Shown here: positions 1-64,000 of the stretch, in pieces
Position numbering within the stretch: the stretch's first letter is position 1
How the letters are laid out: each line of letters begins with the position of its first letter
Assembly (NCBI RefSeq): GCF_026914185.1
Contig: NC_070569.1
Span: 3,286,001 to 3,350,000, forward strand
Length of the DNA stretch: 64,000 bases
Direction of reading: 5' to 3'
From: Puccinia triticina
Taxonomy: Eukaryota; Basidiomycota; Pucciniomycetes; Pucciniales; Pucciniaceae
Notes under the pieces: model-generated
Seen by the model: only the letters and a program-made list of their open reading frames with translations
What the model was told of the DNA's origin: nothing
The model's database searches: none
Program-made: the position numbers and the translations under genes

Positions 1-2123
1 ACAGTGTTCTTATCTTGTTGGTAGCCTTCTCTCACTGAGTCAAAGAACTCATTCTTGAAAGTAGAGACATGTATGCCCATGATGGGGAATCTATCATCAT
101 CTTTGTCCTCAGGGTCATAAGCAGGATTACTTGGATCATTTGGTAAAGCCCATCTGCTAAGTCCATCAGCATTCTTGTGAATATTGCCATCTCTATGGAT
201 TATTGTCATATTACCTCTGTATTCTTGAATAGCAATCTGCCACCTGAGCATGTGTCTATTGGGAGTCTTCATGTTCAGCAGTGATCTCAAAGCTGTGCAA
301 TCTGTTACAACATGAAATAAACTGCCATCCAAGTAGTAATGGAGTTTTTCCAGAGCCCAAACCAGACATAAGCATTCAAGTTGACTAGCACCATATCTTG
401 TTTCACTGTCCTTTAGTTGTCTGGATATGAAAACAATGGGCCCTTCTTTTCCTACTCCATCAATGACTTGGACTTGATGTAAAGCAGCACCTAGAACAGT
501 CATGCTAGCATCTACATATAGTGTGAAGGGATGGGCCCAGTCTGGGAACAGTAGTAAGGGAGCTGTGGTCAGTTTTTCCTTCAACAGGTTGTATGCCACT
601 ATTCTATGAAGAGTCATCTCATATATGACATCTATCCTGGTAAGCTCAGTAAGAGGCTTTGCTATCTCAGCAAACTTCTCAATGTGCTGTCTGTAGTAAC
701 CAGCAAAACCAAGAAAAGATTACATTTCTTTCTTACTACTAGGCACAGGCTTTTGGAGGACAGCAGCTACTTTGTTCTGATCTATTCCTATAGCAATTCC
801 AAAACAAGATGGCCTAAAGCTTTGATTTGGTCAAATCCAAAGTTACACTTCTTCAGGGAGATTTTCATGTTCATGTTGATGACAACTTTAAGTATCCTGT
901 CTATCCTAGTAAGGTGTTCTTCCCAAGTATTGGACATAATGATGATATCATCAATGTAGATAATGACCCACTTCTCATCAATCTCCTTTCTGAATTCAAT
1001 GTCCATCATTCTCTGGAAATGGTAAGGGGCATTCTTGATCCCAAAGGGCATCCTTAGGTACTCATAGATTCCTTTGTGCATAATAATCCTCAGCAGGTGT
1101 ATGGAATCTTCTGCAATCACATTCTGATGAAAACCTTTGAGTACATCCATGCTAGTCAGAAATTTTGCTTTGGCCAGATTGTTCAGAGTCTCACTGATCT
1201 TGGGAATGGGATATCTGTCTGAAGCAGTGTATGAGTTTAGAGCTCTGAAATCTCCTACCATTCTGGACTTTCCATTATGCCAGGCAATAATTACAGGAGT
1301 TGTGATCTCAACTACTTCATTATGGCCAACTTTCCTCAGAACATTCAGGTTTACTAGCTCTTCAATATGTTGCTCAAGGGCTTCCCTGCTTTTGGGGCTA
1401 GCAGGATAAGGAGGTCTTCTGAGAAGAGGAGGATAAGGCCTCTCAGTTGTCAACTTGAGATGAACTTCATGACCCTTGATGGCACCAAGGGGTTGGTTGG
1501 TGTTAGAGAAAGCAAGTTTGTTATTATAGAGGACTTCAAATAGCTTCTCTTTCTGCTCAATAGTTAACTTATCACTGAACTTGGCTTCACAGAGTTCTTC
1601 TACAATAAATTGCTGCAGTTGAGGATGGGACTTTTTTACAGCAGAAATTTCATTGGAAAGACTCATTTTCTCCAGATGATGAGATTTAAAACTGAATTTC
1701 TTCCTCTTGTTCTCATTTCCAATGGTAAAGAATCTCTCTTTGCTGTTTGTGATAGCAAAACCATAAAGAGACATGTAATCATTTCCAAGGATAAGGTAGC
1801 TTATTCTTGCATTTTTCATAACTACAAATTCTGCTAGTATTCTAATTGAACCTTTAGTTTGAGGGAAAATTAGAGCCATTTCTATTATGCCCATTGGTTG
1901 TAATTGATCACTACAGCTGTGGAATTTAGCATGATTGATTGGCATGAGTTTGTTTTCCCATTCTGGTATTATAGATTCTAGCAATTTGTTGCTGATGATT
2001 GAACAAGAAGCTCCACTATCTAGAAGGCATGAGTGTTCTCTTGAATCAATAAGGACAGTAGTGAGATTTGCTTTTCCAGTAAGATGGGCTTTTCCTCTAT
2101 CAGGTTTACATTTCATGAGTCTG
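1..2123 (-). pseudogene. Ty3/gypsy pol: protease, reverse transcriptase, RNase H (partial)
   Basis: Read on the minus strand from 2123 down to the window edge. The aspartic protease motif LLDSGASCS lies near 2030. The RT follows, with the YIDDIIIMS catalytic box near 900-960. The main frame then runs into a stop at 788-790. A different frame carries on with the typical RT-connection sequence (NKVAAVL, SFLGFAGYYRQHIEKF) and an RNase H domain (LYVDAS, then NADGLSRW near 160). There is thus a frameshift near 790, plus an in-frame TAA at 720-722 where the family normally has a sense codon just before SFLGF. Integrase would lie beyond base 1. The copy cannot encode a full Pol. It once formed one frame with the gag ORF to the right; the two are now split by the 2129-2703 insertion. 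The family assignment is secure from motif order. Confidence 0.93.
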
Positions 2124-2128
2124 GCATC

Positions 2129-2374
2129 TGTGAAACTCCATAAAATAATATGAGTCCTATGGGAGTTGAACCCATGTCTCTTATATCCATGTCAAGTGTA
2201 CTAACCACTGTACTAAGGACGCTTGGATATTGATAGCTGCAGGTGGGTCAATGAACATCCACTGGTGTCACATGAAGATCCCTAATTGAGGGGAAGACCC
2301 GTAAATGACAGGTCATGAATGAGTGACACCAGCAGGTATGATAAAGCTAAGAGTAGCAGAACCACAACCTGACA
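2129..2374 (-). repeat. TRIM 3' LTR (element on minus strand)
   Basis: A 246-bp repeat starting TGTGAAACTCC and ending ACCTGACA on the plus strand, preceded by the target duplication GCATC. It is about 98.8% identical to the copy at 2458-2703, which suggests a recent insertion. The differences are two adjacent bases near 2231 and one near 2345. All lie outside the tRNA-like part. Confidence 0.93.
2152..2222 (-). tRNA. tRNA-like sequence in LTR (copy 1)
   Basis: A 71-nt minus-strand sequence folds as a tRNA. The acceptor arm is GCGTCCT/AGGACTC with 6 of 7 pairs. The D arm is GTAC/GTAC around AGTGGTTA, with A box TAGTACAGTGG. The T arm is ATGGG/CCCAT around TTCAACT, with B box GGTTCAACTCC. The anticodon arm is weak (CTTGA/ATAAG, loop CATGGAT), and the base at position 33 is A instead of the near-universal T. 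No anticodon can therefore be assigned safely. It may be a decayed tRNA kept for its Pol III promoter boxes rather than a working tRNA. Confidence 0.65.
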
Positions 2375-2439
2375 GCCCCCCGTGCTATGAAAGGGGTTTA
2401 TCATACCAAGACTCCATAATATCCTAGGTATCACGCGGT
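2375..2439 (-). other. TRIM internal region, non-coding
   Basis: The rest of the 83-bp internal segment. Nothing coding is visible. On the element strand it ends in a G-rich tract next to the 3' LTR, which would serve as the polypurine tract. Confidence 0.7.
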
Positions 2440-2457
2440 AGCGCTGGGCTCATAACC
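2440..2457 (-). promoter_or_regulatory. Primer-binding site of the TRIM (half tRNA-iMet type)
   Basis: Plus-strand GCGCTGGGCTCATAACC ends exactly at the LTR boundary. It matches the 5' side of the anticodon arm of initiator tRNA-Met (CAT anticodon). The complement on the element strand is therefore a primer site for an internally cleaved tRNA, as in copia elements. The local copia element has the same 11-nt core next to its own 5' LTR. Confidence 0.8.
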
Positions 2458-2703
2458 TGTGAAACTCCATAAAATAATATGAGTCCTATGGGAGTTGAAC
2501 CCATGTCTCTTATATCCATGTCAAGTGTACTAACCACTGTACTAAGGACGCTTGGATATGAATAGCTGCAGGTGGGTCAATGAACATCCACTGGTGTCAC
2601 ATGAAGATCCCTAATTGAGGGGAAGACCCGTAAATGACAGGTCATGAATGAGTGACACCAGCAGGTATGATAAATCTAAGAGTAGCAGAACCACAACCTG
2701 ACA
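2458..2703 (-). repeat. TRIM 5' LTR (element on minus strand)
   Basis: Second 246-bp LTR copy, followed by the target duplication GCATC at 2704-2708. On the minus strand its inner end at 2458 abuts the primer-binding site, which makes it the 5' LTR. Confidence 0.93.
2481..2551 (-). tRNA. tRNA-like sequence in LTR (copy 2)
   Basis: Identical to the sequence at 2152-2222, in the other LTR of the same TRIM. The same A and B boxes and the same weak anticodon arm are present. Both copies point in the element's own direction. Confidence 0.65.
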
Positions 2704-2708
2704 GCATC

Positions 2709-4127
2709 TTCTACATGAGAAGACTGACAGGATTTGTCCCAGGTCTGGTGTTGATGAGTCTCAGCTTGGATTTCAGCAATGGAGAAGTCTTGGTTTATCT
2801 CACATTCTACAGCATGAGCTCCAAAATCAAAGTCAACCAAAGGATCATAGTTGCCACCATTTCCATTGTACATGGCAAGGATCATGTGGTTGGTTCTATG
2901 GTTCTCTTCTTCTTCATCTAACTCAGATTCAGACTTTTGCTGCTCACCTTGATCTTCTCCCTTGTCACTGTTGGCCTCATCATCATCATCTATGCCTACA
3001 TTGTTTATCCTGTTCTTTTTCTTAGGGCATTCCCTGGAGAAATGGCCAGTTTGTTTGCAGAAATGACATGTAAGTTTGTCCTTGTCAGGGGCAGAGACAG
3101 GATTCCTTTTTGAGGAGGACTCAGTTGGCTTGTCAGCTTTCTCAGGAGTAGGATTATTTCTCCATTGGGATCTATTTTGGGCATTATAACTGTGTGTCAC
3201 AGGCTTGTTCCTTTTCATGACTCTGTCTATTACTTCTTCAGCTATTATAACCATGTCCTCAAAGCTCATTTCAGTAGCATCTCTCTTGTATCTTCTTTTA
3301 ACAGCATGCTCAAGATTTGGAGGGCATTGCTTTAGGATCTTCTCACAAATGAGATACTCACTGAGCTCAGGTTGATAAGCTTTCAGTCTTTCTCTTTGAG
3401 TACCAAACCATTTATGGATTCTCCTTCCATCATAAGTGAAGTGATCACTTTCAAACTCTTGTTGCATTTTCCATTTCCAGTTCTCAGTACCAAATTTGTT
3501 TCTGATGGCATTCTTCCACCAGGCCCAAGACTTGTTCCCACACTTATCTCTGATTCCAAGGTACCAGTTTCTAGCAGTGTCAGTCAAGATGATTGTCAGT
3601 CTACTAATTATCATATGGTCCAACATTAAATAGTCTCTGACAAGGATATCAGTTTTCTTGATCCATATCTCATGATTGTAAGGAAATTCTCCTGAGAACT
3701 TCTCCCAATCACTGTTTTTTGGTATGCCTTTCCACAGCTCTTTCCTCATATCAAAGTCAATTGGTCCATGATCAATGTAAGGGAATTCATCATTGGAAAA
3801 TGGACTGTTATGATTGTTAGCTGGTTTGGAGAAGTTGGGTTTATCTGATTGGTGAGAGTCAGGTAGAGGAGTATTGTCCATGGCAGGAGGTGGTCTGTGG
3901 GAAGCAAATTGAGCAGGATTTCTCAGATTGTCTTGGTGGTGCTGGCCTTCACTCCGAGCATTAAGCACTGGATTATTATAGTTGAGATGAGGAGGACAAT
4001 CTCTATCAGCAGGTCCAATTGATTGCTCTAACTTGGTATTGGTGCTATTCACTACAGAAGAAATATCACAGAGTCTTCTTTTGGTCCGCTCAAATCTATT
4101 GTGACCATTAGATTGAGGGTCACTCAT
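2709..4127 (-). pseudogene. Ty3/gypsy Gag (capsid and zinc knuckle), cut by TRIM insertion
   Basis: The open frame starts MSDPQSNG at 4127. It carries a retrotransposon gag (UBN2-like) core around residues 110-290 (WEKFSGEF, ARNWYLGI, FESDHFTYDGRR). A CCHC zinc knuckle, CHFCKQTGHFSREC, lies near 3030-3070, followed by an acidic tail. The frame reads into the TRIM and stops in its LTR at 2676-2678. The coding sense resumes in the same frame on the far side of the insertion, in the protease part, so Gag and Pol were one frame. A stop codon at 4134-4136 separates it from another in-frame segment upstream. The role is the structural protein of the virus-like particle. Confidence 0.9.
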
Positions 4128-4136
4128 TTGATTTTA

Positions 4137-4652
4137 CAAAGAGGAAAGTTTGTGGTACATTTTATCTTCCATTTCATCCAAATTCTTACCAAGTGAGTCC
4201 ATGTTGGAATGGCATTGGGATTCATTGACCAGAATGAGGTCTTGCACTCCTTCCAATTTCTCTTGAACACTTCCTAGCTTTTCTTCAAGGAGTTTTCCCA
4301 ATTGTTCAAACTCACTGGAATTCACAGGAGGTCTCTCTTTGGCACAGTCTCTCATTTGATTCAGGAATTGGTCAAGCAAATGGGGCATAAATTCCTCTCT
4401 AAAGATATCAATGATGGAAACATTGAGGACTTCTCTGAAATTTTGGACACAAGATTCTAAAAGAGTACCAGGGATTGTTTCCACAGTTCCAGAAAGTTCA
4501 GAAAGAAATTTAGAGAACAATGAATGTAATTTTTCTTCTAACAAAATGGGACCATTGTTAGACAAATCATCCAAGTTTATTAAAGACACAGTTTTATCTG
4601 AATTGTAAAAAACAAGATCAAGGGTTCCCCCTATAAAATAACAAAAGAGCAA
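4137..4652 (-). CDS. N-terminal segment of the gypsy Gag, separated by a TAA
   Basis: A 172-codon frame in register with the Gag ORF and separated from it by one TAA (4134-4136) plus two codons. It is hydrophilic and acidic, with heptad-like Leu spacing in EQLGKLLEEKLGSVQEKLEG, so a coiled coil is likely. It may be the true N-terminus of Gag, now broken by a point mutation, or a separate leader ORF. A diverged copy of its start (KTVSLINLD) occurs at about 15735, which shows that the segment travels with the element family. Confidence 0.6.
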
Positions 4653-4960
4653 AAAAAAATCAAGGGTTTCCCCTTATGTAAAACTTCCAAAAAATGACCG
4701 CAATAATCTCCATACAATAATCATTCAAAAAATAAAATCTTGACCTAGCCCCCCAACAACAGCAGAGCTGTGTACTCAGGCTCACCCCCCAGCCCGCGTC
4801 TAGTGCGCAGGTCAAAAGGGATGGACATGAAGGCCCCCGGCCAGCAGCTAAGGCTACGGACCAGTGGGGGGCCCACTCTTCGCCCCTCAGACTGCGCATG
4901 TGCCACAGCGGAGGGGTTGAGGGCGATGGATAGCTGGAAGTGCAGCATTTCCAATCGCCC
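4575..4960 (-). repeat. Gypsy 5' leader/LTR-side sequence, shared with 15730-16130
   Basis: This segment shares order and wording with 15730-16130. Both have the AAGTTTATTAAAGACACAG coding start, two CAAGGGTTTCCCC-type motifs, a run of A-rich DNA, then GCAGAGCTGTG/CCAACCTCCAGCCCACG-like GC-rich DNA ending in CAACAGCGGAGGGG. It is therefore the 5' end of one gypsy family in two diverged copies. The LTR boundary itself could not be placed. Confidence 0.55.
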
Positions 4961-5234
4961 TGGGGAATTGATAATCTCAAACGCTGCCTCTCTTTTAAGC
5001 AGTTTGTCCTTTGCTGCGTTGCTGGACTCGCCGCCGCCGTTCTCTCAACTCGTGCTGAATCAAATTCACCGTTACCCTTGCCACAACGTTGTACATATCC
5101 ACCGTCGCTATCTGCAACCCACCGCCACATCACCCTATTATTGCTGTGCACTAACAAACCACCGTGGCGTAACCTGACTCGAGGGGTGAGGGGAATTTGT
5201 GCAAGCTGTTATTGCTGCTACCAATGCCCATCTA

Positions 5235-5395
5235 GCATAATATACGTGTCGCCTTATTATCATCCTCAAAGAAAACATTGCCCATCTTTGCACCAGAAAT
5301 AAATCCAGGACGTGGGGAAAAGACGGCTGGAAGAAAGTGGTGGTCTGCATCGTCGCGGATGGGCGGAAGGTCATTCATCCACGAGTTCTCGACTG
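5235..5395 (+). pseudogene. CHS: Chitin synthase, 5' exon fragment
   Basis: The plus strand encodes [20 protein letters not shown] followed by [20 protein letters not shown]. This is the very conserved start of the catalytic domain of fungal class I-III chitin synthases, membrane enzymes that polymerise UDP-GlcNAc into chitin. A GT donor (GTAAGC) follows at 5396. The frame continues in phase at an AG acceptor at 9832. Upstream of 5235 the normal sequence (around 400 residues of N-terminus) is not recognisable; a stop codon lies near 5238 and gypsy DNA lies to the left. It is read together with 9832-12314 as one gene. Confidence 0.8.
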
Positions 5396-6600
5396 GTAAG
5401 CTCTCCTGGTCACCGTACATACATAGTCCTGTCAGCGCTAATACACGGTTTCTTGGGGGGTAGTCTTTCCGCATTAGGTGTTTACTAGGGAAATTGCGGC
5501 TGCGCCGCAGAACAAAGGCAAAGACCAAGTGCCAGTCAAACAGATAAACAATTCAAATACACATGTTGCATGACAATAGGACAGTTCACATTTGAGGTTG
5601 AGAGCTGCTGGTTTGATTATGACATGTGTGGTGCTGCTTGCTGGTTTCAGAAATCTGTTATCTCACCAGCCAAATTTCCCTGAACCGGTTCTGCTATGTG
5701 GTTTGAAATTTTTGCATTGCTGAAAAAATTGAAATGAGAAACCCCCTGATGTGTCTAATTTCTTCATTCAATTTCATGAGTTAGGTCTCATTTGGCAGTG
5801 GTATATCACAAGCATAATAATTTGGATTCTTGTCACACCTAATAATGTTTTGGTTGACTTTTTCACACAAGATGTCAAGCAAAATTTCCAGTATTACATT
5901 GGCAATAAAACTGCCAAATGCATTCTTACTTATAAATAATAAAATAAAAATATCACAGGCCATTAAAAACATCCTTCTCACAGTAACTTCTTGACAACCC
6001 TGAATTTTAGGTCTATGTACCTTGGATTCAGTTACACAAGCTATGCCTAATCCCTTGAGCAAAGTAGGCCTAGACAATGCCATATAAATTTGCCCATGAG
6101 CAAAAGCTGGCCTTAGCAGAAACAACCCACTGTTTCAAGTGACTGCCTTGATATTTCATGATGGTAATGGCAAGCAGACTGGTAACTGGGAAATAAAATA
6201 TTGAGAAAGAGGAACCAAAATCTATGTCAGGTTCATAAGTCAGGCCCCATTTGAAAATATTTGGACTCCCTGGTAGATCTTGAATTTGAATGGCCATTCT
6301 GACGGCCCAATGGAATTTCAGGTAAAAACTATATGTGGTCATTTATTGTTTTTGTTATTACAACTATTTTATCCTTTTGTTCAGCAAAGGTCTAATGTTG
6401 GAGCTGAAAAAGCAAGACAATATGAGATCTGCGCTTGTGCAAGTAGCCAGGCAGCAGCCCAAAGATAAACCTTCCAACCAAAGGTTAAGAATTGAGTATG
6501 AGTTGTGATCTATCTCATCAACAGGAGACCTTGAAGAGAGTATCTTAGATCAACATTGTGTGTTCCCCAATTTACAAATTAGGTTGGCACTTTCTGGTTA

Positions 6601-7839
6601 CACCAGGAAAAAAAAATAGTCACTTGATGGCAAGTGACATGATGCAGCTTTGGTTTCTGCTCCAGAGCTACTCCAGCGCTGCTCCAAGTCTACTCCACCA
6701 GCACTTGTAGAGCTTGCAGGACTGCACCAGAGCACTCAATGTGGCACAGTCAGCTGATCCTAATTTTTTCCCAGGAACAGCTGATGCTCATCATAAGCTG
6801 AGCAGTAGGCATTGACTGAGCCTGGGCCAAAGCTGAGAATTGGCTGAGCCTGGGCCACAGCTGAGCATTGGATATTCCAAGCCTGATACAAATCCAAGTG
6901 TCAGCTGGACCAAGAATATTCCAAATCTGAGCATCAGCTTAGCCAACAATGGTCCAAAGCTGAGCATCATCTTTTAAAAGGCTTGTGCAGAGCTTAGGAT
7001 CAGCTGGGACAATACTGTTCCAAAGATTAACACCAGCTGGCCCAAAACATTTCAAAAGCTGAGAATCAGCTGAGCCAATGCTGGTACAAAGCTGAGCATT
7101 GGCTGAGCCAAGGCTGTTCTAAAGCTGAGTATCAGATGTTTTGAGACTATTAAAAAGATTAATATCACCTGAGCCAAGGCTGTTCCACAGCTGAGCATCA
7201 GCTGAGCCAAGGCTGGTCCACAGCTGAGCATCAGCTGAGCCAAGGCTGGTCCACAGCTGAGCATCAGCTGAGCCAAGGCTGGTCCACAGCTGAGCATCAG
7301 CTGAGCCAAGGCTGGTCCACAGCTGAGCATTGTCTTAGCCAAGGTTGATCCACAGCTCAGCATCAGCTGAGCCAAGGCTGGTCCACAGATGAGCATAAGC
7401 TGTTACAGGAGTGGTCAGACTCAGAATCTGAGCATTGGCTGGGCCAAGATTTAATCAAAGCTGAAAATCAGCTGAGCCAATACTGGTCCAAAGCTGAGCA
7501 TTGGCTGGGCCAATGATGGTCCTAGTATGAGTCTAAGATGAGCCATGAGTGGAATAAAGCTGAAACGCAGCTGGGCCAGGACTGGTTCTGATCTGGGCAA
7601 CAAAGCTGAGCATGAGCTGGGCAACAAAGCTGAGCATAAGCTTGGAGCTAAAGCTGAGTATCAGCTGACCAGAAATGGGGATCAGTGGTGCCCAGTGAAA
7701 ACTGAGGATCTCCTGTGGAAATTCTGAAATTGGTTAGATGGTGGGTAGATGATGGGTAGATGGTGGGTAGATGGTGGGTAGCCTGCTGGAGCTGGCATGA
7801 TGTCACTTGTCATCAAGTGACTATTTTTTTTTCCTGGTG
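6601..7839. mobile_element. Non-autonomous PIF/Harbinger-type element with internal minisatellite
   Basis: About 45-bp terminal inverted repeats start CACCAGGAAAAAAAAATAG, with GTCACTTGATGGCAAGTGAC inward, and match in reverse at 7790-7839. The unit is flanked by TTA on both sides (6598-6600, 7840-7842). A 3-bp TTA duplication is the Harbinger/Tourist signature. No transposase is encoded; the inside is mostly the 33-bp repeat array. Confidence 0.85.
6780..7640. repeat. 33-bp minisatellite (AGCTGAGCATCAGCTGAGCC unit)
   Basis: Imperfect tandem units of AGCTGAGCATCAGCTGAGCC plus AAGGCTGGTCCAC. The units are nearly identical between 7180 and 7390 and decay outward. The minus-strand ORF at 7052-7396, which repeats MLSCGPALAQL, is a by-product of the repeat. 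Confidence 0.9.
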
Positions 7840-9831
7840 TTATGATTGTCCAATTTGACTGGAAATGAATAACTGTTGGCTTGGCTCATGTCTGTGTTTC
7901 TCAATGTTTTGGGAATTTCCCTGAGGAAGATGTGAGAAAAAATATACAGCAAGGTATTGCAATGATGACCATGGTCCACGGAATTAGTTGATGAGATGTG
8001 ATGGCTGGTTTGTTTCAGGAGAGTCCAAGCAAACAAAGTTGGTGTTCCATTTCCAGGGCTAACAGGGTTTATTTATAGAGAAAAGGAGAAAAATGGAAAG
8101 TCAAGAGATATATGTAGGAGTTATACAAAGGGAATTGCCCAGCTTGGAAACATCCGGTCTGAGTTAGAAATCTAGTCTACAAGGCTTGGTCACGTCAATC
8201 TGAGAGGCCTCCCAGGTCCATATGTGGATTGCCAGATCCCAGAAATCCAGATCTTACCAAATTGCTTGCTCTGTCGACCGCACCCAGGCCATGCCACCAG
8301 TTGTCCAGCTTCCTCAGAGTCACATCCGGCCGCCTTGTTGTGCTCTTCTGACCGCTCTTGGTCTTGCACCCTCAAAGGAAGCCGTCCTAGGCTTTTTAGT
8401 TCATGTTCTTGCTTTGTCACTCTTGGCCATACACTCTTATATATTTGTTTGCGGACACCTGTATGTGTATCCCTATTTCCCCATTTGCTGTGCGGCATTG
8501 GCAATGGGCCTCCAGGCAGATCACTACGAGTCAGATACTTTCTCAAGGGTCCCATTGGGCCGCCCCCGCATTGTAAGCTTCACAACAACATCAGGAATTG
8601 TCATAATAAGTCCAGAAAGCCGCAAGAGCCAAAAAGCAGCGAAGAGGTGCAAGACGTGTATGAGAAGTTATCCGCAATATGTTTGCCCTAGGTCTTGACG
8701 GTTTCTGCGTGCCTATCTGCAGGCAAGAATGACTTTATCACCCTTGGATCAGCCAATATTGAGCGGCTATTTGGCACTCTTCAGAGCGGGGTCCCAGCAG
8801 GACTGCTGACAGGGATCTCCGGGGAGTCCGCCTCCTGCTTATCACTTCATCTTTGATTGAACCTCCAACTCCACCATGCCCTTGGATCTTGGCAAACGCA
8901 TCTATTTGTGCATTGAGAGCGTGTTCCCGACCAGGAGATTGCACAAAATGACATCCAGATTGCTCGCGCGTTGGACCGGATCTTGTCTTCCTCGGCCCCC
9001 GAAGCTCAGAAAAAGGCCTAGCAATCACCAGTGCGGTCGTTGACAAATGCCAATGTAGACTTGAACAGGAGCTTGCTGTATGTTAAAGCTAGGCTGATTG
9101 TGGGTGCGAGCTGATTCAAAATGCTAGTATGAGTTGATGAGTTGACATATACATAGCACAAGAGACTTGCTATGAGAACGGTTAAAGGAATGTGGCAGGG
9201 ATGTTGGGATATACTGAGGGCTTATGTATTGTTTTTGGGTTTAGGCTAAGGGTTTGGAATATGCATTGCTGTGAATATTTTACCCGGGACCGGTGCTGGT
9301 CACAGTTGGGCAAGGAAGTTGGATTCAGAGTGAGTTGAGATGGGCAATTTTTTAATAATGGAACTATCTTTGTGCCTTGATTCATTGGTGACATGTATAA
9401 AGCGGAGGAGACAGGGTGGCACCGAGACTGGTGCTGGTCATAGTCGGGTTAGGAAGTTGGATTTGAAGAAAGTTGAGATACGCAAATATTGATTAATGGA
9501 ACTGCCTTTCAGAGTGGTTTCAAGCAAAGACATGGATAGAGCGGAGGAATATATTTTGGGGCTGAGTTCGGGAAAAGCCCTTGGAGTAATGATGTTGTCC
9601 GGATTTAGATAAGAAGAGAATGAATTGAGGCAGAACAAAGGGAATAGTGTATAATCATGTGAGGAGGAAGAACAATAGATTGAGGGCGTTGGACAGAGGA
9701 TCGGAAGAGGGGAGCTCATTTAGAAAAGCTATAAATAGAGGGTGTCGATGAGGGGAAAACGGCAAGGCTCCAGAGTTTCAGACTCATCATGGAAGCCTTC
9801 ATAAGGCAAAATGCTGCTATTTTTTTTCCAG

Positions 9832-12314
9832 GAACTGGGAAATCTCTGTTTGGGATCAAGATGGCGTAGGATCCAACATGGTTCAAGACCAACCCATGAC
9901 AGCACACATTTACGAGTTCACCACCCAACTTTTGGTAGACAGTGACCTGAAGTTCAAGGGATTAGAGAAGGGAATCGTGCTCACACAGATCATCTTCTGC
10001 ATGAAAGAGCGCAACCAGAAGAAGATCAACTCTCACCGGTGGATGTTCAATTCCTTCTGTCCACTTCTTCAGCCCAACGTCTGCGTGCTTCTCGAGGTGG
10101 GCACCAAACCGGGCCCGCGTAGCTTGTACCATCTCTGGAAATGAATGGATCTCAACTCAAACGTTGGTGGCGCGGGTGGTGAGATTTGTGCAATGAAAGG
10201 CAAAGGCTGGCTCGGACTACTCAACCCCATAGTGGCCGCTCAAAACTTCGAATATAAAATGTCAAGTGAGCACGTTATTAGGCACCCACACCTGCGCTAT
10301 GCCTTGTGAGATACTGATGATGAGAATGTTGGTTGGTCTTCTAGACATCTTGGATAAACAACGGAATCCGTATTCGGCTATATATCTGTTCTACCCGGCG
10401 CATTCTCAGCCTATCGATACATTGCACTCAAGAACAATGAGATCGGGCGAGGACCGCTAGCGTTGTACTTCAAGGGCAAAACGCTTGCCGGTCGGGATGC
10501 GGATGTGTTTACGTCGAACATGTATCTGGCCGAGGACCGGATCCTGTGCTGGGAGCTGGTGGCCAAACGCGGGCACAACTGGGTGCTCAAGTACGTCAAG
10601 AGCGCCTGGGGCGAGACCAATGTGCCCAACGAGGTCCCAGAATTCATCATTCAGCGCCGTCGTTGGCTCAACGGAAGCTTCTTCGCCGCTATTTATTCCT
10701 TGGCACATATAGGCCAGATGTCTCGCACCGAACACTCCCAAAAGAAAGCTCTTGCACTCTACTTCGAAGGACTCTACAACTTTTTGAATCTTTTATTTTC
10801 TTGGTTTGGATTGGCAAACTACATTGTGAGCATGATCCCTCCCCCCCCCCTCTCAGCGTTTCTCAGTTATTCCAGCGTGAGCTAACATACTGCTGTCCTA
10901 CATCAGTACATTTTTTTTGTACTACTATCATCCTCACTCGAAGACCCATCTCTGAAAATGCCCAAGGCAATCACAATCATCAATACTTTATTACACGTAA
11001 GATTACTTGCTCGGTTTAGTCGCATACGAGAGTAAGATGATTAACATGTGTAGAATGCTATTGCTTAGTATCTCTATACTGGAACTTTGATAGGGTGCTT
11101 TTTGCTATCCATGGGAAACCGGCCACAAGGGTCAGTGAGGTGACTTTCAGTTACTAGTCTGAAAACAAATAGTTGACTTTCATTTTATCCTTCCCAGGGC
11201 CAAGTGGAAATATATTTCTGCTATGATAATTTTTGGATGCCTTGCACTCTACATGTTGGTCGCGTGTGTGTTGATTTTAGTCAAAGCTGTCAAGGGTGGA
11301 GCCAATGCCACCCTGTATGCGCAAATCGTCATTTCATTGATTGCTACTTTGGGTAAGATTGAGCAATCTTGCTGCTATCCGATTATCCTTGACCCGCTCG
11401 CTGACTGATCTGGCATTTTGCTCGACTCAGGTTCTTGGATCACGTCAAGTGTCCTGGCGCTAGATCCGTGGCATTTGCTAACCTGCATGTTGCAGTATTT
11501 GTGAGTAACCACTCAGCCAATCTATCAGAATTTGAACCAAACATCACTCATCATTGAGTGTTTATTCCTCTCAGGTTATTGGCCCCAGCATATATCAACG
11601 TACTCAACGTCTATGCATTCGCAAACCTTGTAAGCCAGCAATTTGGTGCCACACAACTGTGTGATTCTTTGACGATTCTCAGACTGAATTTCGTGTGCGT
11701 ACCCTTTTGACACGGCGTAGCATGATTTTTCTTGGGGAACGAAGGACCAGAACATCATTTTAACCGACCTGGGAGTGGCAGTCTTTGCTGGCGATTCGAA
11801 AGTAGAGATCACATGCCCGCTGGAGCAGAAAGATCTTGACCAGACTTATGACAAAGCGCTGATGAACCTGAAAACTCGGCCGAAATTGGTTGAAAAGAAC
11901 CGGTCGGACAAGGAGAAAGAAGCTCTAAAGCAAGACTATTACAAAAGCGTCCGAACAAACGTTGTCCTGCTCTGGACGCTCGCCAACGTAAGTCTCCTCC
12001 CGATCCGCCTTGATCGATTCTTATAGGTACACTCGCTGAGCGCTGGGTTATCTAGGGTATCGTGGTCGCTTGCATATTGGATGGCGATGTGAGAAGCTCC
12101 TTTGCTTTGGGAAAAGCCAGCTTGAAGGTCCGGCTATACATGATCATCATTCTTGGCTTTGTAGCCTTCAGTAAGTCTCCGCCCTGGTATCAATCATCAG
12201 ACCGTCCTTCTGACCAATCCTCCAACTTCTCCCCTCCCTTTTTGTTCCACAGTGGCGCTGATCCGTCTCGGCGGATCAACAATCTACCTCGGCATCCGGC
12301 TGTTTGCCTGCTGA
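9832..12314 (+). pseudogene. CHS: Chitin synthase, main part with ten exons, disrupted
   Basis: Exons at 9832-10265, 10345-10825, 10907-10996, 11069-11130, 11198-11352, 11431-11500, 11575-11629, 11721-11997, 12056-12170 and 12253-12314 all have GT-AG introns that keep frame. They encode the glycosyltransferase core ([42 protein letters not shown]), the catalytic QRRRW box, and the membrane-spanning C-terminus (MIIFGCLALYMLVACVLILV and later segments), up to a natural TGA at 12312. Two lesions break it. An in-frame TGA lies at 10142-10144, after HLWK. A 1-base loss near 10355-10362, after NILDK, shifts the frame until [17 protein letters not shown]. The N-terminal third is missing. Sequencing error cannot be excluded for the single-base lesion. 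Confidence 0.88.
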
Positions 12315-12570
12315 TTTCATACTGTCAACTGTTTGGCTGTTTAAAACATTTTGACTGTGGCATCCATTATGTGTAGCAACAACCAGATCCACACGTGTTT
12401 ATTTATATTGTGCACCAATGTTGTACTTGCATGTAATTTTTGGCTTTCTTTGAGGGGCTTGACTATTTGACTCCCAAAAATTACATTCTGACTCCCAAAA
12501 CATAATTTTTGGGAGTTGGAATGTAATTTCCCCACATAGATTGGGAGTCGGAAATGTACTTTTATAAGAA
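12315..12570. other. Intergenic; local inverted repeats
   Basis: No gene seen. Between 12455 and 12545 the motif GACTCCCAAAAATTACATT and its reverse alternate, which gives small hairpins next to the inverted repeat at 12571. Confidence 0.5.
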
Positions 12571-13325
12571 ACTAGAGGCCAAGGCGGCTGCGCCGCTGCA
12601 GAGCCCAGATGCCCAGCTCCACTATTCTTCAGCCAGCAACATTACTTTTTGTACTCAGCAACAGTAATGTTTGTACTCAGCAGCCTTAGTTTCTTTACTC
12701 AGCAGTGGTATTTTATGTTTTCATGTTTTTGAATGCTAAATGCACACATTCTTTGAGGTGATATGTTGTAATCTCACAGTTTAATTTTTCTGTTGGGCAA
12801 AAAATGAATGCATTGGAAAATATTTGAAGTGATAAATTGTACAACACAGTCAACCACTTGGATAAGATTATGCATACCCCCAACCAATAACCCCACTGAT
12901 CTCATAATTTCATCAGCTTGAGCCTATATAGATTGTGTGACCCACCAAGAAGGATATTCAGATCTTTCAGATTACAGGAAGCAGATCTATCTGAATGATA
13001 GTGAATCCATTGCCCCACCTTTTCAGGGTAAAAAAAATGGCTAATTTAATTGTTACAAGAGTATAGACAAACTACCATAGACACAAACACACATATACAC
13101 ACAGACCAATTGAAAAAAGAGTAAATAAAGTAGAAGAAGTAGAATGATTAAATTTACTCAAGTTAACCAATTTGATGAAATTGGTTTTTAGAGAGGAAGG
13201 TTCCCTGTTATGATTGACAGTCAAATGTTCATTAGTAGAAAGTTGAAAATAATGATCCAATCTTAGTTGTTCTTGCTGCTGTTGTTGAAGTAAGTTATGT
13301 TGATTTTTTAGGTGTTGTGTTTTGC

Positions 13326-14110
13326 GCGATTGACCTTTGAGACTTTGGTGGCTACTCTGAAGAACAATCAGTTAATGGCTTCTCTAATCCCTTGCCTGTA
13401 AGAATCAAAATACCAATACGTTCCAGACCAACAATCGAGTCTGTCAGTTCCATAAACTTACACTACAATGAGATTGTTGATAAGTCTTTTTTCAAAAGCT
13501 TGCAGAAGGACATACCCAGTTGAGGAGGAAGCTCCAAGAACGTTAGCTTCACTGAGACTTAAAGATCGCGCCTTTTCAGATATCTCAGATTCCATGACCA
13601 AGGGATTGAACATTGATTTGATTTCTTCAACAGTCATTGGATTGAGTTGTTGATGATGTTGGTCCTCGAGATTGACTTCGGAAGTGGAGGTGGAAGATTG
13701 CAGAGGGGGGTTGTAAGCAGCGGACTTTTGTCCAGGCAGTGGGCGAGCTTCGCGGTCTTGTTTGTTGGCGATGACGAGGACGGGGATGTTGGAGTGAGCA
13801 ATGGAGGGATGCTGAAGATCTTTTTTGAGCTCGGCCCATCCTTCGCCGCGTTCTGATCCAGCGGGAGACTTGTTGACAGCTTTTGCTTTCCCCTTTCCCG
13901 TTGAATCACCACCCGATCCACCTCGGGCTTCATGGCTATTCCGAGCATTTCCATCCGTTTCGGAATCGGTCCTGACTATCTCACACCCATATCACATCCG
14001 CCTCTTCGTAATACTTCTCCCATATCAATTGGATGTGTTTGAACCCCCCCAAATCCCAGAATTTCAGGTACGTCGATGACAACGTGATTCACCCTATGTT
14101 GAGGTGGGTT
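13326..14110 (-). pseudogene. ARF-like small GTPase (ARFRP1/ARL type) pseudogene
   Basis: On the minus strand LKFWDLGG (switch II/G3) lies at about 14065, followed by IWEKYYEEADVIWV. Farther on are a long low-complexity insert, then WAELKKDLQHPSIAHSNIPV and LVIANKQD (the NKxD guanine-recognition box, G4) near 13770. The C-terminal GIREAIN...LFFRVATKV lies near 13330-13390. Sense and order fit ARF-related GTPases of the Golgi. Lesions are a stop at 14089-14091 in the effector-loop region (LNIG before it), a stop at 13368-13370 where GIREAINW is expected, and at least one frame change between G3 and G4. The P-loop exon was not found upstream. ARFRP1 is my best match; other ARL members are possible. 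Confidence 0.6.
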
Positions 14111-14129
14111 GGCAAGGGTACGTTGTTAT

Positions 14130-15729
14130 ATCAACGGTAAAGTTGACCGAGTCGGGCAGGAGGGTGCATTCGTGGCGCGGGCGAGTCAGCTGATTGATTC
14201 ACTAATGTCGAAAAAAGTACAACAAAATGTGTCAGCTGCGAAGGGGCGGTGATGTGGGCTGAGAAGTGACGACGGGGCCAGGAGCAAAGGGTGCGAACCT
14301 TCCAACTGTGGTTATGGAGACACGTGCGGGGTGAGAATGACCATGTGTTTTGGGGTGTTTTGGAAGATTTGCAGTTACGCGCAACAACCAATGAAAGGAA
14401 ACCCCTTGGGTTAAACCGTTGCTCAAGGGGCAGCTCACGACGATAATCTATGTGTCATCTTCAAAGCGTCGAATGGAAAGGTCGGGGAGAGGCTGAAACC
14501 CCTTGGGCGGGCGGATGGTGCGGTTGCCGAACAAAAAGGTCGGAGGGAGGCTGAAACCAATGGAACGGGCGAATGGTGTTGTTTCATTGTGATCGTGTCT
14601 TGCACTAAGTAGGGACGTGGCGCAACTTGTTCCCAACGGGTCGAGTGGTTGTTTCGCAAAGGGGGGACCGAAGAGATTTGTTTTGTCATGTCCAAATCAG
14701 GATTTCGGTTGAGCACCTGGGGTTGTGAAGCCGGCAAAGGAAGATAAAGAGTCAGCATCTCGGCGCCATTCAACTTCCCCCAGGTCAAACTTACCATTCA
14801 CATTTGTGAAGCCTGAGTTTGACCTCCCCTCCCGACCTTGCACTTGCTTGGCGCAGAGGGTTATAATTTAAAATGTTTACCCGTCGCACTTGCGCGGGTT
14901 GGACGACCCGTCTGCGCCACTTCGCTTGCAGTGGACCGGGGGTATTAACATCTTGAAAGTTTCCCCACACATTTGTGAAGGCTGAACAAAAATCTAAGTT
15001 TATTAAATAAAATGTTTACTGAAATTATTTGGTTCCCCTGTCGCATTTGCGCAGGTTGAGCTTTTTTTTGACCTTGCGCTGGCCGCCACACTTGCTGGGC
15101 GTGGCACACCGTTAAGCCCCTTTTACACCATCCGCCCCCCTCCGTCCCCTTGCACTTGCAACAGGCCGAGGGGGATGACCCCGGTCCCTTTTCATTCATG
15201 ATTCATGAATTGGGGGATCAGTCCGAGGCATTTATGATCGGGGACTTTAAATTTAATTTTCAGGCAGTCAAGTCAAACATACTCCTGTCTGAAAATGTGT
15301 GAAATGTGGGAAAACAGTGTATGGCAGAAATGCCTGCTCTGACAGGCCCCTTTTGGGGCCTTTTGTGAAAGGGTTAAGGGAAACCCATGATCCAAATTTC
15401 CACAAAAGTGTGGATTTAATAAACTTAGATTACAGAAAAAATACCTTCTCACTGGGGTACCCAAAGCCCATCAAAATTTTACAGCGGGCAGAAGCCCTCT
15501 CAAGAGCACATGCTGCGTGCACTGTGGGTCTAATTTGGTGGATTTGCTAATCTTCAAGTATGTATGTACAGTGGGTCATCTAATGTTTTTGGCACTGCAT
15601 TTTTCATTGCAGAAGCTCAAGCAACAGACCCAAAGTCATGGGATTGGCTGCAGGGGTGTAAAATAAGTTCCCAAGAATGATTATGACAGAAAAAAAATGA
15701 AAGTGAAAATTTTCCAATTTTGTGCAAAT
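14130..15729. repeat. No gene seen; tandemly duplicated leader-like sequence
   Basis: Two related blocks, about 14793-14945 and 14961-15180, share CACATTTGTGAAGSCTGA, an AAAATGTTTAC motif and CGCAYTTGCGCRGGTTG. They resemble the GC-rich leader of the gypsy family at 4660-4930 (GTGCAAGTGCAACAGCGGAG-like wording). Short ORFs here overlap on both strands and show no family I recognise. Confidence 0.4.
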
Positions 15730-16130
15730 TTCTCAGAATCCAAGTTTATTAAAGACACAGTTTTGTAAAAAGTTGAAAAAAAATCAAGGGGTTCCCCTTA
15801 CATTTTGTCAAAATAGGGAAAAAAACATCAAGGGTTTCCCCTTATTATAAAACACAAAAAAAAAAACAAGGTTTCATACACATACAACAGAACTGAAAAA
15901 AAAGAAATCTCAAATGCCCCCAAACAACACCAAAGGTGTTGTGAACAGCAATGGCTGTTGCGTCTGGGCCAACCTCCAGCCCACGTCAAGTGCAAAGGTC
16001 AAAAAGGAAGGGTGTTGAAGGCCCCCATCCCGCAGCAAAGGCTGCAGAACCCGGGGGCCAAATCTTTAGCCCCTCAAACTGTGCAAGTGCAACAGCGGAG
16101 GGGGTTGAGCACAAACTGCACGCTGGAAGT
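15730..16130 (-). repeat. Remnant of gypsy element 5' end
   Basis: A diverged copy of 4575-4960. It has the Gag-leader start KTVSLINLD on the minus strand near 15735-15760, then the two TCAAGGGTTTCCCCTT-like motifs and the GC-rich block ending near CAACAGCGGAGGGGG. Nothing of gag or pol follows, so only the end of the element remains. Confidence 0.6.
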
Positions 16131-16542
16131 ACAGCAGCAGAGGATGCCATGGGGGACAAAAACAAGCAAGTCAAAGCCTGTTTTATAGAAGATCCAGCAC
16201 TACGGCTCTCAAGATCCACCCACTCGAGTGCCACATTAATCAAGCCCTGACAACTACGCCACCGCCATGCCCCTCCTGTCGGTGTTTTGACCGGCTAGGT
16301 GTTGAAAGTGTGACAATGACGACGACCATGGTACCTGGTTCTTCCTTCATTAATTTATGACAAAGTTGTCACTAATTCACTCTCAGTTGCTCAGCAGACC
16401 ATCCGGAGTCAAAATGGATCCTAATGATATCTGAAAACTGCGCAATCTGCGAGCAACTCAACCCCCATCACCAGCCCCCAATATTTGCACTCAAATCTAC
16501 GCCACTGGGGCGGTTGTCCCATCAACTCACAACACCTTCCGC

Positions 16543-17260
16543 TTGTGGCTCTTGGGCATGGCAAAATCCATCTCATCTGCGACCACCCGCTCAACCTCCG
16601 CCCTAGCAGAAGCACCATCAACTCCCCCCATGATAGATGTCTTCTGGCCTTCAGAGGCCCCATCCACACCTTTGAAAAACACTCTCAACCACAACGCCAG
16701 CCGTCAACCATTAGCAACCTCACCCTCAACTCAACTCAATGTCAATCCTGGCAATGTAAGTGTCCTCCTCACTCCTTGGCCCAACCATCCACCCCTCCCC
16801 AAGACAAATAAACCTACCTGTACCTTCTGTGGACCTAATTATCAAACTTTGTCTAGCTTGATGGATCCGCCTGGTTGCTCTACATATTCCAAGAAGGAGC
16901 AGAACTGCCACGAAGCGATATACAATCTGATCCGGACGGAGTTGGTCTTTGTACAGATCTACTAGATCTTCTCGTAGGTGTTTTACCGGGAGCTTGAGCT
17001 GCTGATTGGCTTGCGGGGGGTGCCAATCATCTTTGCAAACGTTGAGGAGATTGTGCTGTTCTGGAAGCCGTTTGTGAGTGCGCTGGAGGGCCGTCAGGCC
17101 CAGACACCTGGCGCCCAGGCACTCCCTTGCCAACTTGAGACTCCAAAACTCCGTCTTTGACCCGCGCAATGGTCTCAAAGTTAAGGGCCTCGAATTCAAG
17201 CATTAATTGCTCCAGCCTATGTAGAGGAGAATTTCACACTACCTGCTGCTGATTGACCGG
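16543..17260 (+). pseudogene. RhoGEF (DH domain) fragment
   Basis: A Ser/Pro-rich stretch leads into CSTYSKKEQNCHEAIYNLIR and TELVFVQ, the first helix of a Dbl-homology domain. VFYRELELLIGLRGVPIIFA and NVEEIVLF follow at about 16977-17060. After more divergence, RRISHYLLLIDR occurs just before a GT donor at 17261; this is the conserved DH segment that normally reads QRI.RY.LLL. The family activates Rho GTPases and in fungi controls cell-wall synthesis (Rom/Rgf type). Two stops near 16964 and 16975 and frame changes after LEGRQA show that it is dead. No PH or CNH part is seen downstream. Confidence 0.65.
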
Positions 17261-18180
17261 GTAAGCAATGCCTTACTCTTCCATCCGCCTCCTCACCATC
17301 TAATACTCAGAGGAATCCCTTTCTCCTTGTGTCTATCCAGGTCACGAAATGGATGGATAAAGGATTGTCAGAATACAGTTGTCTGGCTCTGACTCTTCCC
17401 TGCTGCCGCTCCTCAATAGGTCCTCCATCAGACTCATCACATAGCCCCCCCTTCCTCCCTCCAAAAAACAACACCATCTTGTGCCAAATGCTATACACAG
17501 CCGGTGTTTTGTGTGATCTCTGCATGCCTACCCTCATATGTATTTTTATGTGGTTTTTTCCTCTGTTACTTTGCTGGTTGTATCTCCCTTTGGTGGATCA
17601 TGGCGCCCGCACAAAGGTAGATTCCTCTTGTTTTACCTCTGAGCAGAAGTAACAAACACATTTTAGGCTGCCACAAGCCCTCCATTCCCAAAAATTCATT
17701 ATGGATCTAACCATATTGACACTGCTACTGATCAAATTTTGAATGCTGCACTGCAGCACAAGACTGAGTACCCACAAAAAGCCTTGTATCTGCACAAGAC
17801 TGTGAATGAATATGATTAATAAAATGGTGTTGGAAGCAATCTGTTGAATGTGATAAATCCATGCAGTTAGTTGAAGAAACTATTTGACAGGTTAAGTCTA
17901 CCTTAATGTTAGGGTTCTTCAAAGTTTTGACATACCAGCACATTTCAAAAAAAAAAAAAAAATCTTCTTTTCAGCAACTGTAAACTATCTGCTTATTTAA
18001 TCTGTTTACTTTCCTGAAGAGAAAGTGATTACATTAGGATTATGCCACATCAACTTTGAGAATCCAAAGTGACAACACCAACACATTCAGATTAATTCAT
18101 TTTCCATGAATTTTTTGTTTGAAACAATAATTTATATAGCGAAAATAAAAATCAAACTGTGAAAGCATGCTCTGGGGGGT
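17261..18180. other. No gene recognised
   Basis: AT-rich DNA with short ORFs on both strands and a 16-A run at about 17946. It contains nothing I can name before the inverted repeat at 18181. Confidence 0.4.
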
Positions 18181-18205
18181 TGCAGCGGCGCAGCCGCCTT
18201 GGACT

Positions 18206-19711
18206 CTAGTTATTAAGATGACTAAGAAAAATTTCTCTGCTGGATTGGCTAGAAAGGTTATCAAGATCTAAACTTAAACCCATCGGAGAGGCTGAACTTA
18301 TTGGTGAAAACCTCTGCCTCTCCCTCTCCCTCTGCTGCGGCCTCTCCCGTTGGACCTGGTCAACCTCATCAAGAACTCCCCTACGTTGATGATCCTGTGG
18401 GTATTCCCCAAGGGCGGGTTCCAGTTCCTCCCGGATCCTCTCAAGCCGTGAAAATGGGATTGATGCTGGTAATTCCCGCGTTGACCTCCCCACTGTTGAT
18501 AATGGGTTTGAGGTTGATGGTAATGCGCGTTGGGGCGCTGGTAGGGATGATGGCGCGGTGCTTGGGTCTCATCTAGCTGTGTAGAAGCTGGTGGGAGTCT
18601 TGCCATTTGTTGTTGTTGCGGAGGGGGCCGCGGCGGCATTTGATGAGCCTGATGGTCATAGGGGGGCGGCATTGGCGCTTGATGCACGCACTGCCAGCAT
18701 AATTGGCTAGCTTGAGGGTATCCCAGTTAAACTGGGATGACCTCAACCAATTGAAACTTGGTTGATCTCAACTGATGAAATATAAATCCAAGGTACCTCC
18801 CTTGGGTTCATATTTCATTGGATGAGATCAACCCATTTTAAATTGGTTGAGTGCATCCCAGTTAAACTGGGATGTCTTTATCCCAGTCAAATATGCTGGC
18901 AGTGACGTAAGGGGGGGTAGGACCCTGGTAACCAGTCTCTTGTGCTTGGTGTCGCGAATTTGGAGGCTCTGGTGTTGGCGTAGCTACTAGAGGTTGGTGG
19001 CCTGGGTGTGGGGCTAGAGCTAGGCCGGTGTTGGTCTGCGCGGTTACTGTCGGCGGTGTTCTGCGCTTGGCGTCTAGAGTTTGCTGGTATAGCGTCCTCT
19101 CCAGGACGTTGAGGTCCTCTCTGGGGATCCATTCCTGGCTGAGACGGATAGCTTCGTCTCTCCCAGCCATATCCTCTATCATTTCTTGGGTCGTAGCGGC
19201 CTGAGAGAGGAGGCGCCTCAGAGCTCGTGTGTTCTGCGTCTCCCGAGCGCGGACGTGCAATTTGTATTGCTTGTTGAGGAGGTTGACTAGATCTAAGATC
19301 TCTTGATCCTCCTGCGTGAGCTCCATCGGCCCGGAGGAATCTTGAGGAGCCTGGTTCTGAGCTGGGGGAACCAGGGATAGATCCTGCGGCGCTCCCGGTC
19401 GTAAACCCTCTGGGTTGGTAGGCTGGGGGGAGGGATGAGGTCTCATCTGCTCCCTCTCTACGGGTCGCGGTACCGGCGTTGACCTGCTCGAAGCTAGGGC
19501 CAGGGACGTCTCCCTCGGATTGTACAGAGCCGGGGGAATGCCCGTGTCCGGCGGTAAAGGTTCCTCTCGAGGGAAAGCAAGAAAATCCTTGTCCAACGGC
19601 GGTAATGCCAACTCTAGCTTGCCGAAGCCGTTCCTCTGCGGCTGGGCTGAGTTGGTAGCGGAGTCGTTGCTCTGCTGAGAGGTCCCTTCCATTTCTAAGA
19701 TGGGGGGGCAT
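18206..19711 (-). pseudogene. Gag-like protein with Pro-rich middle and RG-rich tail, split by a MITE
   Basis: The minus-strand frame from 19692 (MEGTSQQSND) runs about 260 codons. It is rich in Pro, Gln and Ser, with a helical charged segment (QEILDLVNLLNKQYKLHVRA) and then GPTPPYVTA. At this point a 216-bp MITE (18689-18904) interrupts. Beyond it the protein sense resumes as HQAPMPPPYDHQAHQMPPRP and ends in an RGRSRGRGRGRGF tail near 18300. The low-complexity RNA-binding-like tail and the position beside retroelement DNA suggest an ORF1/Gag of a retroelement, but I recognise no defined domain. A second open frame over the same stretch (18887-19711) is probably a shadow. Confidence 0.5.
18689..18904. 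mobile_element. CACTG-type MITE (family 1), 216 bp
   Basis: Terminal inverted repeats CACTGCCAGCATA/TATGCTGGCAGTG, with ATCCCAGTTTAACTGGGAT palindromes just inside. The target duplication is ACG (18686-18688, 18905-18907). A 3-bp duplication with CACTG ends fits the CACTA (EnSpm) superfamily. A second copy is at 41974-42178. Confidence 0.85.
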
Positions 19712-19716
19712 TTTGT

Positions 19717-20295
19717 TTATGAGTTATTATTAGTTTTTTTTTTTTTTTTTGTCTTTTTACGTTTTAATCTTAAGAAATAGAGAAATAAAGAAAAAGAAAT
19801 ACCTGAAACCTTGGCTTTAGCGGAAAGTCTGCAACTTTTACGCGTAGTAGAAGAGACTTTCTTCTTTTTCTCCTTAGCTTTGGTTTTCGCGGTAGTTTCA
19901 GACGTCCAGTCGGCTATATTAACGGCGGCTGTGACCTTCTTGCGACGTACTTTCGGGTAAGAAGTTGTAGCAATGGGTGTCCAAGAAGTACTACTAATCA
20001 AGTTTCCATTTTGCGGGGTAGCTATGATTTTATCTTTGTAGTCTTCTTCCTCTGCGCTCTCCTGCGGCGTTAGGATAAAATTTTCGGTCACTATCGGCAA
20101 TTATGCTTCGGAAGGAGAGAAATCTTTTGAGCGTACTCCAAATATCTCTTCTTGATCCAACGGTACAGTGGATCCAAGTGAAGATAAGTCTGACAAAGGG
20201 ATAAAAAGGTCCGCGGAAGAGTCACAATTCTGCACTTTCACGGGTAAGGAGGACATAAAAAAAATTTTCAAGGGTTCAGTTAGGGATTTAATCAA
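19717..20295 (-). pseudogene. Lys-rich ORF upstream of the gag-like ORF
   Basis: Two minus-strand frames, 20101-20295 and 19717-20100, are in register and parted only by a TAA at 20101-20103. The second is very basic (KVRRKKVTAAV, KAKEKKKKVSSTTRKS) and opens into a T-rich tract at 19730-19750, where an intron donor (GTATTTC after KAKVSG) may lie. It may be the 5' exon of the gag-like gene at 18206-19711. No known domain. Confidence 0.35.
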
Positions 20296-20426
20296 TATAG
20301 AACCAATTTGAGATAGTTTTGAGAGAATTTCAGCGTTAGTTGTATATGTAGAAAGAATTTTTGTGATTTTTTTTTGTTTTTGAATTTTTATGAATTTTTG
20401 TTTGATTTGAACAGGATGATCAGTCC

Positions 20427-20933
20427 TTGGCTTTTAATGTTGAGCAACAGGCCTCAGCTAGTCTGTGTATGCTCTCGACCCAATCATCAGCGGATGTCAC
20501 ACATGACATGTCACAGAAAGGAATGGGGATTTGGGCAGCCAAACTAGAGATTGATGACCCCCGGTTACCCGAACTACAGGCCATCGAGCATGCTGAGCAT
20601 GTGAAGATAGCACTGAGCTATCGTTGAAAGCAATACAGCAAACAGAAAGCAGCTAGGCAACTGAAATGCTCAAGCAAGGAGCTTGCTGATATCATAGATG
20701 CGAATGCAAAGATATTAGCGGACAATATCAAAGGGGCATTCAATATGAATGCGCGAAAGAGAAAAGCAATGATTGTTGAGCTCTTGGCGGCCAAGAGGCG
20801 ACGAGTGACCCTTGGAAAGTACAGGCTGAAAAGGGTAAAGCTCACTGAGAAAGCAAACATTCTCAAATGCTTTGACAGGAGAGGGGGACCTTCCGGACGA
20901 GTCCACACCCACCAATGGTGGGCATTAGTATAA
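20427..20933 (+). pseudogene. Unrecognised plus-strand ORF with one stop
   Basis: A continuous plus-strand sense from 20427 to 20933 is interrupted by a TGA at 20625-20627. The C-terminal half is strongly basic (NARKRKAMIVELLAAKRRRV), and the N-terminal half is acidic. It precedes a purine-rich tract and a candidate LTR, so it may be the 3' end of a retroelement coding region. No family recognised. Confidence 0.35.
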
Positions 20934-21201
20934 ATAGACCATGACTAGCGGCTCAGTTGTATCTCCTTATTTTCTCATATTTTTTTCATCTTATCATTCT
21001 TACATATTATACTTGTATATAACTCTCATTAGACTAGACTGGTAGCCTCGCTCAACAGTCTAGAAAGATTTATCATTATATAATTTTAGAACCATTTATC
21101 ATCATCACAACATTTAAGCAGTCTAGGAGTATGAAAAAGGAGGATATTTCCCAATGAGGCCCCCAATTGTAAGCCTGTGTCTCTTGTGTGACAACAGGAC
21201 A

Positions 21202-21221
21202 CAAGAAAAAAGGGGGGAATC
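21202..21221 (+). other. Polypurine tract
   Basis: ACAAGAAAAAAGGGGGGAAT, one base before a TGTCAGCC start, is a typical plus-strand primer site of an LTR element. Confidence 0.55.
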
Positions 21222-23013
21222 TGTCAGCCTTAGAGATACATCAAGTATCCAAAAGACTGCAATAACTTAGTAAATAATAATAATTATTAAATTATTATTG
21301 CAGAATCAGATTCCTCATCATAAATTAGCGGGGGTTACCCACTTAAAGTACCCCCTTATTCCTATTCCTTCATGTACTAATTGTATAAATAAGAATTGGC
21401 CCCAGAAAGCGCCCAAAAATAATATTACATACATAAATTTAGTAAAACAAACAATGTACATAAAATTAAACTGTTGTACATTAATGAGTAATATTACTCG
21501 TGTAAAAATACCCCGTGAAAGTATTATGTAGACTTCTACTGAAGCTCTTTCACATGACAATTGGTTATAAACATGTCATGTGACAGAGTCAGGGAAATTA
21601 GTCTATTACAATACAATTAAATTACCCACAGCCAAGCCCTTTTCACGGCTACACCCCTGGATACTCCCATAGGGAGAAAAGGACTCAGTGTTTACGCCCA
21701 CTGAAGTCCCCTCTATAAATAGAGGCCTATTTGGCCCTCAGGAAAAGATCCCCCAGACCATTCACCGCCCAATAAACCGTAAGTTTGCAGTGAATATTCT
21801 CCTCTGCTACTACTGTAGCCCCTTTTCCCTTTAAACCATCTCCAGCACGTAAAATCAACTGGATTAAACCTTTAAATATCAAAAATCCCTTATTAGCATA
21901 TTTAGAAGCTTTATCCTTAAAAGTAGTTGCCGTAAGACTTCCGCCTCTGACAAGCAGCCAATCAGTTTAAGCGCTTACCACCTACTTTTTACGCCAAATT
22001 TATTCCCTGTAATTAATAATTATATATTATTAATTACATAATAAATCCTCCTCTTTTTAAAAAGAGTGTTTAAAAACCCTTGTAGTGGCTAAATTACCAC
22101 GTAACAAGCTTAGTAATTTACATTACTAGTGTTTACATCAGCACAGTTATAGTGCTACGGCCCAAAACCCTTAATTTTGACGGGTTTTTGTCCTAAGCTT
22201 CATAAACAGAGCTGTCAGAATCTGGTTGGATTTCTTGGGATAAAGAAATACAAACAGAGAGAGAAGAAAGAAAGAGAGAAAGAGAGAAGATCAGGCCTAG
22301 ATTTTAAGTCTTTGTAAATTGATCTGGGCTATTCTCAACCTGGAAAAGTTGGATGCCAGCTGTGCCAGGCCAAAAAGAGTGCAACAGCCTCCACCCACAA
22401 CAAGGAAACATTGGTGGGATTCAGAAGTAGGGTTACTACTCTGCTCTGGTTTTTCAGGTCTTAACCAGAGATAACCTTTTGATCTTTTAAGATTGGAATA
22501 GTATAAGAAATAAAGAAACAGTCAAGAGCAACAGAGTTTCACTCTGGATAAGCAAGGTTCAGTGAAAGAGTTTACTTACTGTCAATATCCTAGGCGCCTG
22601 TGACGGTAGGTATACTGGGAGCGTGGTAATCTCTGTGGTGGTGATCCTGGGTTATCTGGGGTGTGGTTCTGGTGTACTGAAGTCTGTAGATCCTCCTCAG
22701 GCAAGGGGGATCCTGACTTCCAAAATTTTCACAGTTTGCTTATGTAATTACATATGTACATGTGGTTTGGCGCGCCTGGTAGCGCTGACACGTCACAACT
22801 GCGCATGCGCGCCACAACTCAAGAACTCAGGGAATGAGTATTGTTACAAAGAATTGATAAGTTGTAACTAGGGTTAAAATTGTCTGAGGAAACAGAATAT
22901 GAAGTCAAAACAATGATATCTCTTAAGATGAAAAAGATATGAATTAATTTCATATGTAATAAGTAGAAAAAGAGGCAGACTTTAGGTCAGCTGTGTTGAC
23001 TCTAAGGCTGACA
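21222..23013 (+). repeat. Candidate long LTR (3' LTR of a decayed retroelement)
   Basis: It starts TGTCAGCCTTAGAG and ends CTCTAAGGCTGACA, a 14-bp inverted terminal match. A polypurine tract sits immediately upstream. Inside is a TATA-like CCTCTATAAATAGAGGCC at about 21711. No second copy lies in the window and no target duplication is seen on the left, as expected if only the 3' end of the element is present. An alternative is a 1.8-kb TIR DNA element. No genes inside. Confidence 0.5.
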
Positions 23014-23029
23014 TAACTGATGCCCCTGT

Positions 23030-24745
23030 GACTTACTCCAAACAACCGCATTGGCTTCAAGACCAAGCACAATGCTTTGGACAAGCGTCCTTCCATTCCC
23101 CGATCAATCCAAATCTCAATGTCGCAGGTTACTTGTTTGCAGGATTGCTCAGCAGAATTGTATAATGGTCCAACAGATTCTAGATATCAATGTCAATGAC
23201 AAGCTTGATTCTAGCAATTCCAATGAAGAGACACATCCACCACGCAAGAAAAAACGGCAGCCAAACAAATACTGAGACCACCTGAGACACCATGAATCAA
23301 TGATGAAGGATTACTTCAACAAAACCACACGCTACAACTCTTGCAATTTTTGCCAAAGGTCTTGTTGTCTGTATCATACAGGATCTCACCGGTCATTATC
23401 CTTACTTTGTTCAAAAAGCAGTAAGTTTTTCATATCTATTTCTGAGCATCAGACACTAACCTTGTCTTTTCTCAATAGGATTGCACAGGAAAGATGGGCT
23501 TGAGTCCTCATCAGAAGATCACTGCTGCAATCCAACAGCTAGCCTAAGGACTCCCACTCAACTCAACGGACAAATATTGCCGGCTTGCCGAGACAACTGC
23601 AAGACAAAACCTAAAAGTTTCTCGCGGCGCAATCCAGGAATTCTATGGTCCAATGTACTTATGAGCCCCAAACCACAATTATTTGAAGCGGATCCTGGAG
23701 GAGAATGCTGCAAGAGGCTTCCCAGGATGTATTGGGAGCCTTGATTGCATGCATTGGGCTTGGAAAAACTGCCCAACGGAATGAGCCGGCCAAGTTGAAG
23801 GTAAAGAGAAGACACCCACAATTGTTTTGGAGGCCACCACATCCAAGGACACTTGGATGCTTGAACAATAAGAATGTCCTCAACCAATAACCGCTCTTTC
23901 AGTCGCTACTTGACGGGACGTCATGGGGTGTGGAGTTTCAACTCGGTGAAAACAAGTATACACTGCCTTATTCAAGCAAGGGTGTAGCAGCTGCGCTACG
24001 CGCTTTTTTCTGTATCTCCAAAAATAGATGGCAAGATGTCATAATTACAGAAATATTTTTGGATATTCTGGATCCTCCCACATCCATGAATCAAAAACGC
24101 TTTTTTTGATTTTCTTTATTGAAGTGGTAGTCCTTTGAAAATATGAAGCAGTGTCATTTGGGCGCTATTTTCAGCACAGCTGTTTTGAGCTTTCAAACTC
24201 ACCTGCTTCATGGATTTAAAGCCAAATAATCCCAGTGCGAAGAATACAAAGATGCACTTTTGATTCCTGGGTGCAGGAGAATTCTGAATATCCAAAATAA
24301 TATGTTTACTTCTGACATCTTGCCATCTATTTTTGGAGATACAGAAAAAAGCGCGTAGCGCAGCTGTTACACCCTTGCTTATTGTCTTGTTGACAGCATC
24401 TACAATCCTTGGTTGACTCTTATCCAGTCCAAATATTATTCAGAAAATACTGATTGGGCAACAAAGATATTCATCAAACAACAATAATCAGTCCAAAAAG
24501 ATATTGAACGTACATTTGGCATATTACAAGGCCAATTCCAGATCCTCAAGAAACCAGCTATGCAGTGGTACCCGGACAATATTACAGCAATCCTTAAAAC
24601 TTCTATAATCTTTCACGACATGATTGTGGAATCAAGAGCCGATCCGAAATTGTTCCCTCCACTTCCCTCCTCAACAAAGCTCCTTCCTCCCCAAGAAGTA
24701 CTGTACACCATCCTTGAGCAACGTGTACAAGAAGTTGAGATGTGA
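23030..24745 (+). pseudogene. PIF/Harbinger transposase (DDE_Tnp_4), interrupted by a MITE
   Basis: Plus-strand fragments in family order: KDYFNKTTRYNS at 23303; a DLTGHYPYFVQK frame at about 23380, followed by an intron (GTAAGTTT...TCAATAG, 23423-23478); KMGLSPHQKITAAIQQLAYG; GCIGSLDCMHWAWKNCP (first catalytic Asp) at about 23735; a KEKTPTIVLEAT frame; then NKNVLNQ...PLFQSLLDG; EFQLGENKYTLPY; after the MITE, DSIYNPWL; QKDIERTFGILQGQFQIL (catalytic Glu); and a C-terminus with FHDMIVES. The segment around the second catalytic Asp is shortened after DTW and has lost its ND. Several stops and frame changes add to the 406-bp insertion, so it is inactive. The paired Myb-like gene lies at 25620-34500. 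Confidence 0.88.
23973..24378. mobile_element. MITE with ~65-bp TIRs inside the transposase gene
   Basis: The left end starts CAAGCAAGGGTGTAGCAGCT; the right end is the reverse complement, GCAAGGGTGTAACAGCTGCG. The match continues inward through GCGCTTTTTTCTGTATCTCC and AAAAATAGATGGCAAGATGTC. TTATT flanks both sides (23968-23972, 24379-24383). Removing the insert restores the transposase frame at TLPYY. A 5-bp duplication is read, but 3-5 bp is possible because the flank repeats itself. Superfamily unassigned. Confidence 0.85.
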
Positions 24746-25019
24746 TCTGCACAGGTCAATCAGAAGCTCACCAAGGACCTCATTGCAAAACCTGGGAGAT
24801 AAGGTTCTTCAATCTGACACTTCTGATGATGACACATCCAATCATGATAGCATTTCAGACAAATACTAGTGAAAACAAGGCCCAACATTTGACAATTGAA
24901 GCTCACCATGTTTTTTTAATACACTCATATTCTCTTCAGTTATGCTGCTGTCTCAAAAATAAATTGTTTTGTTTTTCTATCTCAATGTAACGAGTCTGAA
25001 CACTACATTTAAATGAAAG

Positions 25020-25330
25020 GCATTCAAAGTGATTGGTTGACCTCATAGAGATCAATCAATCCCATTAGCTCAAAGTGATTGTCGATATAATAGAGATCAA
25101 TTGATCTCATAGAGATCAATCAATCCCAAAAGCTCAAAGTGATTGTTCAATCTAATAGAGACCAATCAATTTCAAAAGCTCAAAGAGATTGATGGATCTC
25201 ATTGATATGAAGAGATCTATCTTAAAGCGCAATGTAGAGATCAATCTCTTGATCTCAAAGAAACAAATCATGTCTCTCGTTGATCTCAAAGAGATTGATG
25301 GATCTCAGAGGCACCAATAGGGAAATCTGC
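25020..25330. repeat. Degenerate tandem repeat (GATCTCATAGAGATCAATCA)
   Basis: Imperfect units of about 45-60 bp around GAGATCAATCAATC and CTCAAAGTGATTG, between the Harbinger transposase and the 3' part of its Myb-like gene. No ORF. Confidence 0.7.
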
Positions 25331-25619
25331 TTTGCTTAACTGAATCTACTCGGAGATATGAATACTACTTGGAGATATTAATAAGTCAAGGACCAAGACA
25401 AGACTTCATGGTAAGGAGTGAGAACAAGAACTGAGAGAAGAGACTGAGAAATTGAGACATGATACCATAAACATTGAAACAACAGCAGTTGTATTTATCT
25501 CCAATAGAAATCTACATGAACACAAGGTCAGGGTGAAGGGGAAACTCTTCCTCTTGAGTTGGACTGATTGGGTTCTGGGTTTGAGTTGGATTGATGTTGC
25601 CGTCGTTGTCTTGGCCTGA

Positions 25620-25736
25620 TTCTTAGGACTGATCTTCTTCCTCTTCTGACTCATCTGCAGTGTCCTTCTCGCCAGTTGGAGGCCTTGAGGATTCTTGATT
25701 GGAGGCTCGGGAAATTTGCTGTTCAGAGGGGTTGGG
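25620..25736 (-). pseudogene. 3' end of the Harbinger Myb-like gene, left of the copia element
   Basis: Minus-strand sense SEQQISRASNQESSRPPTGE followed by an acidic DESEEEEDQS stretch. This fits the low-complexity tail of the trihelix/Myb-like partner protein of rust Harbinger elements. It is cut at the TTGGG target site of the copia element; the rest is at 33402-34500. Confidence 0.5.
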
Positions 25737-25859
25737 TGTTGGAGTGGTAGCTCGCAGGAATGATGATTTTATTACTAAGTAATAAAATCATAACTAAATA
25801 CTATCTACAAAGTGTGTGTGACAGTTGTCTCTGTCAAGTACTACATACATGTTACAACA
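25737..25859 (-). repeat. Copia 3' LTR
   Basis: A 123-bp repeat, TG...CA, preceded by TTGGG. It differs from 33274-33396 at only a few positions, for example AAGTAA against AATTAA, GTGTGTG against GTCTGTG, and CAAG against TGAG. Confidence 0.95.
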
Positions 25860-25970
25860 TCCCCCCCTCTACAAGAAACTGGCAAATACTAATAGGATAA
25901 TAAAAGAAAATAACGAAAATATGAGAGATAAGAAATAAAATGAAGAAAGAAAAAGAAAAAAAATGACCCA

Positions 25971-28900
25971 TTAGTTAGAGAATCCTTGCACTATCCTACC
26001 ACATCTTCCGTGGGCTGTCTTCCCCAGGGCCTTGGTCAGCACATCAGCTATCTGGTCTTTCCCTGGGATCCATTCCAGGGATGTTTTCTTCTCAAACAAT
26101 GCTTGATTCGTCACATAGAAATCCCTCCCTATGTGGTGAGTCCTCTTGTTTGAGGCATCTTCACATCCAATCTTCACCGCCAATTGGTTGTTGCAGAAGA
26201 TCTTCACTTTGAATTGCGCGCCTAGAATGTCCGACAACAGATTCCTAATCCAGAGTGCGTGGCGAGTCGCGTGTCCCAGAGCCATGTATTTGGCCTGGCA
26301 GGTTGAGCTCGCAACTGTAACTAACCTACGTGATACCCACATGATTGGTGCGCCATACAAGCGTAGGAGAACGCCGTATGATGATCGTGAGTTTGGACCG
26401 CCCCAGTTCGCATCAACAAAACATTCCACTGGCGTTGAGTCATTGCCAGATGGGTGAATAAGTAAAGGCATATCTTTGGTATTTGCAAGATAGCCTAGCA
26501 GATGTCGAAGTCCTTTCCAGTGTAGCGTCAATGGTTTGGCTGAAAACCTGGCTAAATAGTTAACACTGTATGCAATTTCAGGGCGTGTACCTACTGCCAC
26601 ATAGCTTAGGCTTCCAATGGTCGACAAGTAGACTGTGCTGTTGATGCCATCTTTGTTGTCATACGAGTTGGCAGCAAAACCTTCCAGTAGGGGGTTAGAA
26701 TTCAACACCGTGCTGTCCCAGTGTTCTTTCAGTATCTTCTCAATCAGATTTGGTTGAGTCAGCTCAAAACCCTCAAGCTTCCGCTTGATCTTGACTCCGA
26801 CCATACTCATCAATCCTTCCTTCCATTTGATTTCCAAAGACCCCTTTAGCTGCAGTTCTAGTCGCTGGAGTGCCTCTTCAGAAGATCCTGTCACAATTCC
26901 ATCGTCGACGTGGACCCAGATGATAGATTTGTCTGCCCTATTGCTTAGGGTATAGACACTTGAGTCGTAGTAGCTACATAGATGTGTATCCAAGGTCTGC
27001 CAGGGTTTTGCTCAGGTGTTTCCACCAGCAGCAGGCCGCCTGTTTTGTCCCGTAGAGCGCTCTTTGTAATAGACACACCTCTCCAGCATTAACGTTGAGT
27101 CCTTCTGGTGCTTGTACCCATACTTCTTCATCAATAGGGGCGTTGAGATACGCCGCAACAAAATCAAAATTATAGATAGGCCAGTTGTTCTTAGCGGCAA
27201 TTATCAGCAGAACCCTCATCAACGTGAACGTAGGAGTGGGTGCAAAAGTGTGTGCGAAATCTGTCCCTTCCTTCTGGTTGAATCCTTTGGCGACATACCG
27301 GGCTTTGTATTTGATGGATCCATTGTCATTGAGTTTCTTAGCAAACACCCATTGAGCCTCAAGCTTGCGACGTCTTGCCGGCAGTTTGCGTACCTCCCAT
27401 ACTTTCTTTCGACGCAGGTTTTCCAGTTCTGTGTTGATGGCTTTCTTCCAGTTCTCCGCTTCCTTGGATCGCATGGCCGCTCTAAAAGTAGCAGGTACGG
27501 AGTCTGAATCATCGGAGCAGTTCTCTTCAGTCGCATCCACCATTGTTTCTTGGGATGCCACTTCCAGTTCCTCCGTGAAGTCATTTAGCTGGAGCCGCTT
27601 GGATTCTGTCTGTCGAACATCCGGCGTCGGAGGCTGAGCGTCAATGGGATCCTCTACTTTCGCGGCAGGGAGCGTGTTGCGGCCGAAGTTGGCCCATGCT
27701 GAGGAAATTAGCTTCTTTGATGCCGGCAACCAGAATTTCCAGCCTTTGGACCCTGGTAAGTGTCCAACAACTAGCCCCTCTACTGCACGATCGTCGAGTT
27801 TCTTCCGTTTTTCAGGCGCGACTAGGACGTAAGCTTTCGCTCCAAAAACTCTAGTCCAGTCCAATTGTGGCTTCTCACCAAAAAACATTTGTACGGTGTT
27901 TTGTCTTTGGTGATTCGATTGGGGATCCTGTTGATGGTCCACGCTGCCCACAGGAAGGCATAGCCCCAAAACTTGCTTCCCAATTCGCTGTCATAGAGTA
28001 CGCTCCGTCCCATATCAGAAACCGTCCGGTTGTAACGTTCGGCCGCCCCATTCTGGAAATGGTGAAAAGGGAGAGATTGTTCAGCCATGATACCCTTGTC
28101 AGTAAGGAACTTCCCAAGGATCTTGGAATCAAATTCTCCGCCATTGTATGAGCGAAGAACTTTCAGCTTTACGTTGGTCTGTGTCTCCCAACAAACAATG
28201 GTTTCCATCAGTATCGCCGCCGCTTCTGATTTTGTCTTCAGTATCTTTACTTCGCTGTAAGAGGTAAAAACATCTCGAATGGTGAGCGCTTATTTACCGC
28301 CCGTCATCGTCGCTGTATCAAAAGGACCCATCAAATCCACACAGAATACGGATAATTTATCCAGGACGCGCTTGGACGGACCTAGTGCCGAAGTCCTTGT
28401 TGCCTTGCAGATTGAGCATACAGGGCATTTAATTGTACCACTAGGTATCGTCGTGGGTAAACCATATCCAAGTTGTAACTTCACCAATCTTCATATTTTT
28501 CTCAGACTTGCGTGACCAAACAGACGGTGCCAGAACAGCAAGGTCTTTTCTTCATCTGTGAGATCCTCAGCATGCCAGGTGAACTGGCTGTGGTCAACAA
28601 TTGTAGGCGGTCTGAATATGGATTTCGCTTCAATTTCATGAGAGGAAAGTGGAAAACAACTGGTAGTAATATGGGAAGTGGGGGGCTCAAACGCGCGCTT
28701 CGGTCGACGAAGGGGCCAGGTATTCTTGACTGCATTGAATTTTCTATGAAGAAGCAGCCGTCCGTCGCTAGAAATCAAATCAATGGCGTCAAAATTCCCG
28801 TTGACCCTGAAGCGTGCACCTGCTTGTTTGAAAGCTGCAATTGATAGAAGAGTCGACCTAGCTCGCTCACAGTAATAAACATTCTTAACAGCAATTGTTA

Positions 28901-29345
28901 CCCCGTTCATCCCGCAGAATCTCAAAGTACCCGTGCCTGTGATGAATTTGCACGCGGTGTCAGTCGCTACTTTGACGGCAATAGGGTACTGAAGGGTTTT
29001 GAAGTCAAATAGGGCATACCTATCACCAGTCACGTTATCTGAGGCACCGGAGTCCCATATGACTTCTTGTCTGTCACGGTTGACAGTCATCTCGCGTAGG
29101 TTGAAGCAGTTGCCGGTGGGTTTGGCGGACAGGTTCTTGTTATTGAAAACGTATTCAGCTTCTTCAGTCTCTTCTGCAAATAAGTCGGCATTGATTTGTC
29201 TTGCGTCAACTTGTTTGGTGGTTTGGGGGGGGGGGGGGGTTGATGGTCTTTGGTTGGGACACGTGTGGCGGGCGATATGGTCCTGATGTTGTCTCAGTAG
29301 ACCTGGAGTCTGGCTGTATTGGTTTGATATACGGTATCCTGTCAA
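25971..29345 (-). pseudogene. Copia Pol: protease, integrase, RT, RNase H, frameshifted
   Basis: In minus-strand order: protease motif VIWDSGASDNVTG (about 29045); GAG-pre-integrase LLFWHRLFGH (28510); the integrase zinc part CPVCSICKA (about 28415); the integrase core with YNGGEFD and a QNGAAERYNRTV box (28040-28150); then GVWAAY-type RT sequence with FDFVAAYLNAP (27150) and HVDDGIV (26920); then RNase H CFVDANWGG (26400) and ADVLTKALG (26020). Frame breaks occur near 28490, 28250, 27970 and 26980. A 15-G run at 29225-29239 also changes frame. The RNase H motif that is usually AEYMAL reads QAKYMAL here, which would lose a catalytic Glu. This copy cannot make an active Pol. Confidence 0.93.
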
Positions 29346-29427
29346 AGTTGTAGGTGACAGAACAGGGTGGGAAGTTAGGCGTTGGAGCAGGACGTTGAGG
29401 AGGATAAATAGCGTTGGGGTTGTTTTT

Positions 29428-31304
29428 GGGTCAGCCTAAAGGCACCCCAAAAATTTACTTCATGTACACCAAAGTTTTGGTGTACCCACATGTGCACCCC
29501 AATATTACTGGGGTGTACTTCTAGAGTACCCCGATTTATTGGTGTGCAGACCTGCTTACCCCAAAAACATTGGGGTGAGGGTGTTGAAACCCCCAGACTG
29601 CTTCAATTTTTGGGGTGAAATTTAATGTACACCAAGTGAAATGGTGTACATCAGTTGCGCACCCCATCGAGGGGAGTTACTCCCCCACCCACCCGCCCGA
29701 CTTGTTAGACCTGCACACATCGGTCATCAAGGGGAGCAGCACCCCTGGATGACCATTACAGACCGGTCATCAAGGGTGCTACTCCCCTTGATGACCAACA
29801 GAGACCAGTCATTGAGGGTGCTACTCCCCTGATGACCGGCACAATCCGTCATCAAGGGGAGTAGCACCCCTGGATGACCATTACAGACCGGTCATCAAGG
29901 GTGCTACTCCCCTTGATGACCAACAGAGACCAGTCATTGAGGGTGCTACTCCCCTGATGACCGGCACAATCCGTCATCAAGGGGAGTAGCACCCCTTGAT
30001 GACCAACACAGACCGGTCATCAAGGGTGCTACTCCCCTCAATAACCGGCACAATCGCTCGTCGAGGGGAGCTACTCCCCTCAATGACCAACACAGACCGG
30101 TCATTGAGGGGGGTGCTGCTCCCCTCAATGTCCGGCACAATCGTTCATCTCCCCTCGATGTCCGGCACAATCATTCATCGAGGGGAGTAGCACCTCCCCA
30201 CAATGGCCGGCACAGATTGGTCTTCAAGGGGAGGAATCAATGACCAATCTGTGCCGGCCATCGAGGGGAGGGAGAGTAGCTGCCCCCTTGATGACCGTTC
30301 TGTGTTGGTTATCAAGGGGAGGTGCTACTCCCCTCGATGAACAATTGTGCCGGTCATTGAGGGGAGCAGCACCCTTGATGACCGGTCTGTGTTGGTCATC
30401 AAGGGGTGCTACTCCCCTTGATGACCGATCTGTGCCGGTCATCAATGGGAGGTGCTATTCTACTTGAGGACCAATCTGTGCCGGTCATTGAGGAGAGTAG
30501 CACCCCCCTCAATGACTTGTCTGTGTTGGTCATCAAGGAGAGGTGCTACTACCCTTGATGAACGGTTGTGCCGGTCATTGAGGGAAGTAGCACCCTCAAT
30601 GACCGGTCTGTGATGGTCATCAAGGGGTGCCACTCCCCTTGATGACTGTTGATAGCTGTTGATGTGTAGTCGGGCGGGTGGGTGCGGCACCCCAGATACA
30701 TCTGGGGTGTTGAGTGGCTCACCCCTTTCACAGGGTGACATATTGGAGTACTGGGGGTTTGCACCTGTGAGAGTCCCGTTTGGACTCTTCACTAAAGGTT
30801 GTAAGGATGGCGCTGAGAACTCGTCTCGAGGTTTCTAGTGCCCAAGTAAGTGTGTTGCAGATGAAGGACTGGCTCAGAGAGAGAGGGGATCAGTTCTCTG
30901 CTAAGTACAACTGGAAGAAGAGAAGAGAAAAGAAGGACAAGAGAAGGAATGAAATGCTTACCTGGCTCAGAGAGAGAGGGGATCAGTTCTCTGCTGAGCC
31001 AAGGAAGGAAGAAGAACGGGCTATGTATCTATGTGTGACATGTCTTGTGGCCTTGTGAACCCCGAGGGAGGGAGGGGGTTTACAGCACCCCAGTATGATG
31101 GGGTGTTGTGGCTGTGTACACCACAGATTTCACTGGTTTTGGGGTACCCCGTGGCTCACCCCAAATTACCTGGGGTATGAGGTGCTGTACCCCATCTTCA
31201 CAGGGGTGCGCAAAAGTACACCCCAAGTGGTTTGGGGTACATTTCAGCGGCACCCCTTTTTGGTGTACATGAAGTAAATTTTTGGGGTGCCTTTAGGCTG
31301 ACCC
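29428..31304. mobile_element. TIR element with 8-bp TSD, non-autonomous, 1877 bp
   Basis: About 46-bp near-perfect inverted repeats start GGGTCAGCCTAAAGGCACCC and continue CAAAAATTTACTTCATGTAC. TTGTTTTT is duplicated at 29420-29427 and 31305-31312. The ends carry many sub-terminal GGGGT and GGTGTAC copies. The interior is the CTTGATGACCGG minisatellite, with no transposase. The 8-bp duplication points to hAT- or KDZ/Zisupton-like mobilisation; the GGG terminus does not settle it. It sits in the copia gag/protease region, so it is younger than the copia insertion. Confidence 0.9.
29690..30650. repeat. CTTGATGACCGG palindromic minisatellite (array 1)
   Basis: Alternating units of GACCGGTCATCAAGGG and its reverse, separated by GAGTAGCACC or CAACACAGACC linkers. 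Each pair forms a potential hairpin. The left half (29730-29990) contains two near-identical 120-bp blocks. Short ORFs on both strands here are repeat artefacts. Confidence 0.9.
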
Positions 31305-31312
31305 TTGTTTTT

Positions 31313-32257
31313 CCGGCTTGTTGGACAGTTGGATGACATGTGGCCTAGCTTCTTGCAGATGTAGCAGCGGGGAATTTTGTTGAGTGCCATCACGGAGACC
31401 TCGCTTGTGTCTTGAGGTGAACTAGTTCCTGAAACGGGACCTGAAACGCTAGCATCAGCTCCGCTAGCTAGAGTCAAGTTCATTGCTGAGGCATCAGATC
31501 TTCCAGTCTCTTCCGCTAGTCTGTTTTCAATGAAGTCCGAGTCCCATAGTTGCAGCACGTTGGCGGAGGCGGCCAGTTGAAAATTTCTGGTCTCCATGAA
31601 AAGATTGACTTTTCTGTCAAGCGCGGCTCGGAGGTGGTCTTTGAGGTTTGACTGGAAGATCAGGGCAACAACGTTGTCCCAGGTAAACTCAATGCCTTGT
31701 TCAACAAAGGTTTTCGCGCACCGGTCAAAAGCTGATATCGCCTCGGCTGAGCTGCCGTAATCTGACGGGTTGATGTTCTTCAAAGTCTCCCAAGCTCGTA
31801 GGTGTTTGGCCCGGTTCACAACGCGGAATTTGACCAACAGATGATTGTACACTTCTGCGGAGCTTTTGAGCCGGATGAGTTCATACATAAGGTCGGGGTG
31901 GACTGATGAGTGGATGATCCCCCGCGCTATCTTCTCCTGATACGGATTGATGACTGCTTTTTCTTCTGGAGTATAGAAGAATTTGTCCTGGAACCGCTCA
32001 AATGCAATGACTCCAAGGGCCTCGTCCCATGCCTGGATATTTGATCCGTCGACGTTGAGGATCTGATCCGGTTTTAGCTTCTTCACAGCCGTGCTAACAA
32101 TGGTTGAAATCTTTGCATCCTTGTCTAGGAGTGCCCGTTGATTAGTCCTGACGGTCTCTGTGTCACGGCGATTCATGAGTTCATTGTGTCTGGCTCGGTC
32201 CTCTTCACGTTGAAGTCGCATTTTGGCAATGAGGCTGGCCAACAGGTCAGATTGCAT
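31313..32257 (-). pseudogene. Copia Gag with zinc knuckle, interrupted at its 3' end
   Basis: It starts MQSDLLASLIAKMRL at 32257. The UBN2/gag core (WDEALGVIAFERFQDKF, YELIRLKSSAEVYNHLL) and a CCHC knuckle, CYICKKLGHMSSNC, lie near 31350. The frame then enters the 29428-31304 element and stops at 31244. Without that element and one target copy, the same frame would continue toward the protease, so the insertion breaks a Gag-Pol frame. The role is the coat protein of the virus-like particle and RNA packaging. Confidence 0.88.
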
Positions 32258-32371
32258 TGTTGGCGATCAAACTTCAGGGAGTGGGGCTTGTAATGTGGGA
32301 GAGGTTGGGAAATTCAGTTGAGGGGGGGGGGGTTCGGTTCGTCTCCAGTTTGCAGCTGAGGACCCAACCAC

Positions 32372-32668
32372 TCAATCTTTGATCCTGGCTTGGAAGGTTG
32401 TCTCTTTGGGCAGTTCTTCTGAGAACGCTCGTCCTTTCCCTTTATCTACTTCAACCTGATTTGATGACCCCTCAGCTTTGCTGGTTGTTGAAGGTATGCG
32501 GCCCAAACAACACCAAAAATAGTCGTTGGAGGGAACTTGCGGGCCAAGAATTGTCTTCAGGGTTGTATTCTTTGGGGTTGTTTGGTCGATGGTCCGCAAA
32601 ACTGGTAGTGAACCAAGTCTGTTGGCTGCTCTGGGGTTCGGAGGTGGAGCTGATTTATTGTCGGACAT
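32372..32668 (-). CDS. ORF between copia 5' LTR and gag
   Basis: A 98-codon frame starts MSDNKSAPPPNPRAANRLG; a longer frame extends to 32884 without a better start. It is Pro/Ser/Thr-rich and ends at TGA 32372-32374, 115 bp before the gag ATG. It may be the original N-terminus of Gag, now cut off by a stop, or a leader ORF. No domain recognised. Confidence 0.4.
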   Translation of the reverse strand: MSDNKSAPPPNPRAANRLGSLPVLRTIDQTTPKNTTLKTILGPQVPSNDYFWCCLGRIPSTTSKAEGSSNQVEVDKGKGRAFSEELPKETTFQARIKD

Positions 32669-32884
32669 GGTAGGTGGTTTGGCGGGATGATTGTAGAACG
32701 GAAAGGGGAGAGAAAAGAAATACGGGGAAAAAAAAAAAAGAAAAACGGTGGAAGGGAAGATAGATGTTGAGAGATGTGGGGAAGGTTTAGAGTTTGTGGA
32801 TAATTGGTCGATCCGGGTGCTTGAGGGACAAACTAACTCCACCCGTCTTTTCAGCCAATATTGCAAGACTTCAAGTTTTGTCAA

Positions 32885-33273
32885 ACCTGGTTCTGTCTGT
32901 GTGGTTATGGGTAATTAGTCCAACCTAAACGCCTGCAGAGCGTTAGCCACACAGTACAGTCCTATGAGATTCTAGCTTTAGCCCCGCTCAGACTCTTAAG
33001 CGGTTATTACGGAGTAGGTTGACGTTGAAGATGAGGTTGGATCGGAATGATTGGAGAATGGTTGAGATAAAAGGAAAATGTGGAGGTTGTTGATTGATAT
33101 GAAAACAATCGAGAGGAAAAGAAAAAAAATTGCTCGCCGGCCGACTACTGTTTCTTGCCCTGAAAGGACTACTGCTCGTCCAGAAGGGACTACTGGTGAT
33201 TGACTTGTCGCTGTGCCAGTTACGTGTGGTGGTAAAAAAAAACGAGTTACCCTAGCAAGATAGGCTCATAACC
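32885..33273 (-). other. Copia 5' leader and primer-binding site
   Basis: Non-coding leader. The base next to the LTR begins the half tRNA-iMet primer site (plus-strand GGCTCATAACC at 33263-33273), identical in its 11-nt core to that of the TRIM at 2129-2703. Confidence 0.75.
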
Positions 33274-33396
33274 TGTTGGAGTGGTAGCTCGCAGGAATGA
33301 TGATTTTATTACTAATTAATAAAATCATAACTAAATACTATCTACAAAGTGTCTGTGACAGTTGTCTCTGTTGAGTACTACATACATGTCACAACA
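33274..33396 (-). repeat. Copia 5' LTR
   Basis: A 123-bp repeat followed by TTGGG (33397-33401). Plus-strand GGCTCATAACC ends at its inner edge and is the primer-binding site. Confidence 0.95.
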
Positions 33397-33401
33397 TTGG
33401 G

Positions 33402-34500
33402 GGTATCATCCAGATTCATCAAGCAGCCCAGAATGGATTTCTTCTTGGCTAGCAGGTAAGCTCAAGCGTATTTGTTGGTGCAGGGCCAGGAATCAACATT
33501 TTGAAACATTAGATTCATTTCTTTTTTCTCTTGATCGACGGCAACCCACTTGGCTTGAATATTGTTGGCACGTTTAGCTTCTGCATTAGCATGTTTCGCT
33601 TCCATGGTATGCTTTGCCGACTGCTTCTCCAAGGAAACAAGCAGGTTCATTTTCTTCCACATGTATTCATCTTTGGTAAGTTTGCACTTGGCTCGGTGGA
33701 TCCACAGAGTTCATTCCCAGTCTTTTGATCTTGGAGCTCCAGCAGCAACATTGGAGTTTAATTGCTCAGTTGGTGACAGGGTATCCATCCGGATACGTGA
33801 GAAGGCCAATCATTCTTAGCTTTGCCGCTGAGATTTTTGAATTTAGGAATGTCCTTCAGGAGGATCCACACTCAGTCGTCAGTGAAGTGCTTTTTTACTT
33901 GCTTGTGATATGTTCCTTGCACATTCATTATCCAATCATTGGGTGAGGTACCAGACGCTGGGCTCTTAGTGATTCAATTGTAAAGAGCCGAGAAATTGAG
34001 GCATGCCTCTTGCAAGGGTTTCCATCTGAGTGATGGGAGGGAAAGGGAGTGATTTGTAAATGAAGAAACTTGTTAATAAAAGAATCCAATGTGTTGGAGA
34101 CAACATACCTAGTACATAAACCATCAGCATCTTGTTTGGGTCCGGGTGTAAATTGATTAAAGTCTTCCTGGACTCGGGCCCAAAAGTTGGCAGCTTTTTG
34201 ATTGTTTGATGTGACTGCATCTTGAGATACTATGATCCAGCTCTTTGCGAGTTGCTCATCCTCCTAGGGGGTAAAGTTTGGGCCTCTGCACTTTGGAGGA
34301 GGTTCAGTTTGGGTTTAAGGCTGGGTCTGAGTTGCTGGGGTGGCTGGTGTCAAGTTGGAGTGTTGGGTGGTGGCTGTAGGTTGACGTGATTTTTGAGGTG
34401 GCATGTTGGAGCTGACAAGGTGTGTGGTGAAGGATGCTCCAGGGTTGTGCCGAGGGTTTGTGGATGGCTTACTGTTGAAAATTGCCTTGACTTGTGACAT
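33402..34500 (-). pseudogene. Myb/trihelix-like partner gene of Harbinger, broken by copia
   Basis: It starts MSQVKAIFNSKPSTNP at 34500, with a Gln/Thr/Pro-rich lead. The SANT/trihelix-like part follows: EDEQLAKSWI, then NNQKAANFWARVQEDFNQF and GPKQDADGLCTR. An intron (GTATGTTG...CACTCAG, about 34110-34025) and several decayed exons come next. Stops occur at 34265 and throughout 33500-33950. This is the DNA-binding accessory protein that Harbinger elements encode beside the transposase, usually in opposite orientation, as here. The copia element inserted in it, and its tail is at 25620-25736. Confidence 0.7.
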
Positions 34501-35356
34501 CTTTTGACAATCCGCGCACTCTGTACGTGCTATTACTTGCGCTCACAATCCTGCGCCACAACATGCGCAGCGATTTGCAGTTTCAATCTCATCAGTTGAA
34601 ACCTACTCTTTGAACATGTCTCATGCCTCGAGATCTTTCTCACTTTCCTCATTGACTTCTCAACCTTATTCATCTGACTCAAGATTCAGCTCATCACCTT
34701 TTCAATCATCTCTGCGCCCCTCCTCACTCAAGATCAAGACGTCAAGAAATTCTCAAGAACTCGTCCACAAGTCTCCGCAAAGCTTTAGCTAGGACAGCCT
34801 TTTTAGCTTCCCACTTGGTGAGAAATGCGCCTTGCATTTACCAAATCATCTTATCATTTCTCTTCTCCTCAACCAACTAACACACTCAATCTTTCATCAG
34901 TCATTGTCTTCAGATCTTTGCGCTCTTCTTTTCTTAGTTTTATACTGTTGTCCTTATTCTATCCTCAGGGTTTGTTCTCTTTCTTCTTGTTTATCTTCCC
35001 TTAGGTTATCACAACTAATCCTTGATCTCAACAACTCATCACACCTTCAATTCTCAGTTGTTCTTTTACAGATAGCCATCTGTCTCAGGGTTTGTTTTCT
35101 TATCAAAATAGTTATCTTCTTCCTATCATGTTTTCTCATTCTTGTTCTTTTTAATTTTTGGCCTTTTTGCTCTGAAATTCAGTCCCAGGTTCTTTACTTA
35201 CTTCCAGGATTAGCGGAGAGCAAAGTTACCCCTTGCTACTACTTTTCCTATTCCTAGGAGTAGTTACTCCAAGACTAACCTGACCCAATGCGGTTGAGGG
35301 GTCAGATTAGTTACGCTAATTGGAGCTAAAACCACAACCAATGCGGTTTCTCTTAT
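34501..35356. other. No gene recognised; T-rich plus-strand ORF
   Basis: Plus-strand ORFs at 34610-34792 and 34832-35257 are Ser- or Leu/Phe/Cys-rich from pyrimidine-rich DNA and show no family. A GGGTTTG repeat pattern (CTCAGGGTTTGTT) occurs at 34965 and 35084. Confidence 0.3.
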
Positions 35357-35600
35357 GCGGTATTGGTGATTTGGGACAGGGAGCAATGCCAAAAACCACC
35401 ATGCCCCACAAATTTTTCTATAGCTCCACAAACTCCCATGAATCCATCAATATTTCTTGATAATCTGAAAGCTGTGCATCTTTTCTAATTTTTGATGGAC
35501 TAAAAGCAACATAGGTCCTCCTGCTTTGCTCAGAAGACTGTCTTGAAGATGGTGGACTACAAAAGCCAACCCTGAGCTCCAAGCATCTCATGAGGTTTTT
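35357..35600. repeat. Dispersed repeat, also at 50908-51135
   Basis: From TGCGGTATTGGTGATTTGGG to CTGAGCTCC this segment recurs at 50908-51135 in the same orientation, with roughly one difference per 12-15 bases by eye. A further piece (ATGCACACACAGGTGGCAGG, 35627-35730) recurs at 53768-53860. The source element is unknown. Confidence 0.75.
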
Positions 35601-35734
35601 TCTTACAACATGCCTTGTATCTTGAAAAAATGCACACACAGGTGGCAGGAGATAGCCAGGCTTCAGAATCTGATGAGTTTAAGTTCAAACGTGGAGGTTG
35701 ATTACACAAAGAGGGCACTGCACGTGCAGGGGCC

Positions 35735-36475
35735 TTAGCATAAGAAACAAAGGACCATTGGCATTTCTCTCAAGTTTCACCAATAAGGCTCAAGTCCCTC
35801 CCAGGCTGACCAGCTTGGTTAAGTTAGGCCCCATTGGCCCCCCACGGCTAGCAACCCACCCGGCGCTGCCCTCCTTTATCTCTCTGTCATCAGTTTCTCA
35901 TTGGAGAAGCTTCTGGGGGTCCCGGGGGAGCAGGAATTGCATGCCAAGTCCTTGTTCCTGGGCACATCCTCAAACACCTCATGGACTGATGCCCAGAGCA
36001 GCGCAGAACGCATTGTGGGCCATCAGCAGGGGGAGATCCTGTCACTGCAAAAAAAACTTGGACAACTGCTTGCAGTTGACAGGCAGGATACTCAAGCCAA
36101 GCTGCCATTGTAACTCCACACAAATGCACAAGTGTCTTTGTTGGCACAGTCAGTGTGCAAGGTGCACAGTGACTGTGCATTGAAGCTTGGGTTGAGTCAA
36201 ACCTTGAGTAAGGCTGGTGTAACACCACAAGCTTCCTCAGAGTTACCGCATGTCAACTGCTCACAGTTGTCACATTTTTTTTTTGCAGTGTGTGGCCCGT
36301 GGGCCCAGCGCGGGAGCTTGGACTGTGGGGTGGAGGGCGTGCAGGACACGCTTGAGTGCTGGAATGGGGTCTCCATTAAAGCACAGCAGGAGGGTATAAG
36401 AGAAGCAGGGCATTGGAATGCATAGATTGGATGAGTCTGTGTATACAGCAGTAAGGAGGGGTGTTCAGAAGGACC
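35735..36475. repeat. Duplicate of the 3' flank of U2AF35 (see 61105-61545), with MITE
   Basis: It shares a run of blocks in order with 61105-61545: GGACCATTGG.ATTTCTCTC, TCAGTTTCTCAT, CACATCCTCAAACAC, GCGCAGAACG, GTGGGCCATC, GGAATGCATAGATTGGA and CAGAAGGACCTGT. The last block includes the U2AF35 stop codon region. A 248-bp MITE splits this copy at 36043. No coding function is evident here. Confidence 0.75.
36043..36290. mobile_element. CACTG-type MITE (family 2), 248 bp
   Basis: Ends CACTGCAAAAAAAA/TTTTTTTTGCAGTG, with imperfect inner inverted repeat CAACTG..TGCAGTTGAC. TGT is duplicated at 36040-36042 and 36291-36293. A 3-bp duplication and CACTG ends suggest the CACTA superfamily. Related copies are at 41862-42295 and, right end only, about 50441-50481. 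Confidence 0.8.
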
Positions 36476-37567
36476 TGTTGGGTTTGTCGAGGTGCTGGTG
36501 CTTTGGTTGCAGGCTGGTTTATGCATTATGCATATGTGTACACCACACGCAGGGGCTTGAGCTCCAGGTACACCACTGCTCAAAATTTTTTGAATCAGAG
36601 CGTGGGCTTGGCTGCGGGGTCAGGAACAGGTTTGGCATGACCTCTCCACCCTGCTTTTCACAACGGAGACGGTTTGACACCAGCAATGGGTCAGAACTAC
36701 GTTGGTCTGCCCCATCCAACCCGCATGTCAAGCCAACACCGCCAACACAGTGTGTTGGCATGACAGCTGGGTTGATCAGGGGTCATGGATTGCCAGCCCT
36801 GCCAAGCAGGCCAACGGTGTCATTGGGTTGGGCATGCCCAATTGACTCCGTCAGCTTGATTGCCTGTCAAGTCCAAGTCCAGCAGGACTCAGCAGCAGAC
36901 AAAGGCTTGTCTCATTGAGAAAGCCAACGCGGCCAGCTGGTTGGACCTGCGTTGAGCCTCAGCCATGATCAGCTGGCCGTCCGGGTTAGCTATTTTCCTT
37001 TGGTTGTTTTCGCCCGTTGTTGACACTGTGACCACGTGCGGAGCCCTCTCTGCCGGAGACAGGCCGTGCTGAATCTGGCAACATTCCAAATTACCAAAGT
37101 TCCAAACCGTCCTCTGCATCGACCATATTGCACGGCGAGGAATTTAATGACAAATCATGTGTTGCGACACCCAGACGAGCTCGTTGGGGTTGCATCCGCA
37201 GTGACTTTGCAGCTTCCGCAGTGACTGCGCGTGAATTCGTCTCGGTGTCGCACGGAAAAATCCGGCACTCAACTCTTCACCGTGTCGACTTGTCAGTTTT
37301 CACTACATACACCAAGAATCAATTCAACTTCATCTGCAACTTGGTCAGAATGTCTCGCTCTAACTCCACTCTGGCTCACACTCAAATCTAACGTTTTTCT
37401 CTTCAGCTACCCTTCTTCATCTTTCTCTCGGTCCCGAGTTCTCTACTTCTCGTATCAGTTTACTGGTAAGTGATTTCTTTCGATCTTCATCTGTCTTTCT
37501 TCCTTATTTCATTGATTTTTTCTTGTCTTCTTTTCTGACTTATTTCAAAAGCCCTCAGTCGGTCCAC
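36476..37567. other. No gene recognised; possible 5' region of the CR gene
   Basis: Short overlapping ORFs only. From about 37350, pyrimidine-rich DNA (CTTCTTCATCTTTCTCTCGG) and a GTAAGTG donor at about 37471 suggest a 5' UTR intron leading to the CR-type gene, but no start can be fixed. Confidence 0.3.
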
Positions 37568-39832
37568 ATGCACACTGTCATGATGGTACCTACGAGGATC
37601 TGGCTATCATTCCGGGACAGCCTCATCTGCGTTAAAACCGAAGGACTCGAGCTTGTTTATGACCTCGCGAGCGCGACAAGAACTAAATTACCGCGTTCAT
37701 TGTGTGATGTCGACACATCGGACATCACCCTACATGTGGCCGAACATGCGGAGGCACTCAGTTCATACTCATCCCTTGCGGAACATGCTGAACAGCTATC
37801 ACGTTGCGCCGACCCGGGGGCTCCTCTGATCGTGAAAGGTAAGCCTCCATCTTGTTTGCATCTAATATCAAACAGTTTGTCCCATTATTTGTCTCAAAAC
37901 TGAGTGTTGCCCCGGAGACTCCCCTCATAGTGAAAGGTATTCCCCCGAGAATCATGCTATCGCTCAAGGGCCAGAAGATCAGCGTGCAAACAAAAGGACT
38001 CGAGCGTGTTGATGACCTCGCGCGCGCCGCAAAAAATAATTTCTCGCGTTCATTGTGTGATGTCGACACGTCGGATATTACCCTACATGTGGCCGAACAC
38101 GCGGAGGCACTCAGTTCAGACTCACACCTTGCGGAACATGCTGAACAGCTATCTCGTTGCGCCGACCCGGGGACTCCTCTGATCGTAAAAGGTAAGCTTC
38201 TATCCCGTCCGCGTTTGAACTCTCGTGCCAGAAGCTCCAGGTTAAAGCTGTGCTTTTGTCCCACTCCCTGCTTGACTCTTGAACAAATAATGCGGGTAGT
38301 TCCAGTCAGCTGGAACGTTCTAGAGGACCTCGTACGCTTCTGGAAGGCTCTACCAGAAGCCACATTGGCTACCCACGGGGAGATCGAATATTTAGACCTC
38401 AAAGAAACATATATTCTCGGAGATAAAGAGCTCGGTACCCGCTTGCTTGTACGCCCAATTTACAAAGAGCTCTGCACACATTTTGAGCGTAATCGCTCTA
38501 CCAAATTCAGATGGGTCGTTACCGGTACTCCCGGGATTGGAAAAACTTTTTTTTCTGCCTACTATTTGTGGATCGCTGCGTGCAACAAGAAAACTGTGGT
38601 GTGGCAGCCTTTCATAACAAAGGGTTCTGCTGTATTGACCTATTTGATGACACAAGACGGTGTTGAACGGTTATCTGAATACAGTCACAAGCTTCTCAAG
38701 GCTCACGCGGACTCCGAAACCATATACATACATCGCGGATGGCCAAGTTCCATCCCAGTCGAAAGCCTGGACTCTCCTCGTTACCTCTCCACAGGCCGAC
38801 CGTTACAAACACCTTCTCAAGAATAGCGGCTCAGATCTATTGTATATGACACCTTGGAGCTACGATGAGATGAAACGTTGCAAAGCCATTCTCTATCCAG
38901 AAGAAGAAAAATTCCCCACGACGCTCATGAACCAGCTTTTCGATTGGTACGGCGGTGTGCCGCGAGATGTCTTCCAACTGACCTCTTCTGAATTCAACAC
39001 CAACCCCGACGTGGACACTGTGGTGCAAAAGATGTCCAAGAAGCTGATTGACGTCATCCAATACGAAGGTCCAGTTTCCAATCTTATTCATGCACATCAG
39101 GCCAGAACTCGTGAAGAAGAATATTCGCATCGTGTGCTACACCTATGTACGCACCATACTGGAGATCTCGCTCAGTATTCCGTGGCATGGGCATCACCCC
39201 GAGTTGGGAGAGAAGTGTTTCGCTTATATGCAGAGGAAATCCGCAGAAACCTGAAAAGCTTCCGGGGTATCAACGGCTTTACGGATGGCAATGCGCGTGG
39301 AGCACAGTTTGAGGTATACGCTCACGAGTTGTTGCGAGAAGGCGGAACCTTTCAAGTCCGTCGACTTTGCGAAGATCTGTCGAGCGACCAGAACGCTGAG
39401 GTCACGTTTCCCGCAACCGAGCTTCGAGACTTCCGAACTTACGAAGACGTTGACCTGGGCACCGACGTTTATTGGCAGCTGCAAAGTAAAAATCTGGCAT
39501 CAATCGATTCGTTGCGTGGACCAGCCAATTTTTTCCAAATGACAGTTTCGTCAACACATCCGATCAAGCATCATGGCCTCGCAAAAGCTCTAGACCTGGT
39601 GGACAAGTCCGAATCTCCCATAAAGCTTTACTTTGTCGTTCCATCCAATGTTTATTGGACCTTTAGATGCCAGCCACATCATAACCAAAAGGGGGCACTA
39701 TTCAAGAAATCACTTGGTGAACGAGTCTGCGAAGTAGAGCAGTGGGCTTTGTTGATTCCAACTGGGTCCGAGGAGCCGGCGAGAGGCAAAGACAAGGAAT
39801 ACCATGCTGGAACAAAAAGGAAGTTTGTTTGA
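37568..39832 (+). pseudogene. Crinkler/RHS-type (CR) effector-like protein: header, P-loop NTPase, nuclease-like domain
   Basis: Header exon copies at 37602-37845 and 37955-38198 encode SLCDVDTSDITLHVAEHAEA and end in PLIVKG at GT donors. After an intron (GTAAGCTT...GGGTAG, about 38193-38297) comes PVSWNVLEDLVRFWKALPEA, then a P-loop, GTPGIGKTFFS, at about 38525. The Walker B-like YIADGQ at about 38730 lies at a 4-base duplication (TACATACA) that shifts the frame. The second frame continues to 39832 with FDWYGGVPRDVF, EVYAHELLREGG, YWQLQSKNLASID and FFQMTVSSTHPI, the pattern of the C-terminal nuclease-like domain of CR proteins. Known CR proteins, in oomycetes and some fungi, combine a ubiquitin-like header with NTPase and REase-like domains; many act in host nuclei. 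The duplicated header and the frameshift suggest a decayed copy. Secretion is not evident. Confidence 0.7.
37602..38198 (+). repeat. Tandem duplication of the CR header exon
   Basis: Two copies, 353 bp apart. Both read GGACTCGAG..TGTTTATGACC/TGTTGATGACC, TTCATTGTGTGATGTCGACA, CATGTGGCCGAACA and ACATGCTGAACAGCTATC, and both end GTGAAAG/GTAAAAG plus GTAAGC. A third PLIVKG end piece stands alone at about 37918-37938. Alternative splicing of either header onto the common body is possible in an intact relative. Confidence 0.8.
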
Positions 39833-40145
39833 AAAGATGCACCCACCGAAAAAGATACTTGGGCTAACCCCCTCTTCCATGTGACTGCCGAGTTCTCTCG
39901 TCCTATTTCTAGCCCTAAAGGCAATCTTGTTCATCATCTGAATAAACTTATATCACTTATTTATATAATACAAGATCAAATATGAATTCCAATGCTATCT
40001 TGACACCATTCTTTAAACAGAGTGTTGTACTTTAGACAGAAAAGATTGGATCACATTTTTTTTTTCAGAAAATGATCTTTCTTTTTTTTTGTGTGAACTG
40101 CAACCAATGATAAGGCTATGACCGACCCGGGCTCATCGCACACAG
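39833..40145. other. Intergenic
   Basis: AT-rich 3' flank of the CR gene with T-runs near 40058 and 40083. The first exons of the cysteine synthase that should precede 40146 are not found here. Confidence 0.5.
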
Positions 40146-41025
40146 TTCTTGAATCCAGGCGGGTCGATCAAGGACCGGATCGCTCTCCAAAGTACGTCCG
40201 TCCACCCATCACAGACCAGCGAGACGATGGGAGGGGAGGGAGACTGACTGCTGATGCGCTTTGCCTGCGCTTTGGTGGAAAAGTTGTGCGGGAGGCAGAG
40301 ACGGCCGGGTGGAATGCGCCGGACACGACGCCCCGCTGTCGGGTGTTTGAAGGGACGAGCGGGCGCACGGGGATCAGTCTTGCCATGGTTGCCCGGGCGA
40401 TGGGGTACGACGCAGGCAGGTGCTTTTCCTCTCCTCCACGCGTCCCACCCCCACACACCCACACATAAAGCTGAGCTTCGCTCTCTCGAGGGGGGACACA
40501 CAGAGATCGCTTTGCCGGATGACACGGCGGTCGAGAAGGCGCAGTTGATCGAGAACATGGGCGCCACCGTCGTCAAAGGTTCGCCCCCTCCCCCCTCCTC
40601 ATCGCGTCTCGCCTGATCCGTCCTGTTTTGCGAAACCCCTCCGAGGCATATTAGTCCGTCCAGTGAGCATCTCCAACCGGGCCCATTACGTGAATGTGGC
40701 GCGGGACCGGGCCCGGCAGTTTGCGGCCCAACAGGGAGAAGGAGGCGGGGCGCGGGGACTGTTCGCGGACCAATTCGAGAGCCCGATGAACTGGCGGACG
40801 CATTACCGGTGCCTCAGAGTCTCCTTTCTCCTCGCACGCTCTCCGTCGCTTATGTGCTGATGTTCGTGAGAATGTGGATGGACGAGATTGCAGGACGACG
40901 GGGCCGGAGATCTGGGCCCAGACGGCCGGAAGGGTTGTCGCCGGCGCCGGCACCGGCGGGACGATGGCCGGGGTCGGCAAGTTCCTGAAGACGAGGGACG
41001 AGCGGGTCCAGCTGGTCGTCGCGGA

Positions 41026-41056
<31 letters not shown>

Positions 41057-41721
41057 CTCTGGCCTCTTCAACAAGGTCTGTCCGCCCTCTCTCTCTCGCG
41101 GGCTCTCTGGGCCCGGACCAGCCTGCCCCTTTTGTTGATTTGTGTTCTCGCTGGCCGATGCCTGGATAGGTCAAGCATGGCGTCCTGTTCTCGGACACCG
41201 AAGTCGAAGGCAAACGGCGCCGACACCAGGTCGACACAGTTGAGCCCTCTTTCATGGCGCGTGTCTCGTATTTATATATTCATAAACCCTATCTGTTGGA
41301 AATGGAAATAAAGGTGGTTGAGGGGATCGGGTCGAACTGGATGACGGGGAACTTAGAGGAGATCATGGACGTAGTGGACGATGCGATCAAGTGAGCGGTT
41401 TTTGCTGGGCATGATCGCGGAAAGCCATGTGATTGAGCAGAGAGAGATGGCTGGGGACAACCCAGGGTGACGGACGCGGAAGCGATCTCGATGTCGCGCA
41501 AGATCCTAGAACAAGAGGGGCTCTTCCTCGGCTCGTCGTCGGAGGTGAACCTCGTGGCCAGTCACAAGCTCGCCCTGGCCCTGAACGCGGATCGAGAGGC
41601 GACCGGCGCCGAGACGCCCGGCTGGATCTGCGACTCCGGCCACCGCCATCTGTCGAAGTTCTGGAACGACCCGTTCTTGGCCCGCCACGGCTTCCTGGAC
41701 TCCCCGCCGTCGCTCTCGTAG
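40146..41721 (+). pseudogene. Cysteine synthase (fungal CYS2-like, PLP-dependent), 5'-truncated
   Basis: It begins at an AG acceptor with FLNPGGSIKDRIAL, which contains the PLP-binding Lys. Exons with small GT-AG introns follow: VVREAETAGW and FEGTSGRTGISLAMVARAMG (40284 on); ALPDDTAVEKAQLIENMGA (40506); VSISNRAHYVNVARDRARQF and [14 protein letters not shown] (40655); [13 protein letters not shown] and [16 protein letters not shown] (the glycine-rich PLP phosphate loop, 40899); VADP then [27 protein letters not shown] (41312); and ISMSRKILEQEGLFLGSSSE to CDSGHRHLSKFW (41467-41721). The enzyme makes cysteine from O-acetylserine and sulfide. The first 60-70 residues, with the IGNTPL motif, are absent, and a 29-C run inside an exon shifts the frame. 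Coding DNA is very GC-rich compared with its surroundings. Confidence 0.8.
41026..41054. repeat. 29-C homopolymer inside the cysteine synthase exon
   Basis: The family needs only about six C here (codons Asp-Pro-Pro-Gly). With 29, the downstream GSGLFNK is out of frame. The length may be wrong in the assembly. Confidence 0.9.
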
Positions 41722-41861
41722 CTTCCGCTGTTTGGAGGCCAGCGGGCTCGTCGGCACGCATCGAGCCTCTAAGACTCTTGGGAGGACCCCGGCAAGCCTC
41801 TGCTGTGAACCGTCCCATGTAACCGGTAACAATACACCTTTTTTCCAAAATGATGCTCATG

Positions 41862-42295
41862 CACTGCAAGAAAACCTTGCGCAACTGGCTCCAGTTGCCA
41901 TGCGAGTTTATCCTGTGTCACGGCTGTTGTTGCATTGGCCAAGAATTCACCAGTTGTTTTGCGCAGTCCACTGCACTGCCAGAATAATGGGCTGGGTTGA
42001 GGTTATCCCAGTTAAACTGGGATGAACTCAACCAATTTAAACTTGGTTGATCTCAACTGATGAAATATACCCCCCTTGGGTTTATATTTCATTGGATGAG
42101 ATCAACCCATTTTGAATTGGTAGAGTGCATCCCAGTCAAACTGGGATGACTTCATCCCAGCCAAATATGCTGGCAGTGCTGTGCATTGAAGCTGGGTGAT
42201 CAGCAACCATTGTTAAAGGCTTGCATCGCTCCAGAGGCTTCTTCAGAGCTCTTGCATGTCATCTGGTGTCAGTTGCACCAGTTTTTCTTGCAGTG
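41862..42295. mobile_element. CACTG-type MITE (family 2) with a family 1 MITE nested inside
   Basis: Ends CACTGCAAGAAAACC/TTTTTCTTGCAGTG, with CAACTG..CAGTTGC inner repeats. The flanks ATG (left) and ATA (right) form an imperfect 3-bp duplication. The 41974-42178 element is inserted in it. Confidence 0.7.
41974..42178. mobile_element. CACTG-type MITE (family 1), 205 bp, nested
   Basis: Ends CACTGCCAGAATAATGG/ATATGCTGGCAGTG with ATCCCAG..CTGGGAT palindromes. CTG is duplicated at 41971-41973 and 42179-42181. It is about 90% like 18689-18904. A piece of the same family (42626-42724) lies just to the right without ends. Confidence 0.85.
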
Positions 42296-42627
42296 ATATG
42301 AACAATTTCAATTTGGTAGCAACTGGAGGACTTCCTGTCAACTTTGAATAGATCTGGAACTTCAGATTTTGCAGGGGAATCTGAGATTTGGAACTCTGGA
42401 TCACTTTGGGGATCTTTGGGGACCTATGTGCATAAATTTCCTTGTGAAATCTGAAATTTGGCGGCTCAGATCTGACTTTCCAGATTGACAGGAAGTCTAA
42501 AAAACAGTAAATGGCTGGAAATCCTGCATTTTGTGGCGGGAGTGGGGATTGCATCTGTGAACATGCCCATGTAAAGTGTATCAAGGATGTGGTTTTCAAG
42601 CACAAACCCCAATTTTCCCTGCAGTAA
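42143..42627. repeat. Segmental repeat, copy 1 (partner 50331-50813)
   Basis: From the right end of the family 1 MITE (CTTCATCCCAGCCAAATATG) through the right end of the family 2 MITE into a 330-bp tail (TTTGGTAGCAACTGGAGGAC ... AATTTTCCCTGCAG). It is nearly identical to 50331-50813. The shared boundaries show that one unit, already containing both MITE ends, was copied. Confidence 0.85.
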
Positions 42628-42727
42628 ACTTGGTTAATCTCAACTGATGAAATATACCCCCCTTGGGTTTATATTTCATTGGATGAGATCAACCCATTTT
42701 GAATTGGTAGAGTGCATCCCAGTCGAA

Positions 42728-43432
42728 GCCGTCTCCGCTCATTTCTCTCTAGCACACGTTTCCGGTCAGGAACTTTCTGCGGCAAGGCAATCAAGATTCC
42801 AAACTGTAGACCTCAATGGTCCCTACACCAGGGGAGAAAGTGTGGCACTCTCTAGAGTGTGCCAGGCTGTAACTTTATCATTCAAATGGTCTGAAGTCAG
42901 TTCAATGTCAGTGCACAACTTTTGTTTGATTGTTTTTATAACTCATTGGAAACTATTGCATGTAAGTATGATGAATTGATGGGTTGAATAGTTTGAACTC
43001 ACAATTCACTCCTCATGAATTGTTGTTCAAATGTAGCCTATCTTACTCATAAGTCTAGATTTCATAATTCATTATCTTTCATATTGTGATCTGGCAGAAC
43101 ATGTCAATGACTAATGTTCAATTCACTCCCCATAAACATTGAATTTTTTCTGCCAACTGGGAGCATCTGTGATAATTACGTTCATATGGATATGTTGTGT
43201 GTTTAGGCCGTCTGGTGATCACTCATCCAAGCCATTTTGGGATGAAGTGTATATAAAGTTGTATGAAGGATTAAAGTCATGATAGTCTCTTATCTTCTTT
43301 TTTCTGGTGTGATTGGCTTTGCCCAAAAATTTTGCGGCAAAGTCTATGTGTAGTTTGAGGCATAGGAACTAGCCTGTTGGGAAGTGCAGCTCCTGCCAAC
43401 AATTCTCCTGCACTGGTTTTTTGAGGAGAGTA
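42728..43432. other. No gene recognised
   Basis: AT-rich DNA. One 45-bp piece, ACCAGGGGAGAAAGTGTGGC ACTCTCTAGA, recurs at about 49181-49220. The only ORFs are short. Confidence 0.35.
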
Positions 43433-43804
43433 CAGCCATTCTTGAAAAGCTTGCGGGCTCGAGGCCAAAAAAAGATTTTTTTATTTCAGCCACAGGCCTG
43501 TACAGCTTCACTGTACAGGCAGTCAAAATCCCTTCGGGCGGCTGTTTGGCTTGATGAGGGTGCCGCGCTGGCCACAGGGCAGGGGAGGGGGATGCGGGGA
43601 AGGGTCCGATCAGTGTAAAATTGGTCCACAATTCCAATGGTGCAACCCTTGAGGCCCCAAAGTTAAAAACAAAGAAAGTAGTGATTTTCTTACAATCACA
43701 TTACTGTATGCAGCCTGTCATACAGGGGCTATACAGGCTTTGAGGCTGAAAATAGCAGTCCAAAATTTGGGCCTACCCAACCGCAAGCTTTTTGAGAATG
43801 GCTG
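43433..43804. mobile_element. Mariner-like MITE with TA duplication
   Basis: Inverted ends CAGCCATTCTTGAAAAGCTT GCGG/CCGCAAGCTTTTTGAGAATGGCTG are flanked by TA (43431-43432, 43805-43806), with no ORF of note inside. A TA duplication fits Tc1/mariner-type movement. Confidence 0.6.
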
Positions 43805-44025
43805 TAAGAACTCCTCTGGAAGACCTGTCTGTACGGGCTGGAGTTGTGACTCCCCTTGATGACTGGTACAGGTGGTCATCAAGGGAAGTAATGACTCCTC
43901 CTGATTACTGGTCTGTACCAGTCTTTGGGATGAGTTTTTAACTCCCCTCCATGACCTGTTTGAAGGGAGACTTGGAGTGATGACTGGTTTGTACCAGTAA
44001 TCAGGGGTAATATAACTCCCCTTGA

Positions 44026-44757
44026 CAACAATGGGCCTATACTATACTCTACAATAACTGGGCCTTTCTGTTATAGTATAGGTCTGGTTTTACCAACCTA
44101 TACTAATAACTGTACTAGTATTGGCTCTTGGTCCAAGTGGCCCGTATAGTATTATGTTTTTTTTCTGAAACAGAAAATACAGGTATAGTAACTTTTTTTG
44201 CCCCTGGTTACCGCAATAATGCACTTAACCAGGTGTAAACATAAGGCAATGAAATGTGGGCTCCTGATGATTGTACAGGCAAACCATTCCACTTACCTGG
44301 TCCTTGTGTTAATAGCATGGGCTTATTGAGGAACACTGGGTAGCTCTTGTTCTCTGCGGCTGCAGATGTATGTGACTCCAGATGTGGTAGTTTGCTCCCT
44401 TCAACTACTTCACAATCCGTCAGCCGCCTTATGTGGCTTTGTGAGGATTTTCCCCTCTCAGGGGACTTTGCTGAGGCCAGAAAGGCTTTGGGTGCTCTGA
44501 TCCCCAAGCCCAAGAAATAGATAGATTTTCATCCCTACAAAGTAGTGGTACTGGCCGCATCTGGCAAGTATAGTATTATATTTTTTTTTCTTCCCTCATT
44601 TGGATATAGTATTCTCCAAAAATAAAAAATCCTCATGTAATTGGATATAGTATTAAAAATCCATTACTGAAAATGGAAATAACAGTACTGTTATTGGACC
44701 AAAAAAAATACGATAACAATACTATACCAATATCTGTATAGTAAAGGCCCATTGTTG
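44026..44757. mobile_element. CAAC...GTTG element with 7-bp TSD (A), 732 bp
   Basis: Ends CAACAATGGGCCTATACTAT and, reversed, CAACAATGGGCCTTTACTAT. CCCTTGA is duplicated at 44019-44025 and 44758-44764. The interior has repeated TATAGTATAG motifs and no ORF beyond noise. Confidence 0.75.
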
Positions 44758-44942
44758 CCCTTGATGAACAGTACTGACCGGCCATCAAGGAGAGTTTACA
44801 CCTCCCAATGACTGATCCAGCTGGTCATCAAGGAGTTGTGACTCCCTTTGATGGCCACCTGTACCGGTCATTGAGGTGGTTACACCTCCTCTTGATGACC
44901 GGTCTCGGCTGGTCATTGTCTACCCTTCCAGTTCCTCTCAAT

Positions 44943-45350
44943 CAACGGTGGGTAGTTACAATACGCTACAATAAACGCCGTTATCTGTGTAGCGTAATGC
45001 TTGCCGTTACTGCGCTCAGGCGTTAGTGCTACTAGTAACAAGCTATTTTAACCATGAGCCCGTATTGTAACAGGCCTGATTTTTTTGGTGCGTTACTTGC
45101 GTTGCTAGTGTAACACGTTAACCGCTGGTTAACGAGATAAAGAGGGGCAAATGGCCCCCTCTGGCTAATAGATAGTCCAATATCTGCCCCTCTGTGCGGG
45201 CAGATATCATAACAGATGTCAAAAATTGAACTTCTTGGGTGTGCGACATTGTAACGCACTTCTGTTACGGTTAACGGTAATGGTAACAAGCAAAAAATTG
45301 TTACAATATTGCTACGTTACCAATAACTGTACCGTACCTACCCATTGTTG
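44943..45350. mobile_element. CAAC...GTTG element with 7-bp TSD (B), 408 bp
   Basis: Ends CAACGGTGGGTAGTTAC and, reversed, CAACAATGGGTAGGTAC. TCTCAAT is duplicated at 44936-44942 and 45351-45357. The interior repeats TAACG/CGTTA motifs and has a central inverted GATATCTGCCCC..GGGGCAGATATT. Confidence 0.8.
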
Positions 45351-45494
45351 TCTCAATGACTGGTACAGACCGGTCATCAAGGCAAGGTGTAGCCCTTCTT
45401 GACGACCAGCCTGTGCTGTTTATTGGGGGGATTAACAACTCATCCAAAGGGCTGGTGCACACCAGTCATCAGGAGGAGTTGTGAATCTTCTTGA

Positions 45495-47546
45495 TGTGGT
45501 AGAAGGAAAAGTGAAAAATCAAAAGTTTTTCCTCACACATATATTTACTCACCCTAGGCCTCAAGATACCACCAAATGGACCTCAGAAATGAATTCTATG
45601 GCCAATTTTACCCCTAGTCACCACTGGAAGCGTCACTGGAACCCCGCTGGATTGGAAGTTACACCTAGAGATGGCACTTGGGTACCCGTTTGCGGGTACC
45701 CGGCACCCGCCAGCAGGTACCCGGAACACCCGCTCAGCACCCGCCGGCGGGTGCCGAGTGCAGGTGCGGGTGTTCAGTTTTTGGGCAGGAAAAAAACGGG
45801 TACCCATGCGGGTACCCGCCCATCTTGGTGGGCCAGATGGATTGGAGGGATCTCTCCACTTGAAGAGGTGGGAGGTGTACATACCACCTCAAGCGGAGCG
45901 ATCCCTCCGCCCAGAGGTGTGTACACCTCCTCAACCGGAGGGACTCCTTGACCAGAGGAGTCCCTCCGGTCAAAAAGCTTGTGCACCTCTTTGACTGGAG
46001 GGATCCCTCCGGTCAAGGAGGCACTATACCCCTGGGACTCCGGGAGATATCCCCGGGTCAGCAATTATATTGATGACCGGGAGGATTCCCTCCCGGTCAT
46101 CAATATAATCAATGGCTGGGAGGACCCCTCCCAGTCATCAATATAATAAATGGCTTGATGGCTGGGAGGACTCCCTCCCAGTCATCAATATAATCGATGG
46201 CTCAATGGCTGGGAGGACTCCCTCCCGGCCATTGCGATGAGCTTGCTGAATGTGGTAATCCCTCCTGGTCAGCAAGTGTATGTATTGCTGACCGGGAGGG
46301 ATTTCTCACCGGCAGTGAAGTGTATGTATTGCTGAACAGGAGGGATTTCTCACCGGCAGTGAGTGTATCAGAGCGGGTACCCGCCTCTGCACCCGGTACC
46401 CGGTATACCCGCCAAGCACACGCCGGCGGGTGCCGGGTGCGGGTGCGGGTGTTGAGATTTTGCAAAATTTCAGGCGGGTACCCGCACCCGCGGTGGGTAC
46501 CCGGGTGCAAGAGGCCATCTCTAGTTACACCCTCTTGGACCCTCATGGACACGGCCAGCCCCAGTCATCAACCTGTCACACCCCTCAAGTTACCTTTCCC
46601 AAGTATATGTATACTCAGCCCCAGCCAAACACATACTCTTTTCTATCCCTCTTAAATCCACTGCATATGCAGGGGACCAACCCCATTTCCTCTGTATTTG
46701 ACATGTCCCCCCTCATTTATGCACCCCTTGCAGCTGCATGCAGTCTTCTGACCCCATTTCTGCACTCCTTGCATTAGTCTGAAACCACTCATGCACCCCT
46801 TGCATGAGGTACCCCTGTATTTGACATTTCCCCGCTTTGTTTATGCACTCCTTGCATAGTATGACCTCATCTTTCATTTCTCACCCCACTTTTTGCCTGT
46901 ATTTAGTATCTTCTGACACCACTTGTATGCAGCCCACCAGCTAAAATCCCTCATCCAGGGTCCCCCTTGTAGCTAAAATCCCTCACATTTGTCTATATAA
47001 GGAGCTCTCTCCTTCCCCCAGTTGTTTTTCTCTCAGTTCAGTACCCACCAGTTATACAGATATCACCCATTAGCCATTATCATCACCCTTACACTTTTAT
47101 AACATACCATATCATCCCTCTTATCTGCAATAACCACTGAGCTCACTCTCATATTCTCATACTCTCATATCACTGGTTGCATATCACGCACCTGTCACAA
47201 ATTACCCGGTTCCTGGTTCAACTCCCGACTAAGACATATACCCTTCTCAGTCCAGACACTCTTCTCAACTTTCTATACCACCCCCTCAAAAACCTGTGTT
47301 CAACCCCCACCGGAAGCATCGAGTCAACTTTCACCCTTTCCATCATCATAAACCCTCTCAACCCTCACATACCTGTCATCAAACAACTTCATCTGGAACT
47401 AGACCAGACCTATCACTTGATTAAAACTTGCGAAGCTTAGCTTGGTGGGTCTTGGTATCTGATAGTATAGAAGGGCAGAGTTTGCACCTCCATCATCCCC
47501 TTCTTCATTCAGCAAAAGGGTTTCACAACCACTTTTGAGTCTTACA
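45495..47546 (+). repeat. Solo LTR (family L1), with hAT-like element inside
   Basis: It starts TGTGGTAGAAGG and ends TTTGAGTCTTACA. It aligns along its length, outside the insert, with 56275-57272 and, in reverse, with 54296-55196: GCCTCAAGATACCACCAAAT near the start, CTTGGTGGGTCTTG and GCAAAAGGGTTTCA near the end. Without the insert it is about 1.19 kb. Flanks CTTGA and TCGAT are not a clean duplication. It holds promoter-like DNA (CTATATAAGGAGCTCTC, about 46993). Confidence 0.75.
45666..46523. mobile_element. hAT-like non-autonomous element with 8-bp TSD, 858 bp
   Basis: Ends TAGAGATGGC/GCCATCTCTA. GTTACACC is duplicated at 45658-45665 and 46524-46531. TAGAGATG-type ends and 8-bp duplications are hAT hallmarks. 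GGGTACCCG palindromes fill both sub-terminal parts, and the middle is an inverted-repeat array of GGGAGGGATCCCTCCGGTC and GACTGGGAGG types. No transposase. Confidence 0.9.
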
Positions 47547-48075
47547 TCGATGACCTGCTGTGCCGGTTATTGAGGGGAGTTACAACTCACCCCAACAACC
47601 GGTAAAGTTGATCATTGAGAGGAGTTGTTACTCCGCTCAATGACCAGTACAGGAGTTCATTGAGGGCAGTTACAACTCTTCCCAATGGCTGGTCATCAAG
47701 ATGAGTTGTAACTCCCTTTGATGAACTCCTGTGCTGGTCATTGGGGAGTTACACATCTTCTCAATGACCATTTGGCGCCAGACATTGAGGGGAGGGATAG
47801 CTGCTCTCAATGATTGTTCTGCACTGGTCATCAAGGGGAGTAACACCTCCTCTTGATGACCAACTGTACCGCTTGTCAGGATGAGTTCTAACTCCCCTTG
47901 ATGAACGGTACTGACCATTCATTGAGAGGAGCTGTCACTTCCCTTGATTTCTGGAACCAAACGGTCATCAAGGGGTGCTAGTCTCTTGATGACTAGCACC
48001 TGTGCCCAGCCATTTGATTAACGTTACAGCTGGTCATTGAGATTTTCCATTCCCCTCAATGACCGGCCGTGATTG

Positions 48076-50330
48076 ATACAATGCCATGTTGACTCTGATT
48101 TTCAGCCATGCATCAGGGTGTATGTACACCAGTTTGCAGCGGACCATGTTTGTGTCCACCCTAACATTGTGGTGGACATTTGGGTACACGCGTGGGGATC
48201 AAGATTCTATTGCGCGTGGCGCGCGCCGGAGGACATCAAGACTCAAGTTTTCAGTCCTCAAGAATTTCTCAGGTTCAATGGCGCGGCGTGGCGCAGGCTT
48301 CTTCCTTTCCCCTTCTTTTCCTTTGTTTCTGTGTTGGTGGTTTTGTTTCTCCTGTCAGTTTCTTTTCATCATGTTTTGTTTTGGCTTCTTCTTTTTCACT
48401 CTGCGCGCGTTGGTTAGGGTGTGGATGAGGAGGGTTGTTGTTTGTGTCCTTTTGTTTTGTTTTGTTTTGTTTCTGTTTCTTGTCTTGTTTGTAGCGCGCC
48501 CGTGCGCGCCAGGTTGTGATGAGCTGTCTGTTAGATGTCACCAACTCCAAGGTTTGATTTCAGTTCAAACCCAGGCTTTGGAGCGGCATGGACCCACTCT
48601 GAACCATATTTTTCAGTTTATCCATCAAAAATTCAAAGTTATTAGGCTTGGCATTTGTCTTCCCAAAGTCTCAGCTCTTTAAAGTTCATTGTCCCCGCAA
48701 TGTCAATCTCCTCCAACTTCTGGTTTAGATCACATCTCCGCCGGCAGCATCCCCGGCTCCTCTCTCAACTCAAACACCGCCAACGCGCAATTCCAGCCGC
48801 CGTAAAATCATTTCCCCCAACGCTACACAACTCTCAGCTTTCCTTTTTTGACCAATCACCCCGGAGGGCATACAAATCTTTTTCCTTTTTCTTTTCCCAT
48901 TCCCCTCCACCAACTGCCTACCGTCTGACACGGTAGGAGTTCCTCAACGTTTGGCCAAACATCACGGTGGACATGTCACACAAGTGACAGGGAAGTGATT
49001 CCCCTCAACAGCCCTTGAAAGCAAACTCACCAGGCTGTGTTACCCCAGGGTCCCCAGTAACAAGCAGACTGAGCACAGTCCACATCAGGTGATCAACAAG
49101 ACCCTAAGGGGCTTCTAGATGGAGCTCTTCACCAAGACCCAAACACCAACCTCAATGAATACCTACATGCGCTAGTAGCACCAGGGGAGAAAGTGTGGCA
49201 CTCTCTAGACAGTACCAGACCGTATGTTTCTTGACTAACCCAGACTGATGTCAGCTTTTGGAGCATGTGTAACTCAAGCTTAAATCCACATTGATGTGAT
49301 GTTCAACTAAAGCTGATCTTATCTATAATTAAATATGGTTAAAAAACAGATTTTCACCTTGGCCAATTCACGACTCCAGTGCAAATCAACTTGAATTGTG
49401 TTTGAAGGATTAGTAGGCTCTAGGCTTGTGTCATGGGCTACTGTCACAAATTGTGGATGGGACAACCTTCATTCTTCTGCCGGATCCCATGAGGTAAGAT
49501 CCCAAAATATAGCCACATAAGTGCCGCAGTAGACTGCAATTTGCACCAGTGCATACATTAGAATTCCAGGGAGGTTGAATTGAACCTCATAGATCCCAAT
49601 ATGTATTTAATAATTTCTCTTTAATGGCATCTCAAGACCTCCCAGGTTGTTGAGGCTGGCTCAATGGTGAATTCTGCCTGGAGCCAGATTGAATGGTGAA
49701 GTATGATGGTGGAAGCTTGTGGCTGTGGGCCCTGAGGCAAGAACATGTAATATTCTCTCTTGAGTCCTTGCTCTCTCACCAGCCCCTCGGTGCCATGCTC
49801 ACGCAGGTGATACATCTGCTACCAACTGTTTATTTACAGTCCAGGTTAGCCCGGGGCTTGGAGGGCGGGCCTAAGGCCAGCCTCTTGGTGACTGATGAGG
49901 GCTCTCCTCCTGAGGCCAAGAGGAAATAAGGGCCTGCTGATAAAGCAGTGAGGAGATGGGGGGGTAGTGCTACACCGCCGCACTCCCCAATGGCAAACTG
50001 TCTCAACGCGCTCTAGGGGTGGGTGGGAGGTCCGAAAAATGAGGTAGTGCACGTTGAAAGTGCATGTTGATGCAGGCAATAGTATTGAGAATAGAAAGGA
50101 GGGCTATGCTGAGGTAAGAAGCTGGTGAATGCAGACAAGCTTCTAACTGGGGGGGGGGGGGGGGGGGAAGCAGGAGAGAAAGAGGCTCCTCCAGAATGGT
50201 TTGCGGCTTTGGGTCCCAGTCTTGCACCCAATATGGGTTGCTTTGCCCCCTGTCCTGCCTGGCTTCATCCGCTCGCGCGCTTGGACCAAGTCAACCTCAC
50301 CTAGCGGTCCGGTCAACATCCATTAAACTG
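48076..50330. other. No gene recognised
   Basis: ORFs of 60-198 codons occur at 48073-48682 and 48655-48936 in overlapping frames; they show no domain. A short repeat of 42823-42875 lies at 49178-49230. A 19-G run stands at 50149-50167. Confidence 0.35.
50149..50167. repeat. 19-G homopolymer
   Basis: An uninterrupted run of 19 G after TTCTAACT. It compares with the 29-C run at 41026 and the 15-G run at 29225. Confidence 0.9.
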
Positions 50331-50813
50331 GGGTGACTTCATCCCAGCCAAATATGATGGCAGTGCTGTGCATTGAAGCTGGGTGATCAGCAACCATTTT
50401 CAAAGGCTTGCACAGCTCCACAGGCTTCTTTGGAGCTCTTGCATGTTATCTGGTGTCAGTTGCACCAGTTTTTCTTGCAGTGATATAAATAAAATTACAA
50501 TTTGGTAGCAACTGGAGGACTTCCTGTCAGCTTTGAATAGATCTGGAACTTCAGATTTTGCAGGGAAATCTGAGATTTGGAACTCTGGATCACTTTGGGG
50601 ATTTTTGGGGACCTATGTGCATAGATTTCCTTGTGAAATCTGAAATCTGGCAGCTCAGATCCAACTTTCCAGATTGACAGGAAGTCTAACAAACAGTAAA
50701 TGGCTGGAAATCCTTCATTTTGTGGCGGGAGTGGGGATCACATCTGTGAACATGTCCATGTAAAGGGTATCAAGGATGTGGTTTTCAAGCACAAACCCCA
50801 ATTTTCCCTGCAG
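50331..50813. repeat. Segmental repeat, copy 2 (partner 42143-42627)
   Basis: Same order of MITE right ends and tail as 42143-42627, with only scattered differences. Its left part begins in the MITE interior without the left ends. Confidence 0.85.
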
Positions 50814-50907
50814 CAAAAGCGCATCCTGGCTGAGAGCTGGTCCAACAATGAGTTGTGCTGGGGCCCTCTCCTGGGCCCTGTCGCAAACTTAACACCAGAG
50901 TGACTTA

Positions 50908-51135
50908 TGCGGTATTGGTGATTTGGGACAGGGAGCAATGCCCAAAACCACCATGCCCCACAAATGTTGCTATAGATCCACAACCTCCCATGAAGCCATC
51001 AATATTTCTTGATAATCTGAAATCTGTGCATCTTTTCTAATTTTTGATGGACTAAAATCAACATGGTTCCTCCTGCTTTGCTCAGAATACTGTCTTGAAG
51101 ATGGTGGACTGCAAAGGCCAATCCTGAGCTCCTTA
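50908..51135. repeat. Dispersed repeat, also at 35357-35600
   Basis: Same orientation and order as 35357-35600. It starts TGCGGTATTGGTGATTTGGG and runs to CCTGAGCTCC; the copies part company beyond. Confidence 0.75.
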
Positions 51136-51199
51136 AACAAGTATCTTGAGTGCAAATGTGTACCTTGCCTTGAGAAAAAAAATGACAAGACAGGTGCCT

Positions 51200-52899
51200 A
51201 CAAAGGTGCAGGATGGTATGGATTTGCCCCAGTTTGATCCAAATCCCAAGGGAGCCCATTGAGCAAACAATGATGCCTTAGCCAGCATGAGGTTCTTTCT
51301 TACAACATGCCTTGTATCAGCTTGTATCTCTATCTCTAACAGAGAATCAACAAATTCCTGTTGTTTTTGGCCAGCATTTGCCCCTTCCCAGATACCAATG
51401 TGAGCCTGAAGTTCTGGAGCTGGGTGGGGGCACGAGGCAAAAATGCCCTCTTTTTATACCTGTTTGATGACCATTGCCCAGTCCACTGTTGTGAAGACTC
51501 TGCTTCCGCAGATGGAAGTCTTCTGATCCGCTGCTACTTAAGGTAACAGGCTCAGCCGTTTCCGACCGCTCTCGGTATCTTTTTCTCTTTATTTGCCGCT
51601 CTCGGCAGCATATTCTAGCGTTCCTGTTTGCTGCTCTCGGCCCCACCCTTATTTATAACCTTTTGCGGTCACCTTTGTTTTCGGATCCTGTTCATCCTAC
51701 CTTGTATGTATATTAGATTCCCTCATCCGCGATCGGACTCCTCCAAGTCCGGCCATCCCTGATGCAATGAGACTTGCAGACCGGAAGGGACCCCGGCCCA
51801 GCTTCTGATCCGGTCAGACAAGGCGTTGATGACATATGCAAACAATTTTGTGATGTGTGTATAATAACATCCTGAACGAGGAGAGCCACGGGCTGTTCTA
51901 AGCGTGGCAGGGTCTGGGGCACACGCTGCAGGGCGCGATCCCGTCGCCGCGGCGCCAATCAACAAAACTCAAGCCAAAAGTGGCCTCGTTCTGCCCTGCG
52001 CTGGTGATGGAGCGGAACACGTTGGTGCCAAAGGTGGAGCGGGTGAAGGCAGGCGAGCAGATGTACTGAGGCTTGATGATCGCCAATCTCCCCAAAATGG
52101 TCACCAACACCGACTTTGCCAACCGCAGGGTCCGCAACACGTGATGGCTCAAGCTGAGGAACGTTCTTGAGATCATGGCGGGCAAGAGGCAGGATAAGCT
52201 CTGTGGGATCCATTGTAACCATTCCCACATACTCTCACTCTGATCCTCTCTTTTAACAGGATATTGTGCCAAAAATTTTGGCAGCAGAGTAAGCCTTTCA
52301 GGCTCTTTTGATCTACATGAGGAAGTTTATTTCTTCTTTTTTTCAATTGACACATAGTCTATATGGTGTTACAGCAAATTCATTGATTTAGATCGGAATG
52401 ATGCGGCAAGCCATGGCCCTGGGGCAGTTAGTAAGCAGTTCTGAAAGAGGTCCTGAACAAAATGGAAGTTCCAAAATTTCCTGAAAATTGCCTCTCATTG
52501 AATATTTTAATATGCTTGTAGTGCTCAATCAAAATCTTGGCCTCGCCAACCGCCTTGCCAATGGGACAAAACTCCTAATCCAAGATATCCAGCCACAGGT
52601 CCTCGATCTTCAGATTTTGAAAGGTCCCACAGCGGGGGCATTTCCCGGGTTAGAAGTCATCCAAGAACCTAATCTCAAATTTGGCTTTGCTTTATCCCAA
52701 TTCCAACCATAAGGGCTTTTGCTGTGACTGGCAACAAGGGTCAAGGTCAATCCTGAGAGACGGTCAGAGTATTTTTTTCCAAGGCCTGTCTTTGCTCATG
52801 TGCAGCCATATGCTGTGCATCTTGAACCTTTGCAGTATTCATTCTTAGAAAATTAAAATCACCATACATAGCTCCTTTTTTCATGGAATTGTGCTGTTA
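51200..52899. other. No gene recognised; degenerate coding-like stretch
   Basis: Between about 51860 and 52250 several frames show long, composition-biased ORFs on both strands, GC-rich as the genic parts are. A pseudogene is possible, but I recognise no family. Confidence 0.3.
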
Positions 52900-53440
52900 C
52901 GCCCCGTTTGGACGTAGCGTTATACATCATAAAAGGGTGAATTTATGACAGGAAACCCCAGGGATTCCAAAGTTTTAGTGGCAACGGGAGGCAAACTTTG
53001 GGACGCACATCATAAATTTGCCCTGTTTATGACATATATAACGGTCAACGAAGGGTAGTTACGTTATGTTGCGTTATCCGCGCAATTTTGGTAACGTAAC
53101 TACCCCCGTTACTTTACTAGTAACAGGGTCATTTCAGGCCCCGCGCGTAACGTAACGGGCCTCAAAAATGAGGCCCGTTATTGCGTTATCCCCCGGATAA
53201 CGCAATAACGGACCATTTAAGGCTTTTTAGCCTCATTTTTTGCCTGTTCTCAAGGGCTCCGCGCGCCCGGATAACGCAACAAGCATAAAAAAAACCGGCT
53301 CAACATGTTCCAATAACGTAATCGCACTGTTGTTACGCGTAACACGCAGATAACAACAAAAATTTCGTTACGTTACCGTTATCTACGCGTTACGCGTAGC
53401 GTAACTACCCTTCGTTGTAACGGTGTGTCCAAATGGGGCC
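52900..53440. mobile_element. Tourist-like (PIF/Harbinger) MITE with nested element
   Basis: Ends CGCCCCGTTTGGAC/GTCCAAATGGGGCC, with TTA on both sides (52897-52899, 53441-53443). Such GGCCC.GTTTGG ends with TTA duplications are typical Tourist MITEs. The 372-bp element at 53046-53417 is inserted within. Confidence 0.8.
53046..53417. mobile_element. CAAC...GTTG element with 7-bp TSD (C), 372 bp
   Basis: Ends CAACGAAGGGTAGTTACGTT and, reversed, CAACGAAGGGTAGTTACGCT. TAACGGT is duplicated at 53039-53045 and 53418-53424. It is rich in CGTTA/TAACG palindromes (CGTTATCCCCCGGATAACG). It is nested in the Tourist-like MITE 52900-53440. Confidence 0.85.
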
Positions 53441-53443
53441 TTA

Positions 53444-54048
53444 ATTAGTTTTCAATTATGCTGGACCTTATTCCATTGTATCCTTATCTGTTTGCGTAAT
53501 CAAGTGAGTGATTGTGATTTGATTGAGATGGAACTTGGAGTAATCTACAGTTTTCAGAATTTCAGCTATAGGGTGCTGCTGGCTGCATGTTCAGTTTTCA
53601 CCGTGCTTGACAGATTTCACAGGTGACCACTTCCTTTTTGGGTGCTGGTTCAATTGTTCTGTTGTTTTTGCCATTGGAGATTTTTTGATGGATCTCTTTT
53701 GGCAAATCTCAAAAGCTGAGACTCATTTCATGTGGCGCAGCCACAATTTCCCTAGTAGTCATGAAAAAATGCACACAAAGGTGGCAGGAGATAGCCAGGC
53801 TTCTGAATCTGATGAGTCTCAGTGCAACTGTAGAGAGTGATGACACAAAGAGGGCACCCGGAAACGGTGAAAGGCTGCGCTGTGCTACAAGAAGCACCCC
53901 TTTTAGCGCAGCCCAGCAGGTACCCGCTATGTGCCCCTCCCAAAAAGCTGTATAGCGCAGCCATAAAACGCTGCGCTACGGCTAAATTTAGCTCACTGGC
54001 ACTTTTTTTCCCAGGGAAAAAGCGCAAAAATCCCCGCTTGGGCTACAA
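53444..54048. repeat. Dispersed repeat piece and GCGCAGC-rich DNA
   Basis: 53768-53860 repeats 35627-35730 (GGTGGCAGGAGATAGCCAGG). 53865-53990 is rich in GCTGCGCT and AGCGCAGCC, like 56057-56175 and 60690-61080. No gene. Confidence 0.5.
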
Positions 54049-54295
54049 TAGGGGGTTTCAAAGTTAAAAATCAGGTCGCACAGGTCCCAGGAATCAGGAA
54101 AAAAATGGACCTGGAACCTCTCCTGCGGACCTGATTTCCTTCTTCAAAAAAGGCTCCAGGAGATCAGGTCCAGGAGCAGGAAAAAGGTCAGAAACACCCC
54201 CTCAAGGGTGTTTTCATCTATCCCCGATCATGCCCGCATACCGGCCATCAAGTGTGAGCCAGCACACACTACCACGCACGCAACTCGATGACCGG

Positions 54296-55196
54296 TGTAA
54301 GACTCAAAAGGTGTCGTGAGACCCTTTTGCTGAATGGCGAAAGGTATGGATGAGGTGCAAACTCTGCCTTTCTGGATATCAGAAAACAAGACCACCAAGC
54401 TAAGCTTGGCAGTTTTATTCAGTGATAAGGATATGTTCAGAGATGAAGAGTATAGTTGCAGGATTGTATGGTGGAAAGTTCTGAGTGTCTAAGAACAGAT
54501 GAGGAGTCTGAAATGGGCAGAAAATACTGATGACTTGGATGGGGCTTGAACCCAGGTCTGTGAGCAGAGGGTATATAAAGTGAAAAAGAGAAGGTCAAGG
54601 TTTGAAAGCTATGCTTCCACCAGGATTGGAACCCAGTACCTTGAGAGGCTTGTGAAAGGTTTTTGAAATCAACTATGAGTGTGAATTGCAAGTAACTGTG
54701 ATATGTATGTGTAATAAATAACTGTGACAGGTGAGTAGATGGATGATGGGAGCCAGATGGCATGAGGGAGGAAACAACTGGCAGGCAGAGGCCTCCTTGT
54801 ATAGTAAACTGAGAAGGGGTCTAACTTCTAGGGGGTTACATGAGCTTCATATGTATGCAATATCAAAACAGTGGCCAACTTGTGGTTGAGTGAAATAAAA
54901 GGAACGAAATAAAAGAAACAAAGGAATTCAATATGAGGTATTCAATATCCTATGCAAATTATCCTAGAGCTGAGTTGTGTGTGAAATCATATGTGAAATA
55001 CTCTGTGAACTGTCCCGGACTAGCATGTGAAAGGTGTGATCCGTGTATCTTCTGATCCAGTGGAGATATGAAAGTGTATCCAGTTGGTGACTAAGGGTTA
55101 TTTTGGCCGTAGATTCCATTTCTGCCGTCCATTTGTTGCTATCTTGAGGCGTTTAGAGAGTACAAATAAAAGTTTTAATTTTTTCTCCTACAAACA
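54296..55196 (-). repeat. Solo LTR (family L1), minus strand
   Basis: Read on the minus strand it starts TGTTTGTAGGAG and ends AGTCTTACA. It shares the CTCAAGATAGCAACAAATGG start region and the AAGCTTGGTGGTCTTG-like end region with the other two L1 copies. It is diverged, with no clear duplication. Confidence 0.7.
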
Positions 55197-55207
55197 CAGG
55201 AATAACG

Positions 55208-55700
55208 ACTACACCGGTCTGGTCTGAACCGGCCATTGAGTGACACAACACTTGATGGCCGTTTGGGTCTGTACCGGCCATCAAGTGAGACAACACTTGA
55301 TGGCCGTTTGGGTCTGCACCAGCCATTGAGTGACACAACACTTGATGGCCAGGTGGGTTTGTACCGGCCATTGAGTGAGACAACACTTGATGGCTGTTTG
55401 GGTCTGTACCGGCCATTGAGTGACACAACACTTGATGGCCGGTTGTGTTTGTACCAGCCATCGAGTGACACAACACTTGATGGCCGGGCGGGTTTGTACC
55501 GGCCATCGAGTGAGACAACACTCGATGGCCGGTTGGGTCTGTACTGGCCATTGAGTGACACAACACTCGATGGCCAGTCGGGTCTGTACCGGCCATCGAG
55601 TGATGTGTCACTCGATGGCCGGGTGGGGTTGTACCAGCCATCAAGTGACGCAACACGCGAGGGCTGATCAGGTCTGTGCTGGCCATCAAGTGACACAACA
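55208..55700. repeat. Minisatellite of GGCCATCAAGTGACACAACA (array 3)
   Basis: Eleven or so units of about 42-45 bp reading ACCGGCCAT(C/T)GAGTGACACA ACACTTGATGGCC. Each is an inverted pair separated by GTGACACAACA. Long ORFs on both strands (55153-56041) come from the repeat and its unit length. Confidence 0.9.
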
Positions 55701-56274
55701 CTTGATGCCCGGTTGGGCCTGGACCGGCCTCGCGAGGGCATTATTGAGTTTGATTTGAGTACGTCTCCGAGTTGGAGGAAGCTTGTCACACACGGTGACA
55801 GTGACATGTGGTATTCCAACAACGTTTCACACAGGGAACTGGATGGATCCGGGACCCCGGGGGCAAGGGACAAAAGGGATTTGTGCCCAAATTTTTGCAG
55901 GTTGAGAACTCCTGGGTGCAAGATCAGGAGATTTTTGCATTTGGGGGCGTTCAAAGTAGAGCCCCCAGGTTGGTGTTTTTGGCAGTGATTTTTTTTCCTG
56001 GAAATCAGACCTGATTGGGGTCCTGCGCGACCTGATTTCAACTTTGAAACCCCCTAATATAGCGCAGCGCAGCACAAAGGCGCTTTATTTGTGCTACATG
56101 TGCTTTTACGCTACAAAAGCGTAGGCCCGCAGCAGCCCCACTGCGCTACAGGTTGCTCCCAGGGGCTACAGGCGGCCTTGCTTTTATGTATGGATGGATA
56201 TACATACTATGGAGGCCCTGAACCGCCAGTCTGGCCAGGTATTTTTGACAATTCCGGATATTGAATCCCTCCGC

Positions 56275-57272
56275 TGTGGTAGACAGAAAAGTGGAAAAAT
56301 AAAAAAGTTTTTTCTATGCCACAATTACTCATACTAGGCCTCAAGATACCACCAAATGGACCCCAGAAATGGATTCTACGGCCAATTTCACCCCTAGTCC
56401 CCACTGGAACGGTCATTACAACCCCGCTGGATAAGAAGTTACACCTCTGTGGACCCCACCAAACACCTATCACACGGCCAGCCCCAGTAACCCAGCTGTC
56501 ACCTGCCTCAACCCAAGTTTCACAGTAGTACACATATACACATCATAGGATACAAACATACATCTACCCATCAGGCTACACTCATTACATATTAGCTAAA
56601 TACACTCCTTTATATACATAGTATGACATCATCAACACTGTTTCTGCAGCCTCAGAACCTGTCTATACACTAATTACCCCTGTATGAAAGCTCATGCAGT
56701 CTACTGTCACCTCATGCATGCGTTAGAATGTTCTTTTGTATATGCTGACATCATGTATGCACCCCTGGCATATTTAGAATGTTCTGTGGTATATTCTGGC
56801 ACCATTCATGCGCCCTTGGGGGGTTATGACATCATTTGTATCTACTCTCACCAGCTAAAATCCCTCACCCTGTTGTCTAGATTAGCTGAAACCCTAACCC
56901 ACAAGCCCCTTTGGGGCTTCACTTTTGTCTATAACAGGAGCTCTCTCCACCCCCAGTGGCCTGCTCCTCAGTTCCTCACCCAGAACTCACAAGTCACCCA
57001 ACACTCATCCACACTCAAATCCTAAAACCCTTATAACAATAAATCAACTCTTATAACAACAATACAACCCTTATAACAAAGTAATTAAAACACTTACACG
57101 TTGCCAGTCAAACAGATTTCATCTGGAACAGACGAGACCTATCACTTAATAAAACTTGCCAACCTGAGCTTGGTGGGTCTTGTTGACTGATAACAGAAGG
57201 GCAGAGCTTGCAACTCCAATATACCCTTCACCATTCAGCAAAAGGGTTTCATTACCACTTTTTAGTCTTACA
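56275..57272 (+). repeat. Solo LTR (family L1), 998 bp
   Basis: It starts TGTGGTAGACAG and ends TTTTTAGTCTTACA. It matches 45495-47546 minus its insert. GTTACACC here is uninterrupted at about 56439, which gives the empty site for the hAT-like insertion in the other copy. Confidence 0.8.
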
Positions 57273-57680
57273 AGGGAGTCCCCAACGTGATCGTATAATA
57301 ATGTTTGATCAACCATTGGTAACAAACTTCAATTCAACCCAAAGTAATCATCAAAGGATCTCAACTTTGCCGGTGAAAAGGACCAAGCCCATCAACAACT
57401 CTAGTACAGACAGTGGCATATTCATTTATTCCGTTGGACAACTAGTCAACTTTTGAACCATCCCAGGAACCAATTTCAACTCAAACCAAAAGGACCTGTC
57501 CACGGATCTTGACTTTGAGCGGCGAAAGGAATCAAATTTGTCAACAAATCAATAACACTCAACGGCATATTCAGTTATTCTGTTGGTCAACTAGTCAATT
57601 AATTTAGAACCATCAAAGGAACCAATTACAAAACTCTGAAAAGAAATTTGTAACCACCGGATCTGAAAAGAGACTCTCGA
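57273..57680. other. Imperfect repeat, no gene
   Basis: Two related blocks (57395-57450 and 57540-57600) share GGCATATTCATTTATTCCGTTGG-like wording and AACTAGTCAA. No ORF. Confidence 0.4.
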
Positions 57681-58260
57681 AGAAATCAGCCAGTTATAAA
57701 ACCTCAAGAAGGGCAAGAGTAAGACCTGAAGAATTTGGATAACTAGGACCCTGTTAGAAGAGGGCTCCGGAATCATTTGAAGGAAGCAGCTGTTTATAAA
57801 ACCTCAAGAAGGGCAAGAGTAAGACCTGAAGAATTTGGATAACTAGGACCCTGTTAGAAGAGGGCTCCGGAATCATTTGAAGGAAGCAGCTGTTTATAAA
57901 ACCTCAAGAAGGGCAAGAGTAAGACCTGAAGAATTTGGATAACTAGGACCCTGTTAGAAGAGGGCTCCGGAATCATTTGAAGGAAGCAGCTGTTTATAAA
58001 ACCTCAAGAAGGGCAAGAGTAAGACCTGAAGAATTTGGATAACTAGGACCCTGTTAGAAGAGGGCTCCGGAATCATTTGAAGGAAGCAGCTGTTTATAAA
58101 ACCTCAAGAAGGGCAAGAGTAAGACCTGAAGAATTTGGATAACTAGGACCCTGTTAGAAGAGGGCTCCGGAATCATTTGAAGGAAGCAGCTGTTTATAAA
58201 ACCTCAAGAAGGGCAAGAGTAAGACCTGAAGAATTTGGATAACTAGGACCCTGTTAGAAG
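57681..58260. repeat. 100-bp tandem repeat, about 5.8 near-perfect units
   Basis: The period is exactly 100 bp, with AGGAAGCAGCTGTTTATAAA at 57781, 57881, 57981, 58081 and 58181. The first unit (57681) starts diverged (AGAAATCAGCCAGTTATAAA). The array stops within a unit at GTTAGAAG, 58260. Units after the first are identical by eye. 100 is not a multiple of three and stops occur, so it is non-coding. Confidence 0.97.
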
Positions 58261-58426
58261 AAGTTTCCCAGCACGGTAGAGTTATTTTTAATATTAAAAG
58301 AAAACCCCCCCCAATTTGCCCTGGTAAAGAAACCAGAGACCAGATTTTTGTTTCTTTTTCAGAGCACAGTAACAGTTAACAAACAATTGTTGTATTAATG
58401 AAACTACATAATCAACAAGAATCAAC

Positions 58427-58666
58427 ATGAATTTATTGTTTGGTGTACCAGATTTTGAAGATACAATTCTTCCAGAAACCACTTCAAGGAAAAGGCCTTT
58501 TATGGGAACTCCAGCTATGATTAGGAATATGGAAAATACAATGTCAACTTGGCCAAAGGCAGACAAAAGGAAAGGACGTGAGAATCAATTCAGAGATCCT
58601 GCTGAAGAAGACTTACGTGACTCAGGTGAAACTCAACCAAAACAAACCTCCTTAGCAAGAGGTTAA
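58427..58666 (+). CDS. Hypothetical short ORF
   Basis: 79 codons, starting MNLLFGVPDFEDTILPET. It is hydrophilic, with basic PKADKRKGRENQF, and follows the 100-bp array. The last codons fall in a duplicated CCTCCTTAGCAAGAGGTTAA (58648 and 58719). It could be the N-terminus of a retroelement Gag; no domain is recognised and expression is unsupported. Confidence 0.3.
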   Translation: MNLLFGVPDFEDTILPETTSRKRPFMGTPAMIRNMENTMSTWPKADKRKGRENQFRDPAEEDLRDSGETQPKQTSLARG

Positions 58667-58799
58667 ACTGCTTATCTAAACTCTTTTTGAATCACATTCA
58701 TTTGAAAATACCGGACCTCCTTAGCAAGAGGTTAAACTGCTTATCAACACTCTTTTTGAAAACAAACCATTCATTTTTTCAAAATTCACCCTATAACAT

Positions 58800-58975
58800 T
58801 TGAAGATGTGATCTCGACAGATACACTCTCAACTGATGTGATCTCAACTCATGTGATCTTAACAGAGGTGATCTTAACTGATGTGATCTTAACCAAGGTG
58901 ATCTCAACCAGGGTGATCTTAACTGATGTGATCTTAACCAAGGTGATCTCAACCAAGGTGATCCAGATTAGGTGA
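58800..58975. repeat. Tandem repeat (GTGATCTTAACTGAT)
   Basis: About 17-bp units alternate GATGTGATCTCAACT and AAGGTGATCTCAACC. No coding potential. Confidence 0.8.
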
Positions 58976-59059
58976 ATCCCTACGCCATACAAGCCATAAC
59001 AACTGCTGTATGTGTGCCACAGAATGCCTCAGATAAACTTCCAATGCATATTTAATATT

Positions 59060-59720
59060 CAATGACTGGTACACACCGGTCATCAAGAGGGATCACACTT
59101 GATGACCGGTAGAAAACACATTGCACGGGTTAATCCTTCTCAATGCCCGGTATGTACCGGTTATTGAGTGCTTGAGTAGTGCCAATTCCTCAAGATGACT
59201 GGTATGTACCAGTCATTGAGATGCTTAAGTAGTGTAGTCCTCTCAATGACCGGTTGGACCGTTCATAGAGAGGTTGTATGTCCTCTCGATGAACGGTCTG
59301 ACCGGTCATCAAGAGGTTGAATTTCCTCTTGATGAACGGTCTGACTGGCCATCAAGAGGTTTTATGTCCTCTCAATGACCTGTACAAACCAGTGATTGAG
59401 AGGGATCAACCCTTGCAATGAACGGTTTGTACCGGTCATCAAGTGTGACCGGTCATCGAGAGGTTGTTATATGTCTCCTCTCAATGACCGGTACAAACCA
59501 ATCATTGGGTGGACTCAACCCTCTCAATGACCGGTTTGTACCGGTCATTGGGAGGGTTGAGTTGACTCAATGATTGGCTTGTACCGGTCATCAAGAGGGT
59601 TGAGTCCACTCAATGACCGGGTGGTACCGGTCATTGAAGAGGGTTGAGGCCACTCAAAAACTGGTACAAACCATTCATCAGAAGGTTGATCCTCTCAACA
59701 ACCGGTTAGTATTGGTCATT
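59060..59720. repeat. CTTGATGACCGG palindromic minisatellite (array 4)
   Basis: Inverted pairs of TGACCGGT/ACCGGTCA with AAGAGG and CCTCTC linkers. It is more degenerate than arrays 1 and 2. Confidence 0.85.
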
Positions 59721-61104
59721 GGATGACCGCTAATTTGGAAGGCTTGAACATAAATAAATACATACAATCACCAGACCCATTGAAGCTGTCTCAATGATAG
59801 TGATACAAGAGAGCTGGTTGTAAGAGTTTCACTCAGGTTTCACACTTACTCAAACTGAACTCATTAGACACATATGTATCTATGCTTATACATGATATTG
59901 TTGCCCGATATATCTTGTACTCCCGTTTGAAGGACTCCTCTCTCCTTTTTTTCCTCAAGCTGGACTTCACCATGGTTTTCCCTTTCTTGTCATTCCTTTG
60001 AAATACACACTCTTTTCATAGAACTTCAGGCCTTTGGCGCTCTGCTCCACTGATCACTCAGTGAAGGACTTCCAGTCCTTACACTGGTCTGATCCAGATT
60101 ACATGGCTTCTCACCCAGTTCTTCCAATGTGAGCCAGGTGTCCATTTTGCTGATGGGTGGCGTGGACACAGCATTGGCCTGTATGGGTGGCCATTTGCCG
60201 TCACCATGGCGAGTTTGGTGGGTGAGCTGTCCTTTTTGGCCTGATCTCACCATAATTTTTGATTTTTTGCTCACCCCCGGCCGCTCATCTACACCCACTC
60301 TTCTGTTGAGCAAACATTTTCAGGAGCTGCCAAGGTTTGCTCCTCAGGTCGTTCCAGGCTGGCAATCCGAACATTGAGTGCTGCATTAGCAGCCCCATGT
60401 GGCTGCCCGGCGAGGTTAGGATGGAAGGGGATTTTTTAAACTGTCTGACGATCATCGATGCGGCTGACAAGAACCCAAAATCCAATGTCGCTCAAAAGAA
60501 GAACAAGAACGCGGCTGCTAAATTTAAAAAAGTTATATTTTCATTTCATTGCTACTCATACTCTCTACTCTTGCTTAAAATACAAAATATCAAAGAATTT
60601 TTTTTTGTTCTTTTATTTTTCCACTAATTAGCACCAAAAATAAATAAATAAAAGCTACTTTCTCCACCCCCAAAACAAGCGCCATAAAATAGTGTAGTGC
60701 GCTTTTTATAGCCTCAGGGCAGCGCCTTGGCGCCCGAACATGGCTAAAAAAAGCGGCTAAGCATCTGAAAAGCTACACGCTTGGGCCCAAAAGTGCCAGC
60801 GCAGCCAAAAGAGCACCAGGAAGAATAAGGTGTCAGCAGAGGAGGTCAAGCAACAAAGACTGTGCCTTTGTTCCTGCTCTGGTGCGACGACACCGAGGCC
60901 ACAATGGCCCCTTTGTTTCCTGCAGGGGGCTGTGCAACGGGCGAGTCATCGGACTTCGGCTGACGCCACCTGCAGCCTCGTGCCAGTTTATTTTTCCTGG
61001 TGTATAAAATAGCGCCGCGCAGCCGGGCCCAAAAGCGCTGCGTTCTCCGCTGCGTCACGCGCAGCCACGCGCAGCCACGGCTTTTCCCCATCGGTCCAGG
61101 GGCC
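59721..61104. other. No gene recognised; GCGCTGC-rich right part
   Basis: 60020-60480 has overlapping ORFs without a domain. 60690-61080 has many AGCGC/GCGCAGCC motifs like 53865-53990 and 56057-56175, probably ends of one MITE-like family. No clean ends were found. Confidence 0.35.
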
Positions 61105-61530
61105 TCCGCATGAGAAAGGAAGGACCATTGGGATTTCTCTCAAGGTTCACCAACAGCTCCCAGGGGGAGTCAAGTTAAGCCCCGTCGGCGCCCCCCCCGG
61201 GCGCTGCCGTCCGTTGTCTTTCCATGGTCAGTTTCTCATGGGCGAAGCTCCTTGTCGGCCCCAGAACTCGCATGCCTTGTTCCTGGACACATCCTCAAAC
61301 ACAGCCCATGCCCTCATGAGCGCAGAACGGCTTGTGGGCCATCCGCAGGCGGAGCTCCGAAGCTGCAGTGGGCCGATAAGTCAGGCCCTCGGGGGCTCTC
61401 TGCCCCCGGGACAGCCCGGGAGGTCGGGCTGTGGGCTGGAACGGGGTCTCCCTGAATGGGGCCACAGGAGGACATATGGGAGAAGCAGGGGATAGGAATG
61501 CATAGATTGGACAAGGTATGTGGAGCAGTT
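61105..61530. other. 3' flank of U2AF35, duplicated at 35735-36475
   Basis: GC-rich DNA after the U2AF35 stop. Its blocks recur in order at 35735-36475. Frames such as ALFLDTSSNTAHALMSAERL are partly shared with the other copy (SLFLGTSSNTSWTDAQSSAE), but there is no open frame in both, so coding is unproven. Confidence 0.6.
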
Positions 61531-62416
61531 TCAGAAGGACCTGTCGGGGTCGTCGGGGCGCCTGGTGCGCTTGGCGGGGGAGCTGTCGAGCTCCTCGGCG
61601 GGGTGTCTTCTGGGGGGGGAGTGGTCGTCTGAGCCCGGTCTGCGATGGTGGCGGGGGCTGGGGGAGCGGGGCGGGGCGGGGCGTGCGAAGTCGGCGATCT
61701 CGCGTGCGCGTTCCTGGTCCCTGGCGGAGGGGTGGAGCTTGCGCTCGACGCGCTGCTGGGCATGCAGCTCGCGGACGAGCGACGAGCGGGGCTCTTTCAG
61801 ATGCCTGTGTGTGTGAGCCGTCAGCGGGGTGTGTGTTTGGGTGGACAGGGGGGGTGGACGGACATGAAGTTGCAGAACCCGCCCCGGTTGCATTCGCCCA
61901 TGTCGTTCTGCCGGCAGCACGCTTCTCGGAAGTCGGTTACCGGGGAGAGCTCGGCGAAGAGCGGGCGTCCTATGAAGAAGTGGCTGTGAGCTGGATGTGT
62001 GTGTTTTAGAGTGGTTGTGTGTACTGACCGGCATACCAGCGCTGGTTGAAGGCGTCGACTGCGATCTGCGCCTCGTCCTCCCAGTCGTAGCGGGCATAGA
62101 CGTTTCCGATGAGATGGTCGCCGACGTTGTCGCAGACGTGCATCTCGAGCAGGTTCCCGTAGCGGACGAGCTCGCAGAACACGTCCTCGTAGAAGGTCTC
62201 GAAGTAGGCGGTGAGCTCGGCCTCGGAGAGCTTGCAGTTCGGGTCGTGTGCCGGGTTCTGGTACATGTTGGCGATGACGAGGGTCTGGGAGAAGGTGGGC
62301 TTGATGTGCTTTCGGGAGCAGCGCTCGCCGTGTCTGCAGGCGCCGATCTTGAGGTAGAAGGAGCAGTTGACCTTGTCCTGCTCGGAGCCGTAGATGTTGC
62401 TGAGGTGGGAGGCCAT
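61531..62416 (-). CDS. U2AF1: U2 snRNP auxiliary factor small subunit (U2AF35)
   Basis: Three exons, 62416-62029, 61969-61864 and 61804-61531, give 255 residues. The introns are 59 bp each (61970-62028 and 61805-61863, donors GTCAGT and GTCCGT). Near residues 18-37 is a CCCH zinc finger, [20 protein letters not shown]. The U2AF-homology RRM follows ([20 protein letters not shown], then FNQRWYAG with the conserved Trp, then [13 protein letters not shown]). A second CCCH finger, [16 protein letters not shown], spans the exon 2 region. The C-terminus is charged and Ser/Pro/Arg-rich (about 90 residues). The protein binds the AG at 3' splice sites as the partner of U2AF65. The length is close to that of human U2AF35. 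Codons are strongly GC-ended. The start [10 protein letters not shown] is the family's normal start. Confidence 0.96.
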
Positions 62417-62480
62417 CGTGGTGGGTGCGGGTGGAGTTCTCGAATTGAACGAGCTGACGGAGGGAAGTTGGCTGACTACC
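62417..62480. promoter_or_regulatory. Short shared intergenic region between divergent genes
   Basis: Only 64 bp separate the U2AF35 ATG (62416, minus) and the ATG of the plus-strand gene (62481). The two likely share control sequences, and their transcripts may overlap at the 5' ends. No TATA box is seen; the DNA is GC-rich. Confidence 0.5.
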
Positions 62481-64000
62481 ATGGCCCTCACCCGCCTGCT
62501 CGCCAACCAGCGCACCCTCGCCGCCGCCCTCGCCAGCCCAGGCCCAGCCATCGCCACCCAGAAACCATCGATCACCCTCCTCAGCAGCAGCAGCAACCCC
62601 ACCAGACTCAGCCTCAGCCATGCACTCAGCCACCATCTGCCCATCACAACCCACAGCACACTCACAACCCACGCACTCAACGCAACACTCATCCTCATCC
62701 ACAACACAACCACCACCACCACCACCACCATCCACCAGCCAGTCCTCATCATCAACGACTCAAACAACATTAACCACTTAAACACAATCAACAACATCAA
62801 CCACTTAAACAACAACCACTTAAACAACAACAACAACAACCACTTAAACAACAACAACATCAACCACTTAAACAACAACAACAACAACCACTTAAACAAC
62901 AACCACTTAAACAACAACCACTTAAACAACAACAACATCAACCACTTAAACAACAACAACATCAACCACTTAAACACAATCAACATCAACCACTTAAACA
63001 ACAACAACAACAACCACTTAAACAACAACCACTTAAACACAATCAACATCAACACCCAAGCCGCTTCCGCCGCAATCACTCTCTACAACACCACCAAAGC
63101 ACCCGCCGCCATCCACCGCATCCAGCACTCCGGCCTGCCCCACCTGCGCACCGCCATCGCCGCCGCCCTCGCCGCCTCGTCCCCGCTCAAGGTCCAGCTC
63201 TCGCTCTGCGAACATGCCCTCGCCCACGCCCAAGACGCCCTCGCCCTCCGCACCCGCACAGCCGAACACGCCCAGCAGACCCTGCTCGGCTACCGGCGCC
63301 AGCTCGCCCGGCTCCGGGACACCCTCCACCGCCACGCCCATCCGCCCCCAGTCGACCCCCATGCACTCCACGCCGTCAGGGCCGCCATCGACACCGAGCT
63401 CGCCCTCTGGACGCTCCCCTTCGCCGCCGACGTCGTCGCCAACAAGGCCATGGCCGTCCTCGAAGACGTCTTCCTCGCCGACCTCGAGCGCAAGGTCCGT
63501 CTCTTCCCCCTCTCTTTCTGACAAGCATCGGCTGACAGCACCTCGCTAGCTCCTCTTCCGCCAAGGCCAGGTCCACGAGCTGCGTCGGGCGGCCCACGCA
63601 GTGGTCGATGCCCTGCTCGTCGACCGCGCCCTGGCGCCCTTCCGGACCGAAGCCCTCGCCAACGCCGTCCGCCGCGCCCGCGCGGAGCCCCACGGCGCAG
63701 CGGCCGACGAGCTGGCCGCCCGCAAGCGTCTGCTAGCGGGGCCCGGCGGCCCGCTCATGCAGCTGCAGGCCGCGGCATCCCGCGTCCTCGCCCAGACCGC
63801 CGTCCTCGCCGCCGCCGGCATCGGCGTCAGCCTCGCCCCGCTGCTGCCCCTCCCCGGCTTACTCCCCGGGCCATCCGGGCTCGAGGCCGCCGCGTTCCTC
63901 GCTCTCGCCGCACTCTGGATCGGCCAGGGACGCTGGAAACGGGCCCGGGCCCGGTTCGTGTGCGCATTGGACACATGGAACGCCAGCCTCGCCGCCGCCC
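62481..64000 (+). CDS. Uncharacterised protein with C-terminal membrane hairpin, possibly Mmc1-like (partial)
   Basis: Exon 1, 62481-63494, has 338 codons from [17 protein letters not shown], an amphipathic Arg-containing start that could be a mitochondrial presequence. Then come Ser/Thr-rich sequence, a (H-L-N-N-N)-type low-complexity block (62750-63050) and an Ala-rich helical part with coiled-coil potential ([20 protein letters not shown]). The intron is 63495-63549 (GTCCGT...CTAG). Exon 2 continues [20 protein letters not shown] and ends with two hydrophobic segments ([17 protein letters not shown] and [14 protein letters not shown]), then [12 protein letters not shown], open at the window edge. 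This architecture resembles fungal mitochondrial Mmc1-like proteins, but I judged that from memory of general layout only. Third positions are almost all G or C. Confidence 0.6.
62750..63050 (+). repeat. In-frame CACTTAAACAACAAC repeat
   Basis: Roughly 17 units of CACTTAAACAACAAC with variable numbers of AAC and ATC triplets. All lie in the reading frame and encode HLNNN-type repeats. The AT-rich block stands out in a gene that is otherwise extremely GC-rich. The minus-strand ORF over it is an artefact. Confidence 0.9.

What the first reader, a model, noticed from the sequence alone, without database searches (positions are those of the whole stretch)
2129..2703. A TRIM retrotransposon whose LTRs each carry a tRNA-like Pol III promoter sequence
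Seen directly: 246-bp LTRs, 83-bp interior, perfect 5-bp target duplication, copia-type primer site, and in each LTR a 71-nt cloverleaf-like sequence with good A and B boxes in the element's own orientation. Known parallel: plant Cassandra TRIMs carry 5S rRNA in their LTRs. A tRNA-derived counterpart in a fungus would be a new type or at least a little-known one. Inference: the Pol III boxes could drive element RNA independently of a Pol II promoter.
Basis: partly seen in the sequence, partly recalled or inferred. Interest (0 to 1): 0.9.

Follow-up and report, generated by a model that had tools for sequence, protein, structure and literature searches.

The report
tRNA-bearing mini-retrotransposon that hybridises with Copia
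This is a tiny rust-fungus jumping element of a type described in 2024, whose ends carry a tRNA-like stretch; several of its genomic copies are spliced to larger jumping elements, which hints at whose machinery it borrows.

Summary
In detail: two 246-bp LTRs, an 83-bp interior, a perfect TSD (GCATC) and a tRNA-like block in each LTR. It is a family: a B-arm pattern of the LTR occurs at 150 places in the genome, and 15 of 18 two-LTR copies, window copy included, have perfect TSDs. It is not a new type. Kojima 2024 (PMC10886601) named such elements Helenus, with 113 families in rusts; this one is probably Helenus-5_PTrit.

What I did not find in the papers searched is a set of hybrids. Of 41 copies of the TRIM interior, 7 follow a foreign LTR that ends at the primer-binding site: 6 Copia-type, 1 from another Helenus. 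One is [Copia LTR - TRIM interior - TRIM LTR] inside one TSD. Three are unlike Copia bodies between nearly identical TRIM LTRs, each inside a TSD. The joints fit plus-strand transfer between co-packaged cDNAs sharing a tRNA-iMet PBS, and point to the helpers. Pol III transcription stays inferred: boxes and a TTTT after the tRNA are present, but there is no excess conservation and no stable cloverleaf.

The parts
2124..2128 (.). target-site duplication GCATC, one side
2129..2374 (-). 3' LTR of the element (246 bp)
2142..2145 (-). TTTT downstream of the tRNA-like block (candidate Pol III terminator), 3' LTR
2151..2222 (-). tRNA-like block in the 3' LTR (B box 2162-2172, A box 2205-2215)
2375..2386 (-). 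polypurine tract AGCACGGGGGGC, identical over 12 bases to that of the ordinary CopiaA element
2375..2457 (-). 83-bp interior, non-coding
2441..2457 (-). primer-binding site GGTTATGAGCCCAGCGC, complementary to the anticodon arm of initiator tRNA-Met
2458..2703 (-). 5' LTR of the element (246 bp)
2471..2474 (-). TTTT downstream of the tRNA-like block, 5' LTR
2480..2551 (-). tRNA-like block in the 5' LTR (B box 2491-2501, A box 2534-2544)
2704..2708 (.). target-site duplication GCATC, other side

Best explanation
The element is a Helenus-type TRIM: a 575-bp non-coding LTR retrotransposon whose LTR holds a decayed tRNA kept as a Pol III promoter. Its RNA is packaged and copied by Copia elements whose PBS pairs with the same part of initiator tRNA-Met. 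Step 1 (inferred): Pol III, and perhaps also Pol II, makes the RNA; partial read-through of the TTTT in the 5' LTR and stopping at the TTTT in the 3' LTR would give the short repeat that reverse transcription needs. Step 2 (inferred, with hybrids as the trace): TRIM RNA and Copia RNA enter the same particle. Step 3 (products shown, process inferred): plus-strand strong-stop DNA (LTR+PBS) of one cDNA lands on the PBS of the other. One switch gives [Copia LTR-PBS-TRIM interior-TRIM LTR] or [TRIM LTR-PBS-Copia body]; two switches give [TRIM LTR-PBS-gag-pol-PPT-Copia LTR-PBS-TRIM interior-TRIM LTR]; TRIM with TRIM gives tandem arrays. Step 4 (shown for four hybrids): the hybrid lies inside a 5-bp TSD as one insertion. 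The helpers are thus several families of one Copia group whose own LTRs show no tRNA to ARAGORN. CopiaA, whose PPT equals the TRIM's over 12 bases, is the first candidate for the source of the TRIM's signals, though only one base sets it apart from the PPT of the L040 body.
For: Family and TSDs. tRNA-like block. Known kind. Hybrids: L036, L038 and L040 have TRIM LTRs at both ends within TSDs TCTAG, TCTGA, TTATT and the whole 83-bp TRIM interior at 100% after a foreign LTR; their bodies are about 64-77% alike in aligned DNA stretches and L038 and L040 are 50-57% like the L036 protein. L037 is AACCT-[563-bp Copia LTR]-[PBS+TRIM interior]-[TRIM LTR]-AACCT. L075 has the same order; what precedes it matches none of the Copia loci held, and its TRIM LTR is cut short. 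L041 joins a second Helenus LTR (210 of 215 bases as in L045) to this TRIM. L042 joins a CopiaA-like LTR to it. L043 is TRIM LTR + PBS + Copia body. Tandem arrays: L010, L018, L020. The hybrid TRIM LTRs of L036, L038 and L043 are identical to three different sets of plain copies. Ordinary CopiaA: C4:2405348-2410813, TSD TCTTC, 535-bp LTRs, same PBS context as L036, PPT as in the TRIM, no tRNA. L036 frame: copia gag, integrase, RVT_2.
Against: No transcript, Pol III occupancy or cDNA data were available. Boxes are not more conserved than the rest of the LTR (P 0.23), though the copies are young. The tRNA-like RNA does not fold better than shuffles. Scarcity of T-runs alone is not unusual (at most one T4 per unit in 50% and 78% of shuffles). 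The tRNA blocks of the two Helenus families align no better than shuffled sequence (46 of 72 bases, shuffles up to 46), and the second one's B box departs from the consensus at two bases. TSDs could not be shown for 3 of the 7 hybrids (L041, L042, L075) or for L043. The last bases of the L036 Copia LTR read CACA where the ordinary copy reads CTCA; a transfer exactly at the PBS would not bring in the TRIM's ending, so this is a variant or a joint a few bases upstream. The PPT link to CopiaA is thin: the L040 body has 11 of the 12 bases. Helpers other than CopiaA were not traced to ordinary copies.
Confidence: 0.8

Rival explanations
1. The hybrids arose by DNA recombination: a Copia circle with one LTR recombined with an integrated TRIM or its cDNA at the shared PBS, or LTRs were swapped by gene conversion.
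For: Composites L036, L038 and L040 would look the same, since a resident TRIM would already have its TSD. The joint in L036 may lie a few bases upstream of the PBS.
Against: Only 15-16 bases are shared at the PBS, very short for homologous recombination. L037 has mismatched LTRs in one TSD, which circle integration into a resident TRIM does not give, because that would leave the TRIM's own 5' LTR in place.
Confidence: 0.15
2. The tRNA-like block is a passive relic; Pol II transcribes the TRIM as in ordinary LTR elements.
For: No excess conservation of the boxes, no stable fold, no expression data. Hybrids with Copia bodies would need Pol II.
Against: Two Helenus families with LTRs that blastn does not align (LTR against LTR best E 0.5) both have a tRNA-like block near the LTR end, each followed by the unit's only T4 run. 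Kojima reports box conservation across families.
Confidence: 0.25
3. An autonomous Copia family with tRNA-bearing LTRs exists, and the TRIM is its deletion derivative.
For: L036 has two identical tRNA-bearing LTRs, a TSD and an unbroken 1430-aa gag-pol frame.
Against: Three unlike bodies sit in nearly identical LTRs (1-3 of 246 differences between elements; bodies). Each still carries its own Copia LTR inside. The ordinary CopiaA has another LTR. The L036 body's own LTR occurs once at 100% in this genome, the next matches being 91-94% (33 of 33 candidates scored).
Confidence: 0.07
4. The blocks are functional tRNA-Pro genes that spread on the LTR.
For: ARAGORN calls tRNA-Pro(TGG) in 71 of 75 ungapped LTRs.
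Against: Mismatches in the acceptor and anticodon arms, A instead of U at position 33, and an MFE structure that is no cloverleaf. Kojima regards tRNA function as unlikely for most Helenus families.
Confidence: 0.02

Closest known systems
Helenus (Kojima 2024, PMC10886601), probably family Helenus-5_PTrit
   Same: TRIM with tRNA-like LTR, 5-bp TSD, PBS for the anticodon loop of tRNA-iMet, rust genome; Table 2 gives Helenus-5_PTrit 123 of 128 tRNA-Pro-TGG predictions in P. triticina, and ARAGORN calls tRNA-Pro TGG here
   Different: Hybrids with Copia were not mentioned in the parts I read (supplements not seen); Kojima inferred helpers from PBS likeness and from one shared interior.
Cassandra (plant TRIM with 5S rRNA in LTRs)
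   Same: small RNA gene sequence in each LTR, tandem LTR-interior-LTR arrays (PMC7215508, passages)
   Different: tRNA rather than 5S rRNA; fungus; helper traceable here, unknown for Cassandra according to Kojima
Template-switch complex elements of Triticeae (Sabot and Schulman 2007, PMC1950507)
   Same: three-LTR complexes inside one TSD with like outer LTRs, taken as reverse-transcription products (part 1 of 2 read)
   Different: there the two partners are of one family and the switch uses R homology; here the partners have unlike LTRs and share only the PBS
SMART and other TRIMs mobilised by Copia
   Same: short, non-coding, Copia helper (as told in PMC10886601)
   Different: no Pol III promoter sequence in the LTR is mentioned there

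Membership tests
TRIM | under 1 kb, two LTRs, PBS and PPT, no coding capacity | tested here: met
   575 bp; PBS and PPT at the ends of an 83-bp interior
TRIM | family of dispersed copies with TSDs | tested here: met
   15 of 18 two-LTR copies with perfect 5-bp TSD, the other 3 with one mismatch
Helenus | tRNA-derived sequence in the LTR with boxes A and B | tested here: met
   RF00005 50.1 bits; ARAGORN; boxes present
Helenus | fungal Helenus: 5-bp TSD and Copia-type PBS | tested here: met
Helenus | sequence identity to a named Repbase family (Helenus-5_PTrit) | not testable with these tools
   Repbase not held; only tRNA type and rough copy number agree
TRIMp3 | transcription by RNA polymerase III | not testable with these tools
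   no RNA data; sequence signals only
Helenus | helper LTRs not shared with the TRIM (Kojima's expectation) | tested here: inconclusive
   ordinary CopiaA has unrelated LTRs, but three Copia bodies sit between TRIM LTRs
template-switch complex element | one TSD around the complex, outer LTRs alike, inner third LTR | tested here: met
   L036, L038, L040
functional tRNA gene | intact cloverleaf with U33 and matching arms | tested here: not met

The most novel reading that the evidence does not exclude
Pol III-type TRIM LTRs are repeatedly put onto whole Copia bodies by PBS-mediated cDNA switching, and such composites, at least one with two identical tRNA-bearing LTRs and an unbroken gag-pol frame, can act as mobile units of their own. 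That would mean TRIM LTRs work as exchangeable promoter modules and that an autonomous element can carry a tRNA-type LTR, against the expectation in print.
Probability: 0.12. Interest if true: 0.75.

Novelty: new member of a known kind. Interest (0 to 1): 0.5.

Why it matters
Kojima 2024 states that it is not known how a TRIM's dependence on its autonomous partner is maintained, and that there is no indication of Cassandra's helper. Here the hybrids leave a physical record of which Copia families were copied together with the TRIM: one PBS group and, by an 80% rule on the LTRs, at least four families. That makes helper choice testable by counting joints in any long-read genome, and suggests that the shared tRNA-iMet PBS, not LTR likeness, is what counts. 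It also warns annotators that hybrids can be taken for autonomous elements with tRNA LTRs; that such LTRs inflate tRNA counts in rusts is Kojima's point.

Tried and rejected
Excess conservation of boxes A and B within the family: not found (4 of 22 box columns variable against 67 of 246 overall, P 0.23; whole tRNA block 20 of 72, P 0.61). Cloverleaf stability: not found. Origin from one host tRNA: 20 of the 57 places listed were fetched; the alignments gave no clear parent, and some of the 20 may be other Helenus copies. First tRNA-iMet pattern: 0 places; a looser one gave 10 places, reversed control 1, of which 5 look like tRNA-iMet. Truncated copies L035, L039 and L077 were first suspected as hybrids and dropped. 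TSD search for L041 and L042: none found in the held sequence. Copy of the L043 body at C3:4860819: cut off at the PBS by other sequence, so its own LTR was not seen. The shuffled control for LTR identities said nothing (it aligned 1-9 columns). 'An autonomous Copia family with the same LTR' was my reading after and was dropped. L053 has no TSD and L058 only a 16-base piece of the interior; neither is explained. Cross-species comparison was not possible: this genome has no relatives in the tool. The viral, metagenome and prokaryote genome collections were not searched.

Full report
What is there. The window holds a 575-bp element on the minus strand: LTRs 2458-2703 (5') and 2129-2374 (3'), 3 differences in 246 bases, an 83-bp interior and TSD GCATC. 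It splits a Ty3/Gypsy-like element, with an RVT_1 frame on one side and a zinc-knuckle frame on the other. Each LTR has a 72-base tRNA-like block that ARAGORN calls tRNA-Pro(TGG) and Rfam scores at 50.1 bits.

Family. In the window's genome (122.8 Mb, 18 contigs) a search with the whole element gave 46 matches (40 of 145 candidates scored) and with the LTR 55 matches (40 of 152 candidates scored). A 20-base B-arm pattern with up to 2 mismatches occurs at 150 places, its reversed control at 1 (100 places were printed). In one search I read 53 loci (L009-L061): 33 had a perfect 5-bp TSD around the outer full LTRs. The other 20 were truncated, had one mismatch, were hybrids whose outer end is not this LTR, or (L053, L058) are unexplained. 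Of 18 two-LTR single copies, window included, 15 are perfect and 3 have one mismatch. The 83-bp interior was found 40 times (40 of 42 candidates scored), plus L042.

Known kind. [quoted passage not shown] I read its abstract, results (part 1 of 2, and passages of part 2), discussion, and tables and legends; not the supplements. Its Table 2 assigns 123 of 128 tRNA-Pro-TGG predictions of P. triticina to Helenus-5_PTrit. The tRNA call and the rough copy number fit, so this is probably that family, but I had no Repbase sequence. In the protein search the 16 listed relatives of the L036 gag-pol (7986 candidates scored) include named P. striiformis proteins at 56-58% identity; two unnamed ones reach 65-66%. 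That the genome is P. triticina is inference.

The hybrids. Comparing the TRIM with its partners gave a result I did not find in print in the open-access papers searched. Of 41 interiors, 31 follow the TRIM's LTR, 7 follow a foreign LTR that ends at the PBS, and 3 are truncated (L035, L039, L077). The foreign LTRs are Copia-type in L036, L037, L038, L040, L042 and L075 and a second Helenus in L041. The six Copia-type ones are 67-81% alike in aligned columns. On the other side, the TRIM's 5' LTR runs at the PBS into a Copia body in L036, L038, L040 and L043.

Why this points to reverse transcription. L037 is flanked by AACCT on both sides, yet its 5' LTR is a 563-bp Copia LTR and its 3' LTR is the TRIM's. 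Mismatched LTRs inside one TSD mean that the hybrid existed before integration. The partners share only about 15-16 bases at the PBS, the place where plus-strand strong-stop DNA changes template (established retroelement biology, recalled). One such switch gives L037 and L075, or in the other direction L043. Two switches give L036, L038 and L040, which use up exactly one Copia and one TRIM genome. TRIM with TRIM gives L010, L018 and L020; L010 lacks the first 9 bases of its outer LTR and has no TSD, L018 has a nested insertion, and L018 and L020 have TSDs. Sabot and Schulman 2007 (PMC1950507, part 1 of 2 read) used the same diagnostics for same-family complexes in cereals; Cassandra arrays are in PMC7215508 (passages). 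L041, L042, L043 and L075 have no demonstrable TSD pair. The TRIM LTRs of L036, L038 and L043 are identical to plain copies; those of L040, L041 and L037 are 1-2 bases and that of L042 is 9 bases from the nearest, so L042 is probably older.

The helper. An ordinary CopiaA copy (C4:2405348-2410813) has 535-bp LTRs in which ARAGORN finds no tRNA, TSD TCTTC, the PBS context of L036, and the PPT AGCACGGGGGGC, 12 of 12 bases as in the TRIM; L040 has 11 of the 12. L036, whose own CopiaA LTR is 91-94% like its nearest matches, has an unbroken frame with copia gag, integrase and RVT_2 domains. The frames of L038 and L040 are broken.

Pol III. In this family and in the second Helenus (L045, TSD AGTGG, LTRs of 215 bp that blastn does not align with this LTR), the only sense-strand T-run of 4 or more per unit lies within 15 bases after the tRNA block. 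In dinucleotide shuffles that arrangement occurs in 1.8% and 1.4%. I chose the test after seeing the sequence, so the joint figure of about 3 in 10,000 is a guide only, and having at most one T4 run is by itself common (50% and 78% of shuffles). TTTT is intact in 74 of 75 ungapped LTRs, 18 other matches having been left out. Against: no excess conservation of the boxes, no stable fold, and the tRNA blocks of the two families are no more alike than shuffled sequence. My reading is that the block survives as a promoter, not as a tRNA.

Verdict. Observation confirmed; the type is known; the Pol III step is likely but unproven; the hybrids are the part worth following.

Noticed in passing
L045:214-850 (minus): Complete copy of a second Helenus family: 215-bp LTRs with their own tRNA-like block, 207-bp interior, PBS GGTTATGAGCCCAGAGC, TSD AGTGG.
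   Followed up: partly
window 788-4127 (-): Ty3/Gypsy-like element (RVT_1 frame and zinc-knuckle frame) interrupted by the TRIM.
   Followed up: partly
window 25971-27969 (-) and 31244-32257 (-): Pieces of Copia pol (RVT_2, SH3_retrovirus) and a copia-type gag (below Pfam's cut-off) with zinc knuckle.
   Followed up: no
window 37852-39832 (+): Two overlapping long frames without a Pfam match; the text TGTPGIGKTFF looks like a P-loop ATPase.
   Followed up: no
window 62006-63079 (-): Frame with a CCCH zinc finger behind a low-complexity repeat; it may be an exon of a U2AF-small-subunit-like gene (name recalled).
   Followed up: no
L050 and L051 (C5:6640668 and C5:6593711): Two solo LTRs with nearly the same flanks, so probably one insertion duplicated with its surroundings.
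   Followed up: no
L053 (C4:3601315-3601560): LTR of this family directly preceded by TCACA and without a TSD, with CopiaA-like LTR matches nearby.
   Followed up: no
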